Of a stretch of DNA of 64,000 nt, positions 1-64,000 are shown in pieces. The notes under the pieces were generated by a model. The model ran no database searches. It saw only the letters and a list, made by a program, of their open reading frames with translations, and was not told the DNA's origin. Both the position numbers and the translations under genes were made by a program. The DNA is from Gemmatimonadales bacterium (GTDB lineage: Bacteria; Gemmatimonadota; Gemmatimonadetes; Gemmatimonadales; GWC2-71-9). How positions within the stretch are numbered: position 1 is the first letter of the stretch; the number at the start of each line of letters is the position of its first letter. The DNA lies in contig DASYCE010000032.1 in NCBI GenBank assembly GCA_036500345.1, positions 1 through 64,000 on the forward strand, in the 5' to 3' direction.

Positions 1-314
1 CCGTTGTGGATCAGCACCTGCGGACGCCCTTCCACCAGCGCCTCGATCCGCTTGTTGCGGAAGGTGAGGAGCGCCACGACGTAGTTGACGGCGATCAACG
101 TCGTCGCGGCGATCAATCCGCCGATCAGCGAATTGTCGCCGGCGTTCATCGAGTTCTGCACGGCGTTGGAGAGCACCAGCAGCAGCACGAGGTCGAACGG
201 TGCCAGCTGTCCCACCTGGCGCTTGCCCGTCACGCGCAGCAGCGCCAGGAGGAAGATGTACACCACGATCGAACGGACGACCAGCTCCCACCAGGGGACG
301 GCGATGTTCCACAT
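1..314 (-). CDS. DUF421 (YetF/YcaP-type) membrane protein, C-terminus outside window
   Basis: About 104 residues are readable on the minus strand from an ATG, and the frame stays open to the window edge. The N-terminus holds three hydrophobic stretches, and the segment GKRQVGQLAPFDLVLLLVLS matches the conserved start of DUF421 inner-membrane proteins. The last visible part (RNKRIEALVEGRPQVLIHNG) leads into the cytoplasmic domain, where the family usually reads EGxPxxLIxxG. Family role is poorly defined; Bacillus members affect spore or envelope traits. It lies 42 bases downstream of the ADOP permease stop on the same strand, so it could be the last gene of that transcript. Confidence 0.8.
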   Translation of the reverse strand, partial: MWNIAVPWWELVVRSIVVYIFLLALLRVTGKRQVGQLAPFDLVLLLVLSNAVQNSMNAGDNSLIGGLIAATTLIAVNYVVALLTFRNKRIEALVEGRPQVLIHN

Positions 315-356
315 CTCGGACGCTCGGCTTGGGGACGGCCGAAAGCTACAGCGTCG

Positions 357-3077
357 CTAGCTGCGCAGCGCCTCGGTCGGCTCCACGCTCGCGGCGCGCC
401 GTGCCGGGATCCAGCTGGCGACGACCACCGCCGCCGCGACGACGAGCACGACGCCGGCGTACGTCGCCGGGTCGGACGGCGCCACATCATACAGCAGCGA
501 CCGGAGGACTCGCGTCAACGCGAGGGCTGCAGCGACGCCGATGACGCCGCCGACCCCGGCGAGCCGGGCACCCTCCGCCATCACCATCCCGACCACGCTG
601 CCGCGCTCGGCGCCGAGCGCCATGCGGATGCCGATCTCGCGAGTGCGTTGCACCACGCCGAACGACATCACGCCGTAGATCCCCATCACCGCGAGCGCCA
701 GCGCGACGGCGGCGAAGATCGCCAGCAGCAGTGCGCTGAATCGTGCCTGTGCCGTGGCGTTGCCGACGCGAGCGGCCATGGTGCGGATGTCGTATACCGG
801 ATTCCCCGGTGCGATCTCCGCGATCGCACGACGCGCCGCACTGCTGACCGATGCCGGATCGACTGATGTCCGCAGGAAGATCACCAGCCTCTCGACGTGC
901 GATTGCCCGGTGGAGATGTAGCTGTCGGGTCGGGCCACCGAATCGATGGTGCCGAAGCGGACATCACCGACGATGCCGATCACCGTGGCGCCCTTGTCGA
1001 ACCCTCCCTGATAGATCTTCACCGCCTTCCCGATCGGATCTTCGTGGGGAAAGTATTGCTTCGCCGCGGCCTCGTTGATCAGCACCACGCGCGGAGCGCC
1101 CGCGGCGTCACCCGGAGCGAACATCCTTCCGCGGATCAGCGGCACGTGCAGGGCGCCGAACCAGTTCGGCGACACCCAGTGCACCCCGATCATCGCGTTG
1201 CCGGTGACGCTCTGTGGCCGGTCGGGAAAGGTCATGATGGTGCCGTTGCAACCGCCGTTGAGCGGCGGGCAATCAGCGAGCGCCACGCCGGTCACGCCGG
1301 GAACTGCGGCAAGCCGCGCCTGCAGCCGTTCGTAGAATCCGGGCAGCGAATCTGGCGAGAGAGCGCCCGGAGGAAACGCCGTGCGGATGGTCAGGATGTG
1401 GTCGGAGGTGAAGCCCGGATTCACGGCCATCAATCGCCCCAGGCTGCGCAGCATCAATCCCGAGCCCGCCAGCAGCACAAGCGCCAGCGCGACTTCGGCG
1501 ATCACTAGCGCGCGCCGTGTGGCGCCCAGCCGCGCGCTCATTCGCCCCGCGCCGCTGTCACGCAGGTGATCGGTCAGCGATGGACGCGTCGCCTGGAGCG
1601 CGGGGACGAGACCGAACCACACCCCCGCGACGAGTGTCACGGCAAACGTGAATCCGAGCGCAACCGGGTCGAGCCGGATCGCATCGAAGCCGCTCCCCGC
1701 GATCCCCGGCCCGATCCCCTGCGCCTGCAGCGCATCGGCGGGATTGAGATGCTGCAGCAGGTGAACGCCCCACCATGCCAGCGTGACGCTCGCGACGCCG
1801 CCGATCGCCGCGAGCAGCAGGCTCTCCGCAAGAAGGAGCCGCACCAGCCGTCCGCGCCCGGCACCGATCGCCAGGCGGACGCCGATCTCCTGCCGACGCG
1901 TCGCTGCGCGGCCGAGAAGGAGATTCGCCAGGTTGACGCAGGCGATCAGCAACACCATCCCCACGGCGGCGAAGAGCACCAGCAGCGAGCGTTGCACCAC
2001 CGGGGCTGCGCGCACCGAATTGAGCGAGCGTGCCGTCGCCGACCACTTGGCGGCGTCGGCCGTCGTCAGCATGTCCTTGGTGAATGGATAGCGATCGAAC
2101 GCCAGTGTCCCGGCGCGCGCGGCTTCGGCTGTCGCCTGCGCTGCCGTGACTCCAGGCTTGAGCCGTCCCACCAGGTCATACTCGAGCGACCACGGCTGCG
2201 TCATGGAGGCGCTGTCGCCGGCACCGATGGGCAACAGCGCTTCGGCGGTTCCCGACAACCCGCGGAACGTCGGCGGCAGCACGCCGATCACTTCGCAATC
2301 GTCGCCGTCGATGCGGACCGTCTTCCCGACCACGGCAGGATCGGCACTGAACCTCCGCTGCCACAATGCATCGCTGATCAGCGCGCGCTTCGGCGCATTG
2401 GGCCCGGCGTCTTCGTCGGCATCAAAGTCGTGGCCCATCGCCACGCCGACGCCGAGGGTGTGCAGGTAGGCGGCGCTGACCCACTCGATCGGCGCTCGTT
2501 CGGGATTCGGCCCGCTCAGCGTGGCCTGCTGTGTCAGGTGCAGTGCCATCGAGCTGTAGTTCCGCGAGGCATCACGGAATACCTCGAATTTCTGCCACGA
2601 CCAGGGAAACTCCACTCCCTTCGGTGCCGTGAGCACGATGTCGGTCAGTTGCGCCGGATCGCGATACGGCAGCGTCCGCAGCAGCACCGCGTTGACCGCC
2701 GAGAAGATCGCGGTGTTGGCGCCGATGCCGATGGCGAGTGTCATCACCGCGACGAGAGTGAACGCGGGGCGCTTCGCCAGTCCACGTGCGGCGTAGCGGA
2801 CGTCCTGGATCACGCCGTCGATTGATTCACGGAACGCCATCCGTTGTTCCTTTCGCTGGGCGGAGCGGTGGACCGGATTGTGGGACGGGTCGACCGACGA
2901 TCCGAGGCGCCGCATCGCTTCATCGCGTGCGGCGGTTGGAGACAGGCCGCGGTCGAGCAGCTGCGCGATCCGCGCGTCGAGGTGGAATCGGAGCTCCTCA
3001 TCCAGCGCGTCGCGGATGAATTCCTTCCGCCGCACGTCGAGGCGAAAGAGCCGGCGGACTCCGCGCGGCAGCCGCAC
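357..3077 (-). CDS. ADOP-family ABC permease (MacB/FtsX-like), PadR-linked
   Basis: Large inner-membrane permease of the acidobacterial duplicated orphan permease type. The N-terminal ~90 residues form a soluble prefix (EFIRDALDEELRFHLDARI), followed by a TM helix in LVAVMTLAIGIGANTAIFSA, a MacB periplasmic domain, three TM helices (VLFAAVGMVLLIACVNLANL), then a second periplasmic domain and FtsX block ending RRAASVEPTEALRS. No ATPase is encoded nearby, as usual for ADOPs. I chose the GTG four bases after the padR stop; an ATG 45 bases upstream would overlap padR by 41 bases and has no clear ribosome site. Cotranscription with padR is near certain. The substrate is unknown; MacB relatives export peptides or drugs or act as mechanotransmitters. 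Confidence 0.9.
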   Translation of the reverse strand: MRLPRGVRRLFRLDVRRKEFIRDALDEELRFHLDARIAQLLDRGLSPTAARDEAMRRLGSSVDPSHNPVHRSAQRKEQRMAFRESIDGVIQDVRYAARGLAKRPAFTLVAVMTLAIGIGANTAIFSAVNAVLLRTLPYRDPAQLTDIVLTAPKGVEFPWSWQKFEVFRDASRNYSSMALHLTQQATLSGPNPERAPIEWVSAAYLHTLGVGVAMGHDFDADEDAGPNAPKRALISDALWQRRFSADPAVVGKTVRIDGDDCEVIGVLPPTFRGLSGTAEALLPIGAGDSASMTQPWSLEYDLVGRLKPGVTAAQATAEAARAGTLAFDRYPFTKDMLTTADAAKWSATARSLNSVRAAPVVQRSLLVLFAAVGMVLLIACVNLANLLLGRAATRRQEIGVRLAIGAGRGRLVRLLLAESLLLAAIGGVASVTLAWWGVHLLQHLNPADALQAQGIGPGIAGSGFDAIRLDPVALGFTFAVTLVAGVWFGLVPALQATRPSLTDHLRDSGAGRMSARLGATRRALVIAEVALALVLLAGSGLMLRSLGRLMAVNPGFTSDHILTIRTAFPPGALSPDSLPGFYERLQARLAAVPGVTGVALADCPPLNGGCNGTIMTFPDRPQSVTGNAMIGVHWVSPNWFGALHVPLIRGRMFAPGDAAGAPRVVLINEAAAKQYFPHEDPIGKAVKIYQGGFDKGATVIGIVGDVRFGTIDSVARPDSYISTGQSHVERLVIFLRTSVDPASVSSAARRAIAEIAPGNPVYDIRTMAARVGNATAQARFSALLLAIFAAVALALAVMGIYGVMSFGVVQRTREIGIRMALGAERGSVVGMVMAEGARLAGVGGVIGVAAALALTRVLRSLLYDVAPSDPATYAGVVLVVAAAVVVASWIPARRAASVEPTEALRS

Positions 3078-3081
3078 GGTG

Positions 3082-3414
3082 CTATCGACCCTCGGCGAGG
3101 ATCGCCACGACTGCGTGGGCATAGCGCACCAGGTCGGCGGCGGCGCGCCGGAGATGCCTGCGGCCCTCCGGGGTCATGCTGTAGTACCGCGCGCGGCGAT
3201 TGTTGTCGGTGATCCCCCACTCGGCGCGGACCAGGCTGCGCGCTTCCATCCGATGCAGCGCCTGATAGAGCGCGCCGTCGTCGACCGCGAGGAATCCCTC
3301 GGAGTGCGCCTCGATCCAGACCGTGATCTCGAACCCGTGCATCGGTTCGCGGGCGAGTGCCTTGAGCACCAGCACGTCGAGGGTCCCCTTGAGCAGTGAC
3401 GGAGCAGCCGGCAT
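3082..3414 (-). CDS. PadR-family transcriptional regulator
   Basis: A 110-residue winged-helix protein beginning [20 protein letters not shown], the standard PadR opening (LLKGTLDxLILxxL), with the recognition region [20 protein letters not shown] and the wing [18 protein letters not shown]. The frame is open about 120 bases further upstream, but this ATG has GGGAGGAA four bases before it and matches family length. PadR proteins are phenolic-acid or drug-responsive repressors of adjacent transporter genes; PadR-ADOP pairing is very common in Acidobacteria and Gemmatimonadota. It most likely represses its own operon with the downstream permease. Confidence 0.93.
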
Positions 3415-3595
3415 CGCGTTCCTCCCAGTGTCTTCCCCTAGATGCTCAGAGAAGAAAGAGGGTCGCACCCGGGGGCGCCAGGCCGGCGCGGGAGGAAGGG
3501 CGCCGTCGCACGAGCGAACGGTGGCACTGTCCATCGCGCGCGCAACCGGGCGTCACCCTAACCAGGCAACGTCATCTCACTTGTTGGAGGGTATC

Positions 3596-3775
3596 ATGCT
3601 GCGCTGGGCACTCGGATTCTTCATTGTCGCGATCATCGCCGCCATCTTTGGCTTCGGCGGGATTGCGGTCGCATCAGCCGGAATCGCGAAGATCCTCTTC
3701 TTCATCTTCCTGATCCTGTTCCTGCTCTCGCTGCTGACGGGGCTCGTGTCGGGGCGGCGCGTTCCGCCGCCGTGA
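3596..3775 (+). CDS. DUF1328-type small membrane protein
   Basis: A 59-residue protein starting [20 protein letters not shown] with two hydrophobic helices and the pattern W-xx-xFxxxAxIAAxFGFGGIA, typical of the DUF1328/YtjA family of inner-membrane proteins often induced by envelope or oxidative stress. A ribosome site TTGGAGG sits five bases before the ATG. It is divergent from padR with about 180 bases between the start codons. Function is unknown. Confidence 0.9.
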
Positions 3776-3798
3776 CACGCGCGGCGCCACGGCGTTGC

Positions 3799-4203
3799 TC
3801 ACTCCCAGAGGTCGGCGGCGAGGATCCGGACCGCCACCTCGCCGTGCGAGGTGTTCTTCCCGCCGCTGAGCCAGGCGGGAAGATGATCGAACGCACCGCC
3901 CCGATCGGCCGGCTGGACCACACCGTTGAGCACCAGCCAGCGGCCCGATTGGCGGTCGGCGTAGGTGAGCAGCACGTCCGACGACCGGCGCAGCTGCGAC
4001 ATCAGCGACGCATCCCCTGCCACGAAGACCCGATCAGACTCGCCCGGCCTTACGCGCACCAGCGATGCGCGAAGAATGCCCTGCGAATCTCGGGACGTCA
4101 GGATCGCCTCGGGGGAGTGGGCGACGAGATCGTGAACCTGCGCCATTTCCTGACGCCGACGATCGCGTGATCTGGTCCCTACTTCAGCTTCAGGCATCCT
4201 CAT
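3799..4203 (-). CDS. Pyridoxamine 5'-phosphate oxidase-like FMN split-barrel protein
   Basis: A 134-residue protein resembling general-stress FMN-binding split-barrel proteins: AHSPEAILTSRDSQGILRASLVRV is the first strand pair and RVFVAGDASLMSQLRRSSDVLLTYADRQSGRWLVLNG matches the family core (hydrolysis/oxidase-like beta-barrel binding FMN or F420). The C-terminal extension is short. The ATG used has a CAGGGG site nine bases upstream; a second ATG at residue 20 is possible. It converges on the DUF1328 gene. The enzymatic substrate cannot be told from sequence. Confidence 0.75.
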   Translation of the reverse strand: MRMPEAEVGTRSRDRRRQEMAQVHDLVAHSPEAILTSRDSQGILRASLVRVRPGESDRVFVAGDASLMSQLRRSSDVLLTYADRQSGRWLVLNGVVQPADRGGAFDHLPAWLSGGKNTSHGEVAVRILAADLWE

Positions 4204-4242
4204 TATCAGGCCCCTGACAGTTTAGTGTGTCACCAAAGCGAA

Positions 4243-4308
4243 GCGGGCGCGTCCCTGAACCATCTCGGTTCATCGGTCGCGCCCGCATCGTCCGGGGCCC
4301 AGCCCCGG
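4243..4308. repeat. Two consecutive hairpins between divergent genes
   Basis: First hairpin: arms GCGGGCGCG (4243-4251) and CGCGCCCGC (4278-4286) with an inner stem TGAACC/GGTTCA (4256-4261/4267-4272). Second hairpin: CCGGGG/CCCCGG (4292-4297/4303-4308). They lie in the 228-base space between the divergent FMN-protein gene and the kinase-like gene, where a simple terminator is not expected. They may be a leader attenuator or small RNA. Confidence 0.55.
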
Positions 4309-4431
4309 CGTGATCGAGCGGATGGCGCACCTGCAGCCATCCCTGTGTTGTGCGTTGCAGCTGAGAGTATCAGGCGACGATTCGAGAACCGCAAGGGGTG
4401 ACAGCAGGATGATGACGGGCGATCGTTAGGG

Positions 4432-5118
4432 ATGGCAACTTCCCCGGAGGAAATGGATCACGACACCTCGCGCGAGAGCGTCGCGCGGGAGGTGGAGTGT
4501 CTCTGCACCATCGGCGCGATCGCCGGCCGGGTGGCGCATGAGATCAACAATCCGCTCGCCGGGGTCCACAACTCGTTCCGGCTGGTCAAGGATGCCATCC
4601 CGCAGAGCCACCCGCACTTCGCCTACGTCGCGGCGATCGAGCGGCAGATCCAGCGCATCGCCGCCGTCACCCGCCGCTTCGCTGATACCTACAGCGCCGA
4701 GGCCGATAGCGCCGTCGGTGTGGCGGTGTCGGCGATCGTCGGCGGCGCAGTACAGATGGCGGTGCAGGCGATCGGCACGGGAACGCCTCCGGTCGAAATT
4801 CTCAACGCCGTCCATCTTCCCTTTCCCCAGGCGGCCGGACTCCTCCGCCACGTCCTGATCCCGGGGTTCGGGGCCGCGATCCGCGCCGCCGATCCCGCGA
4901 CCAGCGTGACGATCGACACTCGCATTCCCAGCGGGGTCCTGATCGTGGAAGTGCGTTATCTGGCGATACTGTCGTCTCATCCTCCAGAGCTCGATGCCCA
5001 CGCGCAGCGACTTCTCGCGGCGCTCGGCGGCACGACCGAACTCCATACCGAAGGTGCCCAGATGACTGTACTCCAGGTCCGGATCCCGTTCGATCGGGTC
5101 GCGGGGGAAACGTCGTGA
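4432..5118 (+). CDS. Histidine-kinase-like protein with intact H-box and degenerate ATPase domain
   Basis: A 228-residue soluble protein. Residues 25-70 form a DHp-like dimerisation helix with the phospho-acceptor motif GRVAHEINNPLAG (His36). The C-terminal half keeps the outline of an HATPase domain (LRHVLIPGFGAAIRA where an N-box is expected; LLAALGGTTELHTEGA before the last strand), but the N-box Asn is absent and the DxGxG and GxGLG ATP-binding loops are missing. It therefore probably cannot autophosphorylate and may be a histidine phosphotransferase, in the manner of Caulobacter ChpT, or a phosphatase. It overlaps the response regulator by GTGA, so the two are translationally coupled. 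Confidence 0.75.
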   Translation: MATSPEEMDHDTSRESVAREVECLCTIGAIAGRVAHEINNPLAGVHNSFRLVKDAIPQSHPHFAYVAAIERQIQRIAAVTRRFADTYSAEADSAVGVAVSAIVGGAVQMAVQAIGTGTPPVEILNAVHLPFPQAAGLLRHVLIPGFGAAIRAADPATSVTIDTRIPSGVLIVEVRYLAILSSHPPELDAHAQRLLAALGGTTELHTEGAQMTVLQVRIPFDRVAGETS

Positions 5119-5852
5119 ATTCCCGGGGACGAATTCTCCTCGCCGACGACGAGGACACCTTTCTGCAGTCGACCGCGGAACTCCTCCGGAAGGAAGGGTA
5201 TTCGGTCGGCACCGCGCCCGACGCGGCGTCGGCGCTTGCCGCGGTCCAGGGCGGCTCGTTCGACCTGGTGGTCAGCGACCTCGAGATGCCAGGCAACGAG
5301 AATCTCGCGCTGGTGCGCCGGCTCGCCGAGGAAGCCGGGGGATTGCCGGTCATCATCCTGACCGGTTTTCCGTCGACCGAATCGGCGATCGCGTCAATCG
5401 AGCTTCCCGTCGCCGCGTATCTGCGGAAACCCGTCGCCTGGGACGACCTGCTGGTCCGGATCGAGGGCGCGATCGCCCGCTTCCGCGCCTATCGCAGCAT
5501 GCGCCGCACCGAGGAGCAACTCGAGGCGTGGCGCGACGAATTCCACCGGGCCACCACCCCAAACCAGACGACCAAGCAGGCCGCGGGCGCCCAGATCGAC
5601 GCCTTCCTCGCCCTCACGCTGCGCAACGTGATGGGATCGCTCAGCAATCTCGAGACCCTCGGCCAGGCGCTCAGCGGCAGGGAAGTGGTCCGCGGATCAC
5701 CGTGCCAGCTGATCAACTGTCCGCGGGGATTGCAACTGCAGCAGGCGGTTCGCGAAACGATCGCGGTGCTCGAAGAGACCAAGGGGTCGTTCAAATCGAA
5801 GACCTTGGCAACACTTCGCGAGCGTCTCGAGCTCCTGCTCGAGGTCGTCTGA
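5115..5852 (+). CDS. Response regulator with C-terminal helical domain
   Basis: A 245-residue protein with a complete receiver domain at residues 5-120: acidic pair D11/D12, phospho-acceptor D55 in VVSDLEMPG, T83 and K105 (YLRKPV). A linker with a coiled-coil tendency (RRTEEQLEAWRDEF) follows, then a C-terminal block (LQQAVRETIAVLEETKGSFK and SKTLATLRERLELLL) that resembles a short helical tail recurrent in bacterial PAS/receiver proteins. There is no recognisable DNA-binding or enzymatic output. The GTG start overlaps the stop of the kinase-like gene, making His36 of that protein the likely phosphodonor or phosphatase partner. Confidence 0.85.
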   Translation: MNSRGRILLADDEDTFLQSTAELLRKEGYSVGTAPDAASALAAVQGGSFDLVVSDLEMPGNENLALVRRLAEEAGGLPVIILTGFPSTESAIASIELPVAAYLRKPVAWDDLLVRIEGAIARFRAYRSMRRTEEQLEAWRDEFHRATTPNQTTKQAAGAQIDAFLALTLRNVMGSLSNLETLGQALSGREVVRGSPCQLINCPRGLQLQQAVRETIAVLEETKGSFKSKTLATLRERLELLLEVV

Positions 5853-5943
5853 CACGATGTGTGTATGATGTGTGGGGATGAACGTCACCGCACGACCGGA
5901 TAGCGCTTCCGGAGCATTCATACACGCAGGCTGCAGGACACAT

Positions 5944-5964
5944 GACTCGACTCGGGGTCGAGTC
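5944..5964. repeat. Hairpin downstream of response regulator
   Basis: Perfect 7-base arms GACTCGA (5944-5950) and TCGAGTC (5958-5964) around the loop CTCGGGG. It is about 90 bases after the response-regulator stop. No T-run follows, so it is at best a weak terminator. Confidence 0.4.
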
Positions 5965-5998
5965 CCTTAACGACCGGTGGCCCCGGGCCCCGCGAGTT

Positions 5999-6039
5999 GA
6001 AGGCGTCCGTCCGCTCCATGGGAGCCGGTGGACGCCTTC
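5999..6039. terminator. Ten-base-pair hairpin, possible terminator or leader structure
   Basis: Arms GAAGGCGTCC (5999-6008) and GGACGCCTTC (6030-6039), with the inner pairing CTCC/GGAG. GCGTTTTC follows on the plus strand. It could end the kinase/regulator transcript or sit in the leader of the small ORF whose ATG is 27 bases downstream. Confidence 0.5.
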
Positions 6040-6066
6040 CGCGTTTTCTGACCAGTGAGGACGGCG

Positions 6067-6252
6067 ATGCCAGGACATACCTTCAGCGGGCTCAAGCCGG
6101 GCGACGGACTCGGCGACTTCATCTCCTTCACCACCGACGCGGGCCCCCGGTACAACCCGGCGCCAAACCGGCCGGTGGTGATCCACGAGTACGATGACGA
6201 GCGGGAAGTACCACCCTCCCGCAATCGCTGGTCGGTCGTCCCCCCAGCGTGA
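6067..6252 (+). CDS. Small hypothetical protein
   Basis: A 61-residue frame beginning MPGHTFSGLKPGDGLGDFIS with GTGAGG about six bases before the ATG. It has no TM segment and no motif I recognise; it is rich in Gly/Pro/Arg. Ribosome site and position after a hairpin support translation, but low-complexity GC-rich DNA can produce such frames by chance. Confidence 0.4.
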   Translation: MPGHTFSGLKPGDGLGDFISFTTDAGPRYNPAPNRPVVIHEYDDEREVPPSRNRWSVVPPA

Positions 6253-6359
6253 ACTCCGTCGTTGCCCAGCGAATAAACTGGACCACCCGGCGGAGTTTGG
6301 TACCACCGCCGGGACCGCGTTCAAGTAGATCGTAGCGATCCCTCTCCCCGGAGACTGGT

Positions 6360-6536
6360 ATGCTGCGGCAGATCGCGAGCCTGATGGTGGGAGCCCTTCT
6401 GATAGCACCTCTCGGCTTTGGTGTGAGCAACGCGGCACTCGCCGCTCTCGCCCGGACCATTTTCGCATTCCTGATCCTTGCGATCGTGCTCGAATCGTTT
6501 GCTGCCGCCGTCTGGACGAGGCGCTGGTCGGTCTGA
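6360..6536 (+). CDS. Small two-helix membrane protein
   Basis: A 58-residue frame, MLRQIASLMVGALLIAPLGF at the start and RTIFAFLILAIVLESFAAAV in the second half, ending in the basic tail TRRWSV. Two predicted TM helices and the size recall the DUF1328 protein at 3.6 kb (MLRWALGFF...), although residue identity is low. A GGAGA site is about six bases upstream. Function is unknown; it may belong to a group of stress-related small envelope proteins in this region. Confidence 0.65.
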   Translation: MLRQIASLMVGALLIAPLGFGVSNAALAALARTIFAFLILAIVLESFAAAVWTRRWSV

Positions 6537-6555
6537 TCTCCGCGGATGACCGCCG

Positions 6556-7476
6556 CTAGCGCGAACTCTTTTTCAATGATTTCATCATCGCCTTGGTCAA
6601 TCCCTGGCGGGACGCCAGCATGTCGCGCCAGGGATCGTCGATCGTCGGAGTCGAGCGGCGCAAGCGCGGTAGGGTGAACTGGTCACCCCGCTTGATCGTC
6701 GCGAGCTGGTCCCACGAGATCGGCACTGAGACCCCTGCTTCGGCGCGCGCGCGCGGGCACCACGGCGCGATCGCCGTCGCACCGCGGGTGTTGCGAAGCC
6801 AGTCGATGAAAATCACGCCCTCCCGTTCTGCCTTGCTCGCCTTGATGATGAACTGATCGGGAAAGACCGATTCCATCTGGCTCGCCACCGCGCGCGCGAA
6901 TTCGCTCACTTCGTCCCAACGACTCCGACGCGCGATCGGCACCACCACGTGCAGTCCTTTCCCGCCGGTTGTCTTGACCCAGCTCGCCAGCCCGAGCTCG
7001 TCGAGGAGGGCACCGAGACCGCGCGCCGCCTGCTGCGTCGACTTCCACGAGACCCCGGGACCCGGATCGAGATCGAAGATGATCCGGTCGGGACAATCCG
7101 GATCATCGGTCCGCGATCCCCACGGATGGATCTCGAGCACTCCCCATTGCACCAGCGCCACCAGGCCGGCGACGTCGCCCACGGCGACATACATCCGCCG
7201 TTGCCCATTCCCCTGGAGGATCGAAACGGTGTCCAGTACGTCGGGAGGCAGTCCCGGCCAGTGCTTCTGAAAAAAGCAGGTGCCGGCGACGCCGTCGGGA
7301 CAGCGCACCAATGACAACGGCCGCCCCCCCACGTGCGGCAGCATCAGCGGGCCGACCGCCGCGATGTATTCCGCCAGCTGGATCTTGGTGATCTTCGACC
7401 CCGGATAGATCACGCGGTCAGGGTGGCTGATCGCAACACCCGCGACCGTCGCGGTGGCGCTCTTCGAAGGACTCAT
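6556..7476 (-). CDS. ligD: LigD-type polymerase/primase domain protein (NHEJ)
   Basis: A stand-alone archaeo-eukaryotic primase-family polymerase of the LigD PolDom type (306 residues from MSPSKSATATVAG). It carries the family landmarks YPGSKITKIQLAEY near the N-terminus, the metal-binding IIFDLDPGPG motif (two catalytic Asp), KTTGGKGLHVVVPI with the histidine, and VIFIDWLRNTRGATAIAPW. It fills gaps and adds ribonucleotides at double-strand-break ends. Its ATG overlaps the stop of the upstream ligase gene (ATGA), so the two are translationally coupled and together replace a fused LigD. No ligase or phosphoesterase domain is attached. Confidence 0.93.
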   Translation of the reverse strand: MSPSKSATATVAGVAISHPDRVIYPGSKITKIQLAEYIAAVGPLMLPHVGGRPLSLVRCPDGVAGTCFFQKHWPGLPPDVLDTVSILQGNGQRRMYVAVGDVAGLVALVQWGVLEIHPWGSRTDDPDCPDRIIFDLDPGPGVSWKSTQQAARGLGALLDELGLASWVKTTGGKGLHVVVPIARRSRWDEVSEFARAVASQMESVFPDQFIIKASKAEREGVIFIDWLRNTRGATAIAPWCPRARAEAGVSVPISWDQLATIKRGDQFTLPRLRRSTPTIDDPWRDMLASRQGLTKAMMKSLKKSSR

Positions 7477-8432
7477 TGGGCTCGCTCGCGTCGAACGTTG
7501 GTGGCTGGTTTGTCTTCGCGGATCCCCTGGAATACCGGGTGACGCAAGCGTCCGTCGTTGGTCCACTCCGTAAAGGACACTTCCGCCACGAGTCGCGGCT
7601 TGACCCACTGCGCCGTCCCCGGCACGCCGGCAGGACGCGTCGCCAGCGGCATCTTCGGGGTCTCGAGGAGCCGCAACCGCCGCCGCAGTTCGCGCAGGAT
7701 CGCGTCGTTGAATCCGCTGCCGACCCGGCCCGCGTAACGAAGTTCACCCTTCTCGTGCACGCCCAGGAGCAGCGAGCCGAGACCGACCCGAGCCCCACCT
7801 GGGGGAGTGAAGCCGATCACCACGAACTCCTGCCGGTTGCTGCATTTCACCTTGACCCAATCGGACGTGCGGCGGCTCGCATACGGCGCGCCGTTCCGCT
7901 TTCCGATGATCCCCTCGAGGCCGAGCTTGCACGCGGCCCGCAGCAACACCTTCCCCTCGCCGTCGAGTCGCTGGCCGAGGCGTACCGCGCCGGTTGCCGC
8001 GACCTTCGATTTCCGGAAAAGCTGCTCCAGCTTCGTCCTCCGGTCGCGGAGCGGTAGCGATCGAAGATCGGCGCCCCCCGCGCGGAGGAGATCGAAGACG
8101 AAATAGGTGAGGTCCTGGTCGCGGGCTGCGTCGAGACTCTGCTGCAGCAGGGTGAAGCGCGAGCGGCCGGATCGATCGAGGACGACAACCTCGCCGTCGA
8201 GCGTCGCCGATCCGAGTCGAAGCTTGCTGATCGAGCGCGCCAGGCCGGGGAACCGGTCGGTCCAGTCGTTGCCGCGCCGGGTGAGAAGTCGGACGTCGCG
8301 ATCGGTCACAATCGCCTCGAGGCGATATCCGTCGTACTTCACCTCGTAGATCCACTCGTCGCCGGCTGGAGGGGCATCGACGAGCGTGCAGAGTTCGGGC
8401 GGGACGAACTGCGGCGCCGATTCCCGGTTCAC
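7473..8432 (-). CDS. ligD: ATP-dependent DNA ligase, LigD ligase domain (NHEJ)
   Basis: A 319-residue DNA ligase consisting of nucleotidyltransferase plus OB-fold only. Adenylation motif I is KYDGYR with Lys32 as the AMP-accepting residue; TLDGEVVVLD, EGIIGKR and WVKVKC are motifs III, IV and V; the C-terminal half (FVVIGFTPPGGARVGLGSLL) is the OB-fold typical of LigD. It seals breaks held by Ku. The start is GTG, 31 bases after ku on the minus strand; no in-frame ATG precedes it. The 3'-phosphoesterase domain of canonical LigD is absent. Confidence 0.94.
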   Translation of the reverse strand: MNRESAPQFVPPELCTLVDAPPAGDEWIYEVKYDGYRLEAIVTDRDVRLLTRRGNDWTDRFPGLARSISKLRLGSATLDGEVVVLDRSGRSRFTLLQQSLDAARDQDLTYFVFDLLRAGGADLRSLPLRDRRTKLEQLFRKSKVAATGAVRLGQRLDGEGKVLLRAACKLGLEGIIGKRNGAPYASRRTSDWVKVKCSNRQEFVVIGFTPPGGARVGLGSLLLGVHEKGELRYAGRVGSGFNDAILRELRRRLRLLETPKMPLATRPAGVPGTAQWVKPRLVAEVSFTEWTNDGRLRHPVFQGIREDKPATNVRRERAQ

Positions 8433-8463
8433 GCCGCCCGCTCGTCATGCGCGCCGCCATCCA

Positions 8464-9303
8464 TCATGCGCTCTTGCGCGCGCGCTTGTGGCGTGCAGGG
8501 CTGCGCCGGGTCGCGCCGTCGTGCTGCTGTTCCTTCACCGAACGCCGCAGCGCTTCCATCAGGTCGAGCACCTTCGGCTCGCGCCCCTTCGGCGCTGCTT
8601 CATGCGCCGGCTTGGCGCCCCGCGCGCGCCGCTTGATCAGCTCGAGGAGATCGTCGCGATACTCATCCCGGTATTCCGACGGCTTCCATTTGACCTCCAT
8701 CCCCTCGACCAGCTTCTTCGCCATCGCAAGTTCCGGCGGTCGGACGGACTTCGCCGACTCGGAAGCGTCGATCCCGAAATCCGCCGGCTTCCGCACCTCT
8801 TCGTCGTAGCGCAACGCCTGCGCGACGAGCGCGCCATCGAACGGGTACACCACGGTGAGATACTGCCGGGTGCGGATCACCAGGTTCGCCAGCGCCACGC
8901 GGTGCATCGATTCGAGTGTCCTGGCGAGGAGATGATAGGCCTTCTCGCTCCCCTTCGTCGGCCCGACGACGTACGGCTTGGCGAAGTAGATCATCGGAAT
9001 CTCGTCGGCGGAGAGGAACCCGATCACGTCGATCGTCCGGGTGGCTCGAGGATTGGCTTCCTTGAGCTCCTCGTCGGCCAGAATGACGTAGCGATTGCTC
9101 GAGACCTCGTATCCCTTGACGATGTCCTTCTGCTCGACCGGCTTTCCCGTCGTCTTGTTGATCTTGAGATAGCCGATGCGCGACATGTCGCGCTTGTCGA
9201 GCATGTCGAGGTCGAGCCGCTCCGGTGCCTCGGCGCTGTAGAGCTCCACGCCGATCGTCACCAGGCCGAAGGAAAGCGATCCCTTCCAGAGTCCTCTCGC
9301 CAT
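8464..9303 (-). CDS. ku: Ku DNA end-binding protein
   Basis: A 279-residue bacterial Ku, starting MARGLWKGSLSFGLVTIGVEL (a near-universal opening) with the core beta-barrel ring and the conserved segments TGKPVEQKDIVKGYE, IDVIGFLSADEIPMIYF and PPELAMAKKLVEGM. A basic C-terminal tail (RRSPARHKRARKSA) is typical of Ku proteins that bind DNA and recruit LigD. GGGGGACA stands just before the ATG. It is first in the operon ku-ligase-polymerase and divergent from the YggT gene. It is homodimeric and loads on double-strand ends. Confidence 0.97.
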   Translation of the reverse strand: MARGLWKGSLSFGLVTIGVELYSAEAPERLDLDMLDKRDMSRIGYLKINKTTGKPVEQKDIVKGYEVSSNRYVILADEELKEANPRATRTIDVIGFLSADEIPMIYFAKPYVVGPTKGSEKAYHLLARTLESMHRVALANLVIRTRQYLTVVYPFDGALVAQALRYDEEVRKPADFGIDASESAKSVRPPELAMAKKLVEGMEVKWKPSEYRDEYRDDLLELIKRRARGAKPAHEAAPKGREPKVLDLMEALRRSVKEQQHDGATRRSPARHKRARKSA

Positions 9304-9461
9304 GATCTGTCCCCCATCGTCGCTGTGTTGATAAGGGACGGCACCTGAGGGAGGCGTTGCACCGCCCGGGGGGGCCCGCGCCAGGTCGCGCCGGACCGGT
9401 GGCGTGCCATGAGGCGCCCCCGGCGCGTCATCCCTTCGGATTCATCGACACGGAGGTTCAG

Positions 9462-9821
9462 ATGGCAGTCATCACGGAGACCACCGATCGCACCATGATC
9501 ACGACGCCGGGCCGGCGCCGTGAGTTCGGCCGTGCCTCGCAGATCATCGATTATCTCTTCTGGCTTCTCTACTCGCTCCTCTTCATCCGCCTGCTGCTGG
9601 TCTTCTTCCACGCCAGCTCGTGGGCGGGATTCACCCAGTTCATCGACAACGTGACGAATCCGTTCTACGCGCCATTCCGCGGCATCGTCGGGTCGGTGAC
9701 AGTGAATAACGAATTCACGCTCGCGATTCCGATCCTGATTGCGATGGTGGTCTACGGACTGCTCCACCTCGCGATCAACAAGCTGCTCTGGCTCCTGGTC
9801 TATCGCCGGGCCGGGATGTGA
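9462..9821 (+). CDS. YggT-family membrane protein
   Basis: A 119-residue protein with two YggT-like hydrophobic hairpins: IIDYLFWLLYSLLFIRLLLVFF, the loop NVTNPFYAPFRGIVG (the conserved P-F-xxx-xRxxxP region), and AIPILIAMVVYGLLHLAINKLLWLL. The ATG at MAVITETTDR is preceded by ACGGAGG; upstream in-frame codons give a proline-rich, unlikely N-terminus. YggT proteins are linked to osmotic stress and cell-division placement in other bacteria. It is divergent from ku. Confidence 0.85.
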   Translation: MAVITETTDRTMITTPGRRREFGRASQIIDYLFWLLYSLLFIRLLLVFFHASSWAGFTQFIDNVTNPFYAPFRGIVGSVTVNNEFTLAIPILIAMVVYGLLHLAINKLLWLLVYRRAGM

Positions 9822-9976
9822 TTGCCGGCGCAGGGCGATCCGGCCCCGGGTGAGCCGGTGTCCGGGTCCGGAGCGCGTGCAATGAGTCGTCGCGGCGGCG
9901 TCCCCATGATGCCGGCGCGATTGCGCGGGTCAGCAAGACAAGAACAGCCTGGTCGTGCGGGGAAAGCCCCGAAAGA

Positions 9977-10018
9977 CGAAGGCGTGATCCGGGAGAACCG
10001 AGTCACGCCTTCGTTCTA
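9977..10018 (+). terminator. Rho-independent terminator
   Basis: Perfect 11-base arms CGAAGGCGTGA (9977-9987) and TCACGCCTTCG (10003-10013), followed by TTCTATTT. It is positioned after the YggT gene. Confidence 0.8.
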
Positions 10019-10066
10019 TTTGGCCCTCCCGCACCACCCGAGCCCGACGGCGAAAGCGGCGGGCAT

Positions 10067-10264
10067 ATGGAGCGGATCATGGTGTACCGGAAGAATCGGC
10101 GGGCAGAATTCGATCGCGCCCTTCGCGCCGTCAAGGCGGAGTTGTGCCTCTCGGTGGCGCTGGTGGTCGTCGGTGTCCTGGCACTCGTGGCGCAGCATGC
10201 GCCGCGCCCGGCAGCTTCCACGGCGATCGCGGCAACGGCCGCGGCCTGGCATCCTCAGGACTGA
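10067..10264 (+). CDS. Small single-pass membrane protein
   Basis: A 65-residue frame: a basic amphipathic N-terminus (YRKNRRAEFDRALRAVKAE) followed by one TM helix (LSVALVVVGVLALVAQ) and an Ala-rich tail. A second ATG at residue 5 is an alternative start. The stop overlaps the end of the convergent DUF4342 gene by 10 bases. No family is recognised. Confidence 0.5.
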   Translation: MERIMVYRKNRRAEFDRALRAVKAELCLSVALVVVGVLALVAQHAPRPAASTAIAATAAAWHPQD

Positions 10265-10533
10265 TTGCGCAGTTCTCCCGCCGGCGGAGTTGGCTCGCCG
10301 TCTCGCTTTTCGACGACCAGTGTGTAGTGCGACGCAAGCGCGGCGATCGATCCGAGGGCGACCCAGATCGGAAGGAACATCGCGCCGAGAATCCCCGCGG
10401 TCAGCGGAATCTCCAGCAGGGTATGGCCCGACTCGTTCTTGACGATGATCCGCCGGGCATTTCCTTCGCGAACCAGTTCCTTGACGCGGTCGACCAGCTT
10501 CTCGCCGCTGACCTTGTATTCCTCGGTGTTCAT
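10255..10533 (-). CDS. DUF4342 domain protein
   Basis: A 92-residue protein. Residues 1-50 (EEYKVSGEKLVDRVKELVRE, then ARRIIVKNESGHTLLEIPLT) match the DUF4342 fold, also seen next to UBA-like domains in elongation-factor-Ts relatives. A TM helix (GILGAMFLPIWVALGSIAAL) and a charged tail follow. AGAGGT lies six bases before the ATG. The longer upstream frame overlaps msrB and is rejected as the start. Function is unknown. Confidence 0.85.
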   Translation of the reverse strand: MNTEEYKVSGEKLVDRVKELVREGNARRIIVKNESGHTLLEIPLTAGILGAMFLPIWVALGSIAALASHYTLVVEKRDGEPTPPAGELRNQS

Positions 10534-10613
10534 CGCGACCTCTCGCCTGTGGGTTCGAGGCAATACTAACTCCGCGGGCGGGCAACCAGTTTCGCCGCTG
10601 AAACAGCGCGCGC

Positions 10614-11108
10614 TCAACCCGCTGCCGGGCTCCGGTCGTCGGCGAGCGAGGCGAGCGCCGTTTCGTCGGTGAAGACAAGCGACTCGGAGTTCAGGCAGTG
10701 GCGGTGCCCGGTGGGCGGCGGGCCGTCGTCGAAGAGATGTCCGAGATGCGCGCTGCATCGCGCGCAGAGGAGTTCGGTCCGGGTCATTCCGTACGAACGG
10801 TCGACCTGCGTTGCCACGTTCTCCTCGGCGATCGGCTGGAAGAACGACGGCCAGCCAGTGCCGGAATTGAATTTCGCACCGGACGAGAAGAGCGGCAGTC
10901 CGCAGCAGATGCAGCTGTAGACCCCGCTCCGTTTGTTGTCGAGGAGCGTGCCGCAGAATGGCGCCTCCGTCCCCTTGCCGCGCGCGATGCGGTATTGCTC
11001 CGGCGAGAGGAGCCGGCGCCATTCGTCGTCGCTCTTCTCCACCCGCTCGGAACGGATCGGGCCGACGAGCGCCCCGTCGCGATCGAACACCTTGACTGAA
11101 ACTTCCAC
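10614..11108 (-). CDS. msrB: Peptide-methionine (R)-S-oxide reductase
   Basis: Reduces methionine-R-sulfoxide in proteins, using thioredoxin for regeneration. The 164-residue protein from GTG has the MsrB landmarks: zinc cysteines C66/C69 (YSCICCG) and C115/C118 (CARC), the substrate loop GTGWPSF, and catalytic C138 in GHRHCLNSESL. A further Cys (C52, APFCG) lies where some two-cysteine MsrBs place the recycling residue. The GTG is preceded by GGGAG at good spacing; the frame extends 37 codons further but with no family similarity. Monocistronic by appearance, cytoplasmic. Confidence 0.95.
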   Translation of the reverse strand: MEVSVKVFDRDGALVGPIRSERVEKSDDEWRRLLSPEQYRIARGKGTEAPFCGTLLDNKRSGVYSCICCGLPLFSSGAKFNSGTGWPSFFQPIAEENVATQVDRSYGMTRTELLCARCSAHLGHLFDDGPPPTGHRHCLNSESLVFTDETALASLADDRSPAAG

Positions 11109-11166
11109 CGAACGCTCCCGGGATCGTGCGGCCCGATCGGCCGCGTGACGAGAATCTCGTGCAATG

Positions 11167-11316
11167 CTAATGATGCTTGAAGTACTGGACCGCCCGTTCG
11201 TGCTTCTCCGCTGCCGCACGGCTGCGGAAGGTGCCGAGATTGCGGCGCTTCCCGGTCTTGGGATTCGCTTTGCGAGAATAGAGGCGGTATTCGCCCGAGG
11301 AGAGCTTGCGGATCAT
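11167..11316 (-). CDS. Small basic conserved protein (49 aa)
   Basis: A 49-residue protein: MIRKLSSGEYRLYSRKANPK, then TGKRRNLGTFRSRAAAEKHE and RAVQYFKHH. It is a compact, highly basic peptide type found widely in bacteria next to unrelated genes; the layout (a strand-rich KxxSGxYRLYSRK start and an EKHERAVQYFK helix) suggests a tiny beta-beta-alpha nucleic-acid-binding fold, which is inference. The ATG follows ACGGAGGATCTC, an excellent ribosome site. It is just upstream of msrB on the same strand. Confidence 0.85.
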   Translation of the reverse strand: MIRKLSSGEYRLYSRKANPKTGKRRNLGTFRSRAAAEKHERAVQYFKHH

Positions 11317-11369
11317 GAGATCCTCCGTGAGATGCCCATTGATTCTGAATGATCGACCGGCATTAAAAC

Positions 11370-11438
11370 GGCAAGAGTGTCGAGTCTATGCCTTGGAGTC
11401 AGGTAACTGTCTCCGCCGCTGTTCTCAACACTCTTGCC
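11370..11438. repeat. 11-base inverted repeat in intergenic region
   Basis: GGCAAGAGTGT (11370-11380) is exactly complementary to ACACTCTTGCC (11428-11438), enclosing 47 bases. The 274-base gap between the 49-aa gene and the DDAH gene holds no other feature that I can support. It may be the stem of an untranslated RNA or a protein-binding site. Confidence 0.45.
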
Positions 11439-11590
11439 ACGGTGGGGGACGTCCGGGGGCCGGAGCGTGCACACACATCCCCGGCGCGATTCCGGGCGAA
11501 TCAATCCATCCGAAAACGAGAACGCTTCACCAGCATGTCAGGGAGTTGGGTTGTCCGAATACCCGCGCAGTAATTGCCCCAGCGGATCGG

Positions 11591-12382
11591 CTAGACCACG
11601 ATCGAGAGGCAGGTCAGCGACCCGTCGCCCTTCTCGAACTCCGACATGTCGAGGAGCCGCAGGACGACCCCGTGTTCATGCGCGAAGGCGTTGAGTGTTT
11701 CGAAGGTCCGCTGATAGCCGCGGAGCGCCAGGAGCTGTGAGCCGATCCGCAGCGTGTTTGCCGCTCGATCCTCCCCCGGCGAGGTGGTGAGCGTCCGGTG
11801 CGCCTCGAACCGCCGCGGATCGATCAACTCCGGCGCGACCAGCATCGTCCCGTCGCCGAGCCACGTCGCTGCGCTCTTGAGATGAAGACACCGGTCGACC
11901 GGCACCGAGATGACGTCGCGGCCGGCGGGAGCCAGGAAGCGGCGCACCGATTCCACGCCCACGACGTTGGTCCGGCTGGAGAGGCCGACGTAGGTCACCT
12001 CGCCGGCATGGAGGACGTCGCCGCCGTCGAGCCGCGCGCCGACCGGGAGGGTCACGATTTCGTGGTCGGCACCAAGCTGGGCGATGACCGCGCCCTGCTC
12101 CCCCTCACGATGCGGTGCCATGCTGGCGCGGAGCACACGGCTCCCCCACACCACCGCGGTGTCCTCGATGAAGACGCAATCGGCAAACGACTCATCGGCC
12201 GGGACGGTGACCACGCGAAGTCCGGAGACCTCGAGGGCGCGGACGTAGTCGGCGTGCTGCCGATCGGCTCGATCGATCGCGATTCCGCGCGTGCCGTAGC
12301 GCGCCGGGTACGATCGCGGCACCCGCCGGATCATCGCCTTTACCGGCGCAGCCATGAGGTCGGTCGATTGGGAGGATGACAT
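11591..12382 (-). CDS. Dimethylargininase (DDAH)-type guanidino hydrolase
   Basis: A 263-residue penta-fold amidinotransferase-superfamily hydrolase. Landmarks are ADCVFIEDTAVV (substrate Asp/Glu pair), ARLDGGDVLHAG, HLKSAATWLGDGTML (active-site His) and a C-terminal SEFEKGDGSLTCLSIVV with the nucleophilic Cys six residues from the end. This matches N-omega,N-omega-dimethylarginine dimethylaminohydrolases better than full arginine deiminases (shorter, no ADI insert). It releases citrulline and dimethylamine or acts on related guanidino compounds. The ATG chosen has no strong ribosome site; TTG two codons earlier or ATG nine codons later are alternatives. It is divergent from the amidohydrolase lipoprotein. 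Confidence 0.88.
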   Translation of the reverse strand: MSSSQSTDLMAAPVKAMIRRVPRSYPARYGTRGIAIDRADRQHADYVRALEVSGLRVVTVPADESFADCVFIEDTAVVWGSRVLRASMAPHREGEQGAVIAQLGADHEIVTLPVGARLDGGDVLHAGEVTYVGLSSRTNVVGVESVRRFLAPAGRDVISVPVDRCLHLKSAATWLGDGTMLVAPELIDPRRFEAHRTLTTSPGEDRAANTLRIGSQLLALRGYQRTFETLNAFAHEHGVVLRLLDMSEFEKGDGSLTCLSIVV

Positions 12383-12541
12383 CGTCAATGCGCTGTGGTT
12401 GTCACCGGGGCAATCTATTGATCCGTGCGGCGATCAACCAGCGCCGGAGGCGACGCGGTGTGTCACGGGCGGCCGCGCCGCAGTAAGATCCATGAACACC
12501 TGCCGTCTGCGTGTTCCACGCCGCCTGCGAGGAGTCCCGTG

Positions 12542-13879
12542 ATGTCACACCAGATCCGCGCGACCGCCGTCCTCCTTCTCTGTGCCCTCCTGTGCATCGG
12601 GTGCGTGCCGCAGCAGGACGCGCAGGCCGCCGATCTCACCCAGTTCGTCGACACGCTCAGGGCAATCGACTCGCATGCCCACCCGATGACGTTCGTCGCG
12701 GCGGGATCCCCTGCCGACACCGATTACGATGCCCTGCCACTCGACGGCATTCCGGGGTTTGCCCTGCCGTGGGGACTCGATGTCGCCAATCCGTCGTTCC
12801 GCGAGGCCGAGCGCGCGCTCTACGGCGTGATCTCCTCGGACACCACGGCGGCGTCACGCAAGGAGGTCGCCGACGCGCGCCAGCGATTGATCGCCGGCAA
12901 CGGTGCGGGCTTCCCAGCGTGGGCGCTCGATCGCGCGCACATCGAGGTGATGCTCGCCAACCGCGTCGCGATGGACGGGCTGTCGGCGCCGCGATTTCGC
13001 TGGGTCGCGTTCGACGATGCGCTGATGTTGCCGCTGGACAGCCGGCTCGAAGGCGCCGTCTCCCCAGACCGGCGCGCGCTCTACCCGCTCGAAGCGAAGC
13101 TGTTGCAGCGGTACCTGCGCGATCTCGGCATCGCTGCGCTGCCGAAGACGCTCGCTGCATACCAATCGACGGTCGTCGAGGCAGCGCTCGAGCATCAGCA
13201 CGCCGCCGGAGCAGTGGCGATCAAGTTCGAGGCGGCGTACCTCCGGCCGCTCGACTTCGGCCCCGACGATTCCGCGGCCGCCGCAACGATCTACGCCCGA
13301 TACGTCGATCACGGTCCGCCACCGCCAGCCGACTACAAGACACTCGAAGACCATCTCTTTCGCGTCATCACTCGCGACGCCGGCCACCTCAGCATGGCGG
13401 TGCAGATCCATGTGACCGAAGGGTTCGGCGGATTCTATGCCACCGCGGGGAGTTCACCGGCGCTGCTCGAACCGGTGCTCGACGATTCGACGTTGCGCGG
13501 CACCCACTTCGTGATCGTGCATGGCGGCTGGCCGCGCGTCGGGGAAACGCTGGCGCTCCTCTCCAAACCGAACGTCTACACTGACATCTCCATGATGGAT
13601 CTTCTCGCCGAACCCGCCGCGGTTGCGCGGGCGCTCAGGATGTGGCTCAACGAATGGCCGGGAAAGGTGATGTTCGGCACCGATGCCTTCGAAGGGGGAC
13701 CGTCGCAGGGATGGGAAGAAGTCGCGTACGTCGCGTCACGCAATGCCCGGAAGGAATTGACCGGTGCGCTCCTCGGCATGGTGCGCGATGGCGAGATCAC
13801 CAACGAGCGGGCGCGAGTGCTGGCGCGGATGGTCATGCACGACAACGCGATGGCGGTGTATCACCTGCAGCCGCGATGA
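12542..13879 (+). CDS. Lipoprotein amidohydrolase (amidohydrolase-2 type)
   Basis: A 445-residue exported protein. The N-terminus has a lipoprotein signal (LLLCALLCIGC with Cys as the lipid-attachment residue). The mature part is a TIM-barrel amidohydrolase: IDSHAHPM supplies the metal-binding HxH, HVTEGFGGFY and HFVIVHGGWPRVGE carry further histidines, and MFGTDAFEGGPSQGWEEV ends with the catalytic Asp of the uronate-isomerase/amidohydrolase-2 branch. Substrate is not evident. GAGGAG precedes the ATG. The terminator behind it is shared with the convergent exported protein. Confidence 0.88.
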   Translation: MSHQIRATAVLLLCALLCIGCVPQQDAQAADLTQFVDTLRAIDSHAHPMTFVAAGSPADTDYDALPLDGIPGFALPWGLDVANPSFREAERALYGVISSDTTAASRKEVADARQRLIAGNGAGFPAWALDRAHIEVMLANRVAMDGLSAPRFRWVAFDDALMLPLDSRLEGAVSPDRRALYPLEAKLLQRYLRDLGIAALPKTLAAYQSTVVEAALEHQHAAGAVAIKFEAAYLRPLDFGPDDSAAAATIYARYVDHGPPPPADYKTLEDHLFRVITRDAGHLSMAVQIHVTEGFGGFYATAGSSPALLEPVLDDSTLRGTHFVIVHGGWPRVGETLALLSKPNVYTDISMMDLLAEPAAVARALRMWLNEWPGKVMFGTDAFEGGPSQGWEEVAYVASRNARKELTGALLGMVRDGEITNERARVLARMVMHDNAMAVYHLQPR

Positions 13880-13896
13880 CCTGCCGGCACGGCCAG

Positions 13897-13933
13897 GAAA
13901 AAACTGCGGGGCCGGAGAAGGTTCCGGCCCCGC
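13897..13933 (-). terminator. Bidirectional terminator hairpin
   Basis: GCGGGGCCGGA (13906-13916) pairs with TCCGGCCCCGC (13923-13933). The A-run GAAAAAAACT on its left gives a U-tract for minus-strand transcripts, so it mainly ends the 13975-14460 gene; the plus side lacks a T-run. Confidence 0.85.
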
Positions 13934-13974
13934 GGTCTCTTGGCACTCGGGCGTTGTGGGCCGACGGTACTCGC

Positions 13975-14460
13975 TCAGCCCTTCTTGTAGGTGGTCACCC
14001 GGGTCGTCGGATCGCCGCCGTTGCGGCCGGGAGCGGTCGTCGACACGATGAGATTTCCCGACGCATCGATCGACAGCGTCTGCACCGTCGTCGACGGTGT
14101 GCCGCCGAAGTCGCGGGTCGTCGAGATGTTCAGCTTGCCCGCGTCCCACTTGGCGTGCGAGACGACTTCCTGGGCACCGTTGCGGCCCTGCGTGGTGTTC
14201 TTGCTGTCCGAGCCATCGAGATTGTAGACCGACTTCGTCTCACCATTCTGCGTGGTGCGGGTGATGGTGAGCGTATTGGCATCCTGGGTCGCCGTGAATT
14301 CCTGACCGAAGCCGCCGAATCCACCGCGGCCACCAGCGGCTGCTGCGTTCGGGTCCGGCACCATCGTCCACTTGCCGGTGAAGTTCGGCGCTTGGGCGCC
14401 GAGTGCCACGGCGCTCACCGCCAGCGCAACCGTGGACATCATCAGTGCTACACGTCGCAT
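13975..14460 (-). CDS. Exported hypothetical protein with Gly-rich linker
   Basis: A 161-residue protein with a Sec signal peptide (VALMMSTVALAVSAVALGAQA, cleavage after AQA). The mature part starts NFTGKWTMVPDP, then has a Gly/Arg-rich patch (AAAAGGRGGFGGFG), then a beta-rich region with repeated strands (FTATQDANTLTITRTTQNGE; NLIVSTTAPGRNGGDPTTRVT). It resembles small exported lipocalin-like or beta-barrel proteins of Acidobacteria and Gemmatimonadota, without known function. It is closed by a strong terminator and is divergent from thiC. Confidence 0.8.
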   Translation of the reverse strand: MRRVALMMSTVALAVSAVALGAQAPNFTGKWTMVPDPNAAAAGGRGGFGGFGQEFTATQDANTLTITRTTQNGETKSVYNLDGSDSKNTTQGRNGAQEVVSHAKWDAGKLNISTTRDFGGTPSTTVQTLSIDASGNLIVSTTAPGRNGGDPTTRVTTYKKG

Positions 14461-14589
14461 GAGGAAACACTCCGTAGAGATGGGCGGTTTGTGCCGCCAT
14501 GATGGTGAAGAAGCGCGTCAAAACTACGGCGCGGTGCGGGAATCGACAACGCAGGTGTCGAGCGCGGGGGTGGTGGCGTCATTATCGTG

Positions 14590-16391
<1,802 letters not shown>

Positions 16392-16529
16392 GGGTGGGCG
16401 AACGGGGCGGGATCGACTTTACCTGATTCAAACATATTGGGGAGAAATTGAGGGGAAATTGACGGATTTGACCACCGGTCCGCGTTATTCGGGACTCGTC
16501 AATATCCCCGATCGCCCGTATTTTTCAGG

Positions 16530-18806
16530 ATGCACCCCCCAGTCCAGGCGGTGAGCGGCCTCTTCAAGGCTGTCCTCATCATCGGCCCTGTCGTCGAATG
16601 GGCGTCGGCGCTCCTCCTTGTGGGCGCCTTCGTGCTGCTGCTGCCGCTCTCCTCGCAGCGGCGGCTGGTGGTGATCTGGCTGACGGCCTGGGCAGCGCAG
16701 GCGTTCTCCCTGACCTATCCGGCGCTCGAGTCGATCGGGCAGATCGTCCATTCCGCTGGTGGTCCGGGGCTCGGTATGTGGGCCACGATCATCCTCCCGT
16801 TCTTCTGGCCGGCGCGGTTCCTCTTCATTGCCGCCGTCGGTTTTGGCGGCCTGTCCGCCGCCGGTCGCCGGGCCCCGGTGCACATCGAGCGGAGCGCGCT
16901 CATCGCCGTGGCGATCTTCGGCATCGGCCTCGGCGTTCTGGATGCAGACCGGATCGGCGGCGTGGTCGAGGCAATTGCGACGCCGCTGGTCTTCTTCGGT
17001 GCCGCGCAATTCATCTTTACCGCCGCCGTCGGCCCGCGATTTCGCGGACTCACCTTCCTCGGCGTTGTCACCACGCTGTACGGCACGCTGGCGACCTGCT
17101 ATCTGATCGACAAGCTGTCCCCCGGTTCGACCGGCTCCCTGATGACGCTGATCCACGTGGTGCGATTCTCGGCGTTGTACGGCGATGCCATCGCATTGGC
17201 ACTCCTTGGCGTCGGGGTGATCGTGGTGATCGTCCAGGAAGCCTTCCTCGATGTGATCGAGGCACACGAGAAGCGCATTCGCGCCGTCGCCGAATCGGAA
17301 TTCCGTCTCAACGACATTATCCAGGCGGCGCAGGAAGCGATCGTCACCTTCGACGCCGGCGGGCGAATCGAACTGGCCAATGAAGGCGCTGCCCTGTTGC
17401 TCGGTGTCGAACCCGGCGCACTCGTCGGCCAGCCGATCAGCGGGGTGATCGATCGTCCCACCGAATCGGTCCTCGACCTGATGCACGAGGCCGAAGTCCG
17501 CGCCAACCGCGACCTGATCACCTACCCCGCCTCCGGGATCCGGGTCGACGGTGAACGGTTCCCGATCGAATTCACCGTCGGGCGGCTTCGCAACGCCGAG
17601 AAACCCGGCGGCGTCGTCGTCATCCGCGACCTCACCCTCCAGCAGGCGATGCTGGCGGAGCGGGAGGAATTCGAGCGGAAGATGGCGGAGTCGGAGAAGA
17701 TGATGGCGATCGGCCGCGTCGTCTCCGGAGTGGCACACGAGCTCAACAACCCGCTCGCCGTCGTCCTGGGTGAAAGCGAACAGCTCGCCGAAACTGCACC
17801 GGGGGGCGAAGTACGCACCGGTCTCCGGATGATCCACGAACAGGCCAATCGCGCGCGCCACATCATTCGCGACCTTCTCGCGTTCGTGCGTCATCGCGAC
17901 GACCAGCGCGAGGAGATCAATCCGGTGCATCTCGTCGAGCGGACCGTTGCAACGCTGCGTCCGGTGGCCGAGGCTCGAAGCGTGACCCTGACGGCCGACA
18001 TCCCCGATCGTATGCACGCGATCCGTGTCGATCCTGCCGCAATCGAGCAGGTGCTCGTCAACTTGATCGACAACGCGTTCGATGCGGTGCCGGCCGGTGG
18101 CGCTGTCCGGGTTCGCATCCGGATCGCCGGCGATCGGGTGGAGTTGATCGTCGACGATACCGGTCCCGGCATCCCCGACGAACTGGTCGGCAAGGTGTTC
18201 GAGCCGTTCTACACCACGAAGGAGACGGGGCGCGGGCCGGGACTCGGCCTGTCGGTCTCGTTCGGAATCGCCGAACAGCATGACGGTTCGCTTCGGCTGG
18301 AAAACCGTCCCGCGAGCGGCATCGGCGCGCGCTTCATTTTGTCGCTCCCTTCCGCAGGCCCGGTTGCGGACACGACGCCGGCGATGAAGCGTCCCTTTCC
18401 CTCGCCGCCGCTCCGCGACGGCAAGGCGGCCGAAGTGATGCTGATCGACGATGAGCCGGCCGTCCGCGCAACGCTTGCCAAGCTCTTCGCTCGCACCGGA
18501 TGGCAGGTGCGCCAGGCCGCCAGTGGTCACGAGGCGATCGAGTGGTTGGCTCAGGTGTCCGACAGCGACGCACCGGTCGTGATCCTTTGCGACCTCAAGA
18601 TGCCGGGAATGGGCGGCCAGGAATTCCATCGTGAGATTTCCCGAACGCGCCCCGCGCTGGCGAAGCGGGTGATCTTCGTCACTGGAGACGCCGTCGAGTC
18701 GGTATCCAGCGGGTTCATCGCGGCGTCAGGTTGCCAGGTCGTGGAGAAACCATTTACGGTCGCCGAGATCGCTCGCGCCGTAAGCACCACGGTCAACGGC
18801 GAGTAA
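16530..18806 (+). CDS. Hybrid sensor histidine kinase (7TM-PAS-HisKA-HATPase-REC), copy 1
   Basis: A 758-residue inner-membrane kinase. Residues 1-235 have about seven hydrophobic helices with no large periplasmic loop; a PAS domain follows at about 255-380 (IIQAAQEAIVTFDAGGRIEL); the H-box is VVSGVAHELNNPLAVVLGES with H403; the ATPase has LVNLIDNAFDAV (N-box), DDTGPGIP and GPGLGLSVS; the C-terminal receiver has D688 in LCDLKMPGMGG. It should relay phosphate from H403 to its own receiver, then to an unknown histidine. It shares length, order and much sequence with the kinase at 19.4 kb. There is no cognate output gene adjacent. Confidence 0.93.
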   Translation: MHPPVQAVSGLFKAVLIIGPVVEWASALLLVGAFVLLLPLSSQRRLVVIWLTAWAAQAFSLTYPALESIGQIVHSAGGPGLGMWATIILPFFWPARFLFIAAVGFGGLSAAGRRAPVHIERSALIAVAIFGIGLGVLDADRIGGVVEAIATPLVFFGAAQFIFTAAVGPRFRGLTFLGVVTTLYGTLATCYLIDKLSPGSTGSLMTLIHVVRFSALYGDAIALALLGVGVIVVIVQEAFLDVIEAHEKRIRAVAESEFRLNDIIQAAQEAIVTFDAGGRIELANEGAALLLGVEPGALVGQPISGVIDRPTESVLDLMHEAEVRANRDLITYPASGIRVDGERFPIEFTVGRLRNAEKPGGVVVIRDLTLQQAMLAEREEFERKMAESEKMMAIGRVVSGVAHELNNPLAVVLGESEQLAETAPGGEVRTGLRMIHEQANRARHIIRDLLAFVRHRDDQREEINPVHLVERTVATLRPVAEARSVTLTADIPDRMHAIRVDPAAIEQVLVNLIDNAFDAVPAGGAVRVRIRIAGDRVELIVDDTGPGIPDELVGKVFEPFYTTKETGRGPGLGLSVSFGIAEQHDGSLRLENRPASGIGARFILSLPSAGPVADTTPAMKRPFPSPPLRDGKAAEVMLIDDEPAVRATLAKLFARTGWQVRQAASGHEAIEWLAQVSDSDAPVVILCDLKMPGMGGQEFHREISRTRPALAKRVIFVTGDAVESVSSGFIAASGCQVVEKPFTVAEIARAVSTTVNGE

Positions 18807-18923
18807 ACCAGCTCCGGAATACGTTGTGTTGCTGGTGTCGGTGCGGGTCGAGCGGTAACGTTGTCGCGCTTGCCGGGAATTCGCCCGGAAGCTCATTCAA
18901 CCATCCGTTCGCAGGAGCACCCA

Positions 18924-19172
18924 GTGAAGCGTTTTCCTCTCATGGTGGCGTCTGGCGCCATCGGCCTCGCACTCCTCGTTGGTGTTACTCACAAGCTGAC
19001 CGCATCCACCGAGACCGGGACGCCGCCCAGTGACGGTTACTGTTATTACCATCTCTGGAATTGCAGCTATGACGGAACTGGCTACTGGGATGGCTGCGAC
19101 CCGAATTACGCCGAGGGGTGGATTCCCACATCGTATGCGCGCGCCATTTGCACCACGTATCACGACAGGTAG
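18924..19172 (+). CDS. Small secreted cysteine-containing protein
   Basis: An 82-residue protein from GTG, preceded by CAGGAG. The N-terminal 30 residues are a signal peptide or membrane anchor (KRFPLMVASGAIGLALLVGV). The remainder is aromatic-rich with four cysteines spaced C-x7-C-x10-C-x17-C (YCYYHLWNCSYDG... YWDGCDPNYAEG... RAICTTYHDR), suggesting disulfides outside the membrane. I recognise no family. It lies between the twin kinases on the same strand. Confidence 0.7.
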   Translation: MKRFPLMVASGAIGLALLVGVTHKLTASTETGTPPSDGYCYYHLWNCSYDGTGYWDGCDPNYAEGWIPTSYARAICTTYHDR

Positions 19173-19377
19173 CCACTGAACGTTCCGCGGCGCGGTGCCT
19201 TGTACGGCATCGTGCGAGCTCCGAAGCGGGGACGGACCGCGGAGCGTCCGCGGTTCGTCTCCCGCCTTCGATCCCAACTGACCGCGAACGCCTTAGACTT
19301 CCGCTTATCCAGCCGATGATCGACATGCAGGGCTTCGTCACGCAGTTTCACCATCCACGACCGATCATCGGGACCTG

Positions 19378-21654
19378 ATGGCCTACTCGCCGCTCGACTT
19401 GATGGGGCTGGTGGTACAGTGGGTGAGTTCCCTCCTGCTGTTGCTTCTTTTCTATCGTGTCGGCCGTTTTGGCGCCCGGCGGCGGACGCTCCGGATCTGG
19501 ATGGCTGCATGGGCGGCTCAGGTCGCAGCGATCACCGGATTTGCCCTCCAGTCGCTCGCGGTCCTGATCGGGCATCCGCTGGCGACAGCCGGCGCATGGA
19601 TCGTCATCGACGATTTCTACGTCCCCGGAAAGCTGGTCTTCGACGGCCTCATCGCGCTCGGCGCGATGCAGGCGATCGGCCGCGAGGTCAACCGGAAGAT
19701 GATTCGGTGGGTCGTCCTGTCGCTGCTCGCGGTCGGTATCGCGGCGGTGCTCGTCGATTCTCGCGCCCTGACCGGCGGCCTCGAGGTTGGCGTCACCGTT
19801 GTTGTCTTCGCCGGCGCAGCGATCGCGGTTTTCCGCACCGTGCGCGACGAGGACCCCTCGCGACTCGCATTCCTCGCCGCGGCACTCGCGCTCTTTGGTA
19901 CCGTCACGACGATCTATCTCATCGGCGATTACTTCGGACCGCTGCCGGGAGACCTCGGCGCGTTCATCGGTGCCGTCAACAATTCGTCCGGATACGGCGA
20001 CGGACTGGTCTCGGCGGTTCTCGGTGCCGCCGTGATCATCCTGATCGTCGATGACGCCTTCCGCGCCGCCGATCGCGCGCGCGGCGAGCGGTTGCGTGAT
20101 CTCGCGGCATCGGAAGCACGGCTCACAGGCGTCATCGAGGCGGCGCGCGAAGCGATCCTCACGGTGGGGCCGGATGGACGGATTGACCTTGCCAATGCGA
20201 CCGCCGAGCGACGGTTCGGTGTGCGGCGCGGCGGCGCGCTGGGGCGGCCGCTCAGCGACTTCATCACCACCAGCGATCCACTGCACCAGCTCATCGAGGC
20301 GTCGTCGGCCGGCGATCGGACCAGCGCGTCGCTGACCGGCGAAGGTCGCCGCGACGACGGCACCATCTTCCCGGTCGAACTGACCCTCGGCGCCATCGAG
20401 CGTGATGGCCGCTCCGGTGCCGTCGCGATCATTCGCGATCTGACCGCCCGTCGAGCCGCGGACGCGGAACGAGAGGCATTCGAGCGTCGCATGGCGGAAT
20501 CGGAAAAGATGCTCGCCATCGGTCGCGTCGTCTCCGGCGTGGCACACGAGCTCAACAATCCGCTTGCCGTCGTGCTGGGGCAGAGCGAACAACTCGTCGA
20601 TTCGGCGAGTGCCGCCGACACGCGCGACGGCCTTCGACTGATCAATGAGCAGGCCCACCGCGCGCGGCGGATCGTGCGAGACCTTCTCGCCTTCGTTCAC
20701 CGCCGCGATGAAGTGCACGAGCCGGTCGATCTCAGTGACCTCATCACCCGCGTCGTCGCCGCGCAGCACGGCCGAGCGGATGAGCACGGCGTGTCGATCG
20801 TGACGGCGATCGATGGCGAGCCGTCCGTGGTGCTTGCCGGACGACTCGCCGTCGAGCAGGCGCTGGTCAACCTGATCGACAACGGACTCGACGCCGCCGG
20901 CCGCGGCGGCAGGGTGCGAATCGCCATCGGCCGCCGCGGAGAGCAGGCGGAGATTCACGTGGAGGACAGCGGCAGCGGCGTTCCCGACGAGCTTGTGCCG
21001 CGGATCTTCGAACCATTCTTCACCACCAAGCCGACGGGGCAGGGGACGGGACTCGGACTTGCCGTCTCCCTCGGCGCGGTGGAACGCCACGGCGGGTCGC
21101 TCCGGCTCGAAAACCGTCCCGCCCCGGGAATCGGCGCGCGCTTCATCGCGGCGTTTCCGCTCGACCAGCAGCCGCATGGCGCCGCCTCCGAGCCTCGATC
21201 GGGACGCCACAGGATCACCACGCTGCCACGCCCGATCGCCCGCTCCGACGGCGCGGTCGCCGAAACGATGCTGATTGACGATGAAGCAGCGGTGCGATCG
21301 ACGCTGTCGCGAATCTTTCAGCGCGGCGGTTGGCGCGTGCGTGAGGCGGCAACCGGAGAGGAAGCGTTGCACTGGCTGCTGCAGGTCCCTGAAAGCGCCG
21401 CACCCGATCTGCTCCTCTGTGATCTCAAGATGCCGGGACTGAGCGGCCGCGATGTGTACGCCCATCTTCAGCAACAGCGCCCGGCGTTGCTCGATCGATT
21501 GATCTTCGTCACCGGCGACGTGGCCGAGCCCGGGACCGCGGCGTTTCTCAAGGGGACCGGGCGTCCCGTCGTGGAGAAGCCGTTCACGGTGAGCGAAATT
21601 GCCGAGGCGGTCGAAGCGGTGCTGCATCCATCACCCGTTTCGTCCGAAGGATGA
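19378..21654 (+). CDS. Hybrid sensor histidine kinase (7TM-PAS-HisKA-HATPase-REC), copy 2
   Basis: A 758-residue kinase, same length and domain order as the one at 16.5 kb. Membrane domain at 1-230, PAS at about 245-365 (VIEAAREAILTVGPDGRIDL), H-box VVSGVAHELNNPLAVVLGQS with H390, ATPase LVNLIDNGLDAA, DSGSGVP and GTGLGLAVS, receiver D682 in LCDLKMPGLSG. The catalytic half is highly alike in the two copies while the membrane half has diverged, which suggests duplication followed by change of signal input. The frame is also open on the opposite strand through codon bias only. Confidence 0.93.
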   Translation: MAYSPLDLMGLVVQWVSSLLLLLLFYRVGRFGARRRTLRIWMAAWAAQVAAITGFALQSLAVLIGHPLATAGAWIVIDDFYVPGKLVFDGLIALGAMQAIGREVNRKMIRWVVLSLLAVGIAAVLVDSRALTGGLEVGVTVVVFAGAAIAVFRTVRDEDPSRLAFLAAALALFGTVTTIYLIGDYFGPLPGDLGAFIGAVNNSSGYGDGLVSAVLGAAVIILIVDDAFRAADRARGERLRDLAASEARLTGVIEAAREAILTVGPDGRIDLANATAERRFGVRRGGALGRPLSDFITTSDPLHQLIEASSAGDRTSASLTGEGRRDDGTIFPVELTLGAIERDGRSGAVAIIRDLTARRAADAEREAFERRMAESEKMLAIGRVVSGVAHELNNPLAVVLGQSEQLVDSASAADTRDGLRLINEQAHRARRIVRDLLAFVHRRDEVHEPVDLSDLITRVVAAQHGRADEHGVSIVTAIDGEPSVVLAGRLAVEQALVNLIDNGLDAAGRGGRVRIAIGRRGEQAEIHVEDSGSGVPDELVPRIFEPFFTTKPTGQGTGLGLAVSLGAVERHGGSLRLENRPAPGIGARFIAAFPLDQQPHGAASEPRSGRHRITTLPRPIARSDGAVAETMLIDDEAAVRSTLSRIFQRGGWRVREAATGEEALHWLLQVPESAAPDLLLCDLKMPGLSGRDVYAHLQQQRPALLDRLIFVTGDVAEPGTAAFLKGTGRPVVEKPFTVSEIAEAVEAVLHPSPVSSEG

Positions 21655-21901
21655 AACGACCCGTGCCGGCGAGCACGCCCGGGCGGAGGCGGCGGAGCTG
21701 ACTCGATCGACCGCACGAGCGCGTCACGAGTAATTCGTCTGTCGCTTTGACAACCGCGCTGCCGTGATGACCGGGGGAACGTCCCCTCTCTGTCGCTCCT
21801 GGCAGGAAACTTCTGGCATGGCCGATGCCCACCTCCCCTGCGACGCGACATCAGTCGCCATTGCACCAACACCGAGTGCCCGAGGGGGCAGGAGCATACG
21901 A

Positions 21902-22285
21902 ATGAGGACCAGCAACGGATGGGGCCGGCAGTGGCCCAACTCGCAATTCACCATCGAGCCGGCGATCGATCGTTTCTTTGCGCGCGCGTTTGACGTGCCG
22001 GTATGGAGCGGCGGCGCTGATGTACGCGAACTCGAAGATCACGCCGAGATCACGGTTGATGTGCCGGGCGTGAAGCCCGAGCAGATCGAGGTCACCGCCG
22101 AACACCGCACCCTCACCGTCAAGGTGACCCGCGACGGCCGGACGCCGAGCGTGCGCCAGTACACGATCGGCACGAAATACGACATCGGCCAGGTCACCGC
22201 ACGAGTGGAGCTTGGCGTGTTGACCCTCCATCTGCCGAAAGCCGCCGAGGCGCAGGTTCGGACGGTGCCGATCACCGTCGCGTAA
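21902..22285 (+). CDS. Hsp20/alpha-crystallin small heat-shock protein
   Basis: A 127-residue ATP-independent holdase. After a short N-terminal arm (EPAIDRFFARAFDVP) comes the alpha-crystallin domain: AEITVDVPGVKPEQIEVTAE, LTVKVTRDGRTP and the diagnostic A-x-x-x-n-GVL motif VTARVELGVLTLHLPKAAEA. The ATG follows GCAGGAG at good spacing; the longer frame upstream is cysteine-containing and unlike the family. No CIRCE element is visible in the upstream 250 bases. A strong terminator follows. Confidence 0.92.
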   Translation: MRTSNGWGRQWPNSQFTIEPAIDRFFARAFDVPVWSGGADVRELEDHAEITVDVPGVKPEQIEVTAEHRTLTVKVTRDGRTPSVRQYTIGTKYDIGQVTARVELGVLTLHLPKAAEAQVRTVPITVA

Positions 22286-22358
22286 GCGAGTCGGCGCTTC
22301 GTTCCGGGGCGCGGAGTCGCCACCGCGCGATCGCCCCGCCCGATACACCAACCTCGCG

Positions 22359-22398
22359 ACTGCCGCACCCCGTTTCGGGCGTGCGGCAGTTGTCGTTT
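22359..22398 (+). terminator. Rho-independent terminator after hsp20
   Basis: ACTGCCGCAC (22359-22368) pairs with GTGCGGCAGT (22381-22390), continued inward by CCCG/CGGG around TTT. TGTCGTTTCT follows. Confidence 0.85.
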
Positions 22399-22468
22399 CT
22401 GCGTTCCGGTTATCCTGTACGATGTGCTGCGGTTTCTGCGTCTCCAACGCGACCAGGAGGGAACGCCC

Positions 22469-23833
22469 ATGTTTGCCACCGTCAATCCCGCTACCGGCGA
22501 AACGCTCGCCGAATACCCATCGCTCAGCGGCACGGACCTGCGAACGATACTGACCCGCGCCGACGCGGCGTGGGAGAGCTGGCGCACCACATCATTCGGT
22601 GAAAGAGCGGCGCTGATCCGCAAGGTCGGCGCGCTCCTTCGAGACCGGACGACCGAGTATGCCCGCCTCATGGCGCTCGAAATGGGGAAGCCGATTGCGT
22701 CGGGGCGGAGCGAAGCGGAGAAGTGCGCCACTGCCTGCGATTACTACGCCGAGCACGCGGAAACCTTCCTCGCCGACGAGATCGTCGCCACTGATGCATC
22801 GAGGAGCTACGTCCATTACGAGCCGCTCGGTGCGGTGCTCGCCATCATGCCATGGAACTTTCCCTTCTGGCAGGTGATCCGCTTCGCCGCGCCGACGCTG
22901 ATGGCCGGGAACGTGGCACTCCTGAAACACGCCGCCAACGTCCCCGGGTGCGCCGGTGCGCTCGAACAGCTCTTCCTCGACGCGGGATTTCCGCGCGGCG
23001 TCTTCCAGAATCTCTACGTGGAGCACGATCTCGTGGGGCGGATCATCCGGCATCGTGCCGTGCACGCCATCACGCTCACCGGCAGCACGCGCGCGGGGCG
23101 CGACGTGGCGAAGCAAGCTGGCGCCCGCCTCAAGAAGACCGTGCTCGAACTCGGCGGTAGCGATCCATACGTCATCCTGGACGACGCCGACCTGGATCTT
23201 GCGGTCGAGACCTGCGTGTCGAGCCGGTTGATCAACACCGGCCAGAGCTGCATCGCCGCGAAGCGCTTCGTGGTGGTGGAGAAGGTCCGCGAGGAATTCA
23301 CCGCGCAGTTCGTGGAGCGGATGCGCGCGGTCACGATGGGCGATCCGCTCGACGAACGGAACTCGATCGGACCGCTGGCGCGGCGCGACCTGCGCGACAC
23401 GCTGCACGACCAGGTCGAGCGCAGTATCGCCAAGGGCGCATCGCTCCTCCTCGGCGGAAAGCGTCCTGATGGGCCCGGGGCGTTCTACCCGCCGACCGTT
23501 CTCGCCAATGTCGCCAAGGGGATGGCAGCCTACACGGAGGAACTGTTCGGACCGGTGGCCTCGATCATTCCGGCGCGCAATGAACGCGCGGCGATCCGGA
23601 TCGCCAACGATTCGGTCTTCGGTCTCGGGGCTGCGGTCTTCACCCGCGACCTCGACCGCGGCGAGCGGATTGCCGCGCGAGAGCTCAGGGCCGGTTCGTG
23701 TTTCGTCAATGCGTTCGTCAAGTCGGATGCGCGGCTGCCGTTTGGGGGGATCAAGGAAAGCGGCTACGGGCGCGAGCTTTCGCAGCACGGCATACGCGAG
23801 TTCGTCAACGTCAAGACGGTCTATGTGAAGTAG
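22469..23833 (+). CDS. NAD(P)-dependent aldehyde dehydrogenase, succinate-semialdehyde type
   Basis: A 454-residue ALDH of the YneI/Sad branch. The family pieces are MPWNFPFWQVIRFAAPTLMA (cofactor site), TGSTRAGRDVAKQAG, the general base in LELGGSDPYVIL, catalytic Cys in NTGQSCIAAKRF and the C-terminal SDARLPFGGIKESGYGREL. It probably oxidises succinate semialdehyde or a similar short aldehyde; the exact substrate and NAD/NADP choice are open. The ATG follows AGGAGGGAACGCCC. It has its own transcription unit between hsp20 and padR. Confidence 0.93.
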   Translation: MFATVNPATGETLAEYPSLSGTDLRTILTRADAAWESWRTTSFGERAALIRKVGALLRDRTTEYARLMALEMGKPIASGRSEAEKCATACDYYAEHAETFLADEIVATDASRSYVHYEPLGAVLAIMPWNFPFWQVIRFAAPTLMAGNVALLKHAANVPGCAGALEQLFLDAGFPRGVFQNLYVEHDLVGRIIRHRAVHAITLTGSTRAGRDVAKQAGARLKKTVLELGGSDPYVILDDADLDLAVETCVSSRLINTGQSCIAAKRFVVVEKVREEFTAQFVERMRAVTMGDPLDERNSIGPLARRDLRDTLHDQVERSIAKGASLLLGGKRPDGPGAFYPPTVLANVAKGMAAYTEELFGPVASIIPARNERAAIRIANDSVFGLGAAVFTRDLDRGERIAARELRAGSCFVNAFVKSDARLPFGGIKESGYGRELSQHGIREFVNVKTVYVK

Positions 23834-23880
23834 TCGCCTCCCAGGCCATTGCCGGCGGCAGAATCCGGTCCGCCCGTTGA

Positions 23881-23929
23881 TTGACACCCGGTCACTCCCC
23901 GTGTAGTGTTTACCGTAGCACACACGGGG
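23881..23929 (+). promoter_or_regulatory. padR promoter with overlapping palindromic operator
   Basis: TTGACA (-35, 23881-23886), 17-base spacer, TAGTGT (-10, 23904-23909). A palindrome CCCCGTGT (23897-23904) / ACACGGGG (23922-23929) brackets the -10 and likely start site. It is placed exactly where an autoregulatory PadR dimer would block transcription. Confidence 0.75.
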
Positions 23930-23940
23930 AACGTTCTCTG

Positions 23941-24291
23941 ATGTCCAGCACCGACACGCCGGTGCCCTTGCTCAAGGGCACGCTTGATCTCCTGATCCTC
24001 AAGGCTCTGACCTGGGGCCCCCTCCACGGTTACGCCATCTCCACCTGGCTCGATCAGCGCGCCGGCGGCACCTTCGAGGTCGACGACAGCGCGTTGTATC
24101 AGGCGCTTCAGCGCATGGAGGGTCGAGGTCTCCTTACCGCCGGATGGGGAGTCACCGAGAACAACCGCCGCGCGAGATACTATCGCCTCACGGCGGCAGG
24201 GCGCACCCGGTTGCGGGTCGACATGCACGTGTGGCTCCGCTATACCCGCTCGGTGACCACTATCCTCGCGCTTGCCCAGCGCACGGCGTGA
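23941..24291 (+). CDS. PadR-family transcriptional regulator
   Basis: A 116-residue regulator beginning MSSTDTPVPLLKGTLDLLIL, with recognition region SALYQALQRMEGRGLLTAGW and wing [18 protein letters not shown]. It is closely similar to the PadR at 3.1 kb. The ATG fits the family opening; an in-frame upstream codon lies inside the promoter and is rejected. It sits directly before an ADOP permease and probably represses both genes through the palindrome in its promoter. Confidence 0.94.
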   Translation: MSSTDTPVPLLKGTLDLLILKALTWGPLHGYAISTWLDQRAGGTFEVDDSALYQALQRMEGRGLLTAGWGVTENNRRARYYRLTAAGRTRLRVDMHVWLRYTRSVTTILALAQRTA

Positions 24292-24298
24292 CGATCCG

Positions 24299-26962
24299 GT
24301 GATCGACGGATCCCGCGACCGGCGTATCGACCTGCCCAGCCTTGGGCGGCGGCCGGATGCGGAAATGGACCACGAAATCGACGCCCATCTCCAATTGGCG
24401 ATTGACGACCTGGTCGCCGACGGGACCCCGCCCGAGGCCGCACGCCGCCTGGCCGAGCTGCGATTTGGAGACCTGAGGACCGCACGACATCAACTGCACA
24501 TCGCCGCTCGCCGGCGGGAGGTAGCCTTGCGACGTCGTGACTGGCTCGGGGCAGTCGCAGCCGACATGCGATTTGCGGCGCGGCAGATCCGTCGCAGTGC
24601 GGCGCACTCCGCGCTGACCATCGGGACGCTCGCCCTCGGCATCGGGGTCACGACCGCGATCTTCACGTTGGTCGAGCGCGTCCTGTTGCGCCCACTTCCG
24701 TTTGCGCATGCGGAGCAGCTGGTCTCGTTGCAGGGAGAGGATTCGCTGCGTCGGCCGGTCTTCAGCGTGTCCACCGACGACGCCCTGGATTGGCGTGACC
24801 AATCACGATCGCTTGCCGGAATTGCGCTGCACAGTTTTCCGTCGCGCTACGGCGTCACCACAGGCGACAGCGCGACACGCCTGAATCTTGTGTCGGCAAG
24901 CGGCGATTTCTTCCCGGTGTTGGGGACGCACTTTCTGGCCGGCCGCCCGTTCAACGTGGCCGAGGCTCAATCGCGTGATCGTGTGGCAGTCGTGAGTGAG
25001 CAGACATGGCGCAACTACCTCGGCGGCGACCCCGCGCTCCTCAAGCCGCTCGTCATCGGATCGAACACGTACCAGGTCGTTGGCGTGGTCGCGACCGGCG
25101 CGGAATACCCCGCCGGAACGGACGTGTGGGTCCCCATGATGCTCGTGCGCGGGGCGGGAGGAGCGCTGCGCAACAACATCAATTACCAGGCCATCGGCCG
25201 TCTCAAAGTCGGATCAACAATCGACCAGACTACCCGGGACCTGCTTCGAGTCTCGCGGAATATTCGAGCCCATGACCAGGGCGGCCTTTACGACTTCGGC
25301 GTTGCTGTTGCGCCGCTCAGCACCGTAATCGTTGGTGCGGACATCGCACGGAGCCTGCGCCTGTTGATGCGTTCCGTGCTGATGGTCCTGCTGCTCGTCT
25401 GTGCGAACCTGACCATCGCCACGCTCAGCCGTGGGGCGGCGCGTCAACAGGAGATGGCGGTGCGGGCGTCACTCGGTGCCACCCGCGGCAGGTTGATGAT
25501 ACAGCTGCTGGTTGAACACCTGCTGCTGGCGTTGACGGGCGGTGCAGCCGGGATCGCGGTTGCGTGGGTAACCGTACGCGCGATGATCGCAACATGGGGA
25601 GACTGGATTCCCCGCGCGTCAGAGGTCCATCTCGATCTTTCGGTCGTCGGCTTCGCCGCGGCGGTGGCGATCACGGTGGGTGTCCTGGTCGGGTTGCTAC
25701 CTGCGTTCCGTGGGTCGCGCGCATCGCTGCAACAGGCGATGCAACACGGGGGACGCATCGCATCGGGCGGGACCCGCGTTGCACGGAGTCTCGTCGTCGC
25801 GGAGTTCGCCCTTGCGCTCACATTGCTCGCCGGTGCCGGCATCCTGATTCATTCCTTTCAGCGTCTGCTCGGGCACAGCCTGGGCTTCGACCGCCGCGTG
25901 GCGACCGTCGAGGTAGTCCTCTCGGGGCCGAAGTACGCTGCGGACTCGCGGCAGCGGCTCGAAACCTGGGATCAGCTGATCGGGGCATTCCGAGCGATCC
26001 CGGGTGTCACACGGGTTGGCGTCGCGAATTGGATTCCCCTCGGCACGGCCGGCAGCAGTTTTGTCGATATCGCCGGTAGCGATCAACCAAACGAGGGAGC
26101 AGGGTATCGCGTCGTCAGTGAGGACTACCTGACGGCGCTCGGTGTTCACCTCATGCGGGGACGGCGCTTTGGCGCGGACGATGGCGCGAGCGGAGCCCCG
26201 GTCGTCCTGATCAACCAGGCAATGGCCGAGAGGTATTGGCCCAAGGGGAATCCGATCGGCCAGCAGATACGGGCGAAGAGCATGGAAGCTGGACCGCACG
26301 GCGCGCAGGACGCACCGTGGCGGACCGTCATCGGCGTCGTCAGCAACCTGCGCCAATGGGGGCCTGCGAGCGATCCACTGCCAGAGATGTATGCATCGTT
26401 TCGACAGGCGCCCGGCTGGAGTACCACGAGCATGACGGCGGTGATCCGTAGCGCGCTTCCGCCGGCCCAGCTCTTCCCGATGATCCGCACGAAGCTGCGC
26501 GAGGTCGATCCGCATCTCGCCGCCGACGTGAGCACGATGGATATCCAGCTGTCGAACCAGCTTGCGCCGCGACGACTGACGATGCTGTTGCTCACCGGCT
26601 TCGCAGGGCTCGCCGTGCTGCTTGCGGCGCTCGGAGTATATGCCGTGCTCTCCTATACGGTGGTGCTCCAGGCGCGGGAGATTGCGATCAGGAGCGCACT
26701 GGGCGCGCAACGGTCTGATCTGCTCGCCACGGTGGTCCGCAACGGTGCGACCACGGCCGGAGCGGGGATTGTGCTGGGAATCGGTGCGGCGGCCACGCTG
26801 TCGCGATTGTTGCAGGCAATGGTGGTCGACGTGACCACGCTCGATCCACTGGCGTTCGGCGGCGCGGTTCTCGTGCTTGGAATTGCTGGAGCAGGTGCGA
26901 TCCTGATTCCGGCGGTACGCGCCACGAGGGTGGATCCGCTGCGCATCATGAAAGGAGAGTGA
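24299..26962 (+). CDS. ADOP-family ABC permease (MacB/FtsX-like), PadR-linked
   Basis: An 887-residue permease: soluble N-terminal prefix (DAEMDHEIDAHLQLAIDDLV... LAELRFGD), TM helix in SALTIGTLALGIGVTTAIFT, MacB-type periplasmic domain, FtsX block (LMRSVLMVLLLVCANLTIAT; RQQEMAVRASLGATRGRL), then a second copy ending in REIAIRSALGAQRSDLLATV and ATRVDPLRIMKGE. The GTG is seven bases after the padR stop; a TTG inside padR is an alternative. No ATPase partner gene is present. It is a paralogue of the 0.4-3.1 kb gene, with the same padR-permease arrangement. Confidence 0.92.
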   Translation: MIDGSRDRRIDLPSLGRRPDAEMDHEIDAHLQLAIDDLVADGTPPEAARRLAELRFGDLRTARHQLHIAARRREVALRRRDWLGAVAADMRFAARQIRRSAAHSALTIGTLALGIGVTTAIFTLVERVLLRPLPFAHAEQLVSLQGEDSLRRPVFSVSTDDALDWRDQSRSLAGIALHSFPSRYGVTTGDSATRLNLVSASGDFFPVLGTHFLAGRPFNVAEAQSRDRVAVVSEQTWRNYLGGDPALLKPLVIGSNTYQVVGVVATGAEYPAGTDVWVPMMLVRGAGGALRNNINYQAIGRLKVGSTIDQTTRDLLRVSRNIRAHDQGGLYDFGVAVAPLSTVIVGADIARSLRLLMRSVLMVLLLVCANLTIATLSRGAARQQEMAVRASLGATRGRLMIQLLVEHLLLALTGGAAGIAVAWVTVRAMIATWGDWIPRASEVHLDLSVVGFAAAVAITVGVLVGLLPAFRGSRASLQQAMQHGGRIASGGTRVARSLVVAEFALALTLLAGAGILIHSFQRLLGHSLGFDRRVATVEVVLSGPKYAADSRQRLETWDQLIGAFRAIPGVTRVGVANWIPLGTAGSSFVDIAGSDQPNEGAGYRVVSEDYLTALGVHLMRGRRFGADDGASGAPVVLINQAMAERYWPKGNPIGQQIRAKSMEAGPHGAQDAPWRTVIGVVSNLRQWGPASDPLPEMYASFRQAPGWSTTSMTAVIRSALPPAQLFPMIRTKLREVDPHLAADVSTMDIQLSNQLAPRRLTMLLLTGFAGLAVLLAALGVYAVLSYTVVLQAREIAIRSALGAQRSDLLATVVRNGATTAGAGIVLGIGAAATLSRLLQAMVVDVTTLDPLAFGGAVLVLGIAGAGAILIPAVRATRVDPLRIMKGE

Positions 26963-27003
26963 TCCGTAGGGAACCTGAGTGGTCCCGACATGGTCCGATC
27001 TCG

Positions 27004-27032
27004 TTGACCGACGCGGAAGCCAACTCTATGTT
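27004..27032 (+). promoter_or_regulatory. Sigma-70-type promoter of the S10 peptidase gene
   Basis: TTGACC (27004-27009), 17-base spacer, TATGTT (27027-27032). A start near 27039 gives a leader of about 30 bases with TCAGGAG before the ATG. Confidence 0.65.
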
Positions 27033-27070
27033 GCCGGTCGCTTTCTCGATCCCTTCAGGAGCGCCGCACC

Positions 27071-28654
27071 ATGTCGATTCGTCCGCTTTCGCTTGCCATT
27101 GCCGCGACATTTCTTATCACCGGCACCGCCCTCGCCCAGCAGCAGGGCACACCTGGTGGTCCGGGAGGACGTGGCGGTGGGGGACGCGGTGGGCGCGCTG
27201 ACGGCGCAACGGAAGACACGACAGGCGTCCCGGCGATCGAGAAGATCTCGGTCACGCATCACACCACGAAGATCGACGGCAAGTCGATCGCCTACACCGT
27301 CCACGCCGGGACGATGGTCCTCCGCGACGACGACGGCAAGCCGAAGGCGTCGGTCTTCTTCATCGCCTACACCAAGGACCAGGAATCGGCGGCAACGCGG
27401 CCGCTCACCTTCTTCTTCAACGGCGGCCCCGGCTCGGCGTCGATCTGGCTCGACATGGGGATCATGAGCCCGATGCATCCCGACATGGGTCCGAATGGCT
27501 CGCAACCGTCGCCGCCGTACAATCTCGTAGAGAATCCGAATTCGCCGCTCGACGTCACCGACCTGGTGCAGATCGACGCGATGAACACCGGCTACTCGCG
27601 CCCGGCCAAGGGCGTGCGGCTCACCGATTTCACCGGCGGGCGCAACGACATCGCCATGTTCGGCGAGTTCATCCGGGACTACCTCGACAAGTACCAGCGG
27701 TGGGCCTCGCCGAAGTACCTCTACGGCGAGAGCTACGGCACCTTCCGCTCGGCCGGCCTCGCGTCCGAGCTGCAGAGCTCCGAGGGGATCGAACTCAACG
27801 GCATCATGCTCCTCGGCACCGTGCTCGACTATCAGTACATCTCGCAGGGGCCGACCAACGACATCGGCTACGCGACCTTCTTCCCGACGTATACCGCGAC
27901 CGCCTGGTACCACAAGAAGCTTCCCGCCGATCTGCAGCGGGAATCCCTGACGCAGGTGGTGCAGCAGTCACGCGAGTACGCCTTCGGCGACTACCTCACC
28001 GCGCTGGCCAAGGGGAACACCCTCGCGCCGGCCGAACGGACGGCGGTCGCCGCGAAAGTGGCGCGATTCACCGGCACGTCGCCGCAGTTCGTGATGAACA
28101 CCAATCTCCGCATCGATGCGGGCACCTTCCGCACCGAGCTGCTGCGCGACCAGCGCGAAATCCTCGGCCGCTATGATGCGCGTCTGATCGGGATCAACGG
28201 CAATGCCTCGAGTACGCGACAGGACTACGATCCGTCCGACGTCGCGCCGACCGGCGCCTTCATGTCGGCGTTCATGCGCTATCTCCACGATGACCTCGAC
28301 TACACCAGCAACCTCGAGTACTACCTCGGTGGCCACAACGGCGGCTGGGATTTCGGCGGCAACGGCAACGGTTATCCCAGCGAAGTCGAATCACTCCGCA
28401 GCGCGATGGCGAAGGATCCGTACCTCCATGTGATGGTTGGCGCGGGGTACTACGACACCGCGACGCCATTTGCGAACGCGGAGTACTCGTTCACCCACCT
28501 GGGCTTCGACAAGACGTACAGCGACCGGGTGGAGTTCAAGTACTACGAGAGTGGTCACATGGCGTATCTCAACCAGGCGTCGGCGAAGCAGCTCAAGGCC
28601 GACATCGCCAACTTCATCGCGGCCACCGTACATGGCGGGAAGCCATCGAATTGA
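27071..28654 (+). CDS. Exported S10-family serine carboxypeptidase
   Basis: A 527-residue secreted peptidase. Signal peptide cleaves after TGTALAQ; a Gly/Arg-rich linker (PGGPGGRGGGGRGGRADG) precedes the alpha/beta-hydrolase domain. Family landmarks are the oxyanion segment FFFNGGPGSASIWLDMG, the nucleophile S221 in YGESYGTFRSAG, D462 in YYDTATPFANAEY and H496 in YYESGHMAYLN. It removes C-terminal amino acids from peptides, probably in the periplasm. It is followed by the nucleotide pyrophosphatase-like gene with a TTGA overlap, so the two are one operon. Confidence 0.94.
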   Translation: MSIRPLSLAIAATFLITGTALAQQQGTPGGPGGRGGGGRGGRADGATEDTTGVPAIEKISVTHHTTKIDGKSIAYTVHAGTMVLRDDDGKPKASVFFIAYTKDQESAATRPLTFFFNGGPGSASIWLDMGIMSPMHPDMGPNGSQPSPPYNLVENPNSPLDVTDLVQIDAMNTGYSRPAKGVRLTDFTGGRNDIAMFGEFIRDYLDKYQRWASPKYLYGESYGTFRSAGLASELQSSEGIELNGIMLLGTVLDYQYISQGPTNDIGYATFFPTYTATAWYHKKLPADLQRESLTQVVQQSREYAFGDYLTALAKGNTLAPAERTAVAAKVARFTGTSPQFVMNTNLRIDAGTFRTELLRDQREILGRYDARLIGINGNASSTRQDYDPSDVAPTGAFMSAFMRYLHDDLDYTSNLEYYLGGHNGGWDFGGNGNGYPSEVESLRSAMAKDPYLHVMVGAGYYDTATPFANAEYSFTHLGFDKTYSDRVEFKYYESGHMAYLNQASAKQLKADIANFIAATVHGGKPSN

Positions 28655-29886
28655 GGCGTCTCACCGCGCTCACAATGCTCGCCGTGGCCGCCGGGTGCGG
28701 TGGCCACGGCGCGGGGGTTTCCGCTCCGGTCGCGCTGGCGCCCTCAACGCCGCAGCAGGTGCTGATCGTGTCGCTCGACGGATTTCGCTGGGATTACTTC
28801 AATCGTCCGGAAGCGCGCAACCTGCGCCGGCTCGCCGCGATCGGGGTCCATGCGACGAGGATGATTCCCGACTTTCCGTCGCTCACCTTTCCCAACCACT
28901 ACAGCATCGCCACCGGCCTCTATCCCGAGCACTCCGGCATCGTCGACAACAGCATGCGCGACGCGACACTCGGCGCCTTCCGGATGTCGGATACCGCCGC
29001 GGTGCGCAACGCCGCCTGGTGGGGTGGCGAGCCGATCTGGGTCACGGCGGAGAAGCAGGGGCGTCACGCCGGCACGTTCTTCTGGCCGGGGAGTGAGGCG
29101 GCGGAAGAAGGGGTGCGCCCGTCGCATTGGCTCCGCTTCAACGACCGGTTTCCCAACGCGCAGCGCGTCGACAGCGTCCTCGACTGGCTCTCGCTCCCGG
29201 GCGGTCAGGCTGTCTCGCTCGCGATGCTGTACTACAGCGACGTCGATCATGCCGGCCATTCGTTCGGCCCCGATTCACCTCAGGTCGACTCGGCCATCGC
29301 GCGTGTCGACACGATGATCGGGAAGCTGATTGACGGAATCGCCGCGCGGAACCTGACGCAGCGAGTGAACCTCATCGTGCTCGCCGATCACGGGATGACG
29401 GCGATTTCACCGTCCCGCGCGATCTACATCGATGATTACGTCCCGCCGTCCGCCATCGACATCGTGGACCTCGGCGCGATCGGATTGATCGCACCCCACA
29501 CCGGGATGCTCGACAGCGTGTACCGCAAGCTCAACGGCGCCAATCCGCACATGCACGTGTACCGCAAGGGCGAACTGCCGGCGCGTTTCCATTATGACAC
29601 CAACCCGCGGATCACGCCGATCGTCCTCGTTGCCGATCTTGGCTGGATGATGACGACGCACGCCCAGGCGTCGCGGCTGCTCGTCCTCAAGGGCGAGCAC
29701 GGGTACGACAATCAGCTGCCGGATATGGGAGCGCTTTTCGTGGCGGAGGGGCCGGCATTCCGGCGCGGGATCACCGTCCCGGCATTCCAGAACATCCACG
29801 TCTACGATCTGATCTGTCACATCCTCGGCCTGCATCCCGCGCCGAACGACGGATCGGCCGACTCGACCCGCGCCTTCCTGCGCTGA
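28651..29886 (+). CDS. Lipoprotein nucleotide pyrophosphatase/phosphodiesterase (NPP-type)
   Basis: A 411-residue alkaline-phosphatase-superfamily enzyme with a lipoprotein signal (LTALTMLAVAAGC). Metal and nucleophile motifs are VSLDGFRWDYF, the catalytic Thr79 in FPSLTFPNHYSIATG, YYSDVDHAGHSFGPDS, VLADHGMTAI and GEHGYDNQLPDMGALF, the full set for ectonucleotide pyrophosphatase/phosphodiesterases. It should hydrolyse nucleotide or phospholipid-type phosphodiesters at the cell surface. The TTG start overlaps the stop of the peptidase gene. Confidence 0.94.
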   Translation: MRRLTALTMLAVAAGCGGHGAGVSAPVALAPSTPQQVLIVSLDGFRWDYFNRPEARNLRRLAAIGVHATRMIPDFPSLTFPNHYSIATGLYPEHSGIVDNSMRDATLGAFRMSDTAAVRNAAWWGGEPIWVTAEKQGRHAGTFFWPGSEAAEEGVRPSHWLRFNDRFPNAQRVDSVLDWLSLPGGQAVSLAMLYYSDVDHAGHSFGPDSPQVDSAIARVDTMIGKLIDGIAARNLTQRVNLIVLADHGMTAISPSRAIYIDDYVPPSAIDIVDLGAIGLIAPHTGMLDSVYRKLNGANPHMHVYRKGELPARFHYDTNPRITPIVLVADLGWMMTTHAQASRLLVLKGEHGYDNQLPDMGALFVAEGPAFRRGITVPAFQNIHVYDLICHILGLHPAPNDGSADSTRAFLR

Positions 29887-29910
29887 CGGCGCGGCGTTCC
29901 GTCGCCGTCA
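29884..29910. terminator. Hairpin between convergent genes
   Basis: TGACGGCG (29884-29891) pairs with CGCCGTCA (29903-29910), overlapping the stop of the NPP gene. There is no clear T-run on either side, so termination strength is uncertain. Confidence 0.5.
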
Positions 29911-29930
29911 GCTGATTCCGATCAACAGCC

Positions 29931-31691
29931 TCAGCGCGACGGCCGGGCGCGGCGCAGCATCTCGTCGAGCTTGAATCTCCCGGTGCGCCGTTCGGCAGCG
30001 GCGAGACGCGGCGCGTGGGCGCGGAGCAGATCGCTCCGCGTGATGATGCCGACCACGGTGAACGGCGCGTCGCGGCTCACCACCGGCAGGCGTCCGACGC
30101 CGGCGCGCACCATCACGTCGGCAGCGTCGCGGAGCGATTGATCGGAATAGATCACCGCCGCGGCGCGCTTCACCAGATCGCCGACGAGGGTGTCGTCCGC
30201 GTGCTCGACCTTGAGATCACGTCGCGTCACCACGCCGACGAGGTTGCCGCTCGGATCGATGACCGGAAATCCCTGGTGTCCCGGACTTTCCGGCGCATTG
30301 AGCCGTACCAGGACAGCGTTGGCACCGGCGTCGCTCGCGAGGGTGACCACCTCGCGGGTCATCGCGCTGTCGACCGTCAGTCGCGCCAGGAAGTCCACCG
30401 CGTAGTCGTCCTGCACCAGAGCACCGCGGCGCGCCAGCTTCTCCGTCATGATCGAATGCTTCATCATCATCCGCGCCACGAGATAGGCGGCACTGCAACC
30501 GGCCAGGAGCGGAAGAAGGCCGAGGGGCTGACGCGTGGTCTCGAAGGCGAACACGACCGAGGTGAGCAACGCGCGTGACGCCCCCGCGAACATCGCCGCC
30601 ATCCCGACCAGCGCCGCCACCGGGGGAGCGATGCCGAGTTCGGGGAAGTGCAGCGCCAGCAGTCCTCCGACAATTGCGCCGAGGCCGCTGCCGAAGGTGA
30701 ACAACGGCGCGAGGGTGCCGCCGGAGGTGCCGCTGCCGAGGTACACGGTCCATGCGATGAACTTGAGCAGCACCAGGATCGCGATCACGCCGATGGTGAA
30801 ATTTCCGGCGAGGATCGCGGTGATATTGTCGTAGCCGACGCCGAGAATCCGTGGATCGATGTACCCGAGAACGCCGACGACGACCGCACCGATCGTGGGC
30901 CACCACATCCAGTGGATCGGCAGGCGTTCGAAGAGATCCTCGACGTCATAGACCGATCGCGTGATCCCGACCGCCACGACGCCGATGACCGCGCCAAGGA
31001 GCGCATAGCAGACGAGCGCTGTGCCGGTCGGTTCCGACACGTCGGGCATCGGGAAGACCGGCGCCGGGCCGAAGATCGCCATGCGCACGGCGGTTGCCGC
31101 GCACGCCGCAAGCGACACCGGGACGATCGACCGGGCACGATACTCGAAGAGGAGCAGCTCGACGGCCAGCAGTACCGCGGAGACCGGTGATCCGAACGTC
31201 GCCGCCATGCCCGCCGCGGCCCCGGCCGCGAGCAGCGTCTTGCGCTCGTCGCTCGTGACGTGAGCGTACTGGCCGAGGAGTGATCCGAGTGCGCCGCCGG
31301 TGGCGATGATGGGGCCTTCCGCGCCGAACGGGCCACCGGTACCGATGGCGATCGCCGCTGACAGCGGCTTGAGGATCGTCAACCTGGGCGGGATGCGGCT
31401 CTCGCCGTGGAGGACGCTGTCCATCACCTCGGGGATGCCGTGACCGCGAATCGCCGGTGATCCCCACCGTGCCATGATCCCCACCACGATGCCGCCGATG
31501 ATCGGGATCCCGATCATCGCGATGCCGAGCGGCGAGCCGGCGGGATCGGCGGGAGCAATCGAGACCTGCTGGTGAAACGCGATGTTGGTGATGAGCCGGA
31601 TCAGCGCGAGGAGAAAGACCGCGATGAATCCGCCGGCGAGTCCCACGCCAGTGGCAGCACCGGTAATGACCGCGAGCCGGCCCTCACGCAT
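29931..31691 (-). CDS. ClC-family chloride channel/antiporter with CBS pair
   Basis: A 586-residue ClC protein. Selectivity motifs are GHGIPEV (residues 83-89), GPFGAEGPI with the gating glutamate E125 and LGSGTSGGTLAPLF. A gating Glu is usual for both channels and H+/Cl- antiporters; prokaryotic members of this type are mainly antiporters. Two CBS domains fill the C-terminal 130 residues (VTRRDLKVEHADD; RLPVVSRDAPFTVVGIITRSD) and may sense nucleotides. The ATG overlaps the marR stop by eight bases, making a marR-clc operon. Confidence 0.93.
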   Translation of the reverse strand: MREGRLAVITGAATGVGLAGGFIAVFLLALIRLITNIAFHQQVSIAPADPAGSPLGIAMIGIPIIGGIVVGIMARWGSPAIRGHGIPEVMDSVLHGESRIPPRLTILKPLSAAIAIGTGGPFGAEGPIIATGGALGSLLGQYAHVTSDERKTLLAAGAAAGMAATFGSPVSAVLLAVELLLFEYRARSIVPVSLAACAATAVRMAIFGPAPVFPMPDVSEPTGTALVCYALLGAVIGVVAVGITRSVYDVEDLFERLPIHWMWWPTIGAVVVGVLGYIDPRILGVGYDNITAILAGNFTIGVIAILVLLKFIAWTVYLGSGTSGGTLAPLFTFGSGLGAIVGGLLALHFPELGIAPPVAALVGMAAMFAGASRALLTSVVFAFETTRQPLGLLPLLAGCSAAYLVARMMMKHSIMTEKLARRGALVQDDYAVDFLARLTVDSAMTREVVTLASDAGANAVLVRLNAPESPGHQGFPVIDPSGNLVGVVTRRDLKVEHADDTLVGDLVKRAAAVIYSDQSLRDAADVMVRAGVGRLPVVSRDAPFTVVGIITRSDLLRAHAPRLAAAERRTGRFKLDEMLRRARPSR

Positions 31692-32181
31692 GGCGACGTC
31701 CTCCGCGCCGGCGGTCGCCGTCGGGTTCGAGGAAGAGCCCGGCCGGTACGGCGCCGAGACCGGCGGCGCGGATCCACGCCTCGAGTGACGTGGCGAGGGC
31801 ACGGACGGTGCTCGGCGGCATCGTCTCGAGGGCGCGGGCAAGATGCGATTGCACCGGCACCGTGCTCCGGGCGAGGAGGCGTCGCCCGGTGGCGCTCAAT
31901 GCGACACTGATCCGTCGCCGGTCGCGCGGATCGCGCTGGCGCACGATCAGGCCGCGCGCCTCGAGGCGATCGAGGACGGTGCTCACCGTGGCCTGGGTGG
32001 TATGGGTCCGCGCGGCGAGTGCGTTCACCGTGGGGACCGGCCCGTCCACCAGCTGCTGGAGGACGAAGCGTTGCGCGGGCGTGATCTTGGCGCGTTGGTC
32101 GAGCTGGTGGGCGGAATCGACCAGAGCGCGGACCAGGCGGCGCAGCGCGTCGAGGGCGCGGCGATCGGCAGACGGAGACAT
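31684..32181 (-). CDS. MarR-family transcriptional regulator
   Basis: A 165-residue winged-helix regulator. ITPAQRFVLQQLVDGPVPTV and NALAARTHTTQATVSTVLDRLEARGLIVRQRDPRDRRRISVALSATG are the MarR helix-turn-helix and wing. The C-terminal tail (EPDGDRRRGGRRHA) is basic. It is upstream of, and overlaps, the ClC gene, and probably represses this operon in response to a small ligand. The divergent pRiA4b-like gene lies close by. Confidence 0.92.
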   Translation of the reverse strand: MSPSADRRALDALRRLVRALVDSAHQLDQRAKITPAQRFVLQQLVDGPVPTVNALAARTHTTQATVSTVLDRLEARGLIVRQRDPRDRRRISVALSATGRRLLARSTVPVQSHLARALETMPPSTVRALATSLEAWIRAAGLGAVPAGLFLEPDGDRRRGGRRHA

Positions 32182-32295
32182 ATAGATGCATCAATATAAT
32201 ACCCTGCAATGACGCATCCGTTCGGCACTTCCGGCGGCGAATCCGGCGCGATCTGCGGGCGTGGTATCTTCCGTCGTCTCCAACGTGCGGTGACC

Positions 32296-32886
32296 ATGTC
32301 CCGTCCGCGAATCCGCTTCGGTGAAGGGCGCGTCCTCCAGCTGCGCGTCGAACTCGACGATGTGGCACCGCTCGTGTGGCGACGGCTCCTGGTGTCGGGA
32401 CGCGCCTCGCTGCACGAACTGCATGACGTGATCGAGCGCGCGATGGGCGGCGCCGCCGACGGCGGCTACACCATTCGCGTCGACGGGATTGCGTACCACC
32501 CCGTCGCCGACGAACCGCCCCGGGGACGCGAGTGCGAAGCGACATCACTCGACGATCTCGGCCTCCACATCGGCGCCCGGTTCGAGCATCTCGCCGAAGC
32601 GCACGGCGAACCGTGGCATCACGTGGTCTCCGTGGAGCAGGTGACGCCGCGACTGGTGGGACAGCGACTGCCGGCCTGCATTGCCGGAGGTCGCGCCGCG
32701 CCGCCCGACGATTGCACCGGCCCGCGCGCCTACCGTGAACTGCTCGCGGCCCTCGTCGACCCGCTCGATCCGCGCACCGCCGATGTGCGCAGCTGGCTTC
32801 CCGATCACTTCGACCCCGAGTATGTAGATGTCACCGCGATCAACGCCGCTCTGGCCCGGATTCCCAAGCACCGCCCTGCCGCATGA
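32296..32886 (+). CDS. Plasmid pRiA4b ORF-3 family protein
   Basis: A 196-residue protein matching the pRiA4b ORF-3 domain (also a passenger domain in some IS1096-type elements): LQLRVELDDVAPLVWRRLLV, SLHELHDVIERAMG and GEPWHHVVSVEQVTP (usual YDFGDxWxHxI region), then CIAGGRAAPPDDCTGPRAYRELLAALVDPLDP and FDPEYVDVTAINAAL. Its function is unknown. ATG at MSRPRIRFG is preferred; an ATG 87 bases upstream is possible. No transposase is nearby. Confidence 0.87.
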   Translation: MSRPRIRFGEGRVLQLRVELDDVAPLVWRRLLVSGRASLHELHDVIERAMGGAADGGYTIRVDGIAYHPVADEPPRGRECEATSLDDLGLHIGARFEHLAEAHGEPWHHVVSVEQVTPRLVGQRLPACIAGGRAAPPDDCTGPRAYRELLAALVDPLDPRTADVRSWLPDHFDPEYVDVTAINAALARIPKHRPAA

Positions 32887-32893
32887 TCGATCG

Positions 32894-34597
32894 GTGACAC
32901 GCGCCCGCCAGGCGGCGCACGCCGCAGCGATGATCCTTCTCGCAGTCGCGATCGTGCCGGCGACAGCCGGCGCGCAGGTCGCAGATCTCGTACTGCGCCA
33001 CGCGACGATCTATACCGTCGACTCGACGCACCCCACGGCGCAGGCGGTCGCGGTGCGCGGCGGGACGATCGTGTACGTCGGCACCGATGCCGGCGTGCAG
33101 CGACTGATCGGTCCGTCGACGCAGACGATCGATCTCGCCGGGCAGTTCGTCTATCCGGGGCTCGTGGACGCGCACGCCCACGTCCCCGCCATCGGCGAGC
33201 GCGAGATGACCCTCAACCTCGAAGGAACTCGCACCAAACAGGCGTTCCTCGACAAGGTCGCCGCGGCGGTGAAGACCAAGCGCCCCGGCGAATGGGTCAC
33301 CGGCCGCGGCTGGATCGAGACGTTCTGGACGCCGCCGGCCTTCCCGACACGGGAAGATCTCGACCGGATCGCGCCGAACAATCCGGTGTGGCTGACGCGC
33401 GCCGACAGTCACGCGGGGATCGCCAACAGCGCGGCACTCAAGCTCGCGAGGATCACCGGCACGACGCAGTCGCCGCCGGGCGGAGCGATCAATCTTGATG
33501 CCGATGGCCAGCCCACCGGGATGCTGATCGATCACGCGCAGACGCTAATGATCGCGCTCCTTCCCCAACCGACCGAGGCGCACCTCGACAGCGCCTTCAT
33601 CCTCGCGTCGCAGCGCGAAGTGAGCCTCGGGTGGACGCAGGTTGGAGACGCGCACGGCAACTGGGACGAAGTCGACCGGATGCGCCGACTGATGCGCGCC
33701 GGAAAGTTCCAGTTGCGGATCTACAAGGCGATCGACGGCCCCGGCGCCGCTGCCGACAAACTGCTCGCGCAGGGACCCGGTCCGGTCGAACTCGACGATC
33801 ATCTGCAGGTGCGCGTCATCAAGCTGGTGATGGATGGTGCGCTCGGATCGCGCGGTGCAGCATTGCTCGAACCATATAGCGACGATCCGTCAACTCGCGG
33901 GCTGATCACGACCGACACCGTGGCCGTGAAGGCACTCCTCCCGCGCGCGCTGCGTGCCGGAGTGCAGGTGGAAACGCACGCCATCGGCGATCGTGCCAAC
34001 CGGATCATCCTCGACCTCTACGAACGGGCGCTGAAGGAGGTCCCGCCGTCACAACGGAAGATTGCCGATCCGCGCTGGCGGATCGAGCACGCGCAGATCG
34101 TGAGTCCGCAGGACATTCCGCGCTTCAAGTCCCTCGGAATCATCCCGTCGATGCAAGCCTCGCACGCGATCGGCGACCTCTTCTTTGCGCAGAGTCGCCT
34201 CGGCACCGAGCGGCTCAAGGGGGCATACGCGTGGGAAACGTTCCTCAAGCTCGGTCTGCCGGTCCCCGGCGGCAGCGACGCCCCGATCGAGCGCGGCGAG
34301 CCGATGATCGAGTTCTACGCGGCGGTGGCGCGGAAGGCGCTCGACGGGCGCTCCGGTCCACCGGAGATCTGGCATCCTGAGGAGGCGGTGACGCGCCAGC
34401 AGGCGCTCCGGATGTTCACCATCTATCCGGCATACGCCGAGTTCCAGGAGGATCGGCACGGGTCGATCGTGGTCGGCAAGGCCGGCGATTTCACCGTGCT
34501 CGATCACGACATCATGACGATTCCCGACGCGATGATTCCGAAGACGAAGAACGTCATGACGATCATCGCCGGGAAGGTCGTCTACCGCGCGCCCTAG
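32894..34597 (+). CDS. Exported amidohydrolase (YtcJ/amidohydrolase-3 type)
   Basis: A 567-residue metal-dependent hydrolase with a signal peptide (AAMILLAVAIVPATAGAQ). The composite-domain opening ADLVLRHATIYTVDSTHPTA, metal motif GLVDAHAHVPAIGE, VETHAIGDRANRIIL and WRIEHAQIV, VPGGSDAPIERGEP and the C-terminal GKAGDFTVLD are the full amidohydrolase-3 set. Substrate is probably an N-acyl or formamide compound; this is not determinable here. The GTG start is eight bases after the previous stop; ATG 12 codons later is an alternative. Its end overlaps the convergent response regulator by four bases. Confidence 0.92.
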   Translation: MTRARQAAHAAAMILLAVAIVPATAGAQVADLVLRHATIYTVDSTHPTAQAVAVRGGTIVYVGTDAGVQRLIGPSTQTIDLAGQFVYPGLVDAHAHVPAIGEREMTLNLEGTRTKQAFLDKVAAAVKTKRPGEWVTGRGWIETFWTPPAFPTREDLDRIAPNNPVWLTRADSHAGIANSAALKLARITGTTQSPPGGAINLDADGQPTGMLIDHAQTLMIALLPQPTEAHLDSAFILASQREVSLGWTQVGDAHGNWDEVDRMRRLMRAGKFQLRIYKAIDGPGAAADKLLAQGPGPVELDDHLQVRVIKLVMDGALGSRGAALLEPYSDDPSTRGLITTDTVAVKALLPRALRAGVQVETHAIGDRANRIILDLYERALKEVPPSQRKIADPRWRIEHAQIVSPQDIPRFKSLGIIPSMQASHAIGDLFFAQSRLGTERLKGAYAWETFLKLGLPVPGGSDAPIERGEPMIEFYAAVARKALDGRSGPPEIWHPEEAVTRQQALRMFTIYPAYAEFQEDRHGSIVVGKAGDFTVLDHDIMTIPDAMIPKTKNVMTIIAGKVVYRAP

Positions 34598-35235
34598 GTG
34601 AGCAGCCCCGCTTCGAGGACGAGGCGGGTGAGGCCGGCGATGGTGCGGATGTCGAGCTTGTCCATCAGCGATTCACGGTGGGTTTCGACGGTGCGGTGGG
34701 AGATGCCGAGACGCGCCGCGATCTCCTTGTTGGTCTCGCCGCGCGCGACGCCGAGGAGCACTTCGCGTTCGCGCGGGGAGAGGACGTCGAGCGGCGATTT
34801 CTCCGGCGGCGCCTGCTTTGCCGCGGCGAGCCGCGCCGCGATGCTCGGCGGAAAGTAGCTCTCCCCGTCGTAGACCGCGCGCACCGCGCGCCGCAACTCT
34901 GCTGGCGGTGAATCCTTGAGCAGATAGCCGCGCGCGCCGGCCTTGACGCTTTCGAGCACGTATTCCGGCTGATCGTACATCGAGAGGATCAGCACGCGGG
35001 TCTCGCTCTCGAGCTGTCGCATCTCCGACGCCACCTGGATGCCGGTCCGCCCCGGCATCGCAACGTCGATCACCAGGACATCGGGATGATCGCGCTCGAC
35101 GAGTGAGAGGGCCTCGTCGCCGTTGCGTCCTTCGGCGATCACCGACACGCCAGGCTCTCCCTCCAGCACGCGACGAATCCCCTCGCGCACGACCGCGTGA
35201 TCATCAACCACCGCCACTCGAATGCGATCTACCAT
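34594..35235 (-). CDS. NarL/FixJ-type response regulator
   Basis: A 213-residue DNA-binding regulator: receiver with DD at 11-12, phospho-acceptor D57 in VIDVAMPGRTG, K in GYLLKDSPPAEL, and a LuxR-type helix-turn-helix (LSPREREVLLGVARGETNKEIAARLGISHRTVETHRESLMDKL). It overlaps the end of the sensor kinase by seven bases, forming a kinase-regulator pair. Target genes are not shown; the pot operon begins on the other side of the kinase gene. Confidence 0.96.
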   Translation of the reverse strand: MVDRIRVAVVDDHAVVREGIRRVLEGEPGVSVIAEGRNGDEALSLVERDHPDVLVIDVAMPGRTGIQVASEMRQLESETRVLILSMYDQPEYVLESVKAGARGYLLKDSPPAELRRAVRAVYDGESYFPPSIAARLAAAKQAPPEKSPLDVLSPREREVLLGVARGETNKEIAARLGISHRTVETHRESLMDKLDIRTIAGLTRLVLEAGLLT

Positions 35236-36569
35236 CGTGGTTCCTCTTTCGGCGCGCGGATCTTGAGCTCATGCTCCGGCAATTCGACGACGATCTCGAC
35301 GCCGTGCGGTTTCACATTCACGACCGACACCGACCCGCCGAGCGCGGTGATCCGTTCCCGCATCCCGGCGAGTCCAAGATGGTTTGGCTCGCCGGCATTT
35401 GCACCTCCCGCGGGAATGCCGCGGCCATTGTCGCGCACGGCGAGGCGCAGCCGGTTCATTCCGGTCCGGAGTTGTACGGTGACCTCGGTGGCACCGGCGT
35501 GGCGCACCACGTTGGCGAGCGCTTCCTGCGCGGCGCGGAAGAGCGCCAGTTCGGCATCGGGCGCGAGCCGCGGTGCGGAATCGGGGAGGTCGACGGTCAC
35601 CAGTGCGGCGCCGCGATCCTGCATGTCGTCGGCGAGCGAACGGATCGCGGGGATGAGGCCCAGGTCGTCGAGGAGTGCCGGACGGAGATCGTTCATCACG
35701 CGCCGGATGCCGCGGATCCCGTTGTCGACCAGCTCAAGGACGTGGTCGAGACGATCACTCGTGGTGGCGTCGGCGCCTTCACGCAGCATGCCGACCTCGA
35801 GCTTCACCGCCGACAGCGTCTGCGCCGTTTCGTCATGCAGGTCGCGCGAGAGCCGGCTTCGTTCCGCCTCATGCTGCCGCACCATGAGCGCCGACAGGTG
35901 CGCGAGATCTTCGGTGCGGGTGCGTAGGCGCTCGGCGAGCTCCGACAGGACCATCATCCCGAATCCGATGCCGACGGCGAGTTCGAAGAGGATGTCGAGG
36001 AAATACCCCCACGCGCCCCACGCGCCGCGGGCGCGGAGGAGCGGATAGTCGAGATGGTGCAGCCCCCAGAGCGCGAAGGCGATCGCCACGAAGCGGGCGC
36101 CGGCGGCACCGGTCCGCTGGGCGTAGCGCCAGAAGACCCACCCGGTCCAGAGCGTTGCACCGGCGATGAGCGCCACCATCGGGGCGGCGGCGAGGACGAA
36201 GCGATCGAGTTGGTGGATCGCCACCCACGCCCAGAGGAGCGGGAAGAGCGCCACGGCGGCATAGGCCGGCCGCCACCGGGTGTCGCGCGAGAAGACCAGC
36301 GCAGCCCAGAGGATCGCCAGCGCGACCCACCCGGTGGCGACCTGGTGCCAGAAGAGCCAGGTGAGGTTGCGGGTGAGCAGGACGAGGATGATCGCGGCGA
36401 GGCGGAGGACGTAGAGACCCCAGGCGGCGGCCCACCATGCCAGCCATCGTTGCGGGAGGCGGCGGTAAAGGACCAGCGCCAGCAGCGCGAGACCGGCGGT
36501 GATGACCGCCTGAAACACCGCTTCGGCGAGCTCGGGTGACGCAGTGGTCGGCAGTGCGGCCTGCAGCAT
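35229..36569 (-). CDS. NarX/DegS-type sensor histidine kinase (HisKA_3)
   Basis: A 446-residue membrane kinase. Residues 1-215 have about seven hydrophobic helices, with Trp-rich segments (WLAWWAAAWGLYVLRL) and no large periplasmic domain. The HisKA_3 box RSRLSRDLHDETAQTLSAVK carries the phosphorylated His; LFRAAQEALANVVRHAGATE, DNGRGIP and LGLAGMRERI form the ATPase domain. It phosphorylates the downstream NarL-type regulator. Translation of the frame further upstream overlaps the divergent potA and is discarded; start codon to potA start distance is 60 bases. Confidence 0.93.
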   Translation of the reverse strand: MLQAALPTTASPELAEAVFQAVITAGLALLALVLYRRLPQRWLAWWAAAWGLYVLRLAAIILVLLTRNLTWLFWHQVATGWVALAILWAALVFSRDTRWRPAYAAVALFPLLWAWVAIHQLDRFVLAAAPMVALIAGATLWTGWVFWRYAQRTGAAGARFVAIAFALWGLHHLDYPLLRARGAWGAWGYFLDILFELAVGIGFGMMVLSELAERLRTRTEDLAHLSALMVRQHEAERSRLSRDLHDETAQTLSAVKLEVGMLREGADATTSDRLDHVLELVDNGIRGIRRVMNDLRPALLDDLGLIPAIRSLADDMQDRGAALVTVDLPDSAPRLAPDAELALFRAAQEALANVVRHAGATEVTVQLRTGMNRLRLAVRDNGRGIPAGGANAGEPNHLGLAGMRERITALGGSVSVVNVKPHGVEIVVELPEHELKIRAPKEEPRW

Positions 36570-36629
36570 CACGCCAAACGTGGTGTGGCCGGTGCGTCGG
36601 GGGTAGGGGCACGGTAGCTTTTCGGTTCC

Positions 36630-37733
36630 GTGTCCCCAGTGCCGCTGCTTTCGCTCGATCGGGTGTCGCGCCGGTTTCCCGGCGTCGCGGCCGTCGATCA
36701 GGTCTCGCTCGACATCGAGCGCGGCGAGTTCGTGTCGCTCCTCGGCCCGTCCGGGTGCGGCAAGACCACGACGCTGCGGCTGATTGCGGGGTTCGACGAG
36801 CCCGATGACGGAACGATCCGCATCGACGGCGCGGTGGTGAACGGCCGGCGTCCGTACCAGCGGCCGATCGGGATGGTGTTCCAGAGTTACGCGCTCTTTC
36901 CGCATCTGTCGGTGCTCGATAATGTCGGGTTCGGACTGGTCGAACGACGGGTCGCGCGCGACGAGGCTCGCCGGCGCGTTGCTCATGCGTTGGAACTGGT
37001 GCGCCTCGATCCTGTGACGTACGGTGCGCGCCGCCCCGCGGCACTTTCGGGCGGTGAGCGGCAACGGGTGGCACTCGCCCGTGCGCTGGTCCTCGATCCG
37101 CCAATTCTCCTCCTCGACGAACCGCTCGCCGCGCTCGATCTCCGCCTGCGCAAGGCGATGCAACTCGAACTGCGCGAACTCAATCGCACCCTCGGCATCA
37201 CCTTCATCCTGGTGACGCACGACCAGGAGGAAGCACTGGTGATGAGCGATCGGGTAGCGGTGATGTCGGCAGGACGCGTGATCCAGGTCGGCACGCCCGA
37301 GACGATCTACCATCGGCCGCGCACCGCCTTCGTCGCGGACTTCATCGGCGACGCGAATCGCTTCCGTGGCGTGGTGCGGGAGCTTACCGAGCGGGATGCC
37401 GTCGTCGCGCGCGACGACGGGTCGACCTGGCGCGTCCCGAAAAGCCAGACCACCGGTGTCGGCGCGACGATCGAGATCATGGTGCGGCCCGAACAGCACG
37501 ACTTGCTGCGACCCGGGACCGCGCCCGGCGACGTGAATGCGCTTCATGGCACGGTGCGCGAAGTGATCTTCCGCGGAGACTCGCTGCATCTGCTCGTCGA
37601 TCTCGGCGGCGGAGGGACGGTACGGGTGGCGCGCAGGGGCAGCGTCAGTGACGACGCCGATCGGTGGCGCGCTGGCGACGCCGCACTGGTGACGTGGCTC
37701 CCCGAGGCGGCGCAACTGCTCGAATCGTCATGA
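36630..37733 (+). CDS. potA: Spermidine/putrescine ABC transporter ATPase
   Basis: A 367-residue PotA-type ATPase from GTG. Walker A is LLGPSGCGKTTT (about 38-48), Q-loop GMVFQSYALFP, signature LSGGERQRVALARAL, Walker B LLLDEPLAALD, H-loop LVTHDQEEA. The C-terminal ~130 residues are the TOBE regulatory domain (VRPEQHDLLRPGTAPGD... GTVREVIFRG). It energises the polyamine importer. It is first in the potABCD operon and is divergent from the NarX-type kinase. Confidence 0.95.
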   Translation: MSPVPLLSLDRVSRRFPGVAAVDQVSLDIERGEFVSLLGPSGCGKTTTLRLIAGFDEPDDGTIRIDGAVVNGRRPYQRPIGMVFQSYALFPHLSVLDNVGFGLVERRVARDEARRRVAHALELVRLDPVTYGARRPAALSGGERQRVALARALVLDPPILLLDEPLAALDLRLRKAMQLELRELNRTLGITFILVTHDQEEALVMSDRVAVMSAGRVIQVGTPETIYHRPRTAFVADFIGDANRFRGVVRELTERDAVVARDDGSTWRVPKSQTTGVGATIEIMVRPEQHDLLRPGTAPGDVNALHGTVREVIFRGDSLHLLVDLGGGGTVRVARRGSVSDDADRWRAGDAALVTWLPEAAQLLESS

Positions 37734-38617
37734 CGCGACGCGCGACGATCTTCGCGGAACTGCATCGCAGGCCGCGGATGCACTCGGCGCTGCTCCTCGC
37801 GCCCGCCGCAGGATGGTTACTCGTCTTCTTCGCCGTTCCGCTCGGGATCATGGCGACGTATGCCTTCCGGCCGCGTCACATTCTGGGTGGCGTCTATCCC
37901 GGCTGGACGTCGATCTACGTCCAGCGGCTCGCCGACCCGATCTACCTCGAAGTGCTGGCGCGGAGCGTCATGCTCTCCGGGGTTGCGACCGTGCTGGCCC
38001 TGGCGATCTCGTATCCGATTGCGCTGGTGATCGTCCGAGCCACGCGCTGGCGCCCATTCCTCCTGCTGCTGGTCGTACTGCCGTTCTGGACGTCATTTCT
38101 CGTCCGCACCTACGCCATGATCTTCGTGCTGCGCGACACCGGTCCGATCAATCAGCTGCTGCAGTTTCTCGGGATCGTGCACGAGCCGGTGCGGATGCTC
38201 TACACCCAGGGCGCAGTCCTCTTCGGGCTGGTCACCGGATTCGTGCCGTTCATGGTATTGCCGATCTACTCGTCGCTCGAGAAGCTCGATCCCGCCTTGC
38301 TCGAAGCTGCCGAATCGCTCGGTGCCACGTCGTGGCGGCGCTTCCTTCGCGTGGTGCTGCCGCTCACCCGGCCGGGGGTGATCGCCGGATCACTGCTGGT
38401 CTTCATTCCGTCGCTCGGATCGTTCCTCACGTCGGACCTTCTCGGCGGTGCACGAGTGGAACTGATCGGAAACCTGGTGCAGAACCAGTTCACCACCGCC
38501 CGCAACTGGCCGTTCGGGTCGGCGCTGTCGCTGCTCCTCCTCCTCGTGGTGCTGGCAGGCGTAATCCTCCAGGTCGCATGGCCGCGGAGTGACCAGAGCG
38601 CGGAGCCCTTGCCGTGA
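37730..38617 (+). CDS. potB: Spermidine/putrescine ABC transporter permease PotB
   Basis: A 295-residue integral membrane protein with six TM helices and the BPD transport EAA loop EAAESLGATSWRRFLRVVLPLTRPGV. The opening SALLLAPAAGWLLVFFAVPLG and VLPFWTSFLVRTYAMIFVLRDTG are typical PotB features. The ATG overlaps the potA stop (ATGA). It pairs with PotC as the translocation pore. Confidence 0.95.
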   Translation: MTRRATIFAELHRRPRMHSALLLAPAAGWLLVFFAVPLGIMATYAFRPRHILGGVYPGWTSIYVQRLADPIYLEVLARSVMLSGVATVLALAISYPIALVIVRATRWRPFLLLLVVLPFWTSFLVRTYAMIFVLRDTGPINQLLQFLGIVHEPVRMLYTQGAVLFGLVTGFVPFMVLPIYSSLEKLDPALLEAAESLGATSWRRFLRVVLPLTRPGVIAGSLLVFIPSLGSFLTSDLLGGARVELIGNLVQNQFTTARNWPFGSALSLLLLLVVLAGVILQVAWPRSDQSAEPLP

Positions 38618-39396
38618 GCCGGAAGCTCGTCACGGCGATCGCGATCCTCGGGTACGCGATGCTGCACCTGCCGCTCGTGCTGCTGATCGCCTGGAGCTTC
38701 AACGCGTCGCCCAGCGGTGCGCGATGGACCCACGCGACGCTGGGATGGTATCGTGCGCTGTGGCATCGCGCGGATCTGCTCGCGGCGCTGCGGACCTCGC
38801 TGATCGTCGCCGTTGTCGCGACGACCGTCGCGACCGTGATCGGGACACTCGGCGCCCTCGCGCTCGGCCGCAGTTCGGGGCGCCGGACGCAGTTCGTCGA
38901 GGGGTTTCTCCTCTTTCCGATCGTCACACCCGAGGTGGTGGCCGGGATCTCGCTGCTGATCCTCTTTGCGGCCGCGGGAATCCGTCTCGGCCTCGCCACG
39001 GTGATCATCGCGCACACGACCTTCTGCGTGCCATTCACGATGCTGGTGATCCTCGCCCGTCTTCGCGGAATGGATCGGACGCTCGAAGATGCGGCGCTGT
39101 CGCTTGGCGCCGATGAATTCACCGCCTTCCGCCGCGTGACCTTGCCGCTGCTGATGCCGGGGATCGTGAGTGCTGCGCTCCTCGCCTTCACGCTGTCGTT
39201 CGACGATTTCATCATCACCTTCTTCACCGCCGGTCCCGGGACGAGCACCCTGCCGCTGGTGGTCTACGGCATGGTGCGGCGCACCGTCGAACCGACGGTC
39301 AATGCACTGAGTGCGTTGCTGGTTATTGGGACGACGGTGTTGTTGATCGTGGCGCAGCGGCGGATGCGCGACCCTCACGCGACCGGTGCGGCGTAG
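38614..39396 (+). CDS. potC: Spermidine/putrescine ABC transporter permease PotC
   Basis: A 260-residue PotC-type permease: YAMLHLPLVLLIAWSFNASP at the start, EGFLLFPIVTPEVVAGISLL in the middle, EAA-type loop EDAALSLGADEFTAFRRVTLPLLMPGI, and SFDDFIITFFTAGPGTSTLP typical of PotC/YdcV. The GTG overlaps the potB stop. Confidence 0.95.
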   Translation: MSRKLVTAIAILGYAMLHLPLVLLIAWSFNASPSGARWTHATLGWYRALWHRADLLAALRTSLIVAVVATTVATVIGTLGALALGRSSGRRTQFVEGFLLFPIVTPEVVAGISLLILFAAAGIRLGLATVIIAHTTFCVPFTMLVILARLRGMDRTLEDAALSLGADEFTAFRRVTLPLLMPGIVSAALLAFTLSFDDFIITFFTAGPGTSTLPLVVYGMVRRTVEPTVNALSALLVIGTTVLLIVAQRRMRDPHATGAA

Positions 39397-39428
39397 TGCG
39401 TCACGACCGGGTGCAGGGAGCTGGATCA

Positions 39429-40511
39429 GTGACGCGCCGAAGATTCCTGTCGGCGTGCGGCCGCGCCGGCCTGTCCACTGCAGCGGCGTCGCTGCTCTGG
39501 TCGTGCGTCACCCGCCGCGATCCGCCGCCGGCCAACGAGCGCGCAGTCTCCGCCGCGGGGCCGCTCGAGCGCGAGCTCAGGATCTACAACTGGTCCGACT
39601 ATATCGCGGCCGACACGGTCGCGCGCTTCGAGAAGGAATTCGGCGTGCGCGTCACGTACGACACCTACGAAAGCAACGAGGAGATGGTCGCCAAGCTCGT
39701 CGCCGGTGGCGGCGGGTACGACATCGTCGCGCCGTCGGGATATCTCGTGCCAGTGCTGGTCGAAGGGAACCTGATCCAGCCGCTCGATCATGCGGTCATC
39801 TCCAACTGGCCGAATCTCCTGCCGCTCTTCATCAATTCGGGCAGCGACCGCGGACGCTACGCGATGCCGTATCAGTGGGGAGTGACCGGCGTCGCGTATC
39901 GCCGTGACCTGGTACCCGCGGTGCCATCGAGCTGGGCGGCGTTCGGCGACGGGCGATTTCGCGGCAAGGGGACGATGCTCGATGATGGACGCGAAGTCCT
40001 CGGTGCCATGCTCAAGTGGCGCGGCCAGTCGGCCAATTCGACCGACCGCAGCGAACTCGAACCGGCTCGGGACGACGCACTCAGGGTCAAGCCGAACCTC
40101 CGCGCATATCTCTCTGCCACGGTGAAGGGACAGCTCATCAGCGGTGACATCGCGATGGCCCAGCTCTGGAGCGGCGACACCCGCCAGGCACAGCGGGAAG
40201 AGGGGCGGATCGATTTCGTCGTGCCCCAGGAGGGGTCTTTGATCTTCTGCGACTTCCTGGCGATTCCGCGTTCCGCGCCGAACCGCCGGGCGGCCCACGC
40301 CTTCCTCAACTACGTCTTGCGCCCGGAGGTTGCCGCGGAGATCGCGGAGCAGACCGGTTATGGATCGGCCAACGGCGCGGCGGTTGGGCGGATGACGCAT
40401 CCGGTCGAGCCCCCCGACGCGACGATGCTGGCGCGGCTCGAATTCCAGCGGGATCTCGGGGCGGCCACCGACCTCTGGGATAGGCTCTGGACCGAGGTCA
40501 AGGCGGGATAA
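39429..40511 (+). CDS. potD: Spermidine/putrescine-binding lipoprotein PotD
   Basis: A 360-residue extracytoplasmic binding protein from GTG, preceded by AGGGAG. The N-terminus TRRRFLSACG with TAAASLLWSC combines a twin-arginine-like motif with a lipobox, so it is probably a lipoprotein. Family landmarks are LRIYNWSDYIAADTVARFEK, YDIVAPSGYLVPVLVEG, YAMPYQWGVTGVAYRRD and EEGRIDFVVPQEGSLIFCDF. These indicate a linear polyamine ligand. It is the last gene of potABCD; a GTG 33 bases earlier overlaps potC. Confidence 0.94.
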   Translation: MTRRRFLSACGRAGLSTAAASLLWSCVTRRDPPPANERAVSAAGPLERELRIYNWSDYIAADTVARFEKEFGVRVTYDTYESNEEMVAKLVAGGGGYDIVAPSGYLVPVLVEGNLIQPLDHAVISNWPNLLPLFINSGSDRGRYAMPYQWGVTGVAYRRDLVPAVPSSWAAFGDGRFRGKGTMLDDGREVLGAMLKWRGQSANSTDRSELEPARDDALRVKPNLRAYLSATVKGQLISGDIAMAQLWSGDTRQAQREEGRIDFVVPQEGSLIFCDFLAIPRSAPNRRAAHAFLNYVLRPEVAAEIAEQTGYGSANGAAVGRMTHPVEPPDATMLARLEFQRDLGAATDLWDRLWTEVKAG

Positions 40512-40580
40512 CCGTCGCACCGCCCGACTTTGCGCCGGCGGAATCCGCGGCTAGAATTCGCCGACTTGGAGGAACGGCAA

Positions 40581-40733
40581 ATGGTTTACGTCCTGGGAAT
40601 CATTTTCGCGACGGTCGGGGCCGGGGTGCTGATCACCGCGCTGACGTTCGTGACGCTGATGCTGACCGCAATCATCCTGTCGATGTTCGCGTTCACTGCT
40701 GCACCAATCGTCGACAAGGTGCTCAAGGACTGA
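40581..40733 (+). CDS. Small membrane protein (50 aa)
   Basis: A 50-residue hydrophobic protein: MVYVLGIIFATVGAGVLITA, then LTFVTLMLTAIILSMFAFTA and PIVDKVLKD. It has two TM helices with no motif I recognise. GGAGG is seven bases before the ATG, so expression is likely. Its end overlaps the convergent 123-aa gene by 11 bases. It follows potD but may have its own start. Confidence 0.72.
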   Translation: MVYVLGIIFATVGAGVLITALTFVTLMLTAIILSMFAFTAAPIVDKVLKD

Positions 40734-41094
40734 CTTCACCCTCTTCCACATCCGGATCCTTCTCCGGGGTGGAGGCCTCACGATAGGCGCCTTCGAAGTT
40801 GATCCGGGCTCCAACGAGCAATTCATGGAGCCCGCGCACCCTGGTCTGAAGCCCACCGCCGCGGCGCAGCAGCATCCCCATATATCCGAAATTTTCCGCC
40901 AGCGCGTTGATGTTGAACTGCGACGCCTGCGCCTTGAGTTCATCGAGGAGGCGGATCAGCGAGCGGATCTGCGTGTCGTCGGCGTGATTGGTCGCCAACT
41001 GCTCGACGACGCGCTTGATCCGGTCGAACTTCGGAGGCAGCAGGTCGAGCCACGCCAGCTGCGCCTGCTGCCGCGCGGTCAGTTTGCCAGCCAT
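40723..41094 (-). CDS. Conserved helical hypothetical protein (123 aa)
   Basis: A 123-residue, probably all-helical cytoplasmic protein starting MAGKLTARQQAQLAWLDLLP. The central part (RIKRVVEQLATNHADDTQIR; DELKAQASQFNINALAENFG) resembles helix-bundle proteins, and YMGMLLRRGGGLQTRVRGLHELL looks strongly constrained. The tail is acidic (PEKDPDVEEGEVSP). I do not recognise the family. The start codon is only three bases from the GTG of the divergent exported protein, so the two probably share a short control region or one start is misplaced. Confidence 0.75.
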   Translation of the reverse strand: MAGKLTARQQAQLAWLDLLPPKFDRIKRVVEQLATNHADDTQIRSLIRLLDELKAQASQFNINALAENFGYMGMLLRRGGGLQTRVRGLHELLVGARINFEGAYREASTPEKDPDVEEGEVSP

Positions 41095-41097
41095 GCG

Positions 41098-42969
41098 GTG
41101 AAGATAGTGATGGCGGCGCTGCTTGCGACGGCGCGGCCGCTCGCGGCGCAGCAGATCCCGGCGCGATGGGATCTGTCGGTTCGTGGCTCTGCGATGGAAG
41201 AGAACGGCGACCTTCGGATCGCCGGACGCTCCGGCAGGATTCTGCTGCAGCACGACGACTCGGCCTTCGAACCGTTGCGCGATCTGCGCATCACGCCGGA
41301 TTCGATCTCGTTCACCGTGGCGCGGCATCGCCGGTTCGCCGGAACACTGGCCGGCAGCGCGATGCACGGGACGGTCCGCGAAGACGACGGCTCGATGTCG
41401 CAATGGTCGGCGCTGCCGATCCCCCCCGGGAGCAAGCGCTGGCCGGTCGCGCCGCGCGTGACGGTACGGCAGCTGGCGGTGGGGACCGCGGCGAAACGCG
41501 AGGTGATTCCGGCGGCGTGGATGTCGCAGGTCGCGGATACGCTCCTTCTGCTCCACGAGTACCGCGCCCTCGCGGCGTCGGCAGGCGTGGCGCCCCTCGG
41601 TCGCGAGGAGCTTGCCGACGGATCGCGGCGATTGCTCCTCGGTCTCGGTGCCCGCGCGCGCGACGCCGCGGATGCCGTTCTCGATCGGCTGGAGCACCTG
41701 CGCGGGCGCGATGATCCATTCCGGCGCTGGTTCGATTGCGGTACGACTCGCTGCATCGACCTGCACGACGCGGCGCTCGGCGAGGCCCGGCACTATCTCC
41801 TGCAGTTTTCGCGCGAGAACGCGGTGAAAGCGATGGTTGCGCTCGGTGAACTCGTCCCGGATGCCGACTCGGTGGCAATGCGCGAGTCGATCTGGCGCAT
41901 GTGGGAAGCTGCACGCGCCGACTCGGCGACATTCTCGCGGCGCATCGATTCGCTCGCCCGGCACGACGAACTATCCGCCAATTCCCTGCGTGCGCTCCTT
42001 GCCGGATATGACGACGCGGTGAGGCGATGGCGCGGCGAAGTGACCTGGCTTCTTACCGCGCCGTGGCTCGATACACCGCAGGGACCGCGGTCACCGGCAC
42101 AGTTGATGGCGGCATTCTGGCAGGTCGATACACTGCCGATTCCCGATATCGTTCCCCGGCATTTCGGCGAGATCCAGGCGATTCCGATCATCGGAGCCGG
42201 ACACCTCGCGCCATTCCTCCTTCACCCGCGCAACGCCAGCGCCCGGGAATGGCTCGACAGCGGCGGTGTCGCCGAGGCGTTCGCAGCATGGCGGCCGCTG
42301 CGATGGGGCGAAATTCCGCTCACCGTCTCGATCGGCGGGCGCGACGAGATCGTCATTTCGCCGGCAGCGCAGGAAGAGGCGCGCCCCGCCGCGGCCATCG
42401 GTCCGGCCGACGCCATCGCGATCGACCCCGGGATCATGCCGATCGCCGCCGTGGCGACCGTGCTCCACGAATGGAATCATCTCCTGGCCAAGCAGCGACG
42501 GCTCGCGGGCCCGCATCCGCCGGAAATCGTGGTCACGCCGAGCCAGGTCGAACTCCGCGAGGCCGATCCATGGCTCGGAGAGGGCTTTGCGGAATGGGCC
42601 ACCGACGCAGCGCTTGCGCCTGCCGGCGCGTCGTCGGCATTGCTTCGCCTGACGCAGGCGGAAAAGCGCCTCGCCATCGCGACGACCCATCGTGACGATC
42701 CGCACTCGCTCGGGTATGAACTCGTCTCTGCCGCAGCGGCACGTCGTGACCGCGGCGAGACGCGCGACATGCTCGTCCGCCATCTCGACTCGCCGCAGGG
42801 CGCCGCGGCGGCGCTGCACCTCAGCGGGCGCGGCAAGGCTCAGCCGCTGGTGCTCGACCGGCCCGCCAACGCAGCGGTCATTCCCGAGATTACCTTCACC
42901 TGGGACGACGGCGCGATTTTCGATCTCAGCCGCCGGCTCGTCCTTCCGAAATCACACCTGGAGCAGTGA
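41098..42969 (+). CDS. Exported protein with HEWNH zinc-peptidase motif
   Basis: A 623-residue protein with a signal peptide (VMAALLATARPLAAQQ). The N-terminal part is beta-rich (LRIAGRSGRILLQHDDSAFE), the middle helical. Near the C-terminus TVLHEWNHLLAKQ gives HExxH (H457, E458, H461), followed about 35 residues later by GEGFAEWATDA with E495/E499 as a possible third ligand, a gluzincin arrangement. I do not recognise a named peptidase family. It overlaps the start of the M14 carboxypeptidase gene, suggesting a joint role in exported peptide breakdown. GTG is chosen as the earliest codon after the divergent gene; GTG or ATG 3-4 codons later are alternatives. Confidence 0.75.
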   Translation: MKIVMAALLATARPLAAQQIPARWDLSVRGSAMEENGDLRIAGRSGRILLQHDDSAFEPLRDLRITPDSISFTVARHRRFAGTLAGSAMHGTVREDDGSMSQWSALPIPPGSKRWPVAPRVTVRQLAVGTAAKREVIPAAWMSQVADTLLLLHEYRALAASAGVAPLGREELADGSRRLLLGLGARARDAADAVLDRLEHLRGRDDPFRRWFDCGTTRCIDLHDAALGEARHYLLQFSRENAVKAMVALGELVPDADSVAMRESIWRMWEAARADSATFSRRIDSLARHDELSANSLRALLAGYDDAVRRWRGEVTWLLTAPWLDTPQGPRSPAQLMAAFWQVDTLPIPDIVPRHFGEIQAIPIIGAGHLAPFLLHPRNASAREWLDSGGVAEAFAAWRPLRWGEIPLTVSIGGRDEIVISPAAQEEARPAAAIGPADAIAIDPGIMPIAAVATVLHEWNHLLAKQRRLAGPHPPEIVVTPSQVELREADPWLGEGFAEWATDAALAPAGASSALLRLTQAEKRLAIATTHRDDPHSLGYELVSAAAARRDRGETRDMLVRHLDSPQGAAAALHLSGRGKAQPLVLDRPANAAVIPEITFTWDDGAIFDLSRRLVLPKSHLEQ

Positions 42970-44756
42970 TGTCGCTTCCTCATCGGGTCGCCGCCTTGAC
43001 GGCTGCCACTCTCTCGCTTGCCCTGACCACACTTTCGGCGCAGCTCACCGTCGCCGAACGGACCCATGGTGCGCGCACCTCGACGCACGCCGAAGTCCTC
43101 GCCTTCATCGATTCGCTGCAACACCATGGTGCGAAGATGACGGTCGGCACGCTGGGTGAATCGATCGAAGGGAAACGGATTCCGTACCTGATCCTGGCCC
43201 GGCCGATGGTGACGACACCGGCGCAGGCCCATGCGACCGGGAAGCCGATCCTCTACATCGAGGCGAACATCCACGCCGGTGAGGTCGAGGGGAAGGAAGC
43301 GGTCCAGGAACTGGCGCGCGACCTTACGGTCGGACATCTCCGCCCGCTCCTCGACAGCGTGGTGATCCTGTTCGTGCCGATCTACAACACCGACGGCAAC
43401 GACCTGATGGGCCCGAACGACGTCAATCGCGGCGAACAGGAAGGCCCGGCGCTCGAAGGGGTCCGCCCCAACGGGCAGGGCTACGATCTCAACCGGGATT
43501 ACGTCAAGCAGGACGCGCCGGAAACGCGCGCGTCGCTCGCGTTCGTCACCAAGTGGGATCCCGACCTGTTCATGGATCTGCACACGACCGACGGGAGCTA
43601 CCACGGCTACGCGTTGACCTGGTCGCCGGGATTGAATCCCAACCACACGCCGACCAACGACTGGGTGCAGGACACGCTCCTCGAACAGGTGCGGCAACGG
43701 CTGATCATCCGCGATCACCTCCAGACCTATCCGTACGGCAACTTCGCCGGCGGCAACGGAACGACCGGTGATCCGACCGGATGGAGCACCTACGAATCGT
43801 TGCCGCGCTACGGCACCAACCTGCAGGGGATGATGCGGGTATCGGTGCTGAGCGAAGCGATGTCGCACGACAACTTCATGCAGCGGATCACGTCGACCTA
43901 CGATTTCGTCCTCGAGACAATCCGCTACGCCAATGAACACAAGCTGCAGATGCGCCAGCGCGAAGCGACGAGCGCGGCACGCCGCCCCGACTCGGTCGTG
44001 GTGCGCGGCAACGCGCTGGCTTCCTCGCCGCCGCGCATGGACAGCGTGCTGGTCGAGGTGACCAGGATGGTGTCGGAACCACGATCGGATTCGGCAGCGC
44101 GCGCCGACACGAAGCGTTTCGCGATTCACGATACAATCGGCGTCTGCACCGCGGGTGGTGCCGGCGGACGGCGCGGTGCCGGCGGCGGGCGCGGGGCGGG
44201 AGTTGCCGGGGGCCGGGCGGGTGGCGGCGCCGGACGAGGCGCGCGCGGCGGTGGCAACGACAGCGTCCGGGTAGTTCCCGAGATGACCGGCGTGTCGCAC
44301 GCGGTGTACATGTCGGTCCGTGATCGCTTTGCCGCGGTGCGGAAGGAAGCGATCCCGTCGGCGTACGTCTTCGATTCGAGCTACGCGAAGGTCGTTCCCC
44401 TCATGCGACGCCTCGGCATCCGCGTCGACCGCGTCACTGCGCGATGGACCGGACCAACCGGGCATTTCATGGTCGATTCGGTGTCGCATCCGCGTCCCGG
44501 CGACTGGCAGGGACACTGTGCCGCGGTGATCGCCGGAGAATGGACACCGCCGGCACCAGACACAGTCGCCGCCGGAAGCTTCCTGGTCTCGACCAACCAA
44601 CGCTTCGGCGTCGTGGCGGCGTTCCTGCTGGAGCCGGCATCCGAAGACGGGTACACCTACTGGAATTTCTTCGATGCCGGTCTGCGCGACGGTGCGCCGG
44701 CCCCGGTTCGGCGGTTGGTGAAATTGCCGGTACTCCGCACCGCGCCGGTACCATGA
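42966..44756 (+). CDS. Exported M14-family zinc carboxypeptidase
   Basis: A 596-residue secreted protease starting GTG-ATG, with signal peptide VAALTAATLSLALTTLSA. Zinc ligands are H103 and E106 in NIHAGEVEGKEA and H206 in FMDLHTTDGSYHGY; LNRDYVKQDAPETRA matches the substrate-binding NRD motif. Residues about 395-431 are an inserted Gly/Arg/Ala low-complexity stretch absent from family members I know, joining the catalytic domain to a C-terminal beta domain. It overlaps the upstream HEWNH gene by GTGA-type coupling. A strong terminator follows. Confidence 0.92.
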   Translation: MMSLPHRVAALTAATLSLALTTLSAQLTVAERTHGARTSTHAEVLAFIDSLQHHGAKMTVGTLGESIEGKRIPYLILARPMVTTPAQAHATGKPILYIEANIHAGEVEGKEAVQELARDLTVGHLRPLLDSVVILFVPIYNTDGNDLMGPNDVNRGEQEGPALEGVRPNGQGYDLNRDYVKQDAPETRASLAFVTKWDPDLFMDLHTTDGSYHGYALTWSPGLNPNHTPTNDWVQDTLLEQVRQRLIIRDHLQTYPYGNFAGGNGTTGDPTGWSTYESLPRYGTNLQGMMRVSVLSEAMSHDNFMQRITSTYDFVLETIRYANEHKLQMRQREATSAARRPDSVVVRGNALASSPPRMDSVLVEVTRMVSEPRSDSAARADTKRFAIHDTIGVCTAGGAGGRRGAGGGRGAGVAGGRAGGGAGRGARGGGNDSVRVVPEMTGVSHAVYMSVRDRFAAVRKEAIPSAYVFDSSYAKVVPLMRRLGIRVDRVTARWTGPTGHFMVDSVSHPRPGDWQGHCAAVIAGEWTPPAPDTVAAGSFLVSTNQRFGVVAAFLLEPASEDGYTYWNFFDAGLRDGAPAPVRRLVKLPVLRTAPVP

Positions 44757-44798
44757 TGCGCTGATCCCGTTGCACGCGGGAAACGTTGATCGATCACG

Positions 44799-44833
44799 GC
44801 GGCCGGACTCGTGAGAGTCCGGCCGCTTTGTTT
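44799..44833 (+). terminator. Rho-independent terminator after M14 gene
   Basis: Perfect 12-base arms GCGGCCGGACTC (44799-44810) and GAGTCCGGCCGC (44815-44826) around GTGA, followed by TTTGTTTC. Confidence 0.93.
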
Positions 44834-44892
44834 CGCAACGAATCCGCCGCTTGACGCGTCCAACAGGAATACTCATTTCGTTGGACCCTGCC

Positions 44893-47385
44893 ATGATCAA
44901 CCTCAAGTTCGCATTCCGGCTGCTGCTCAAGACGCCATTCGTGACCAGCGTCGCGATTGCATCACTCGCACTCGGCATCGGCGCGAATACCGCGATCTTC
45001 TCGCTGTTCAACCAGCTCCTGTTGCGGCCGCTGCCGGTGCTGCACCCCGATCGGCTGGTGAATCTCGGCGCCCCCGGTCCGAATCCTGGAAGTCAATCGT
45101 GCGGTCTCGCCGGTGGCTGCGACGTGGTCTTCTCGTACCCGATGTTTCGCGATCTCGAGCGCGAGCAGACGCCATTCACGGGGATCGCTGCGCACGTCGT
45201 CTTCGACGCGAACCTCGCGGCCCGGAATCACACCGAAAGCGCCGAGGCGATGATGGTCTCGGGGAGCTACTTCCAGGTCCTCGGGCTCAACCCCGTGATC
45301 GGTCGGCTGCTCGGTCGGGACGACGACCAGGCGCCGGGCGCGTCGCGTGTCGCGGTGCTGTCGTACGACTACTGGACCAACACCTTCGGCGGCGATCCCA
45401 CCGTCCTGAATCAGTCGGTGATCGTCAACGGCGAATCGATGACGATCATCGGTGTCGCGCCGCGAGGCTTCACCGGAACGACGATCGGGTCACGACCGAG
45501 CGTCTTCATGCCGATCACGATGCGTGGGATCCTGATTCCGGGATGGAAGGGATTCGACAATCGGCGAAGCTACTGGATCTATCTGTTCGCGCGGCTCAAG
45601 CCCGGGATCTCGATCGACAAGGCGTCGGCCGCGATCAACGTGCCGTACCACGCGATTCTCACCAACGTCGAGGCACCGCTCCAGCAGGGAATGAGCGCGC
45701 CGACGATGGCGAAGTTCCGCGCCAAGGTGCTCACCCTTGCCCCGGGATTTCAGGGGCAGAGCACCGTCGGGAAGGATGCCAAGGGTCCGCTCACCTTCCT
45801 CCTTGCCATTACCGCGTTCGTCCTGCTCATCGCGTGTGCCAACATCGCGAATCTCCTGCTGGTCCGCGGCGCCTCTCGCGCCGGCGAGATGGCGGTGCGG
45901 ATGTCGATCGGCGGAAGCCGCACCCAGATGGTGATGCAGCTGCTGGTGGAATCGTGCATCCTCGGACTGGTTGGCGGGATCGCGAGCCTGGGCGTTGCGC
46001 GCGCGACCCTCGGCGCGATGGCGCATCTGCTCCCCGACTTTGCGGCGCAGACCTTCGACGTCCATCTCGATGGGGCGGTCATCTTCTTCACGGCGTCGCT
46101 CGCGATCGGGACCGCGATCGTCTTCGGGCTCTTTCCGGCGATCCACGCCACCCGTCCCGACCTCATCGCCGGATTGCGTGCCAGCACGGGACAGCCCGGC
46201 GGGGGACGAGCGGCGGCGCGCTGGCGGAGTACGCTCGCGACTGCGCAGATCGCGCTGTCGATGGCGCTCCTCGGCGCTGCCGGGTTGTTCGCGCGATCGC
46301 TGGCGAACATCTCCCGCACCGATCTCGGCGTGAAGATCGATCGCGTCGTCACCTTCGGGCTGTCGCCGTCGCGGAACGGCTACGCCTACCCGCGCACGCT
46401 GCAGCTGATGCAGCAGGTGGAGGACCGCTTGCGGCACGAGCCCGGCGTGACCGCGGTGACGAGCTCGCAGGTTCCGCTGCTCGCCAACAGCAATTGGGGG
46501 AACGACGTTGATGTCGAAGGGTTCGCCACCGGTCCCGACGTCGACAACAACTCGCGCCGCAACATGGTCAGTCCCGGCTACTTCAGTACCCTCGGCGTCC
46601 CGGTAATGACTGGTCGCGAGTTCACCGAGGCCGATTTCCTCGGCGCGCCGAAAGTCGCCATCGTCAACCAGGCCTTCGCGAAGAAGTTCAACCTTGGCGC
46701 CAACCCCGTCGGCAAGCGGATGGACGAATCGAGCAGGAAATACGACATCGAGATCGTCGGCCTGGTCCGCGACGCGAAGTACAGCGACGTCAAGGACCAG
46801 ATCCCGCCGGTCTACTTCACGCCAATTGCGCAGGACAGCGGCATCGGGTCGGCGTCGTTCTACGTGCGCACGTCGCTCGATCCGCGACGGATGGTCGCGA
46901 CGATTCCCAAGGTGATCGCGGCGATCGATCCGAACCTGCCGGTGGAGGACCTTCGCACCATGCCCGAACAGGTGCGCCAGAACGTCTATCTCGACCGTTT
47001 CATCAGCATCTTCTCGGGGGCGTTCGCCGGCCTCGCAACGCTGCTCGCGGCGATCGGCCTGTATGGCGTCCTTGCGTACACCGTCGCGCAGCGCACTCGC
47101 GAGATCGGCGTCCGCATGGCGCTCGGCGCCGCCCCGTGGCGCGTGCGGTCGATGGTCCTGGGACAGGTCGCAATGATGACACTGATCGGCGCGGTCATCG
47201 GTGTCGGGGCGGCGGTGGCCCTGGGGCGGCTGGCACAGGCTCAGCTCTATCAAATGCAGGGATACGACCCGATCGCGCTGTCACTCGCGGTGGTGACGCT
47301 TGCCGCTGTGGCGTTCGTGGCGGGTCTCGTCCCGGCGGTCCGCGCATCGCGGATCGAGCCGACGCGCGCCTTGCGATACGAATAG
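44893..47385 (+). CDS. ADOP-family ABC permease, no padR neighbour
   Basis: An 830-residue permease starting MINLKFAFRLLLKTPFVTSV, lacking the soluble N-terminal prefix of the two other ADOPs. Domain order is TM, MacB periplasmic domain, FtsX block (FLLAITAFVLLIACANIANL; SRAGEMAVRMSIGGSRTQMV), TM, second periplasmic domain, FtsX block (TREIGVRMALGAAPWRVRSM) ending RASRIEPTALRYE-like. No ATPase or PadR gene is adjacent; an ATG 14 codons upstream is possible. It is divergent in sequence from the PadR-linked paralogues. Confidence 0.92.
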   Translation: MINLKFAFRLLLKTPFVTSVAIASLALGIGANTAIFSLFNQLLLRPLPVLHPDRLVNLGAPGPNPGSQSCGLAGGCDVVFSYPMFRDLEREQTPFTGIAAHVVFDANLAARNHTESAEAMMVSGSYFQVLGLNPVIGRLLGRDDDQAPGASRVAVLSYDYWTNTFGGDPTVLNQSVIVNGESMTIIGVAPRGFTGTTIGSRPSVFMPITMRGILIPGWKGFDNRRSYWIYLFARLKPGISIDKASAAINVPYHAILTNVEAPLQQGMSAPTMAKFRAKVLTLAPGFQGQSTVGKDAKGPLTFLLAITAFVLLIACANIANLLLVRGASRAGEMAVRMSIGGSRTQMVMQLLVESCILGLVGGIASLGVARATLGAMAHLLPDFAAQTFDVHLDGAVIFFTASLAIGTAIVFGLFPAIHATRPDLIAGLRASTGQPGGGRAAARWRSTLATAQIALSMALLGAAGLFARSLANISRTDLGVKIDRVVTFGLSPSRNGYAYPRTLQLMQQVEDRLRHEPGVTAVTSSQVPLLANSNWGNDVDVEGFATGPDVDNNSRRNMVSPGYFSTLGVPVMTGREFTEADFLGAPKVAIVNQAFAKKFNLGANPVGKRMDESSRKYDIEIVGLVRDAKYSDVKDQIPPVYFTPIAQDSGIGSASFYVRTSLDPRRMVATIPKVIAAIDPNLPVEDLRTMPEQVRQNVYLDRFISIFSGAFAGLATLLAAIGLYGVLAYTVAQRTREIGVRMALGAAPWRVRSMVLGQVAMMTLIGAVIGVGAAVALGRLAQAQLYQMQGYDPIALSLAVVTLAAVAFVAGLVPAVRASRIEPTRALRYE

Positions 47386-47458
47386 CCACCCCTGCGTCCC
47401 TCTGGGCTCCCGGGCCACGACCCCCCATTTTCCTGCCGCACTCAGCCGCGAGGGAACA

Positions 47459-48547
47459 ATCGGGAAGTCATGGTTCGGGATCGGCGCTGCACTGATGTCG
47501 GTTGGTTGTGGCGCATCGCCTTCACCGGCTCCGATGACGCGAGGGGCAACCGGCGCGTCCAGCGTCTACGTGGCGCCGGAGCCGGGCGAACGGCATCTCG
47601 CAAACATCCGGCAACTGACGTTCGGCGGCAACAATGCCGAAGCGTATTTCTCCGCCGACGGACGGCAGCTGATCTTCCAGCGGAAGGAGAGCGTCGATCG
47701 CAACGTCGGCTGTGATCAGGAATACGTGATCAACATCGATGGATCGGGGATGCACCGCGTGTCGGACGGGAAGGGGCGCACCACCTGCGGATATTTCATC
47801 GATCGCGACCGCCAGATCCTCTACAGCTCGACTTTCGCGTTTGATTCGGCGTGTCCACCGATGCCGGATCCCGCCCTCGGCTACATCTGGCCGCTCAGTC
47901 ACTTTGAGCTCTACACCGCCAACCGCGATGGGTCGGGACTGCGCGCCCTGACGAAGACCGGCGGATACAACGCCGAAACGACCGCCTCCGTCGACGGGAA
48001 GCGGCTGATCTTCACGTCGACGCGTGATGGGGATATCGACCTCTATACCATGAACGCCGACGGTACCGGTGTGCGCCGGATCACCAACCGGATCGGCTAC
48101 GACGGCGGCGCCTTCTTCTCGCGCGACGGCCGCGAGATCGTCTGGCGTGCCGCCTATCCGGTCACCGCTGCAGATTCGGCGGACTATCGCCACCTGCTGG
48201 CGCAGAACCTCGTCCGGCCAGCGGCGCTCGAAATCTGGACCGCGCATGCCGACGGGTCCGCGCCGCGCCAGGTGACGCACCTGGGCGGGGCCAACTGGGC
48301 GCCGTATTTCTCTCCCGATGGCAAGCGAATCATCTTCACATCCAACTACGAAGACCCGCACGGTGGGAACTTCGACCTCTACCTCGTCGGTACCGATGGG
48401 AGTGGATTGGAGAAGATCACCACGTCAAGCGAATTCGACGGCTTCCCGATCTTCTCACCCGACGGAAAGAAACTGGTGTGGATCTCCAGCCGTCATGCCA
48501 GGGAACCGGGAGAGATCAACATCTTCATCGCGGACTGGAAGGACTGA
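47459..48547 (+). CDS. Exported PD40/TolB-like beta-propeller protein
   Basis: About 360 residues with at least four PD40 repeats (AEAYFSADGRQLIFQRKESV; AETTASVDGKRLIFTSTRDGDIDLYTMNADG; WAPYFSPDGKRIIFTSNYED; GFPIFSPDGKKLVWISSRHA), as in TolB and DPP-type propellers. The only in-frame ATG (at 47495) cuts off a hydrophobic signal-like segment (KSWFGIGAALMSVGCG). An ATC with GAGGG four bases upstream would give a complete signal with a Cys for lipidation, so an AUC start is likely; this is inference. Its stop is immediately followed by lepB. Confidence 0.8.
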   Translation: MGKSWFGIGAALMSVGCGASPSPAPMTRGATGASSVYVAPEPGERHLANIRQLTFGGNNAEAYFSADGRQLIFQRKESVDRNVGCDQEYVINIDGSGMHRVSDGKGRTTCGYFIDRDRQILYSSTFAFDSACPPMPDPALGYIWPLSHFELYTANRDGSGLRALTKTGGYNAETTASVDGKRLIFTSTRDGDIDLYTMNADGTGVRRITNRIGYDGGAFFSRDGREIVWRAAYPVTAADSADYRHLLAQNLVRPAALEIWTAHADGSAPRQVTHLGGANWAPYFSPDGKRIIFTSNYEDPHGGNFDLYLVGTDGSGLEKITTSSEFDGFPIFSPDGKKLVWISSRHAREPGEINIFIADWKD

Positions 48548-48550
48548 GGA

Positions 48551-49270
48551 ATGACGAGCGCGGCGCGTCGCGGAGCATCCATCGCGCGCTGGTTCCTCGA
48601 GTGGCTCAAGTCCATCGCGATCGCGCTGGTCGTGTGGCTCTTTCTCCGGACCTTCGTGGTCGAGGCCTTCACCATTCCGTCGGGGAGCATGGAGAACACG
48701 CTCCTCATCGGCGATTTCCTCTTCGTCAACAAGTTCCTCTACGGCGCGGAAGTCCCGCTGATCCACACGCATCTTCCCGAGGTTCGTGAGCCGGAGCGCG
48801 GCGATATCCTCGTCTTCGATTCGGTCGAGGGCGACGGGATGAAGATCGTGAAGCGACTGATCGGGATCCCGGGCGACACGATCGCCATGCGACACGGCAC
48901 CGTCTATCGCAACGGTGCGGCGCTCGACGAACCGTACGCCGTGAGCAGCGATCCGATGGGAAGCGCCGATCTGGTGGCCCGGGCGCGGATGCGGGACTGG
49001 CAGGTGAAGCATTTCGCCGGACGAGTTCCGCCGCGGTATGACCCCGATCTCCACGACTGGGGTCCGGTCATCGTCCCCCACGACTCGCTCTTCGTGATGG
49101 GCGACAATCGTGACGATTCCTACGATGGACGTTACTGGGGTTTCCTGCCGAGGGCGAACGTGCTCGGCCGTCCGCTGCTGGTCTATTTCAGCTACAACCC
49201 CGAGAGTCTCCGCAAGATGGCTTTCCTGACCCGGGTGCGGTGGAACCGGCTGTTCACCGTTCCGAGGTAG
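48551..49270 (+). CDS. lepB: Signal peptidase I
   Basis: A 239-residue inner-membrane peptidase that removes Sec signal peptides. One TM helix (SIAIALVVWLFLRTFVVEAF) is followed by the serine box IPSGSMENTLLIGD with nucleophile S46, general base K101 in IVKRLIGIPGD, and the GDNRDDSYDGRYWGFL motif. Length and order are typical of bacterial LepB. It follows the propeller gene without a gap of note, so both are probably cotranscribed. Confidence 0.97.
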   Translation: MTSAARRGASIARWFLEWLKSIAIALVVWLFLRTFVVEAFTIPSGSMENTLLIGDFLFVNKFLYGAEVPLIHTHLPEVREPERGDILVFDSVEGDGMKIVKRLIGIPGDTIAMRHGTVYRNGAALDEPYAVSSDPMGSADLVARARMRDWQVKHFAGRVPPRYDPDLHDWGPVIVPHDSLFVMGDNRDDSYDGRYWGFLPRANVLGRPLLVYFSYNPESLRKMAFLTRVRWNRLFTVPR

Positions 49271-49285
49271 GATTCGCGCCGCGGC

Positions 49286-49525
49286 TCATTGCTGCCGGCT
49301 GCCGACTTCCCCCGCGCGATCAACGTAGGTCACGACCCGGCCGCAGGTGGGGCAGGTGAGGGTCACCGGTCCGCTGACCGAGTGGCCATCGCACGGGCGG
49401 CACGGGCTGCGGTCGACCCCTGCCGCGCCACAACACGGGCACGCCATGGCCCGCCCCTGACGGTCGGCGCTGATCAGGGAGAGAGCTTCATCTGGGCGGA
49501 ATTCCTTGACGTGGCGACGGCCCAA
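49286..49525 (-). CDS. Small zinc-ribbon protein
   Basis: A 79-residue protein with CPCCGAAG, CRPCDG and CPTCGR, giving pairs of CxxC for one or two zinc ribbons. Translation from TTG is supported by GAAAGGA seven bases upstream; M27 is an alternative. The N-terminal part (HVKEFRPDEALSLISADRQG) is charged. No function is apparent. It converges with lepB. Confidence 0.7.
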   Translation of the reverse strand: MGRRHVKEFRPDEALSLISADRQGRAMACPCCGAAGVDRSPCRPCDGHSVSGPVTLTCPTCGRVVTYVDRAGEVGSRQQ

Positions 49526-49591
49526 GGGCAGTCCTTTCCACGCTGAGTGCTGGGGGAGGGACCCTTCCTACCTACGGTATTCCGGCCAATC

Positions 49592-49648
49592 CGTCAAGAG
49601 TCTCAGGTGGTCGTTCTCTTGACGCCACCCCCGCTGGGCGTCTACGTT
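49592..49648 (+). promoter_or_regulatory. Promoter with inverted repeat upstream of H1-like-tail gene
   Basis: CGTCAAGAG (49592-49600) and CTCTTGACG (49616-49624) are exact 9-base complements. TTGACG (49619-49624) and TACGTT (49643-49648) with an 18-base spacer form a plausible promoter, so the repeat covers the -35 box as an operator might. Confidence 0.5.
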
Positions 49649-49668
49649 CGCCGTTTTCGAGGGTTCCT

Positions 49669-50184
49669 GTGACCGAATTGGCTGCACCCCAGATTTCGTC
49701 GCTGATGGAAGCGCTCCCGGGCATTGCCGCGGTTCTGCGGAGCCCGGTTGCCAACGCGATGGTCGCGCTCTGCCGCTCCGCCGCCGGCCTGGAAGAGTTC
49801 CAGCTCCAGCATGCGGAGGAATTGCTCCGTTTCGGTGTGCGACGTAACCTCCTCACTCCTGAGGAAGTAGACACCGTCCTCGACGAGCTCCGGGGAGTGG
49901 TTGCCAAGCGGCCGCCGAGACCCCCCCCGCCGCCGAAGCCGGCACCCCCCAAGGTCGAGGCTCCGAAGGTGCCTCACCGCCCCAAGGGGATCCAACTCAA
50001 ACCGGCATCGAAGCGTCCGCCACCGCCGCCGCCTCCTCCGGCCAAGCCGAAGCCCAAGGCAGCGCCGGCGCCGGTGAAGAAGGTCATGGCCAAGAAGGCG
50101 GTGCCGGTAAAGGCTGCGTCCAAGGCCGCGCCGGCCAAGCACGCCGCTGCCAAGCCGGCGCACAAGCCCGCGAAGAAGCGCTAG
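49669..50184 (+). CDS. Protein with histone-H1-like Pro/Ala/Lys-rich tail
   Basis: A 171-residue protein. The N-terminal 80 residues are helical ([20 protein letters not shown], then [20 protein letters not shown]) and may be a small protein-interaction domain. From residue 81 to the end it is dominated by Pro, Ala and Lys: [14 protein letters not shown] and then an [20 protein letters not shown] tail resembling bacterial histone H1-like DNA-binding proteins. Length and composition suggest nucleoid association, but this is inference. GTG start; a promoter with an inverted repeat lies upstream. It converges with the chemoreceptor gene by a four-base overlap. Confidence 0.75.
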
Positions 50185-51839
50185 ACCCGGAAGCCTTTCA
50201 CCAGGCGGGTGAGGCGGTCGGCCGTGCCGACCACACTGGTGGCCGAGGCCGCGATTTCCTGCGTCGCGACCGATTGCTCTTCCGCGCTGTCGGTGACTGC
50301 TTGCGCGGCGAAGGCATTTCCCTGCGCCGACCGCGCCACATCGGCGGCTGTCGCGGCGAGCTGATCCGCCAGCTCACGATGCGCTGCCGCTTCGCGGGCG
50401 ACGGTGCCGGCAGCCTGGCTGACCTCTTCCACCGCCTTGACGATCTCCGCCAGCGCGCGGGTGACGCCGCCGGCAACGTCCTCGACGCCGGCGACCCGAT
50501 CCTTCCCCGCCGACACGGTGTCCGCGACGAGGTGCACCTGCTCCTGCAGCGTCGCCACGGTCTTGGCGATGCGGCGCGCTCCCTCGGCGCTGGTCTCGGC
50601 GAGTTGTCTGATTTCGCCGGCGACGACGGCAAATCCGTCCCCGGCTTCGCCGGCACGCGCCGCCTCGATCGCGGCGTTCAGCGCCAGCAGTTCGGTCTGC
50701 GCCGCGAGCTGCCCCGTCAGTGACACGAATTCCTGGACGGCCTCCGCCGACGCGGTGAGGCGGCCAACGGATTCGGTCGTCCTGGCCACGACCTCGTGCA
50801 ATTCGATCAGCGTCGCTGACGCAGCGCCGAGATGAACTTGATGCGTTGCAGCGGTGCGGCGAATCGCGTCGGCGACCGCAACGACGCGCTGCCCCGCGCC
50901 GGCGCTCCGTGCGGCGGCGGCTCGAAGGTCGCCGAGCAGGTTATCGCTCTGGCGCATCGCGGAGGCCTGACGCTCGGCGCTGGCCGACACTTCGCCGATC
51001 GCGCGCGACACCTGGCGAGCGCTTTCCGACAGCTGGCTCGATCGACCGGAGAGATGCGACGCGTTGTCGGTCAGCGATGCGGACACATCGGCGACGCTTC
51101 CCACGATGGCGCGAAGCCCCTGACTCATTTTCTGCACTGATGCGGCGAGGAGCCCGAGTTCCTGCGGCATCTGTCCCACGTCGCTCGGGCGAAGGTCGCC
51201 GGAGCCAACGCGCTCGGTCGCTCGGGCGAGGCGTGCCAGCGGCTGGACCACCGCGTTGAGCGTCGCGACTGCAGAGACGACCCCGATTACCAGTGCTGCC
51301 GCAAAGAGGATCCAGATGATTTTCCGGCGATCGGCGCTGCGCTGCGCCAGTCTGTCATTCTGATCCGCGGCAGCGACGGACTGCACCGCGGTCAGGGCGC
51401 GTACTTCCTCCATCAGCGAATCGGCGGCGGCATTTCGCCCCGGCTCGTCGGGTGCGGCACCGCCCGGTGAACGTCGCTCGAGTTCGCGCGACAGCGTCCC
51501 GATCCGACCGACCACGGTGAGTTCGGTACCGGTGAGATCGAACTGCTGATAGGAGCGGCTGGTGACGCGGAGCGACGCGAACGCCGAGTCGAGTCGCGAC
51601 TGTGCCAGCGAATCGGGACGAGCGGCGAGGACGTCGCCGGCGCGCACGGCAGCGACGACATCATGCGTCATGGTCTGCGCGAGAAGATCCCGCTGCTGCA
51701 GCGCAGTGAGCTCATCACGTACCGCATCTCCGAGGGAGTCCATCGCAGAGACCCCGAGAAAGGTCATTGCGAAGACCAGCAGCAGGAGGAGTACCGTCCC
51801 CGCTGTTACCCGGCTCCGCAGTGATCGAAGGTCGGTCAT
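50181..51839 (-). CDS. Methyl-accepting chemotaxis protein
   Basis: A 552-residue chemoreceptor: N-terminal TM ([20 protein letters not shown]), a periplasmic helical domain of about 140 residues, a second TM ([21 protein letters not shown]), HAMP ([20 protein letters not shown]) and the cytoplasmic helical hairpin with the conserved tip region [43 protein letters not shown]. No CheW pentapeptide is evident at the C-terminus, and there are no che genes in the window; its kinase must be elsewhere. GTG-strand neighbours are unrelated. Confidence 0.94.
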
Positions 51840-51866
51840 CCTGCGGAGATGCGGACGGAGGACAAA

Positions 51867-52073
51867 CTACGAGGCGAGTTTCGTGACGTTGGCGGCCTGC
51901 AGGCCCTTCGGTCCTTCGACGATGTCGAACTCGACCTGATCTCCCTCGGCAAGCGATCGGAATCCGCTCGCTGCGATGGCGGAAAAATGGACGAAGACAT
52001 CCTTGCCACCTTCTTGCGCGATGAAGCCAAAACCCTTCGCGTCATTGAACCACTTCACTGTCCCCTTCGGCAT
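51867..52073 (-). CDS. Cold-shock domain protein
   Basis: A 68-residue single-domain Csp: [20 protein letters not shown] (RNP1 KGFGFI), [20 protein letters not shown] (RNP2 VFVHF) and [19 protein letters not shown]. It acts as an RNA chaperone. TGGGAGGA precedes the ATG about 10 bases away. It is followed by a chemoreceptor gene on the same strand. Confidence 0.97.
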
Positions 52074-52190
52074 GGCGCTGCATCCTCCCACAGTGGTGGA
52101 ACGAAACCCCGCACTAACGATGCGACCCCGTGGCGCATCGGGCAAGACTGGGGTCTGGGCTGCGGGGCGGTCCCACACTATCATCCCAAG

Positions 52191-52805
52191 ATGTCCGTCC
52201 CCACCGCGCTCGTCATTCGTACCTTCAGCGACCACGCCGAGGCGCTGGCCCACTGCATTGTGCGGGCCGGGGACGCGCCACGGATCCTGGCCTACGACGA
52301 CACGGTGGGATGTCCCGTCGAACAGTCGCTCGCTGCGCTCGAGTGGACCCGGGTCGTGGGGCTTCTCCCCGACGACGACCTGCTCCACGCCGGCCGGCTC
52401 ACCAGTGAAACCGCGGCTGCAGTTGTCGAACGCAAGACCGCCGACGGTCGGCGCTGGGTCTTCCTCGGACCGCGCCTTGATGCGCCGCCGGTCGACCCGT
52501 TCGAAGGCGAACTGATCCTCGACGAACCAGGCGTGATGGGAATTGCGTTTGGAGAGCGGGCGCAGGCGCTGGCGCATTTTCTCCGCGCAACTGGGGGCGC
52601 CGGCGCAATGATGGCTCAACTCGGCCGGCGCGCCCCGGAATTGCGACACATGCGGCGATGGCTCGCGCCGATCATTCAGGAGCTCGACGGCCCGCGCCGC
52701 TTGATCGCCGGGTGGTTCGCGGCGTCGTCGGGAGGGGCACTCTTCATCGGCGACGAGGGAGCCGACGCCACACACCGTTATATCGAGGTGGGAATCGATT
52801 CGTGA
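52191..52805 (+). CDS. Hypothetical cytoplasmic protein (204 aa)
   Basis: A 204-residue protein starting [20 protein letters not shown]. It has no TM, no known motif, and reads like an alpha/beta fold ([40 protein letters not shown]). The start codon has no clear ribosome site and its GTG-linked end overlaps the next gene. I cannot assign a function. Confidence 0.65.
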
Positions 52806-53374
52806 AGCAGATGATTCGCTGGACTGCTGCAATGCTGATTGGCATCGCTCCGATCGCCGCGGCATCCGCCGCTGCACAATCACCGACGGCAGACATCCTC
52901 CAGCCGGGAAAGCTCACTCCCGAAAAGAGGACGTTGCGCGACGACATGCTGATGCTGCGCGACTCGCTTGACCTCATTGCCGGGATCCATGCGCGCGTCA
53001 TCCGCGCCCAGGCGTCGGGGATGACAGGGGTGTCGCTGTCGGCGGGTCGGCAACTGCCCCGTGCCTGTCGCGCCGGCGCCGTCGGCGCCGACCGTGACAC
53101 ACGCCTGATATCGTCGATGCACACCAATTCGCCCGCCGGGGATCAGGCGCTTCATCAATATCGCGCCGCTCTGGACACCCTCGGCACCGCCCTCCGTGCC
53201 TGCGAGCACGACGGTAGCACGCTCATGGCCAACGCGAAGCCCGATTTCGCCAGAATCGAATCGATTTCCGAGTCGGCGGTCCAGGCAATCCGCATCTACG
53301 AGGGCGTTCGCCTGATGCTGGTGCGAAAACTGGACATCGATTTGCCCGTTACTGGCAAAATGTTCCGAGGATAG
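52802..53374 (+). CDS. Exported hypothetical protein
   Basis: A 190-residue protein from GTG, overlapping the previous stop (GTGA). The signal peptide is [18 protein letters not shown]. The mature part is helical and charged ([31 protein letters not shown]), with two cysteines (RACRAG, RACEHD) and no recognised family. Translational coupling implies use with the preceding 204-residue protein. Confidence 0.7.
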
Positions 53375-53774
53375 AGCCGCTCAACCAGCTGTGGGTATGT
53401 TGATCAACATCTCCACAATTCGTGGACAAGGTCCGGAAGTCGCTCTTTTGACTGCACTTCGAACCCACAGCTGATCCGCATTAAGTGAGCTAACCCGAAT
53501 AAAATCAGGCACTTGCGCGATTCTTGCTTGTCGGTACCTTGGGTTTGGTGGTACCGATGGGGCGTTTTCGCGCGTCTCATCCTCTCCGATCTGGCGCCTC
53601 GGAGAGCCGTGCGAGCGAGTGGTCCGCGAGCCGCTCTGACCCGTAGCGCCCATGTTGTCGCAGCGCCCCCGAGCGTCGCGCCTCCATGCGAAGCGGTCGA
53701 TCAGTCAACCTGGTCGGCCGTTTCTTTTTTTGTTCGAACTAATTCCTTGATGGTAACGAAGCGACGGCTGACGT
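53375..53774. other. 400-base intergenic region with inverted repeat and DnaA-box-like words
   Basis: No gene is supported here. CAGCTGTGGGT (53386-53396) and ACCCACAGCTG (53463-53473) are exact 11-base inverted arms. Between and beside them are ATCTCCACA, TTGTCCACG (minus) and ATACCCACA (minus), each two mismatches from TTATCCACA, and the palindrome GTTGATCAAC. A T-run (TTTCTTTTTTTG) is near 53721-53732. CGGCTGA/TCAGCCG (53765-53771/53775-53781) is a hairpin over the stop of the following minus-strand gene. Confidence 0.45.
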
Positions 53775-54782
53775 TCAGCCGGTGGCGTCATCGTCAGTGC
53801 GTCCTCGGCCAAAATCCGCGGCAATTCGTACCAGCCAGCGGTTGTCGAGCTGCCAGAGCTTCTTCGATGCGACGCGCGCGTTCTCCGGAAACACGTCGAC
53901 CGACTGATACGCTTCGACGATGGACGCGGTCTTGGCGCTCGCATCGTCCGCGAAATGCAGGATCTCGGCTTCGAGCGTGGCCGGCTGCACCGGCGAGCCG
54001 TATTCGAGCCGCCCGTGGTGCGCGAGGATGAGATGCTCGAGGAGCATCGCTTCGTCGAGGGTACACGGCGACGGATCGACCGACTGGACAGCGTCGCGCA
54101 ACTTCATCACTCCCTGGACCACGTGGCCGATCAGCCGTCCGCGCTCGGTCGTCTCGAAGACACCGCCGTCCCAGCGGTACGCCTCGAGCTTGCCGATGTC
54201 GTGCAGCAGCACGCCCGCGAGGACCAGTTCGAGATCAGCCTTGGCGACCCGGGCAATCTGCATCGCGATCGCGAGGACCTCGCACGTGTGCTGCAGCAAT
54301 CCGCCGAGCCGGGCGTGGTGGCCGGTCCCCGGTGCGCCGGGGCACTCGCCGTATCGTGCGCGGAACTGATCGTCGGCGTAGAAAAGATCGAGCACCGCCC
54401 TGATCCGCGGGGCAGTGAGCTTGTCGCGCGCGTCGTCGATGAACTGCCAGTACCGATCCACCGGACCGACGCTCGGAACGAGATCGGCAAGCGGAATCGC
54501 CCCCTTTGGCAGCGGACGGACCGACGCAGCATCGAGCTGCACGCCGTCGCGATACGACGTGATCTTCCCGACCACCTGGACGATGTGGCCCTTGACCACG
54601 CCGCGAATGATCTCGTCGCGCCCGGCCCAGAACGGCGCGGATTCGATCTTTCCTGAGCGGTTGCCGAGCACCAGCGTGGTTCGGGGGTGGTCGCCGCCCT
54701 TGGCGACGACGTCAAGCACCAGAAACGCGTGATGGACCTCGGCTCCGACCGTGAGCCCGGGGATATCGAGCTGGGGATTCAT
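53775..54782 (-). CDS. OB-fold/HD-domain nuclease-like protein (YhaM-type)
   Basis: A 335-residue cytoplasmic protein. Residues 1-110 form an OB-fold nucleic-acid domain (AFLVLDVVAKGGDHPRTTLV; VKGHIVQVVGKITSYRDGVQ); residues 150-310 form an HD hydrolase domain (GGLLQHTCEVLAIAMQIARV, LAGVLLHDIGKLEAYRW with the HD metal pair, LILAHHGRLEYGSPV). This is the layout of YhaM-type 3'-5' exoribonucleases. The ATG lacks a good ribosome site, and the longer upstream frame overlaps the divergent Fis-like gene. Confidence 0.86.
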   Translation of the reverse strand: MNPQLDIPGLTVGAEVHHAFLVLDVVAKGGDHPRTTLVLGNRSGKIESAPFWAGRDEIIRGVVKGHIVQVVGKITSYRDGVQLDAASVRPLPKGAIPLADLVPSVGPVDRYWQFIDDARDKLTAPRIRAVLDLFYADDQFRARYGECPGAPGTGHHARLGGLLQHTCEVLAIAMQIARVAKADLELVLAGVLLHDIGKLEAYRWDGGVFETTERGRLIGHVVQGVMKLRDAVQSVDPSPCTLDEAMLLEHLILAHHGRLEYGSPVQPATLEAEILHFADDASAKTASIVEAYQSVDVFPENARVASKKLWQLDNRWLVRIAADFGRGRTDDDATG

Positions 54783-54890
54783 CGTGAGGAGACCATGAAG
54801 CCCTGAAGCTAATTCGTGGGGGAGATCGCCTGCGCGGTCGCGTGGCAATCCGCCCTGACGGCGGTCGGGGCTCGACGATAGCTTCCGGCG

Positions 54891-55223
54891 ATGCATCCGC
54901 TGCATATCCAGCTCCTCGTGTCCGACCCCGATCGCGATGACGTGACCGCGCTGCGCGACGCGTTGCAGCGCGCGGGGCATGTGGTGGTCGATCACGAGGT
55001 CGCCACCGTGCCCGATGGGGTTGCGGCCGGTGCGGACTTCATCATCGCCGACGCCGCCGCACGCCCGAGTCCGGAACGCCTCGACTCGGCCGAGGCACGG
55101 CACATCGCCGCCGTGCTGCATTTCACTCGTGGCAACAAGCGCCAGGCCGCCTTGTTGCTTGGCATCGCCCGGTCGACGCTGCTCGCCAAGATCCGCCGCT
55201 ACCACTTGCCATCGACCGACTAG
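54891..55223 (+). CDS. Small Fis-type helix-turn-helix regulator with vestigial receiver
   Basis: A 110-residue protein. The C-terminal 45 residues (SAEARHIAAVLHFTRGNKRQ; AALLLGIARSTLLAKIRRYH) are an HTH_8/Fis domain like the C-terminus of NtrC-family activators. The N-terminal part (HIQLLVSDPDRDDVTALRDALQRAGHVVV) looks like the first half of a receiver (D-D, helix, strand) but ends early (ADFIIADAAA) with no phospho-acceptor loop or AAA+ domain. It may be a reduced, phosphorylation-independent DNA-binding protein. It ends overlapping the convergent pseudopilin gene. Confidence 0.72.
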   Translation: MHPLHIQLLVSDPDRDDVTALRDALQRAGHVVVDHEVATVPDGVAAGADFIIADAAARPSPERLDSAEARHIAAVLHFTRGNKRQAALLLGIARSTLLAKIRRYHLPSTD

Positions 55224-55645
55224 TACTCGAGCCGGCCGAGGCGTGACAGGACGATTCGTCGCTGTGCCGAGCCCTTCCCGATCACCAGGGTCCGGTTCGC
55301 TGCACCGACGGCGATTCCCGCCGGGCCGAATCGAATCGGCGCACCGACGCCGCTCAGGGTGATGCCGTCGCGATGCGATCCGGTCTCGTTCCACGCCGCG
55401 ATGGTGTCGGTTCCCTGCACGACGCGAACCGCATAGACGGAATCGGAGAGTGCAACGATCGCCACGCCATCGAGCCTGACGGCGGCGCCGCGTGCCGCGT
55501 CAAGCAGCGTGACCACACGCTGCGTCGCCTCGTTGGTCGTGGCGGCGTCGGTGATCGACGCCAGGCGCACGAAACCGAACGCCGCCACAATTGCGGCGAC
55601 CGCCAGGGTGAAGATGAGTTCGATCAGGACCATCCCGCGTTGCAT
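55220..55645 (-). CDS. Type IV pilin-like pseudopilin (GspH/FimT type)
   Basis: A 141-residue protein with a prepilin signal: MQRGMVLIELIFTLAVAAIVAAFGFVRL has Gly before the cleavage site, and Glu5 of the mature part with a long hydrophobic helix. The globular part is beta-rich (DTIAAWNETGSHRDGITLSG; VLSRLGRLEY). GspH-like minor pseudopilins of type II secretion or type IV pili fit best. No prepilin peptidase or other secretion gene is nearby. Confidence 0.85.
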   Translation of the reverse strand: MQRGMVLIELIFTLAVAAIVAAFGFVRLASITDAATTNEATQRVVTLLDAARGAAVRLDGVAIVALSDSVYAVRVVQGTDTIAAWNETGSHRDGITLSGVGAPIRFGPAGIAVGAANRTLVIGKGSAQRRIVLSRLGRLEY

Positions 55646-55715
55646 GACGCCAAGGATGCGCGGTGGTCCCGGCGATCAGGGTGCCCGATCGCGCGAGGGA
55701 GGGATCTCTTTGTGC

Positions 55716-56813
55716 CTACTGCAGCGATTCGCGCTCGTCGAGGAAGACCAGCGTCTTGCGCCGTGCGACCACGGCGGCGAGAGCGCGATGCACATCACCA
55801 TCGATCACGGTGCCGGTGAGGTCCCGCATCCGTCCCACCGCTTCTTCGGGCGACATCTTTTCCTGATACGGCCGCGCGGTAGTGAGCGCATCGTACACTT
55901 CGGCTGCGCCGAGGATCCTGGCGCCGATCGGGATGGCGTCGCCGCTCAGTCCGTCGGGGTAGCCGGTGCCGTCGGCGCGCTCGTGATGCGACCGGACGTA
56001 GCCGATCACGTCGCGCAGGTGGGTGAGCGGCGCGAGGATCTGTGCACCGATCGTCACATGCGAGCGCACGTGCTCGAATTCCTCTTCGCTGAGCGGTCCG
56101 CGCTTCCCGAGGACCGATTCGCGAATGCCGATCTTGCCGATATCGTGCAACCGGCCAGCTGTCCGCACCAGTTCGACCTGTTCGTCGTTGAGCCCCAGTT
56201 CGGCGGCGACCATCGCGGAGAGATCGGCGACGCGCGCCGAATGCCCGCGGAGATAGGGATCCTTCGCTTCCAGCGCATTGACGAGCGCTTCGAGCGTCGC
56301 GACGGAGATGCGCTCGAGATTGCCGCGTTCACGACGGAGTTCGGCACCGCGCTGGACGATCTCGCGCTGCAACCACGCTTGCGTTTCCGCCTGCTCGATC
56401 AGGTCGCGCCGCCGCGCCAACGCTCGCGCGATGGCGCGCTCCAGCTCGGAGAGGTCGACCGGCTTGACGAGATAGTCCATCGCTCCGCGCTGCATGCAGA
56501 GCGCGGCGGAGTGAGCGTCGTTGACGGCGGTGAGCATCAGGATCGCGACGTGCGGTTCCTTGGCGATCAATGTCGGCACGAGATCGAGTCCGGAGCCGTC
56601 GGGAAGGCGCACATCGAGAAGAATGCACGAGACCTTGCGGCGCGCGAGTTCGCCGAGCGCCCCCGCAGCAGAATCCGCGGTGACCACTTCATGCCCGATG
56701 CTGGTCAGAAAGCGCTGCAGCGTCCCGCGGACCGGTTCTTCGTCATCGACGACAAGCGTCGTGACCAGCGAAACTTCGCCTGGCGCGGTCGAGGTGGATG
56801 CTGAATACATCAT
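55716..56813 (-). CDS. HD-GYP response regulator (cyclic-di-GMP phosphodiesterase)
   Basis: A 365-residue protein. The receiver has DD at 23-24, phospho-acceptor D67 in ILLDVRLPDGSG and K117-type YLVKPVDLSEL. After a coiled linker (TQAWLQREIVQRGAELRRER) the HD-GYP domain shows RGHSARVADLSAMVAAELGL, AGRLHDIGKIGIRESVLGK and the full signature HHERADGTGYPDGLSGD with GARILGAAEVYDALTTARPYQ. It should degrade c-di-GMP in response to phosphorylation. No cognate kinase is adjacent. Confidence 0.96.
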   Translation of the reverse strand: MMYSASTSTAPGEVSLVTTLVVDDEEPVRGTLQRFLTSIGHEVVTADSAAGALGELARRKVSCILLDVRLPDGSGLDLVPTLIAKEPHVAILMLTAVNDAHSAALCMQRGAMDYLVKPVDLSELERAIARALARRRDLIEQAETQAWLQREIVQRGAELRRERGNLERISVATLEALVNALEAKDPYLRGHSARVADLSAMVAAELGLNDEQVELVRTAGRLHDIGKIGIRESVLGKRGPLSEEEFEHVRSHVTIGAQILAPLTHLRDVIGYVRSHHERADGTGYPDGLSGDAIPIGARILGAAEVYDALTTARPYQEKMSPEEAVGRMRDLTGTVIDGDVHRALAAVVARRKTLVFLDERESLQ

Positions 56814-57069
56814 TCCTCCGAGAGCGGCATCACGATCCCTGCGGGAGCAGCAGGGAGACCAGCATCAGCTTCGTTGCGCCGACCCTGGCGCTGGAATCTT
56901 TGCAAGAGGCGTTCCCACGGCCGGGCGCGGCGCCATGGCCGCGCCACTGCCCCGATGACGGGGCAGAGCGAAGCTTCAGTACCGATTCATGGGTATCGGC
57001 TCCAACGGGCCGGGATGGAAGGTTGCGACTGGGCCGCGAATCGCGAGGGGCCTCGACCTGTCCGGTCGG

Positions 57070-57915
57070 TTACACGCCTGCAAAGTCGACGGCGACCCGC
57101 TGCGGAATGATCCCCGCGTCGGCGGCGCGGTCGAGGAGCAACTGGACGGCCGCGCGTCCGCGATCGCCGTAGTCCACCGTCCACTGATTCACGTACATGC
57201 CGACGAAGGTGTCGGTGCGCTCGTCGGAAATGCCCCGGTTGAACTGCCGCGCGTGATCAAGCGCGCGTTGCCGGTGCTCGAGTCCGTAGACGATGCTGTC
57301 TCGCAGGTCGCGCGCGACCTGGTCGATGATGACAGGACCGAGGTCGCGGCGGACGGCGTTGCCGCCGAGCGGCAGCGGGAAGCCGGTGTCGTGCAGCCAC
57401 CACTCGCCCAGATCGGCCCACAGCTGCAGGCCGTCATCGGCATACGTGAGCTGGCCCTCGTGAATCAGGAGTCCGAGATCGACCTCGCCGCGATGCACCG
57501 CGTCCTCGATCTGGTCGAACGGCACCACCACCGCATCGAACTCGGGCTGATAGAGTCGCAGCGCGAGATACGCCGTGGTGAGCAGCCCCGGCACCGCGAT
57601 CCGGCGACCGCGGACGCCATCGCGCGGGTCGCCGGCCGGCGCGTCGCGACCGACAATGCGCGGCCCGTATCCGTCGCCCATCGATGAGCCGCTGTTGAGC
57701 AGCGCGTAGTCCTGCGCGATATACGCGTACGCGTGAATCGACACGGCGGAGACGTCGAGCTCCTTGCGGCGGGCGCGCTGATTGAGCGATTCGATATCGG
57801 ACAGTTCATGCTCGTAGCGCAAGTCGCCGGTGTCGATCTTCCCTTCGGCGAGTGCGTAGAACATGAAGGCGTCGTCCGAATCGGGTGAGTGCGCCACACG
57901 GATCGTCCGCGGCAT
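57070..57915 (-). CDS. mqnD: 1,4-dihydroxy-6-naphthoate synthase (futalosine pathway)
   Basis: A 281-residue periplasmic-binding-protein-fold enzyme of menaquinone synthesis. IRVAHSPDSDDAFMFYALAE, VSAVSIHAYAYIAQDYALL, GRRIAVPGLLTTAYLALRLY, and DLGLLIHEGQLTYADDGLQ match MqnD, which makes the dihydroxynaphthoate precursor from cyclic dehypoxanthinylfutalosine. The other mqn genes are not in this window. Its ATG overlaps the stop of the zinc-ribbon membrane protein by one base (TGATG). Confidence 0.9.
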   Translation of the reverse strand: MPRTIRVAHSPDSDDAFMFYALAEGKIDTGDLRYEHELSDIESLNQRARRKELDVSAVSIHAYAYIAQDYALLNSGSSMGDGYGPRIVGRDAPAGDPRDGVRGRRIAVPGLLTTAYLALRLYQPEFDAVVVPFDQIEDAVHRGEVDLGLLIHEGQLTYADDGLQLWADLGEWWLHDTGFPLPLGGNAVRRDLGPVIIDQVARDLRDSIVYGLEHRQRALDHARQFNRGISDERTDTFVGMYVNQWTVDYGDRGRAAVQLLLDRAADAGIIPQRVAVDFAGV

Positions 57916-58751
57916 CAGTGTGCTCCGTCCCCCTGGCGATACTGCTGCAGCAGCGCCAGATGTTCGGTGTATTCCGGCCGCTGCTTCTTCATCTCGGCGT
58001 CGAAATGGGAGCGGAATCCCGCGCGGGCACTTTTTGCGGCGGCGGAATCACCCGCAAATCCGGCGACGGCCGCGCGGATGTAGTAGCCGAAGAGATCGTC
58101 GGGTGCGAGTTGCATGATGGTATCGGCGAGCGCCTTGGCGTTGTCGAACATGCCGACCTGCGCCTCGAGGATGGCGGCGTGGAACCGGGCGTCGATGTCG
58201 CGATCGCCGGCCGGGAGGTTGGCGTAAGCGCCGAGTGCCATCGGAGTGAAGGTGATCACCGTCGCAGTGTCGCCCTTGTCCATCGCCTGCGAAATCCGGT
58301 CGACGAGCCGGGTGTACTGCTCCTTCGGCGTGAGACTGGAGATATCGGGGGCGCGCCCGGCCGGTGCGTTGGCGGTCGGATCATCCGCGACACCCTGCAC
58401 CGCGTTGCCGGCATTGGCCATCGTCGGCACCACCGGCGCGTTGCGATGCCGCGCCGCGAGGACCACACCCACGATCACGACCACGACCAGCAACCCGGCG
58501 ATCATCCACGGCGTGCGATCGCCCGCGGGGAGCGGAACGGCACCTCCGCGTCCCGGCCACGTCGCGCCCGGCGCCGGTCGCGCTCCGCCGCCGGCCGGTG
58601 CGCCGCACTTGTGGCAGAAGCTGGCATTGGGTGAGAGCGTGGTTCCACAGGCCGAGCACGTGGCGGCGCCAAGCGGCGCTCCGCAGGCGGCGCAGAAATT
58701 ACCGCTCGCCGCGTTGCCGCAGCGAGCACATGTCGTCGGGGTCGGGGTCAC
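57915..58751 (-). CDS. Double zinc-ribbon membrane protein
   Basis: A 278-residue protein from GTG. Residues 1-55 hold two zinc ribbons (CARCGNAASGNFCAACG; CSACGTTLSPNASFCHKCG), then a Gly/Pro linker, one TM helix (MIAGLLVVVVIVGVVLAA) and a 150-residue extracytoplasmic helical part (LVDRISQAMDKGDTATVITF; LADTIMQLAPDDLFGYYIRA) that looks TPR-like. It is translationally coupled to mqnD. The role is unknown; similar proteins may be scaffolds. Confidence 0.8.
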   Translation of the reverse strand: MTPTPTTCARCGNAASGNFCAACGAPLGAATCSACGTTLSPNASFCHKCGAPAGGGARPAPGATWPGRGGAVPLPAGDRTPWMIAGLLVVVVIVGVVLAARHRNAPVVPTMANAGNAVQGVADDPTANAPAGRAPDISSLTPKEQYTRLVDRISQAMDKGDTATVITFTPMALGAYANLPAGDRDIDARFHAAILEAQVGMFDNAKALADTIMQLAPDDLFGYYIRAAVAGFAGDSAAAKSARAGFRSHFDAEMKKQRPEYTEHLALLQQYRQGDGAH

Positions 58752-58861
58752 CTGCGCTCCGGATCAGTCCCGCCGCTGTGGCGGGTGCCGCCCAATATAG
58801 TGCTCCTGCTGGCGCAGGCCGCGAGCTTCGGCTACCCTTGAGAACCTTTTGGGGCAGACCG

Positions 58862-59125
58862 ATGACCACTCCGTCACCCGATACCATCGACCTCTCCAGC
58901 GCGGACCACATGGGCGATCTTGCCCGCGGTGGCACGACGTGGTCGGTGCATCTCGAGACCCGCCAGGACGGACCGGTCACGGCAGGACGCGTGCACTTCG
59001 TCGCCGGAGAGATCCGGCGATCCTCCGCCTGGATTTTTCGTGAATGGACCGTCCCCGACGTGAAGGCGCGATTCGCCGAATTTTCGCCGCTGGAACTCTG
59101 GCGATTGCTGGAGAGCCTGAGCTGA
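58862..59125 (+). CDS. Hypothetical protein (87 aa)
   Basis: An 87-residue soluble protein starting MTTPSPDTIDLSSADHMGDL. Strands are suggested by TTWSVHLETRQDGPVTAGRVHFVAGE, with a short helix at the end (FSPLELWRLLESLS). No family is recognised. Its stop overlaps a possible CTG start of the beta-barrel gene. Confidence 0.6.
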   Translation: MTTPSPDTIDLSSADHMGDLARGGTTWSVHLETRQDGPVTAGRVHFVAGEIRRSSAWIFREWTVPDVKARFAEFSPLELWRLLESLS

Positions 59126-60762
59126 ATTCCAGGAAGAGATCCTCCGCTGGGCCGATTCTCCGTCTGCGATATCCCTGGCTTCTCCTGCTCCTCGTGATCG
59201 GCCGCGCCGGTGCGCAGCAGGTCAGCCGCGATTCGACCCCCCGCATCACCGCCGTCACCCTCGATCGCTTCAGCATCTTCGATCGTTCGGACTCGAGCTG
59301 GCTGGCGCGATTCGGCAATTCACTGCACTACACCACGCGCGCCGGCATCATCCGCGAAGAGCTCCTCTTCCATCAGGGCGAACGATACGATTCGGCAAAG
59401 GTCGCCGAGACCGAACGCAACATCCGGGCACTCGGAGTATTTCGTGATGTCACCATCGATTCGGTGCCGTCGGATTCCGGCGTCACGGTGCACGTCGTGA
59501 CCCGGGACGGGTGGACGACGCGACCGGATTTCCGGTTCCACTCGACCGGCGGTTCGGTCGCCTACACCGCCGCGCTGATCGAAGACAATCTCCTCGGCAC
59601 CATCACGCAGACCGAGTTGCTGTACCAGAAGGATCCCGATCGCACCACGACGGTACTCGGATTCCACCGCAACCGTCTCATCGGCGGCAAGGTCCTCGCC
59701 GCGACGCAGTTTGCCAACCGTTCCGACGGCGAGCTCTTCTCCGCCGAACTCGCGGTGCCGTACTTCGCAATCGCGTCGCCGAGCGCGGCGTCGATCCTCC
59801 TCGACGACCGGCGTGACCGGATCCTCCAGTACCGCGATGGCGAAGCAGTCGCATCGGACACGACGCAGAACCGCTACCTGCTGGTGCGGGGCGACGCGGG
59901 GTGGGCGCTGCACGCGAACTCGAAGGGATATCTGAGGCTCGGCTTCGCCGCGCAGGTGCGTCGCGACGATTACGAGACCGAGCAGCTCTTCGACCAGGGC
60001 GCCGGACGGTTCGCCGGCAAGTCGGTGACCGGTGCCGCCGGCGTGTACCTCGAGGCGCGCCACGTCAACATCCCGAAGATTCGCGGATTCCAGTCATTCG
60101 GTCGGGCCGAGGATGTCGACCTGAGCACCATCGTCCGACTGTCCCTGTTCGCCGCACCGTCGTTTCTCGGTTACGACGCAGGCGGCGTCGCTCCAGGAAT
60201 CTCGGCGCACATCGGCGCCCGCGCCGGGCACGCGCTCGGGTGGGCCGACGGCATCGCCGACGGGCTCTACACCTCGCGGGGACTCGACTCGGGACAGGTC
60301 TCCATCGCCGGGACCGTTGCGTTGCTGCCGTCACCGCGGCACGAGTTCATCGCGCACGGCGAGTTTGCAGCACTTCGCAATCCGCTCCCAGGAACCGAGT
60401 TTGATCTGGGACTTGGCGCGGGACCGCGTGCCTTCACGCAGCACTCGTTCACCGGGGATCGCGAATTCTTCACCACCGCCGAGTATCGCTACACCGTGTC
60501 ACCCGAACTGCTCAAGGTGGTTGGTGTCGGGCTGGCGGCATTCGTGGACTATGGCGGCGCGTGGTGGTCTGATGAGGCGCGGCGAACCGGGTGGGACTAC
60601 GGAGTCGGGCTGCGCCTCGGCGCATCGCGCGCGCCCGACGTCGAGGTCAACCGGATCGATCTCGCGTGGCGAGCCCCCCGTCCGGGGATCCCCGGAGGGT
60701 GGGTTCTCGCCGTCGGCAAAGGCTTCGTTTTCTCGACCGGACCACGCGGAACGTCGCGGTGA
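59122..60762 (+). CDS. POTRA/Omp85-like outer-membrane protein
   Basis: About 546 residues. A signal peptide (YPWLLLLLVIGRAGAQ) is followed by a POTRA-like region (REELLFHQGERYDSAKVAETERNIRALGVFRDVTID) and a C-terminal beta-barrel of alternating strands (GGSVAYTAALIEDNLLGTITQTELLYQ ... LAAFVDYGGAWW), resembling BamA/TamA-type assembly or transport proteins but shorter. CTG is chosen because it overlaps the previous stop (CTGA) with GGAGAG seven bases upstream; an ATG 78 bases earlier would overlap the previous gene by 82 bases. Confidence 0.8.
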   Translation: MNSRKRSSAGPILRLRYPWLLLLLVIGRAGAQQVSRDSTPRITAVTLDRFSIFDRSDSSWLARFGNSLHYTTRAGIIREELLFHQGERYDSAKVAETERNIRALGVFRDVTIDSVPSDSGVTVHVVTRDGWTTRPDFRFHSTGGSVAYTAALIEDNLLGTITQTELLYQKDPDRTTTVLGFHRNRLIGGKVLAATQFANRSDGELFSAELAVPYFAIASPSAASILLDDRRDRILQYRDGEAVASDTTQNRYLLVRGDAGWALHANSKGYLRLGFAAQVRRDDYETEQLFDQGAGRFAGKSVTGAAGVYLEARHVNIPKIRGFQSFGRAEDVDLSTIVRLSLFAAPSFLGYDAGGVAPGISAHIGARAGHALGWADGIADGLYTSRGLDSGQVSIAGTVALLPSPRHEFIAHGEFAALRNPLPGTEFDLGLGAGPRAFTQHSFTGDREFFTTAEYRYTVSPELLKVVGVGLAAFVDYGGAWWSDEARRTGWDYGVGLRLGASRAPDVEVNRIDLAWRAPRPGIPGGWVLAVGKGFVFSTGPRGTSR

Positions 60763-60801
60763 AGGGCATTATCTTGCGCTCGTGGTGACACCAACCGCGG
60801 A

Positions 60802-61152
60802 GTGATCGTGAATTTCCTTCTCACCCTGACGCTTGCCGCCGGGACCTTCTTCCATACCGCGCTCAAGTCGTCGATTCCGGCCAAGGGCGCCTCGGTGCAC
60901 GCGCCGGCCAGAATTTCACTGACCTTCACTGAAAAGGTGATCCTGGCGCAATCCTCGATCTCCGTGCTCACCGGTGATTCGACGCTGGTGGAGAAGCTCG
61001 TGGTCAAGGGAACCAGCGATCCCGCCACGATCGAAGGGGCGGTCACCAAGCACCTCACCCCCGGCAAGTATGTGGTGCGATGGAAGACGGCATCGGACGA
61101 CGGGCACGTGGTGCGTAACGTCTTCGGCTTTACCATCACCGCGGGACAGTGA
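60802..61152 (+). CDS. copC: CopC-domain copper-resistance protein
   Basis: A 116-residue exported protein: signal peptide FLLTLTLAAGTFF, then a CopC beta-sandwich beginning with a copper-type His (HTALKSSIPAKGASVHAPARISLTFTEKVILA) and ending KYVVRWKTASDDGHVVRNVFGFTI. Copper ions bind via the N-terminal His and the loop around DDGH. GTG start; it overlaps the next gene by GTGA. It is first in a copC-sco-ctaG cluster for copper handling and oxidase assembly. Confidence 0.92.
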   Translation: MIVNFLLTLTLAAGTFFHTALKSSIPAKGASVHAPARISLTFTEKVILAQSSISVLTGDSTLVEKLVVKGTSDPATIEGAVTKHLTPGKYVVRWKTASDDGHVVRNVFGFTITAGQ

Positions 61153-61757
61153 TCCGCCCAGCGGTCCCGCTCGCCGCCGCGCTCCTCTTCGGATGCGGCG
61201 GGGGCGGGGACCCGCCCCGTTCGCCGCACGGATTCGCCGGAACCGAACTCGCCACCCCGGTTCCCAAGCCCGACTTCCGCTTCACCGATTCGCGCGGTGC
61301 GCCGTTCAACTTCGATTCGGCGACCGCCGGCCGCGTCACGCTGCTGATGTTCGGGTACACCAACTGCCCTGATGTCTGCCCGGTCCATCTCAACAACCTC
61401 GCTGCGGTGCTCGACAAGATGCCGGACGAGATCCAGCGCCAGGTCACTGTGGTATTCGTTACTACAGACCCGCGGCGCGATTCGTTGCCGGTGCTCGATG
61501 CATGGGTGAAGGGGTTCGATCCCACGTTCGTGGGCCTCACCGCCCCTGACTCGGTGATCGAGGCGGCGCAACGGATGGTGCGGATACCGGCGGCGGAGCC
61601 GGGAGCGCCCGATGCCAAGGGGAAGTACGCCGTGGGGCATTCGAGCGTGGTGATCGCCTACACCAGGGATGGCGAGGGGCGTGTGGAGTATCCCTTCGGT
61701 ACACGTCAGCGGGATTGGGCGCACGATCTGCCGCTGCTGGTGCGCTATGCCAGGTAG
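61149..61757 (+). CDS. SCO1/SenC-family copper chaperone lipoprotein
   Basis: A 202-residue protein with a lipobox (LAAALLFGC, Cys16) and a thioredoxin-like SCO domain: copper ligands C73/C77 in GYTNCPDVCPVH and H164 in YAVGHSSVVIAYT. It delivers copper to CuA of cytochrome c oxidase. Its GTG overlaps the copC stop; ctaG follows 33 bases later. Confidence 0.95.
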   Translation: MIRPAVPLAAALLFGCGGGGDPPRSPHGFAGTELATPVPKPDFRFTDSRGAPFNFDSATAGRVTLLMFGYTNCPDVCPVHLNNLAAVLDKMPDEIQRQVTVVFVTTDPRRDSLPVLDAWVKGFDPTFVGLTAPDSVIEAAQRMVRIPAAEPGAPDAKGKYAVGHSSVVIAYTRDGEGRVEYPFGTRQRDWAHDLPLLVRYAR

Positions 61758-61790
61758 CCTCGCGGGAGCGGCGCGCGGCGGCGGCAGCTG

Positions 61791-62585
61791 ATGCAATGGT
61801 GGTGTTCGGCCACGGATACGCCGTGGAGCTGGAGCTGGCAGTGGTACCCGGGAGTCGATCTGTTGATGGTGCTGGTCGCGATCGCGTGGTGGAACCTCGG
61901 ACGGACGGGGCGGTGGGCGGCGCGTCCATGGGGGTGGTTTCTCGCCGCATGGCTGGTGCTCCTTGCGACCCTCGACTGGCCGATCGGCAAGCTCGGCGCC
62001 GGGTATCTCGCCAGCGTACACACCGGACAGTTCCTGCTGATGACGCTCGCGGTTGCACCGCTCCTCATCCGGAGCGTTCCGCGCGAAGGTTGGCTCGCGC
62101 TGGCGCCTGCCGGTTCGCGCGCATGGCGCGTGCTCCGGTACATGGGGCGGGCGCTTCCGGGCCTGCTGTGCTACAACGTCCTCGTCCTCTCGTCCCACAT
62201 TCCCGGCGTCGTCGACACGGCGATGCGGTCCCAGCTGGGCTCGTTCGCCCTCGATCTTGGCTGGTTGGTTGCGGGGCTCTCGCTCTGGTGGCCGATCATC
62301 GCGCCGGAGGAGTTCATCAGTCTCGGGGTGTTCGGCAAGATCGGCTATCTCTTCGGCGCCACGATCGGCCCGACCATTCCGGCGATGATGATGGTCTTCT
62401 CCGACTGGCCGCTCTACCGCCTCTACGAGCTCGCGCCGCGCGTTGCCGCGCACTTCAGCGCCAACGATGATATCAAGCTCGCCGGCCTCTCCATGAAGCT
62501 GATTGGCGACCTCCCGATCTGGGGGGCGGCGATCGTCGTGTTCTTCCGGGGAACGTCGGCACAAGGAGAACTGGTCGATGCCTGA
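61791..62585 (+). CDS. ctaG: Cytochrome c oxidase assembly protein CtaG (caa3 type)
   Basis: A 264-residue membrane protein of the CtaG_Caa3 family with about seven TM helices. Landmarks include the Trp-rich WSWSWQWYPG start, HTGQFLLMTLAVAPLLI, SSHIPGVVD, and WWPIIAPEEF, which carry histidines and aromatic residues for copper or heme binding. It fits with SCO and CopC upstream as an assembly factor for oxidase copper centres. Overlaps the next gene by eight bases. Confidence 0.93.
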   Translation: MQWWCSATDTPWSWSWQWYPGVDLLMVLVAIAWWNLGRTGRWAARPWGWFLAAWLVLLATLDWPIGKLGAGYLASVHTGQFLLMTLAVAPLLIRSVPREGWLALAPAGSRAWRVLRYMGRALPGLLCYNVLVLSSHIPGVVDTAMRSQLGSFALDLGWLVAGLSLWWPIIAPEEFISLGVFGKIGYLFGATIGPTIPAMMMVFSDWPLYRLYELAPRVAAHFSANDDIKLAGLSMKLIGDLPIWGAAIVVFFRGTSAQGELVDA

Positions 62586-62985
62586 GCGTCATGTCCTGGT
62601 GAGTCTGTCCGCGCCCGGCGTCGAGCCGGCTCGTGCCGACGGCATGTTCGAGGAGTTCACGGTCGCCCACCGGGTGCGTCGCGCCGGCGTGGTGATGCTG
62701 TGCGGGATCGGCGTGGCGGCGATGCTGATTCCGATCCCGATCGTGCACCTCCTCGGCATTCCCCTGGCACTGGCGATCGGCGCGATCACCGCCGTCCGGC
62801 AGCTCTCGATGATCGGCCGCCTCAAGCCGCTGCGGATTCCCTGTCCCAAGTGTGGCGAGCCGAACCGCGTGGGTGGCGGTCTCGGCTATCGGTCGCTGGC
62901 ACCCCGCGAGCGGATCTGCGACAGCTGCCGGCGCGGATTGACGCTCACGATCGACGTTGATGGCGGTGGCGTGGCCCCCAAGTGA
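62578..62985 (+). CDS. Membrane protein with C-terminal zinc ribbon
   Basis: A 135-residue protein: two hydrophobic helices (VVMLCGIGVAAMLIPIPIVH; LLGIPLALAIGAITAVRQ) and a four-cysteine zinc ribbon at the C-terminus (CPKCGEPNRVGG ... CDSCRRG). AAGGAG precedes the ATG. No known function; it may be a membrane-associated member of the copper/oxidase cluster by position. Confidence 0.75.
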   Translation: MPERHVLVSLSAPGVEPARADGMFEEFTVAHRVRRAGVVMLCGIGVAAMLIPIPIVHLLGIPLALAIGAITAVRQLSMIGRLKPLRIPCPKCGEPNRVGGGLGYRSLAPRERICDSCRRGLTLTIDVDGGGVAPK

Positions 62986-63050
62986 GATGAGACGTCCTAT
63001 GTGATGCGGTCTCGCCAGGGATCGTCCATCACTTGCCAGGGGCGAATCGC

Positions 63051-64000
63051 ATGGCCGCTGTGACGCACCCGGCACCGCCGCGTCGGATTCGTGAACGTGC
63101 GTTGCATCAGCCGCGCGGCTGGATGCTCGCCGGGATCCTCGTCATCCTCATGATGGCGGTGCTGCGTCTCGCCAGCGCCTTCTTTCTTCCCGTGTTTGCC
63201 TCCGCACTTCTCGCGTTGCTGCTCGCCCCGCCGGTTCGCTGGCTGAGCCAGCGTCGCGTGCCCGCCGGACTCGCAGCCGGCCTGGTCGTCATCGCGGTGG
63301 TCCTGGTCACCACGACAGTCATCATTTCGCTGGCGCGACCCGCCGCATCGTGGCTGGCGCGGGCTCCGGAGACACTCGAGCAGGTGCAGCACCGGTTGCA
63401 GCAGATCGCCACGCCGTTGCACAACCTGCAGCGCACCGCAGCCAAGGTGCAGGAAGTGACCAGCACCCCGACGCCGGGCGATGTACGCGCCAAGGTGGAG
63501 GTGGCGCCGCCAGGCGTTCTCTCCTCGGTGCCAGGGACGACCATAGGGGTGCTTGGTGCGATCTCGTCGGTGATCTTCCTGACCTTCTTCCTGCTCGCTG
63601 CGGGTGAACGCTTCCGACAGAAGCTGGGCGACATCATGCCGGAGCGATACCGTCGCGAGACGGTCGACGGACTTCGCGACCTGCAAACGCAGATGTCACG
63701 CTACCTCTCTACCAGTGTCCTCATTCATGTCTCGCTCGGTACCGCGACGTGGGCGGTGCTGAAGGTGATCGGCCTCCCGAATCCGGCGCTCTGGGGCGCA
63801 CTCGCGGCGATCCTCAATTTCATTCCCTATCTCGGGTCGCTGGCGATGCTCGCGGTGATCGGCGTGATGTCGCTCGCGACATTCGACGACACCCGGCATG
63901 TGCTGTACGCCGTTGGTGCATTCCTGGTGATCTCGGTGCTCGAGGGTAACGTGATCACGCCCCTCCTCCTCGGACACCGTCTGCCGCTCAATGCGGTGGC
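63051..64000 (+). CDS. AI-2E family transporter (PerM type), C-terminus outside window
   Basis: About 316 residues are readable and the frame is open at the right edge. Features are SAFFLPVFASALLALLLAPP near the N-terminus, a helical soluble insert after residue 100 (LEQVQHRLQQIATPLHNLQR), ISSVIFLTFFLLAAGERFRQ, then PNPALWGALAAILNFIPYLG and EGNVITPLLLGHRLPLNAV, which are the hallmark motifs of the PerM/AI-2E family. Substrates include quorum-sensing or ion/permease roles. CAGGGG precedes the ATG. Confidence 0.92.
   Translation, partial: MAAVTHPAPPRRIRERALHQPRGWMLAGILVILMMAVLRLASAFFLPVFASALLALLLAPPVRWLSQRRVPAGLAAGLVVIAVVLVTTTVIISLARPAASWLARAPETLEQVQHRLQQIATPLHNLQRTAAKVQEVTSTPTPGDVRAKVEVAPPGVLSSVPGTTIGVLGAISSVIFLTFFLLAAGERFRQKLGDIMPERYRRETVDGLRDLQTQMSRYLSTSVLIHVSLGTATWAVLKVIGLPNPALWGALAAILNFIPYLGSLAMLAVIGVMSLATFDDTRHVLYAVGAFLVISVLEGNVITPLLLGHRLPLNAV

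Follow-up and report, generated by a model that had tools for sequence, protein, structure and literature searches.

A reduced, catalytically dead histidine kinase, possibly retained as a pseudokinase beside its response regulator, in a Gemmatimonadales bacterium

Phosphotransferases of the ChpT, Spo0B and PhyT kind derive from kinases and are believed to have arisen as those kinases decayed. ChpT of Caulobacter joins a DHp domain to an ATPase-like domain that does not bind ATP, and Spo0B of Bacillus is a dimeric phosphotransferase derived from a kinase. In the PhyT/PhyP pair of Sphingomonas melonis, PhyT has a degenerate ATPase domain, keeps the phospho-accepting histidine within an HRxxN motif as well as a membrane-anchored sensor, and is encoded next to a response regulator. 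This degenerate kinase transfers phosphate and binds its regulator, and phosphatase activity was not seen for it (PMC5898713). In the Caulobacter pseudokinase DivL, the kinase fold is kept for binding of a response regulator and a tyrosine takes the place of the histidine (PMC4211667). The window, by which we mean the whole 64,000-nucleotide stretch of Gemmatimonadales DNA that was analyzed, encodes a gene pair that can be compared with these systems:

4432-5118, + strand: reduced, catalytically dead histidine kinase of 228 aa (open reading frame, HisKA as the only Pfam match, alignment with intact orthologues)
4480-4689, + strand: its DHp domain, residues 17-86 (profile built for the family; identity to intact kinases of family f1)
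4690-5115, + strand: its degenerate ATPase-like region, residues 87-228 (no N-box and no G1; lid and G2 deleted)
5115-5118, + strand: GTGA overlap of the regulator start with the stop of the kinase remnant (sequence)
5115-5852, + strand: response regulator of 245 aa (Pfam Response_reg, 77.5 bits)
5592-5849, + strand: conserved helical C-terminal domain of the regulator, residues 160-245 (alignment; profile matches in the phylum)

The original prediction described the 228-aa protein as keeping a phospho-acceptor H-box while having lost the N-box and both glycine loops, and as translationally coupled to a receiver gene. These points held up. His36 (codon 4537-4539) lies within AHEINNPLAG and opens an HExxN motif (H36-E37-x-x-N40); an alternative start at Met8 (position 4453) leads to the same conclusions. 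HisKA was the sole Pfam match of the protein, at 26.6 bits and thus just below the cut-off of 26.9, and a DHp profile built from intact kinases of the family scored 114 bits. HATPase_c gave no match at E≤1. The canonical HPt domain (PF01627) was not listed for the protein in the Pfam scan either, and the protein is not one of the HPt hits of the genome. In the alignment with intact orthologues, the N-box NLVQNAxDAS of the relatives is replaced by IPGFGAAIRA and their DEGPGI by YLAILS, and nothing is left of the lid, the F-box or the G2 region. Because the N- and G-boxes are absent, autophosphorylation of the 228-aa protein would not be expected. The stop/start overlap at 5115-5118 couples this catalytically dead, DHp-containing protein to the regulator gene.

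The same prediction called the architecture ChpT-like, which stands as an analogy of layout: the protein is about as long as ChpT and likewise consists of a DHp domain followed by an ATPase-like region. By sequence, neither the ChpT family model (HPTransfase) nor the Spo0B families were matched in Pfam at E≤1, where HisKA alone was listed, and the proteins most closely related to it are ordinary PAS kinases encoded at this position in other genomes. The parallel with Spo0B likewise lies in layout. PhyT is the best functional parallel, although it differs in its sensor and in its HRxxN motif, and the 228-aa protein differs from DivL in having kept the histidine. A single-sequence structure model of the protein was poor (pLDDT 55.6); it suggests three helices at the start, followed at the end by an alpha-beta-beta-alpha-beta-beta arrangement. 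A second single-sequence model was also poor (pLDDT 51.0). Most of the best Foldseek matches to the poor model were kinase DHp-ATPase structures, and ChpT was a weak match at rank 45 (E 0.014). Z scores from VIA-align were not specific, reaching 8.4 on ribosomal protein S6, and therefore show a common arrangement only. The model is too poor to carry a claim about the fold.

The origin of the protein is clearer from its relatives. When 101 genomes of the window's family were searched with each protein of the pair, five orthologues of the regulator were recovered at 61-63% identity, each with a kinase upstream. The upstream gene could be read at 17 other loci, and at all 17 it is a kinase directly upstream of the regulator with an AHE(I/L)NN H-box. 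All but one of these kinases are larger than 228 aa, and 15 have complete N- and G-boxes in open frames of 442-1128 aa; the kinase in genome G033 is cut by a contig end. In the kinases of G074, G028 and G009, PAS regions come first, and the N-, G1-, F- and G2-boxes are all complete. Since every one of the 17 loci has a kinase in this place, the window protein belongs to no new family but is a reduced kinase; by position and sequence it is the reduced version of its regulator's own kinase. The PAS histidine kinases of this locus (G074, G028, G009 and the f2 genomes) share with it the position upstream of an orthologous regulator and, in f1, 54-64% DHp identity, but are much longer and have an N-box, G-boxes and an ATP lid as well as PAS sensor regions. 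A dead form of 228 aa without a sensor was found in the window and, among the 17 other loci, only in G055, which is another species of the genus. Both reduced copies and every orthologue read have the His and the HExxN motif. A scan of genome contigs with the 228-aa protein, which evolves fast, turned up a single match of 40 residues, in Zooshikella. As a separate observation, the reading frame of the G033 kinase (L103) shifts close to the G2-box, beyond which the kinase goes on in a different frame, possibly through an assembly error or a fresh mutation.

The regulator is, judged by its alignment, not a receiver-only protein. Its receiver spans residues 7-116, with D11, D12, D55, T83 and K105 invariant in orthologues. 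In both lineages with the reduced kinase the regulator is conserved as elsewhere, with all phosphorylation residues intact. It had been predicted to be output-free, a label to be dropped because the C-terminal helical domain of about 85 aa is at least as conserved as the receiver (66-72% against 61-66% identity to f1 orthologues). The domain carries the motifs CxLxxCPR and TKxxFKSK, with Cys197 and Cys202 within CQLINCPRG. Among 395 genomes from the phylum, its profile matched 29, all but one marginal match falling in two families of one order; in the window's family, 9 of the 102 genomes have a match. The window row of this profile began with V where the sequence has I, which does not affect the outcome. 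No relatives of the domain were found in Pfam, NCBIfam or the PDB, and no plasmid relative was found. It also occurs in a stand-alone 122-aa open frame in G066 (domain at G066:C2:78241-78462) and in a divergent regulator of G078 (domain at G078:C173:5724-5876). A 90-aa fragment of the domain in G054 (G054:C132:1269-1511, L105, minus strand) is apparently decayed, and the system may be vanishing in another genus.

Conservation is distributed very unevenly along the kinase remnant. The window DHp domain is 54-64% identical to those of intact f1 kinases, and that of G055 is 44-50% identical to intact kinases, with 79.7 bits against the profile from intact kinases. Intact kinases among themselves, with one close f2 pair set aside, share 66-81% in the DHp domain and 42-56% in the ATPase region. 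The ATPase-like regions of the window and of G055 are each only 19-25% identical to intact kinases (20-24% for the window against those of f1), and the two reduced copies are 18% identical to each other there. Against the family profile, the ATPase region of the window scored 9.0 bits, a small margin over the best of 1000 shuffles (7.1), and that of G055 scored 19.4 bits (best of 1000 shuffles, 5.6). In the alignment, G055 has RHVLQHAIEE in place of NLVQNAxDAS, WSASGPS in place of DEGPGI, and a shortened lid.

These values bear on whether the gene could simply be a pseudogene in slow decay, functionless since the loss of its sensor and held open by chance and by the regulator's need for translational coupling. 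Near-random identity in the ATPase region, with a window copy barely above shuffles, is what such decay would leave, and the patchy occurrence of the pair across the genus and the decayed regulator fragment in G054 fit it as well; in the window, the GTGA overlap could itself select for an open frame. However, the window DHp domain is far better kept than the ATPase region, and both reduced frames are open, without a stop, in two diverged lineages. When neutral evolution was simulated to the observed divergence of the ATPase region, with indels not modelled, about 5% of runs per lineage had no stop, so two open frames by chance are unlikely, which is a modest argument. Moreover, the remnant in G055 does not overlap its regulator, and coupling therefore does not explain the open frame there. 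We consider slow decay rather unlikely, yet a serious rival.

We lean, at slightly better than even confidence, toward the view that the 228-aa protein descends, in degenerate form, from the PAS sensor kinase of the regulator and still acts on the regulator, through His-Asp phosphotransfer or docking. Its sensor half would have disappeared and its ATPase half would have eroded, but the DHp domain was kept with its phospho-acceptor histidine and regulator-docking helices. Because the DHp domain and the HExxN motif are kept, the protein would still dimerize and dock the regulator. By His-Asp phosphotransfer, phosphate might then be brought to the regulator from another phosphorylated receiver, such as that of a hybrid kinase, or be drained from it. 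The kinase at all 17 loci, the retained His and HExxN motif, DHp scores far above ATPase scores, a regulator evolving at a normal rate, the open frames and the locus context shared with G055 all count for a retained pseudokinase. An ATPase-like region almost without measurable constraint, the dispensability of the system in the genus and the poor structure model count against it. At the sequence level, relaying, draining and holding the phosphate would look the same.

Two more specific versions of this retained function can be weighed. The protein might act as a brake that only dephosphorylates or sequesters a regulator that receives its phosphate from small phosphodonors or from a different kinase, and we regard this as somewhat unlikely. 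The HExxN position is used for dephosphorylation in HisKA kinases, and the motif is kept here. PhyT binds and holds its unphosphorylated regulator, as a sequestering protein would, but the phosphatase activity that the other form of brake requires was not seen for PhyT. The second version is a ChpT-style relay, in which one of a pair of twin hybrid kinases in the window, or another hybrid kinase, phosphorylates its own receiver, from which His36 accepts the phosphate and donates it to the regulator. The likelihoods we attach to brake and relay overlap with that of the retained pseudokinase, of which both are special cases. The twin kinases are:

16530-18806, + strand: hybrid kinase 1, PAS-HisKA-HATPase-receiver, candidate phosphodonor (Pfam; orthologues)
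19378-21654, + strand: hybrid kinase 2, 45% identical to hybrid kinase 1, candidate phosphodonor (Pfam)

When the window protein was aligned to the twin kinases with MAFFT, its ATPase region came out misaligned, and this alignment was left unused. The relay has precedents in PhyT and ChpT, and a genome search found, at its sensitivity, no free-standing HPt, the four HPt domains above the cut-off all lying in frames of at least 541 aa. Both genomes with the dead form carry the hybrid kinase, as does one of the eight other genomes of the genus (Fisher p about 0.07), a distribution that is compatible with a relay, in cases too few to support one. Several observations pull the other way. Orphan hybrid kinases are common; in G055 the hybrid kinase and the pair lie on different contigs, and its hybrid-kinase match has a TGA within the aligned stretch; in G090 the hybrid occurs but the pair does not, and in G028 it occurs together with the pair and an intact kinase. 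The predicted relay, for which the twin kinases, ending in receivers, would need a phosphotransfer partner, is possible; with no free-standing HPt found and with the hybrid also in one genome without the dead form, it is weakly supported, and we think a relay doubtful. A broader history also seems unlikely to us: a histidine kinase would have been caught becoming an ATP-independent phosphotransferase within one genus, having lost its sensor beside a regulator that stayed and whose input passed to hybrid kinases, with the intact, reduced and lost states found in living relatives. As intact, reduced dead and absent states occur in that genus, the early steps of the change from kinase to phosphotransferase would be testable side by side.

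The surroundings of the two reduced copies add to the history of the pair. Two further features precede it in the window:

3799-4203, - strand: divergent pyridoxamine-oxidase-like gene (weak Pfam match; synteny marker)
4205-4345, + strand: structured leader with predicted hairpins (fold z -7.25), between the divergent gene and the pair

Relatives of the pyridoxamine-oxidase-like gene were found by tblastn at the same place in the G055 locus (30-34%), and no tblastn match was found in the G074 stretch. The leader in G055 matches over 48 bp at 83% identity, with a fold z of -2.3 there; no other good copy was found in the genus and no Rfam family was matched. The order of divergent gene, leader element, kinase remnant and regulator is thus common to the window and G055. 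A small DUF1328 membrane protein is encoded at 3596-3775 of the window, and a similar gene adjoins the regulator in G033.

The C-terminal domain of the regulator is absent from seven of ten genomes of the genus, and since the pair is apparently absent from them too, the system is dispensable. In an RpoB tree, G074, which has the intact kinase, branches before a clade of the window, G035, G055 and G086 (98/97), and the window is sister to G035, which is without the regulator's C-terminal domain. Sisterhood of G055 and G000, the latter handle denoting the window genome, was rejected in this tree (p 0.0004), both lying in a clade without G074. The regulator tree groups G055 with G074 (86/91), yet a grouping of G000 with G055 was not rejected (p 0.44). 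A single reduction followed by losses would be consistent with the RpoB tree and the shared context, and two separate reductions are possible. The first RpoB trees had been spoiled by antisense frames and an aberrant G067 sequence and were replaced. The RpoB of G067 (L124) has a very long branch unlike the rest of the genus and may come from a contaminant contig.

Follow-up and report, generated by a model that had tools for sequence, protein, structure and literature searches.

Two thiC-linked hybrid histidine kinases with an unnamed membrane sensor and an intervening secreted-type cysteine peptide in a Gemmatimonadales genome

Results

In the present study, we analysed a window of 64,000 nucleotides, which is the whole stretch of DNA considered here (contig DASYCE010000032.1 of a Gemmatimonadales bacterium). 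Two histidine kinase genes, named KinA and KinB, lie downstream of thiC, and a gene for a small peptide lies between them. The genome of the window itself is designated G000; other G-numbers are the genomes of relatives, and L-numbers are loci. The following features were located:

14590-14694 (+): TPP riboswitch upstream of thiC (Rfam RF00059, 69.5 bits, E 1.3e-11)
14703-16391 (+): thiC, conserved on the upstream side of the kinase locus (Pfam ThiC_Rad_SAM, E 3.6e-186)
16530-18806 (+): KinA, a 758-aa hybrid histidine kinase, 7TM-PAS-HisKA-HATPase-REC (Pfam and hydrophobic segments)
18924-19172 (+): secreted-type peptide of 82 aa with four Cys; GTG start, ribosome-binding site AGGAG six bases upstream, homologues in G007 and G004
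about 19190-19215: second hairpin in the gap between peptide and KinB
19222-19270 (+): strong hairpin between peptide and KinB, a possible transcript end (RNA fold)
19378-21654 (+): KinB, a 758-aa hybrid histidine kinase with the architecture of KinA (Pfam)
21764-22285 (+): HSP20 family protein, a conserved downstream marker of the locus (Pfam, E 6.7e-11)

HSP20 homologues were found at the matching site in G004, G009 and G003. The region 19170-19300 folds at -69.4 kcal/mol (z -4.97), and none of 200 shuffled sequences equalled this value (RNA fold). Since the hairpins of the window and that of G007, described below, have no U tract, termination at them can only be presumed.

The two kinases are of equal length, run in the same direction and have the same domain order in Pfam (PAS-HisKA-HATPase_c-Response_reg), in agreement with a preliminary description of this DNA. 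In both, HisKA, HATPase_c and Response_reg scored above cut-off, which identifies them as hybrid histidine kinases. When the sequences were read by eye, both were seen to keep the residues that we take to be the phosphoacceptor His, the N and G boxes and the receiver Asp and Lys; GPGLGL in KinA corresponds to GTGLGL in KinB. The best NCBIfam matches were EspC, AtoS and CckA, all far below cut-off, and no named equivalog applies. The catalytic core, the His box and the terminal receiver are those of PAS-HisKA-HATPase-REC hybrid kinases, but KinA and KinB differ from the named ones by their sensor. This comprises the N-terminal 235-248 residues with about seven hydrophobic helices in each kinase, a polytopic module without a large external domain, and it had no match to any Pfam or NCBIfam family, the named membrane sensor models included. 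Its structure model (pLDDT 55) served for the helix count only. The kinases are ordinary in architecture and carry an unnamed sensor.

A profile of the 7TM module matched 25 of 250 genomes of the order at E 1e-6. Eight distant members, chosen from the matches of this profile search, were scanned for their output domains; five carried GGDEF and three a hybrid-kinase output, meaning that the unnamed sensor module of the kinases is also fused to GGDEF domains elsewhere in the order. At L250, L251, L254, L258 and L265, the same module is fused directly to the GGDEF domain. MASE1 (DgcE) is described as a polytopic N-terminal module common to c-di-GMP enzymes and histidine kinases, of about 300 aa and ten segments (PMC6510439). 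The module of the window is alike in occurring on both kinases and GGDEF proteins, and differs in having about 235 aa, seven helices and no Pfam or NCBIfam match.

The kinase gene adjoins thiC in G000, G004, G007 and G011, with a gap of 12 bases in G011. The thiC genes nearest to that of the window are those of G001 and G009 (88%, against 83-84%), and at the thiC site of these two genomes lie proteins of 437 and 449 aa, which consist of the 7TM module and a receiver and have no PAS, HisKA or HATPase domain:

L240:3344-4657 (+) and L221:3129-4478 (+): thiC-linked 7TM-receiver proteins of G001 and G009

The receiver of G009 has Ser at the phosphoacceptor position. No kinase adjoins thiC in G003 and G006, and no thiC match was obtained in G002 and G008. 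Judged by synteny, the kinase site is an old thiC-linked position, and the proteins of G001 and G009 are products of the thiC-linked kinase gene minus its kinase core, with PAS, HisKA and HATPase lost. They form a natural series in which the role of the sensor can be studied separately from catalysis. A DUF885 gene of G009 (L241:7105-7594) matches the G004 protein only near residues 38-108 and 535-616, as if internally deleted.

KinA and KinB are 44% identical over 754 columns, sensor included (540 bits, BLASTP). The identity is 75% in HisKA, 53% in REC, 49% in HATPase, 40% in PAS and about 31-32% in the sensor; as the alignment contains 15 gap positions, the equal length of the kinases is a coincidence. 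In their own genome, each is the sole match of the other at E 1e-60 or better, and a scan of the contigs with KinB returned three loci, which showed nothing beyond general matches to kinases or receivers. The preliminary description had called the catalytic halves very similar and the sensors different, and had explained this by duplication with sensor divergence. The likeness of the catalytic halves was borne out by the shared motif and by HisKA, but the sensors are homologous too, at about 32% and with the same pattern of seven helices. Paralogy of the kinases also stands, whereas a local or recent duplication is disfavoured by trees of sensor and REC. Aligned domain by domain, the pair shows homology from end to end, but each kinase is at least as near to the single-copy thiC-adjacent orthologues of G004 and G007 as to the other kinase.

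A recent tandem duplication of one kinase, followed by divergence of the sensor halves, would account for the common architecture and length, the tandem order and the overall identity of the pair. Moreover, a full-length tree of seven rows, which left out G001 and G009, did not reject KinA and KinB as sisters (p 0.351). Once G001 and G009 were included, however, the sister grouping was rejected with sensor and REC together (AU p 0.0096 with G011, 0.0146 without G011); the rejection was weaker with the sensor alone (p 0.039), and REC alone did not reject it (p 0.098). By path, the nearest neighbours of KinB are the G001 and G009 proteins of 7TM-REC type, a grouping unstarred in the trees (65/93 and 77/96), and the KinB sensor is 43% identical to that of G001, against 31% to that of KinA. 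We regard a recent duplication as very improbable, and KinA and KinB are best read as old paralogues.

The hydrophobic, signal-like N-terminus and the four Cys previously noted in the 82-aa ORF are indeed present. Its GC content at third positions is 0.68, compared with 0.79-0.86 in the neighbouring genes and 0.87-0.88 in two homologues, so that codon composition alone gives weak support for a gene; homology is the stronger support. Two other genomes have homologues (E 1e-9 and 3e-5), and all four Cys align among them. At E 0.001 or better, the peptide occurs in three of 395 genomes of the phylum (G000, G004 and G007), all within one genus, of which ten genomes were searched. A match in G039 (E 0.006) is, judging by the reading frames there, probably due to chance, and those in G001 and G242 contain internal stops. 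Neither the peptide nor its homologues matched any Pfam family. An SH3 fold was set aside, the matches being weak (E 0.074) and the stretch poorly shared by the homologues, and with pLDDT 63 the AlphaFold model was too poor for a fold search.

Within the genus, the peptide is present in all three genomes with a complete thiC-linked kinase and in none of the seven without one (Fisher 0.008, kinship ignored); when only the seven genomes whose thiC locus can be read are counted, the value is 0.029. This co-occurrence holds although the thiC of G000 is nearer to those of G001 and G009 than to those of the other relatives. Together with the adjacency of peptide and kinase in two of the three carriers (G000 and G007), it favours a functional link. 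The synteny check proposed in the preliminary description gave a divided answer, as the peptide lies beside the kinase in G007 and 374 kb away from it in G004. This separation, the kinase without a peptide at thiC in G011, which belongs to another genus, and the hairpins of G007 and the window all speak against a tie. The G007 locus runs from thiC through the kinase, a 21-bp hairpin (z -5.82, RNA fold) and the peptide to the propeller lipoprotein.

It could be proposed that the peptide serves the 7TM kinases as an external ligand or as an accessory in the periplasm, being exported, oxidised and sensed by the membrane modules. Such a system would be a Gram-negative analogue of peptide-pheromone receptors. 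AgrC and ComD are receptors of this kind, in which a polytopic kinase is encoded near a small secreted peptide. That neighbourhood recurs here by analogy, and the adjacency in two carriers, the restriction of the peptide in the genus to genomes with the complete kinase and a polytopic sensor without an external domain of its own would all suit a ligand. On the other hand, the kinases of the window are hybrids with PAS and REC, no adjacent separate regulator was seen, and the peptide has a Sec-type signal and Cys pairs, in all of which the locus differs from AgrC/ComD. The distance in G004 and, in G007, the hairpin before the peptide with the propeller gene directly after it also weigh against this explanation, as do genomes that have no peptide and yet carry the 7TM module on kinases and GGDEF proteins. 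Furthermore, among 81 loci of kinases or 7TM proteins (overlaps included), no convincing Cys peptide was found besides the two known ones, three further filter matches looking spurious. A sensor-ligand link between kinases and peptide is possible, but we consider it unlikely.

A propeller lipoprotein gene lies directly downstream of the peptide homologue in both other carriers, and the propellers of G004 and G007 are 35% identical. G002, which has no close homologue of the peptide, has another secreted peptide with four Cys ahead of a propeller. Neither the G004 nor the G007 propeller matched a Pfam family above cut-off, and a relative of them in G008 matches DUF5128, a 6-bladed propeller family. 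For a wider count, propellers of relatives were compared with control ORFs; flanking sequence was sufficient for 99 of 135 unique propellers and for 120 of 311 controls. A small ORF of secreted type with 4-10 Cys lies upstream of 9 of the 99 usable propellers and of none of the 120 usable controls; when the two loci found via the peptide were excluded, the counts were 7/97 and 0/120 (Fisher p 0.003). The count was not blind, because the earliest peptides encountered had guided the design of the filter, and only about 9% of propellers carry such a peptide. The contrast between strands is weak, the antisense control giving 3/99 against 9/99 on the sense strand (p 0.07, not significant). Contigs 12 and 31 of the window's own genome carry two further loci of this type.

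Secreted peptides with 4-8 Cys lie upstream of propeller lipoproteins at L200, L141, L151 and L120, L151 having passed the first filter and not the later upstream-gap rule. At L200:440-2906 (+), the order is DsbA-like gene, 8-Cys peptide and propeller. DsbA-like genes adjoin L200, L090 and L188, with no Cys peptide seen at L188. The neighbours at L151 and L120 gave weak thioredoxin-type matches below cut-off, and the neighbour at L141 gave none. By this comparison, the peptide of the window seems to be a component of a propeller cassette, in a class with mostly 4, 6 or 8 Cys. The window itself contains no propeller gene, hence none directly downstream of its peptide, and a search for a hidden propeller or DUF885 remnant found neither.

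Discussion

On balance, the locus is somewhat better explained as two things sharing one site, namely thiC-linked sensor kinases and a peptide from a propeller cassette. For the kinases, architecture, synteny and old paralogy are established at the level of sequence comparison, and their signal, the phosphorelay and any co-expression with thiC are inferred. The most likely function of KinA and KinB is to sense, through the 7TM module, a condition of the membrane or periplasm; they would then autophosphorylate, and the phosphate would travel via the receiver to an HPt protein or regulator that is unlinked. The 82-aa protein would be a member of a loose class of Sec-type secreted, multi-Cys peptides upstream of 6-bladed-propeller lipoproteins. 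It would probably be exported, form disulfides and be retained or act at the cell surface together with a propeller protein. Since no propeller adjoins it in the window and KinB occupies that place, the peptide would either use an unlinked propeller or have joined the kinase circuit. For the peptide, a chance or weakly functional neighbourhood is somewhat likelier than a role as dedicated kinase ligand.

The preliminary description had also allowed that the middle protein is an output of the pair. As a secreted product under kinase control, for example a surface or antagonistic peptide, it would be expected to adjoin and accompany the kinase as it does, and in G004 a response regulator gene and a DsbA-like gene come after the peptide and its propeller. 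However, no separate response regulator adjoins the kinases among the genes of the window that were examined with Pfam, and no simple sigma-70-type promoter-like site was seen within 16300-22500. We consider an output role doubtful. It is quite improbable that a secreted disulfide peptide of the propeller-cassette class became the signal of the thiC-linked 7TM kinase pair, and that relatives lost the kinase core along with the peptide and kept 7TM-receiver proteins, one of them without the phosphoacceptor Asp.

As to the preferred reading of a propeller-cassette peptide, NVEALA-type loci of Bacteroidota have a small secreted peptide upstream of a DUF5128-type 6-bladed propeller, and Pfam holds a model of the NVEALA-type peptide. 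The loci described here presumably resemble them. They differ in that the window peptide and its homologues have no Pfam match and six other Cys peptides do not match the NVEALA model. Our literature search on NVEALA, DUF5128 or membrane-bound receiver proteins found no relevant report. The recurrent pairing of Cys peptide, propeller and DsbA-like gene suggests a peptide system at the cell surface.

Elsewhere in the window, an ORF of 161 aa at 13975-14460 (-) begins with a signal-like segment and matches no Pfam family, and a PadR regulator adjoins a MacB/FtsX-type permease at 23881-26962 (+).
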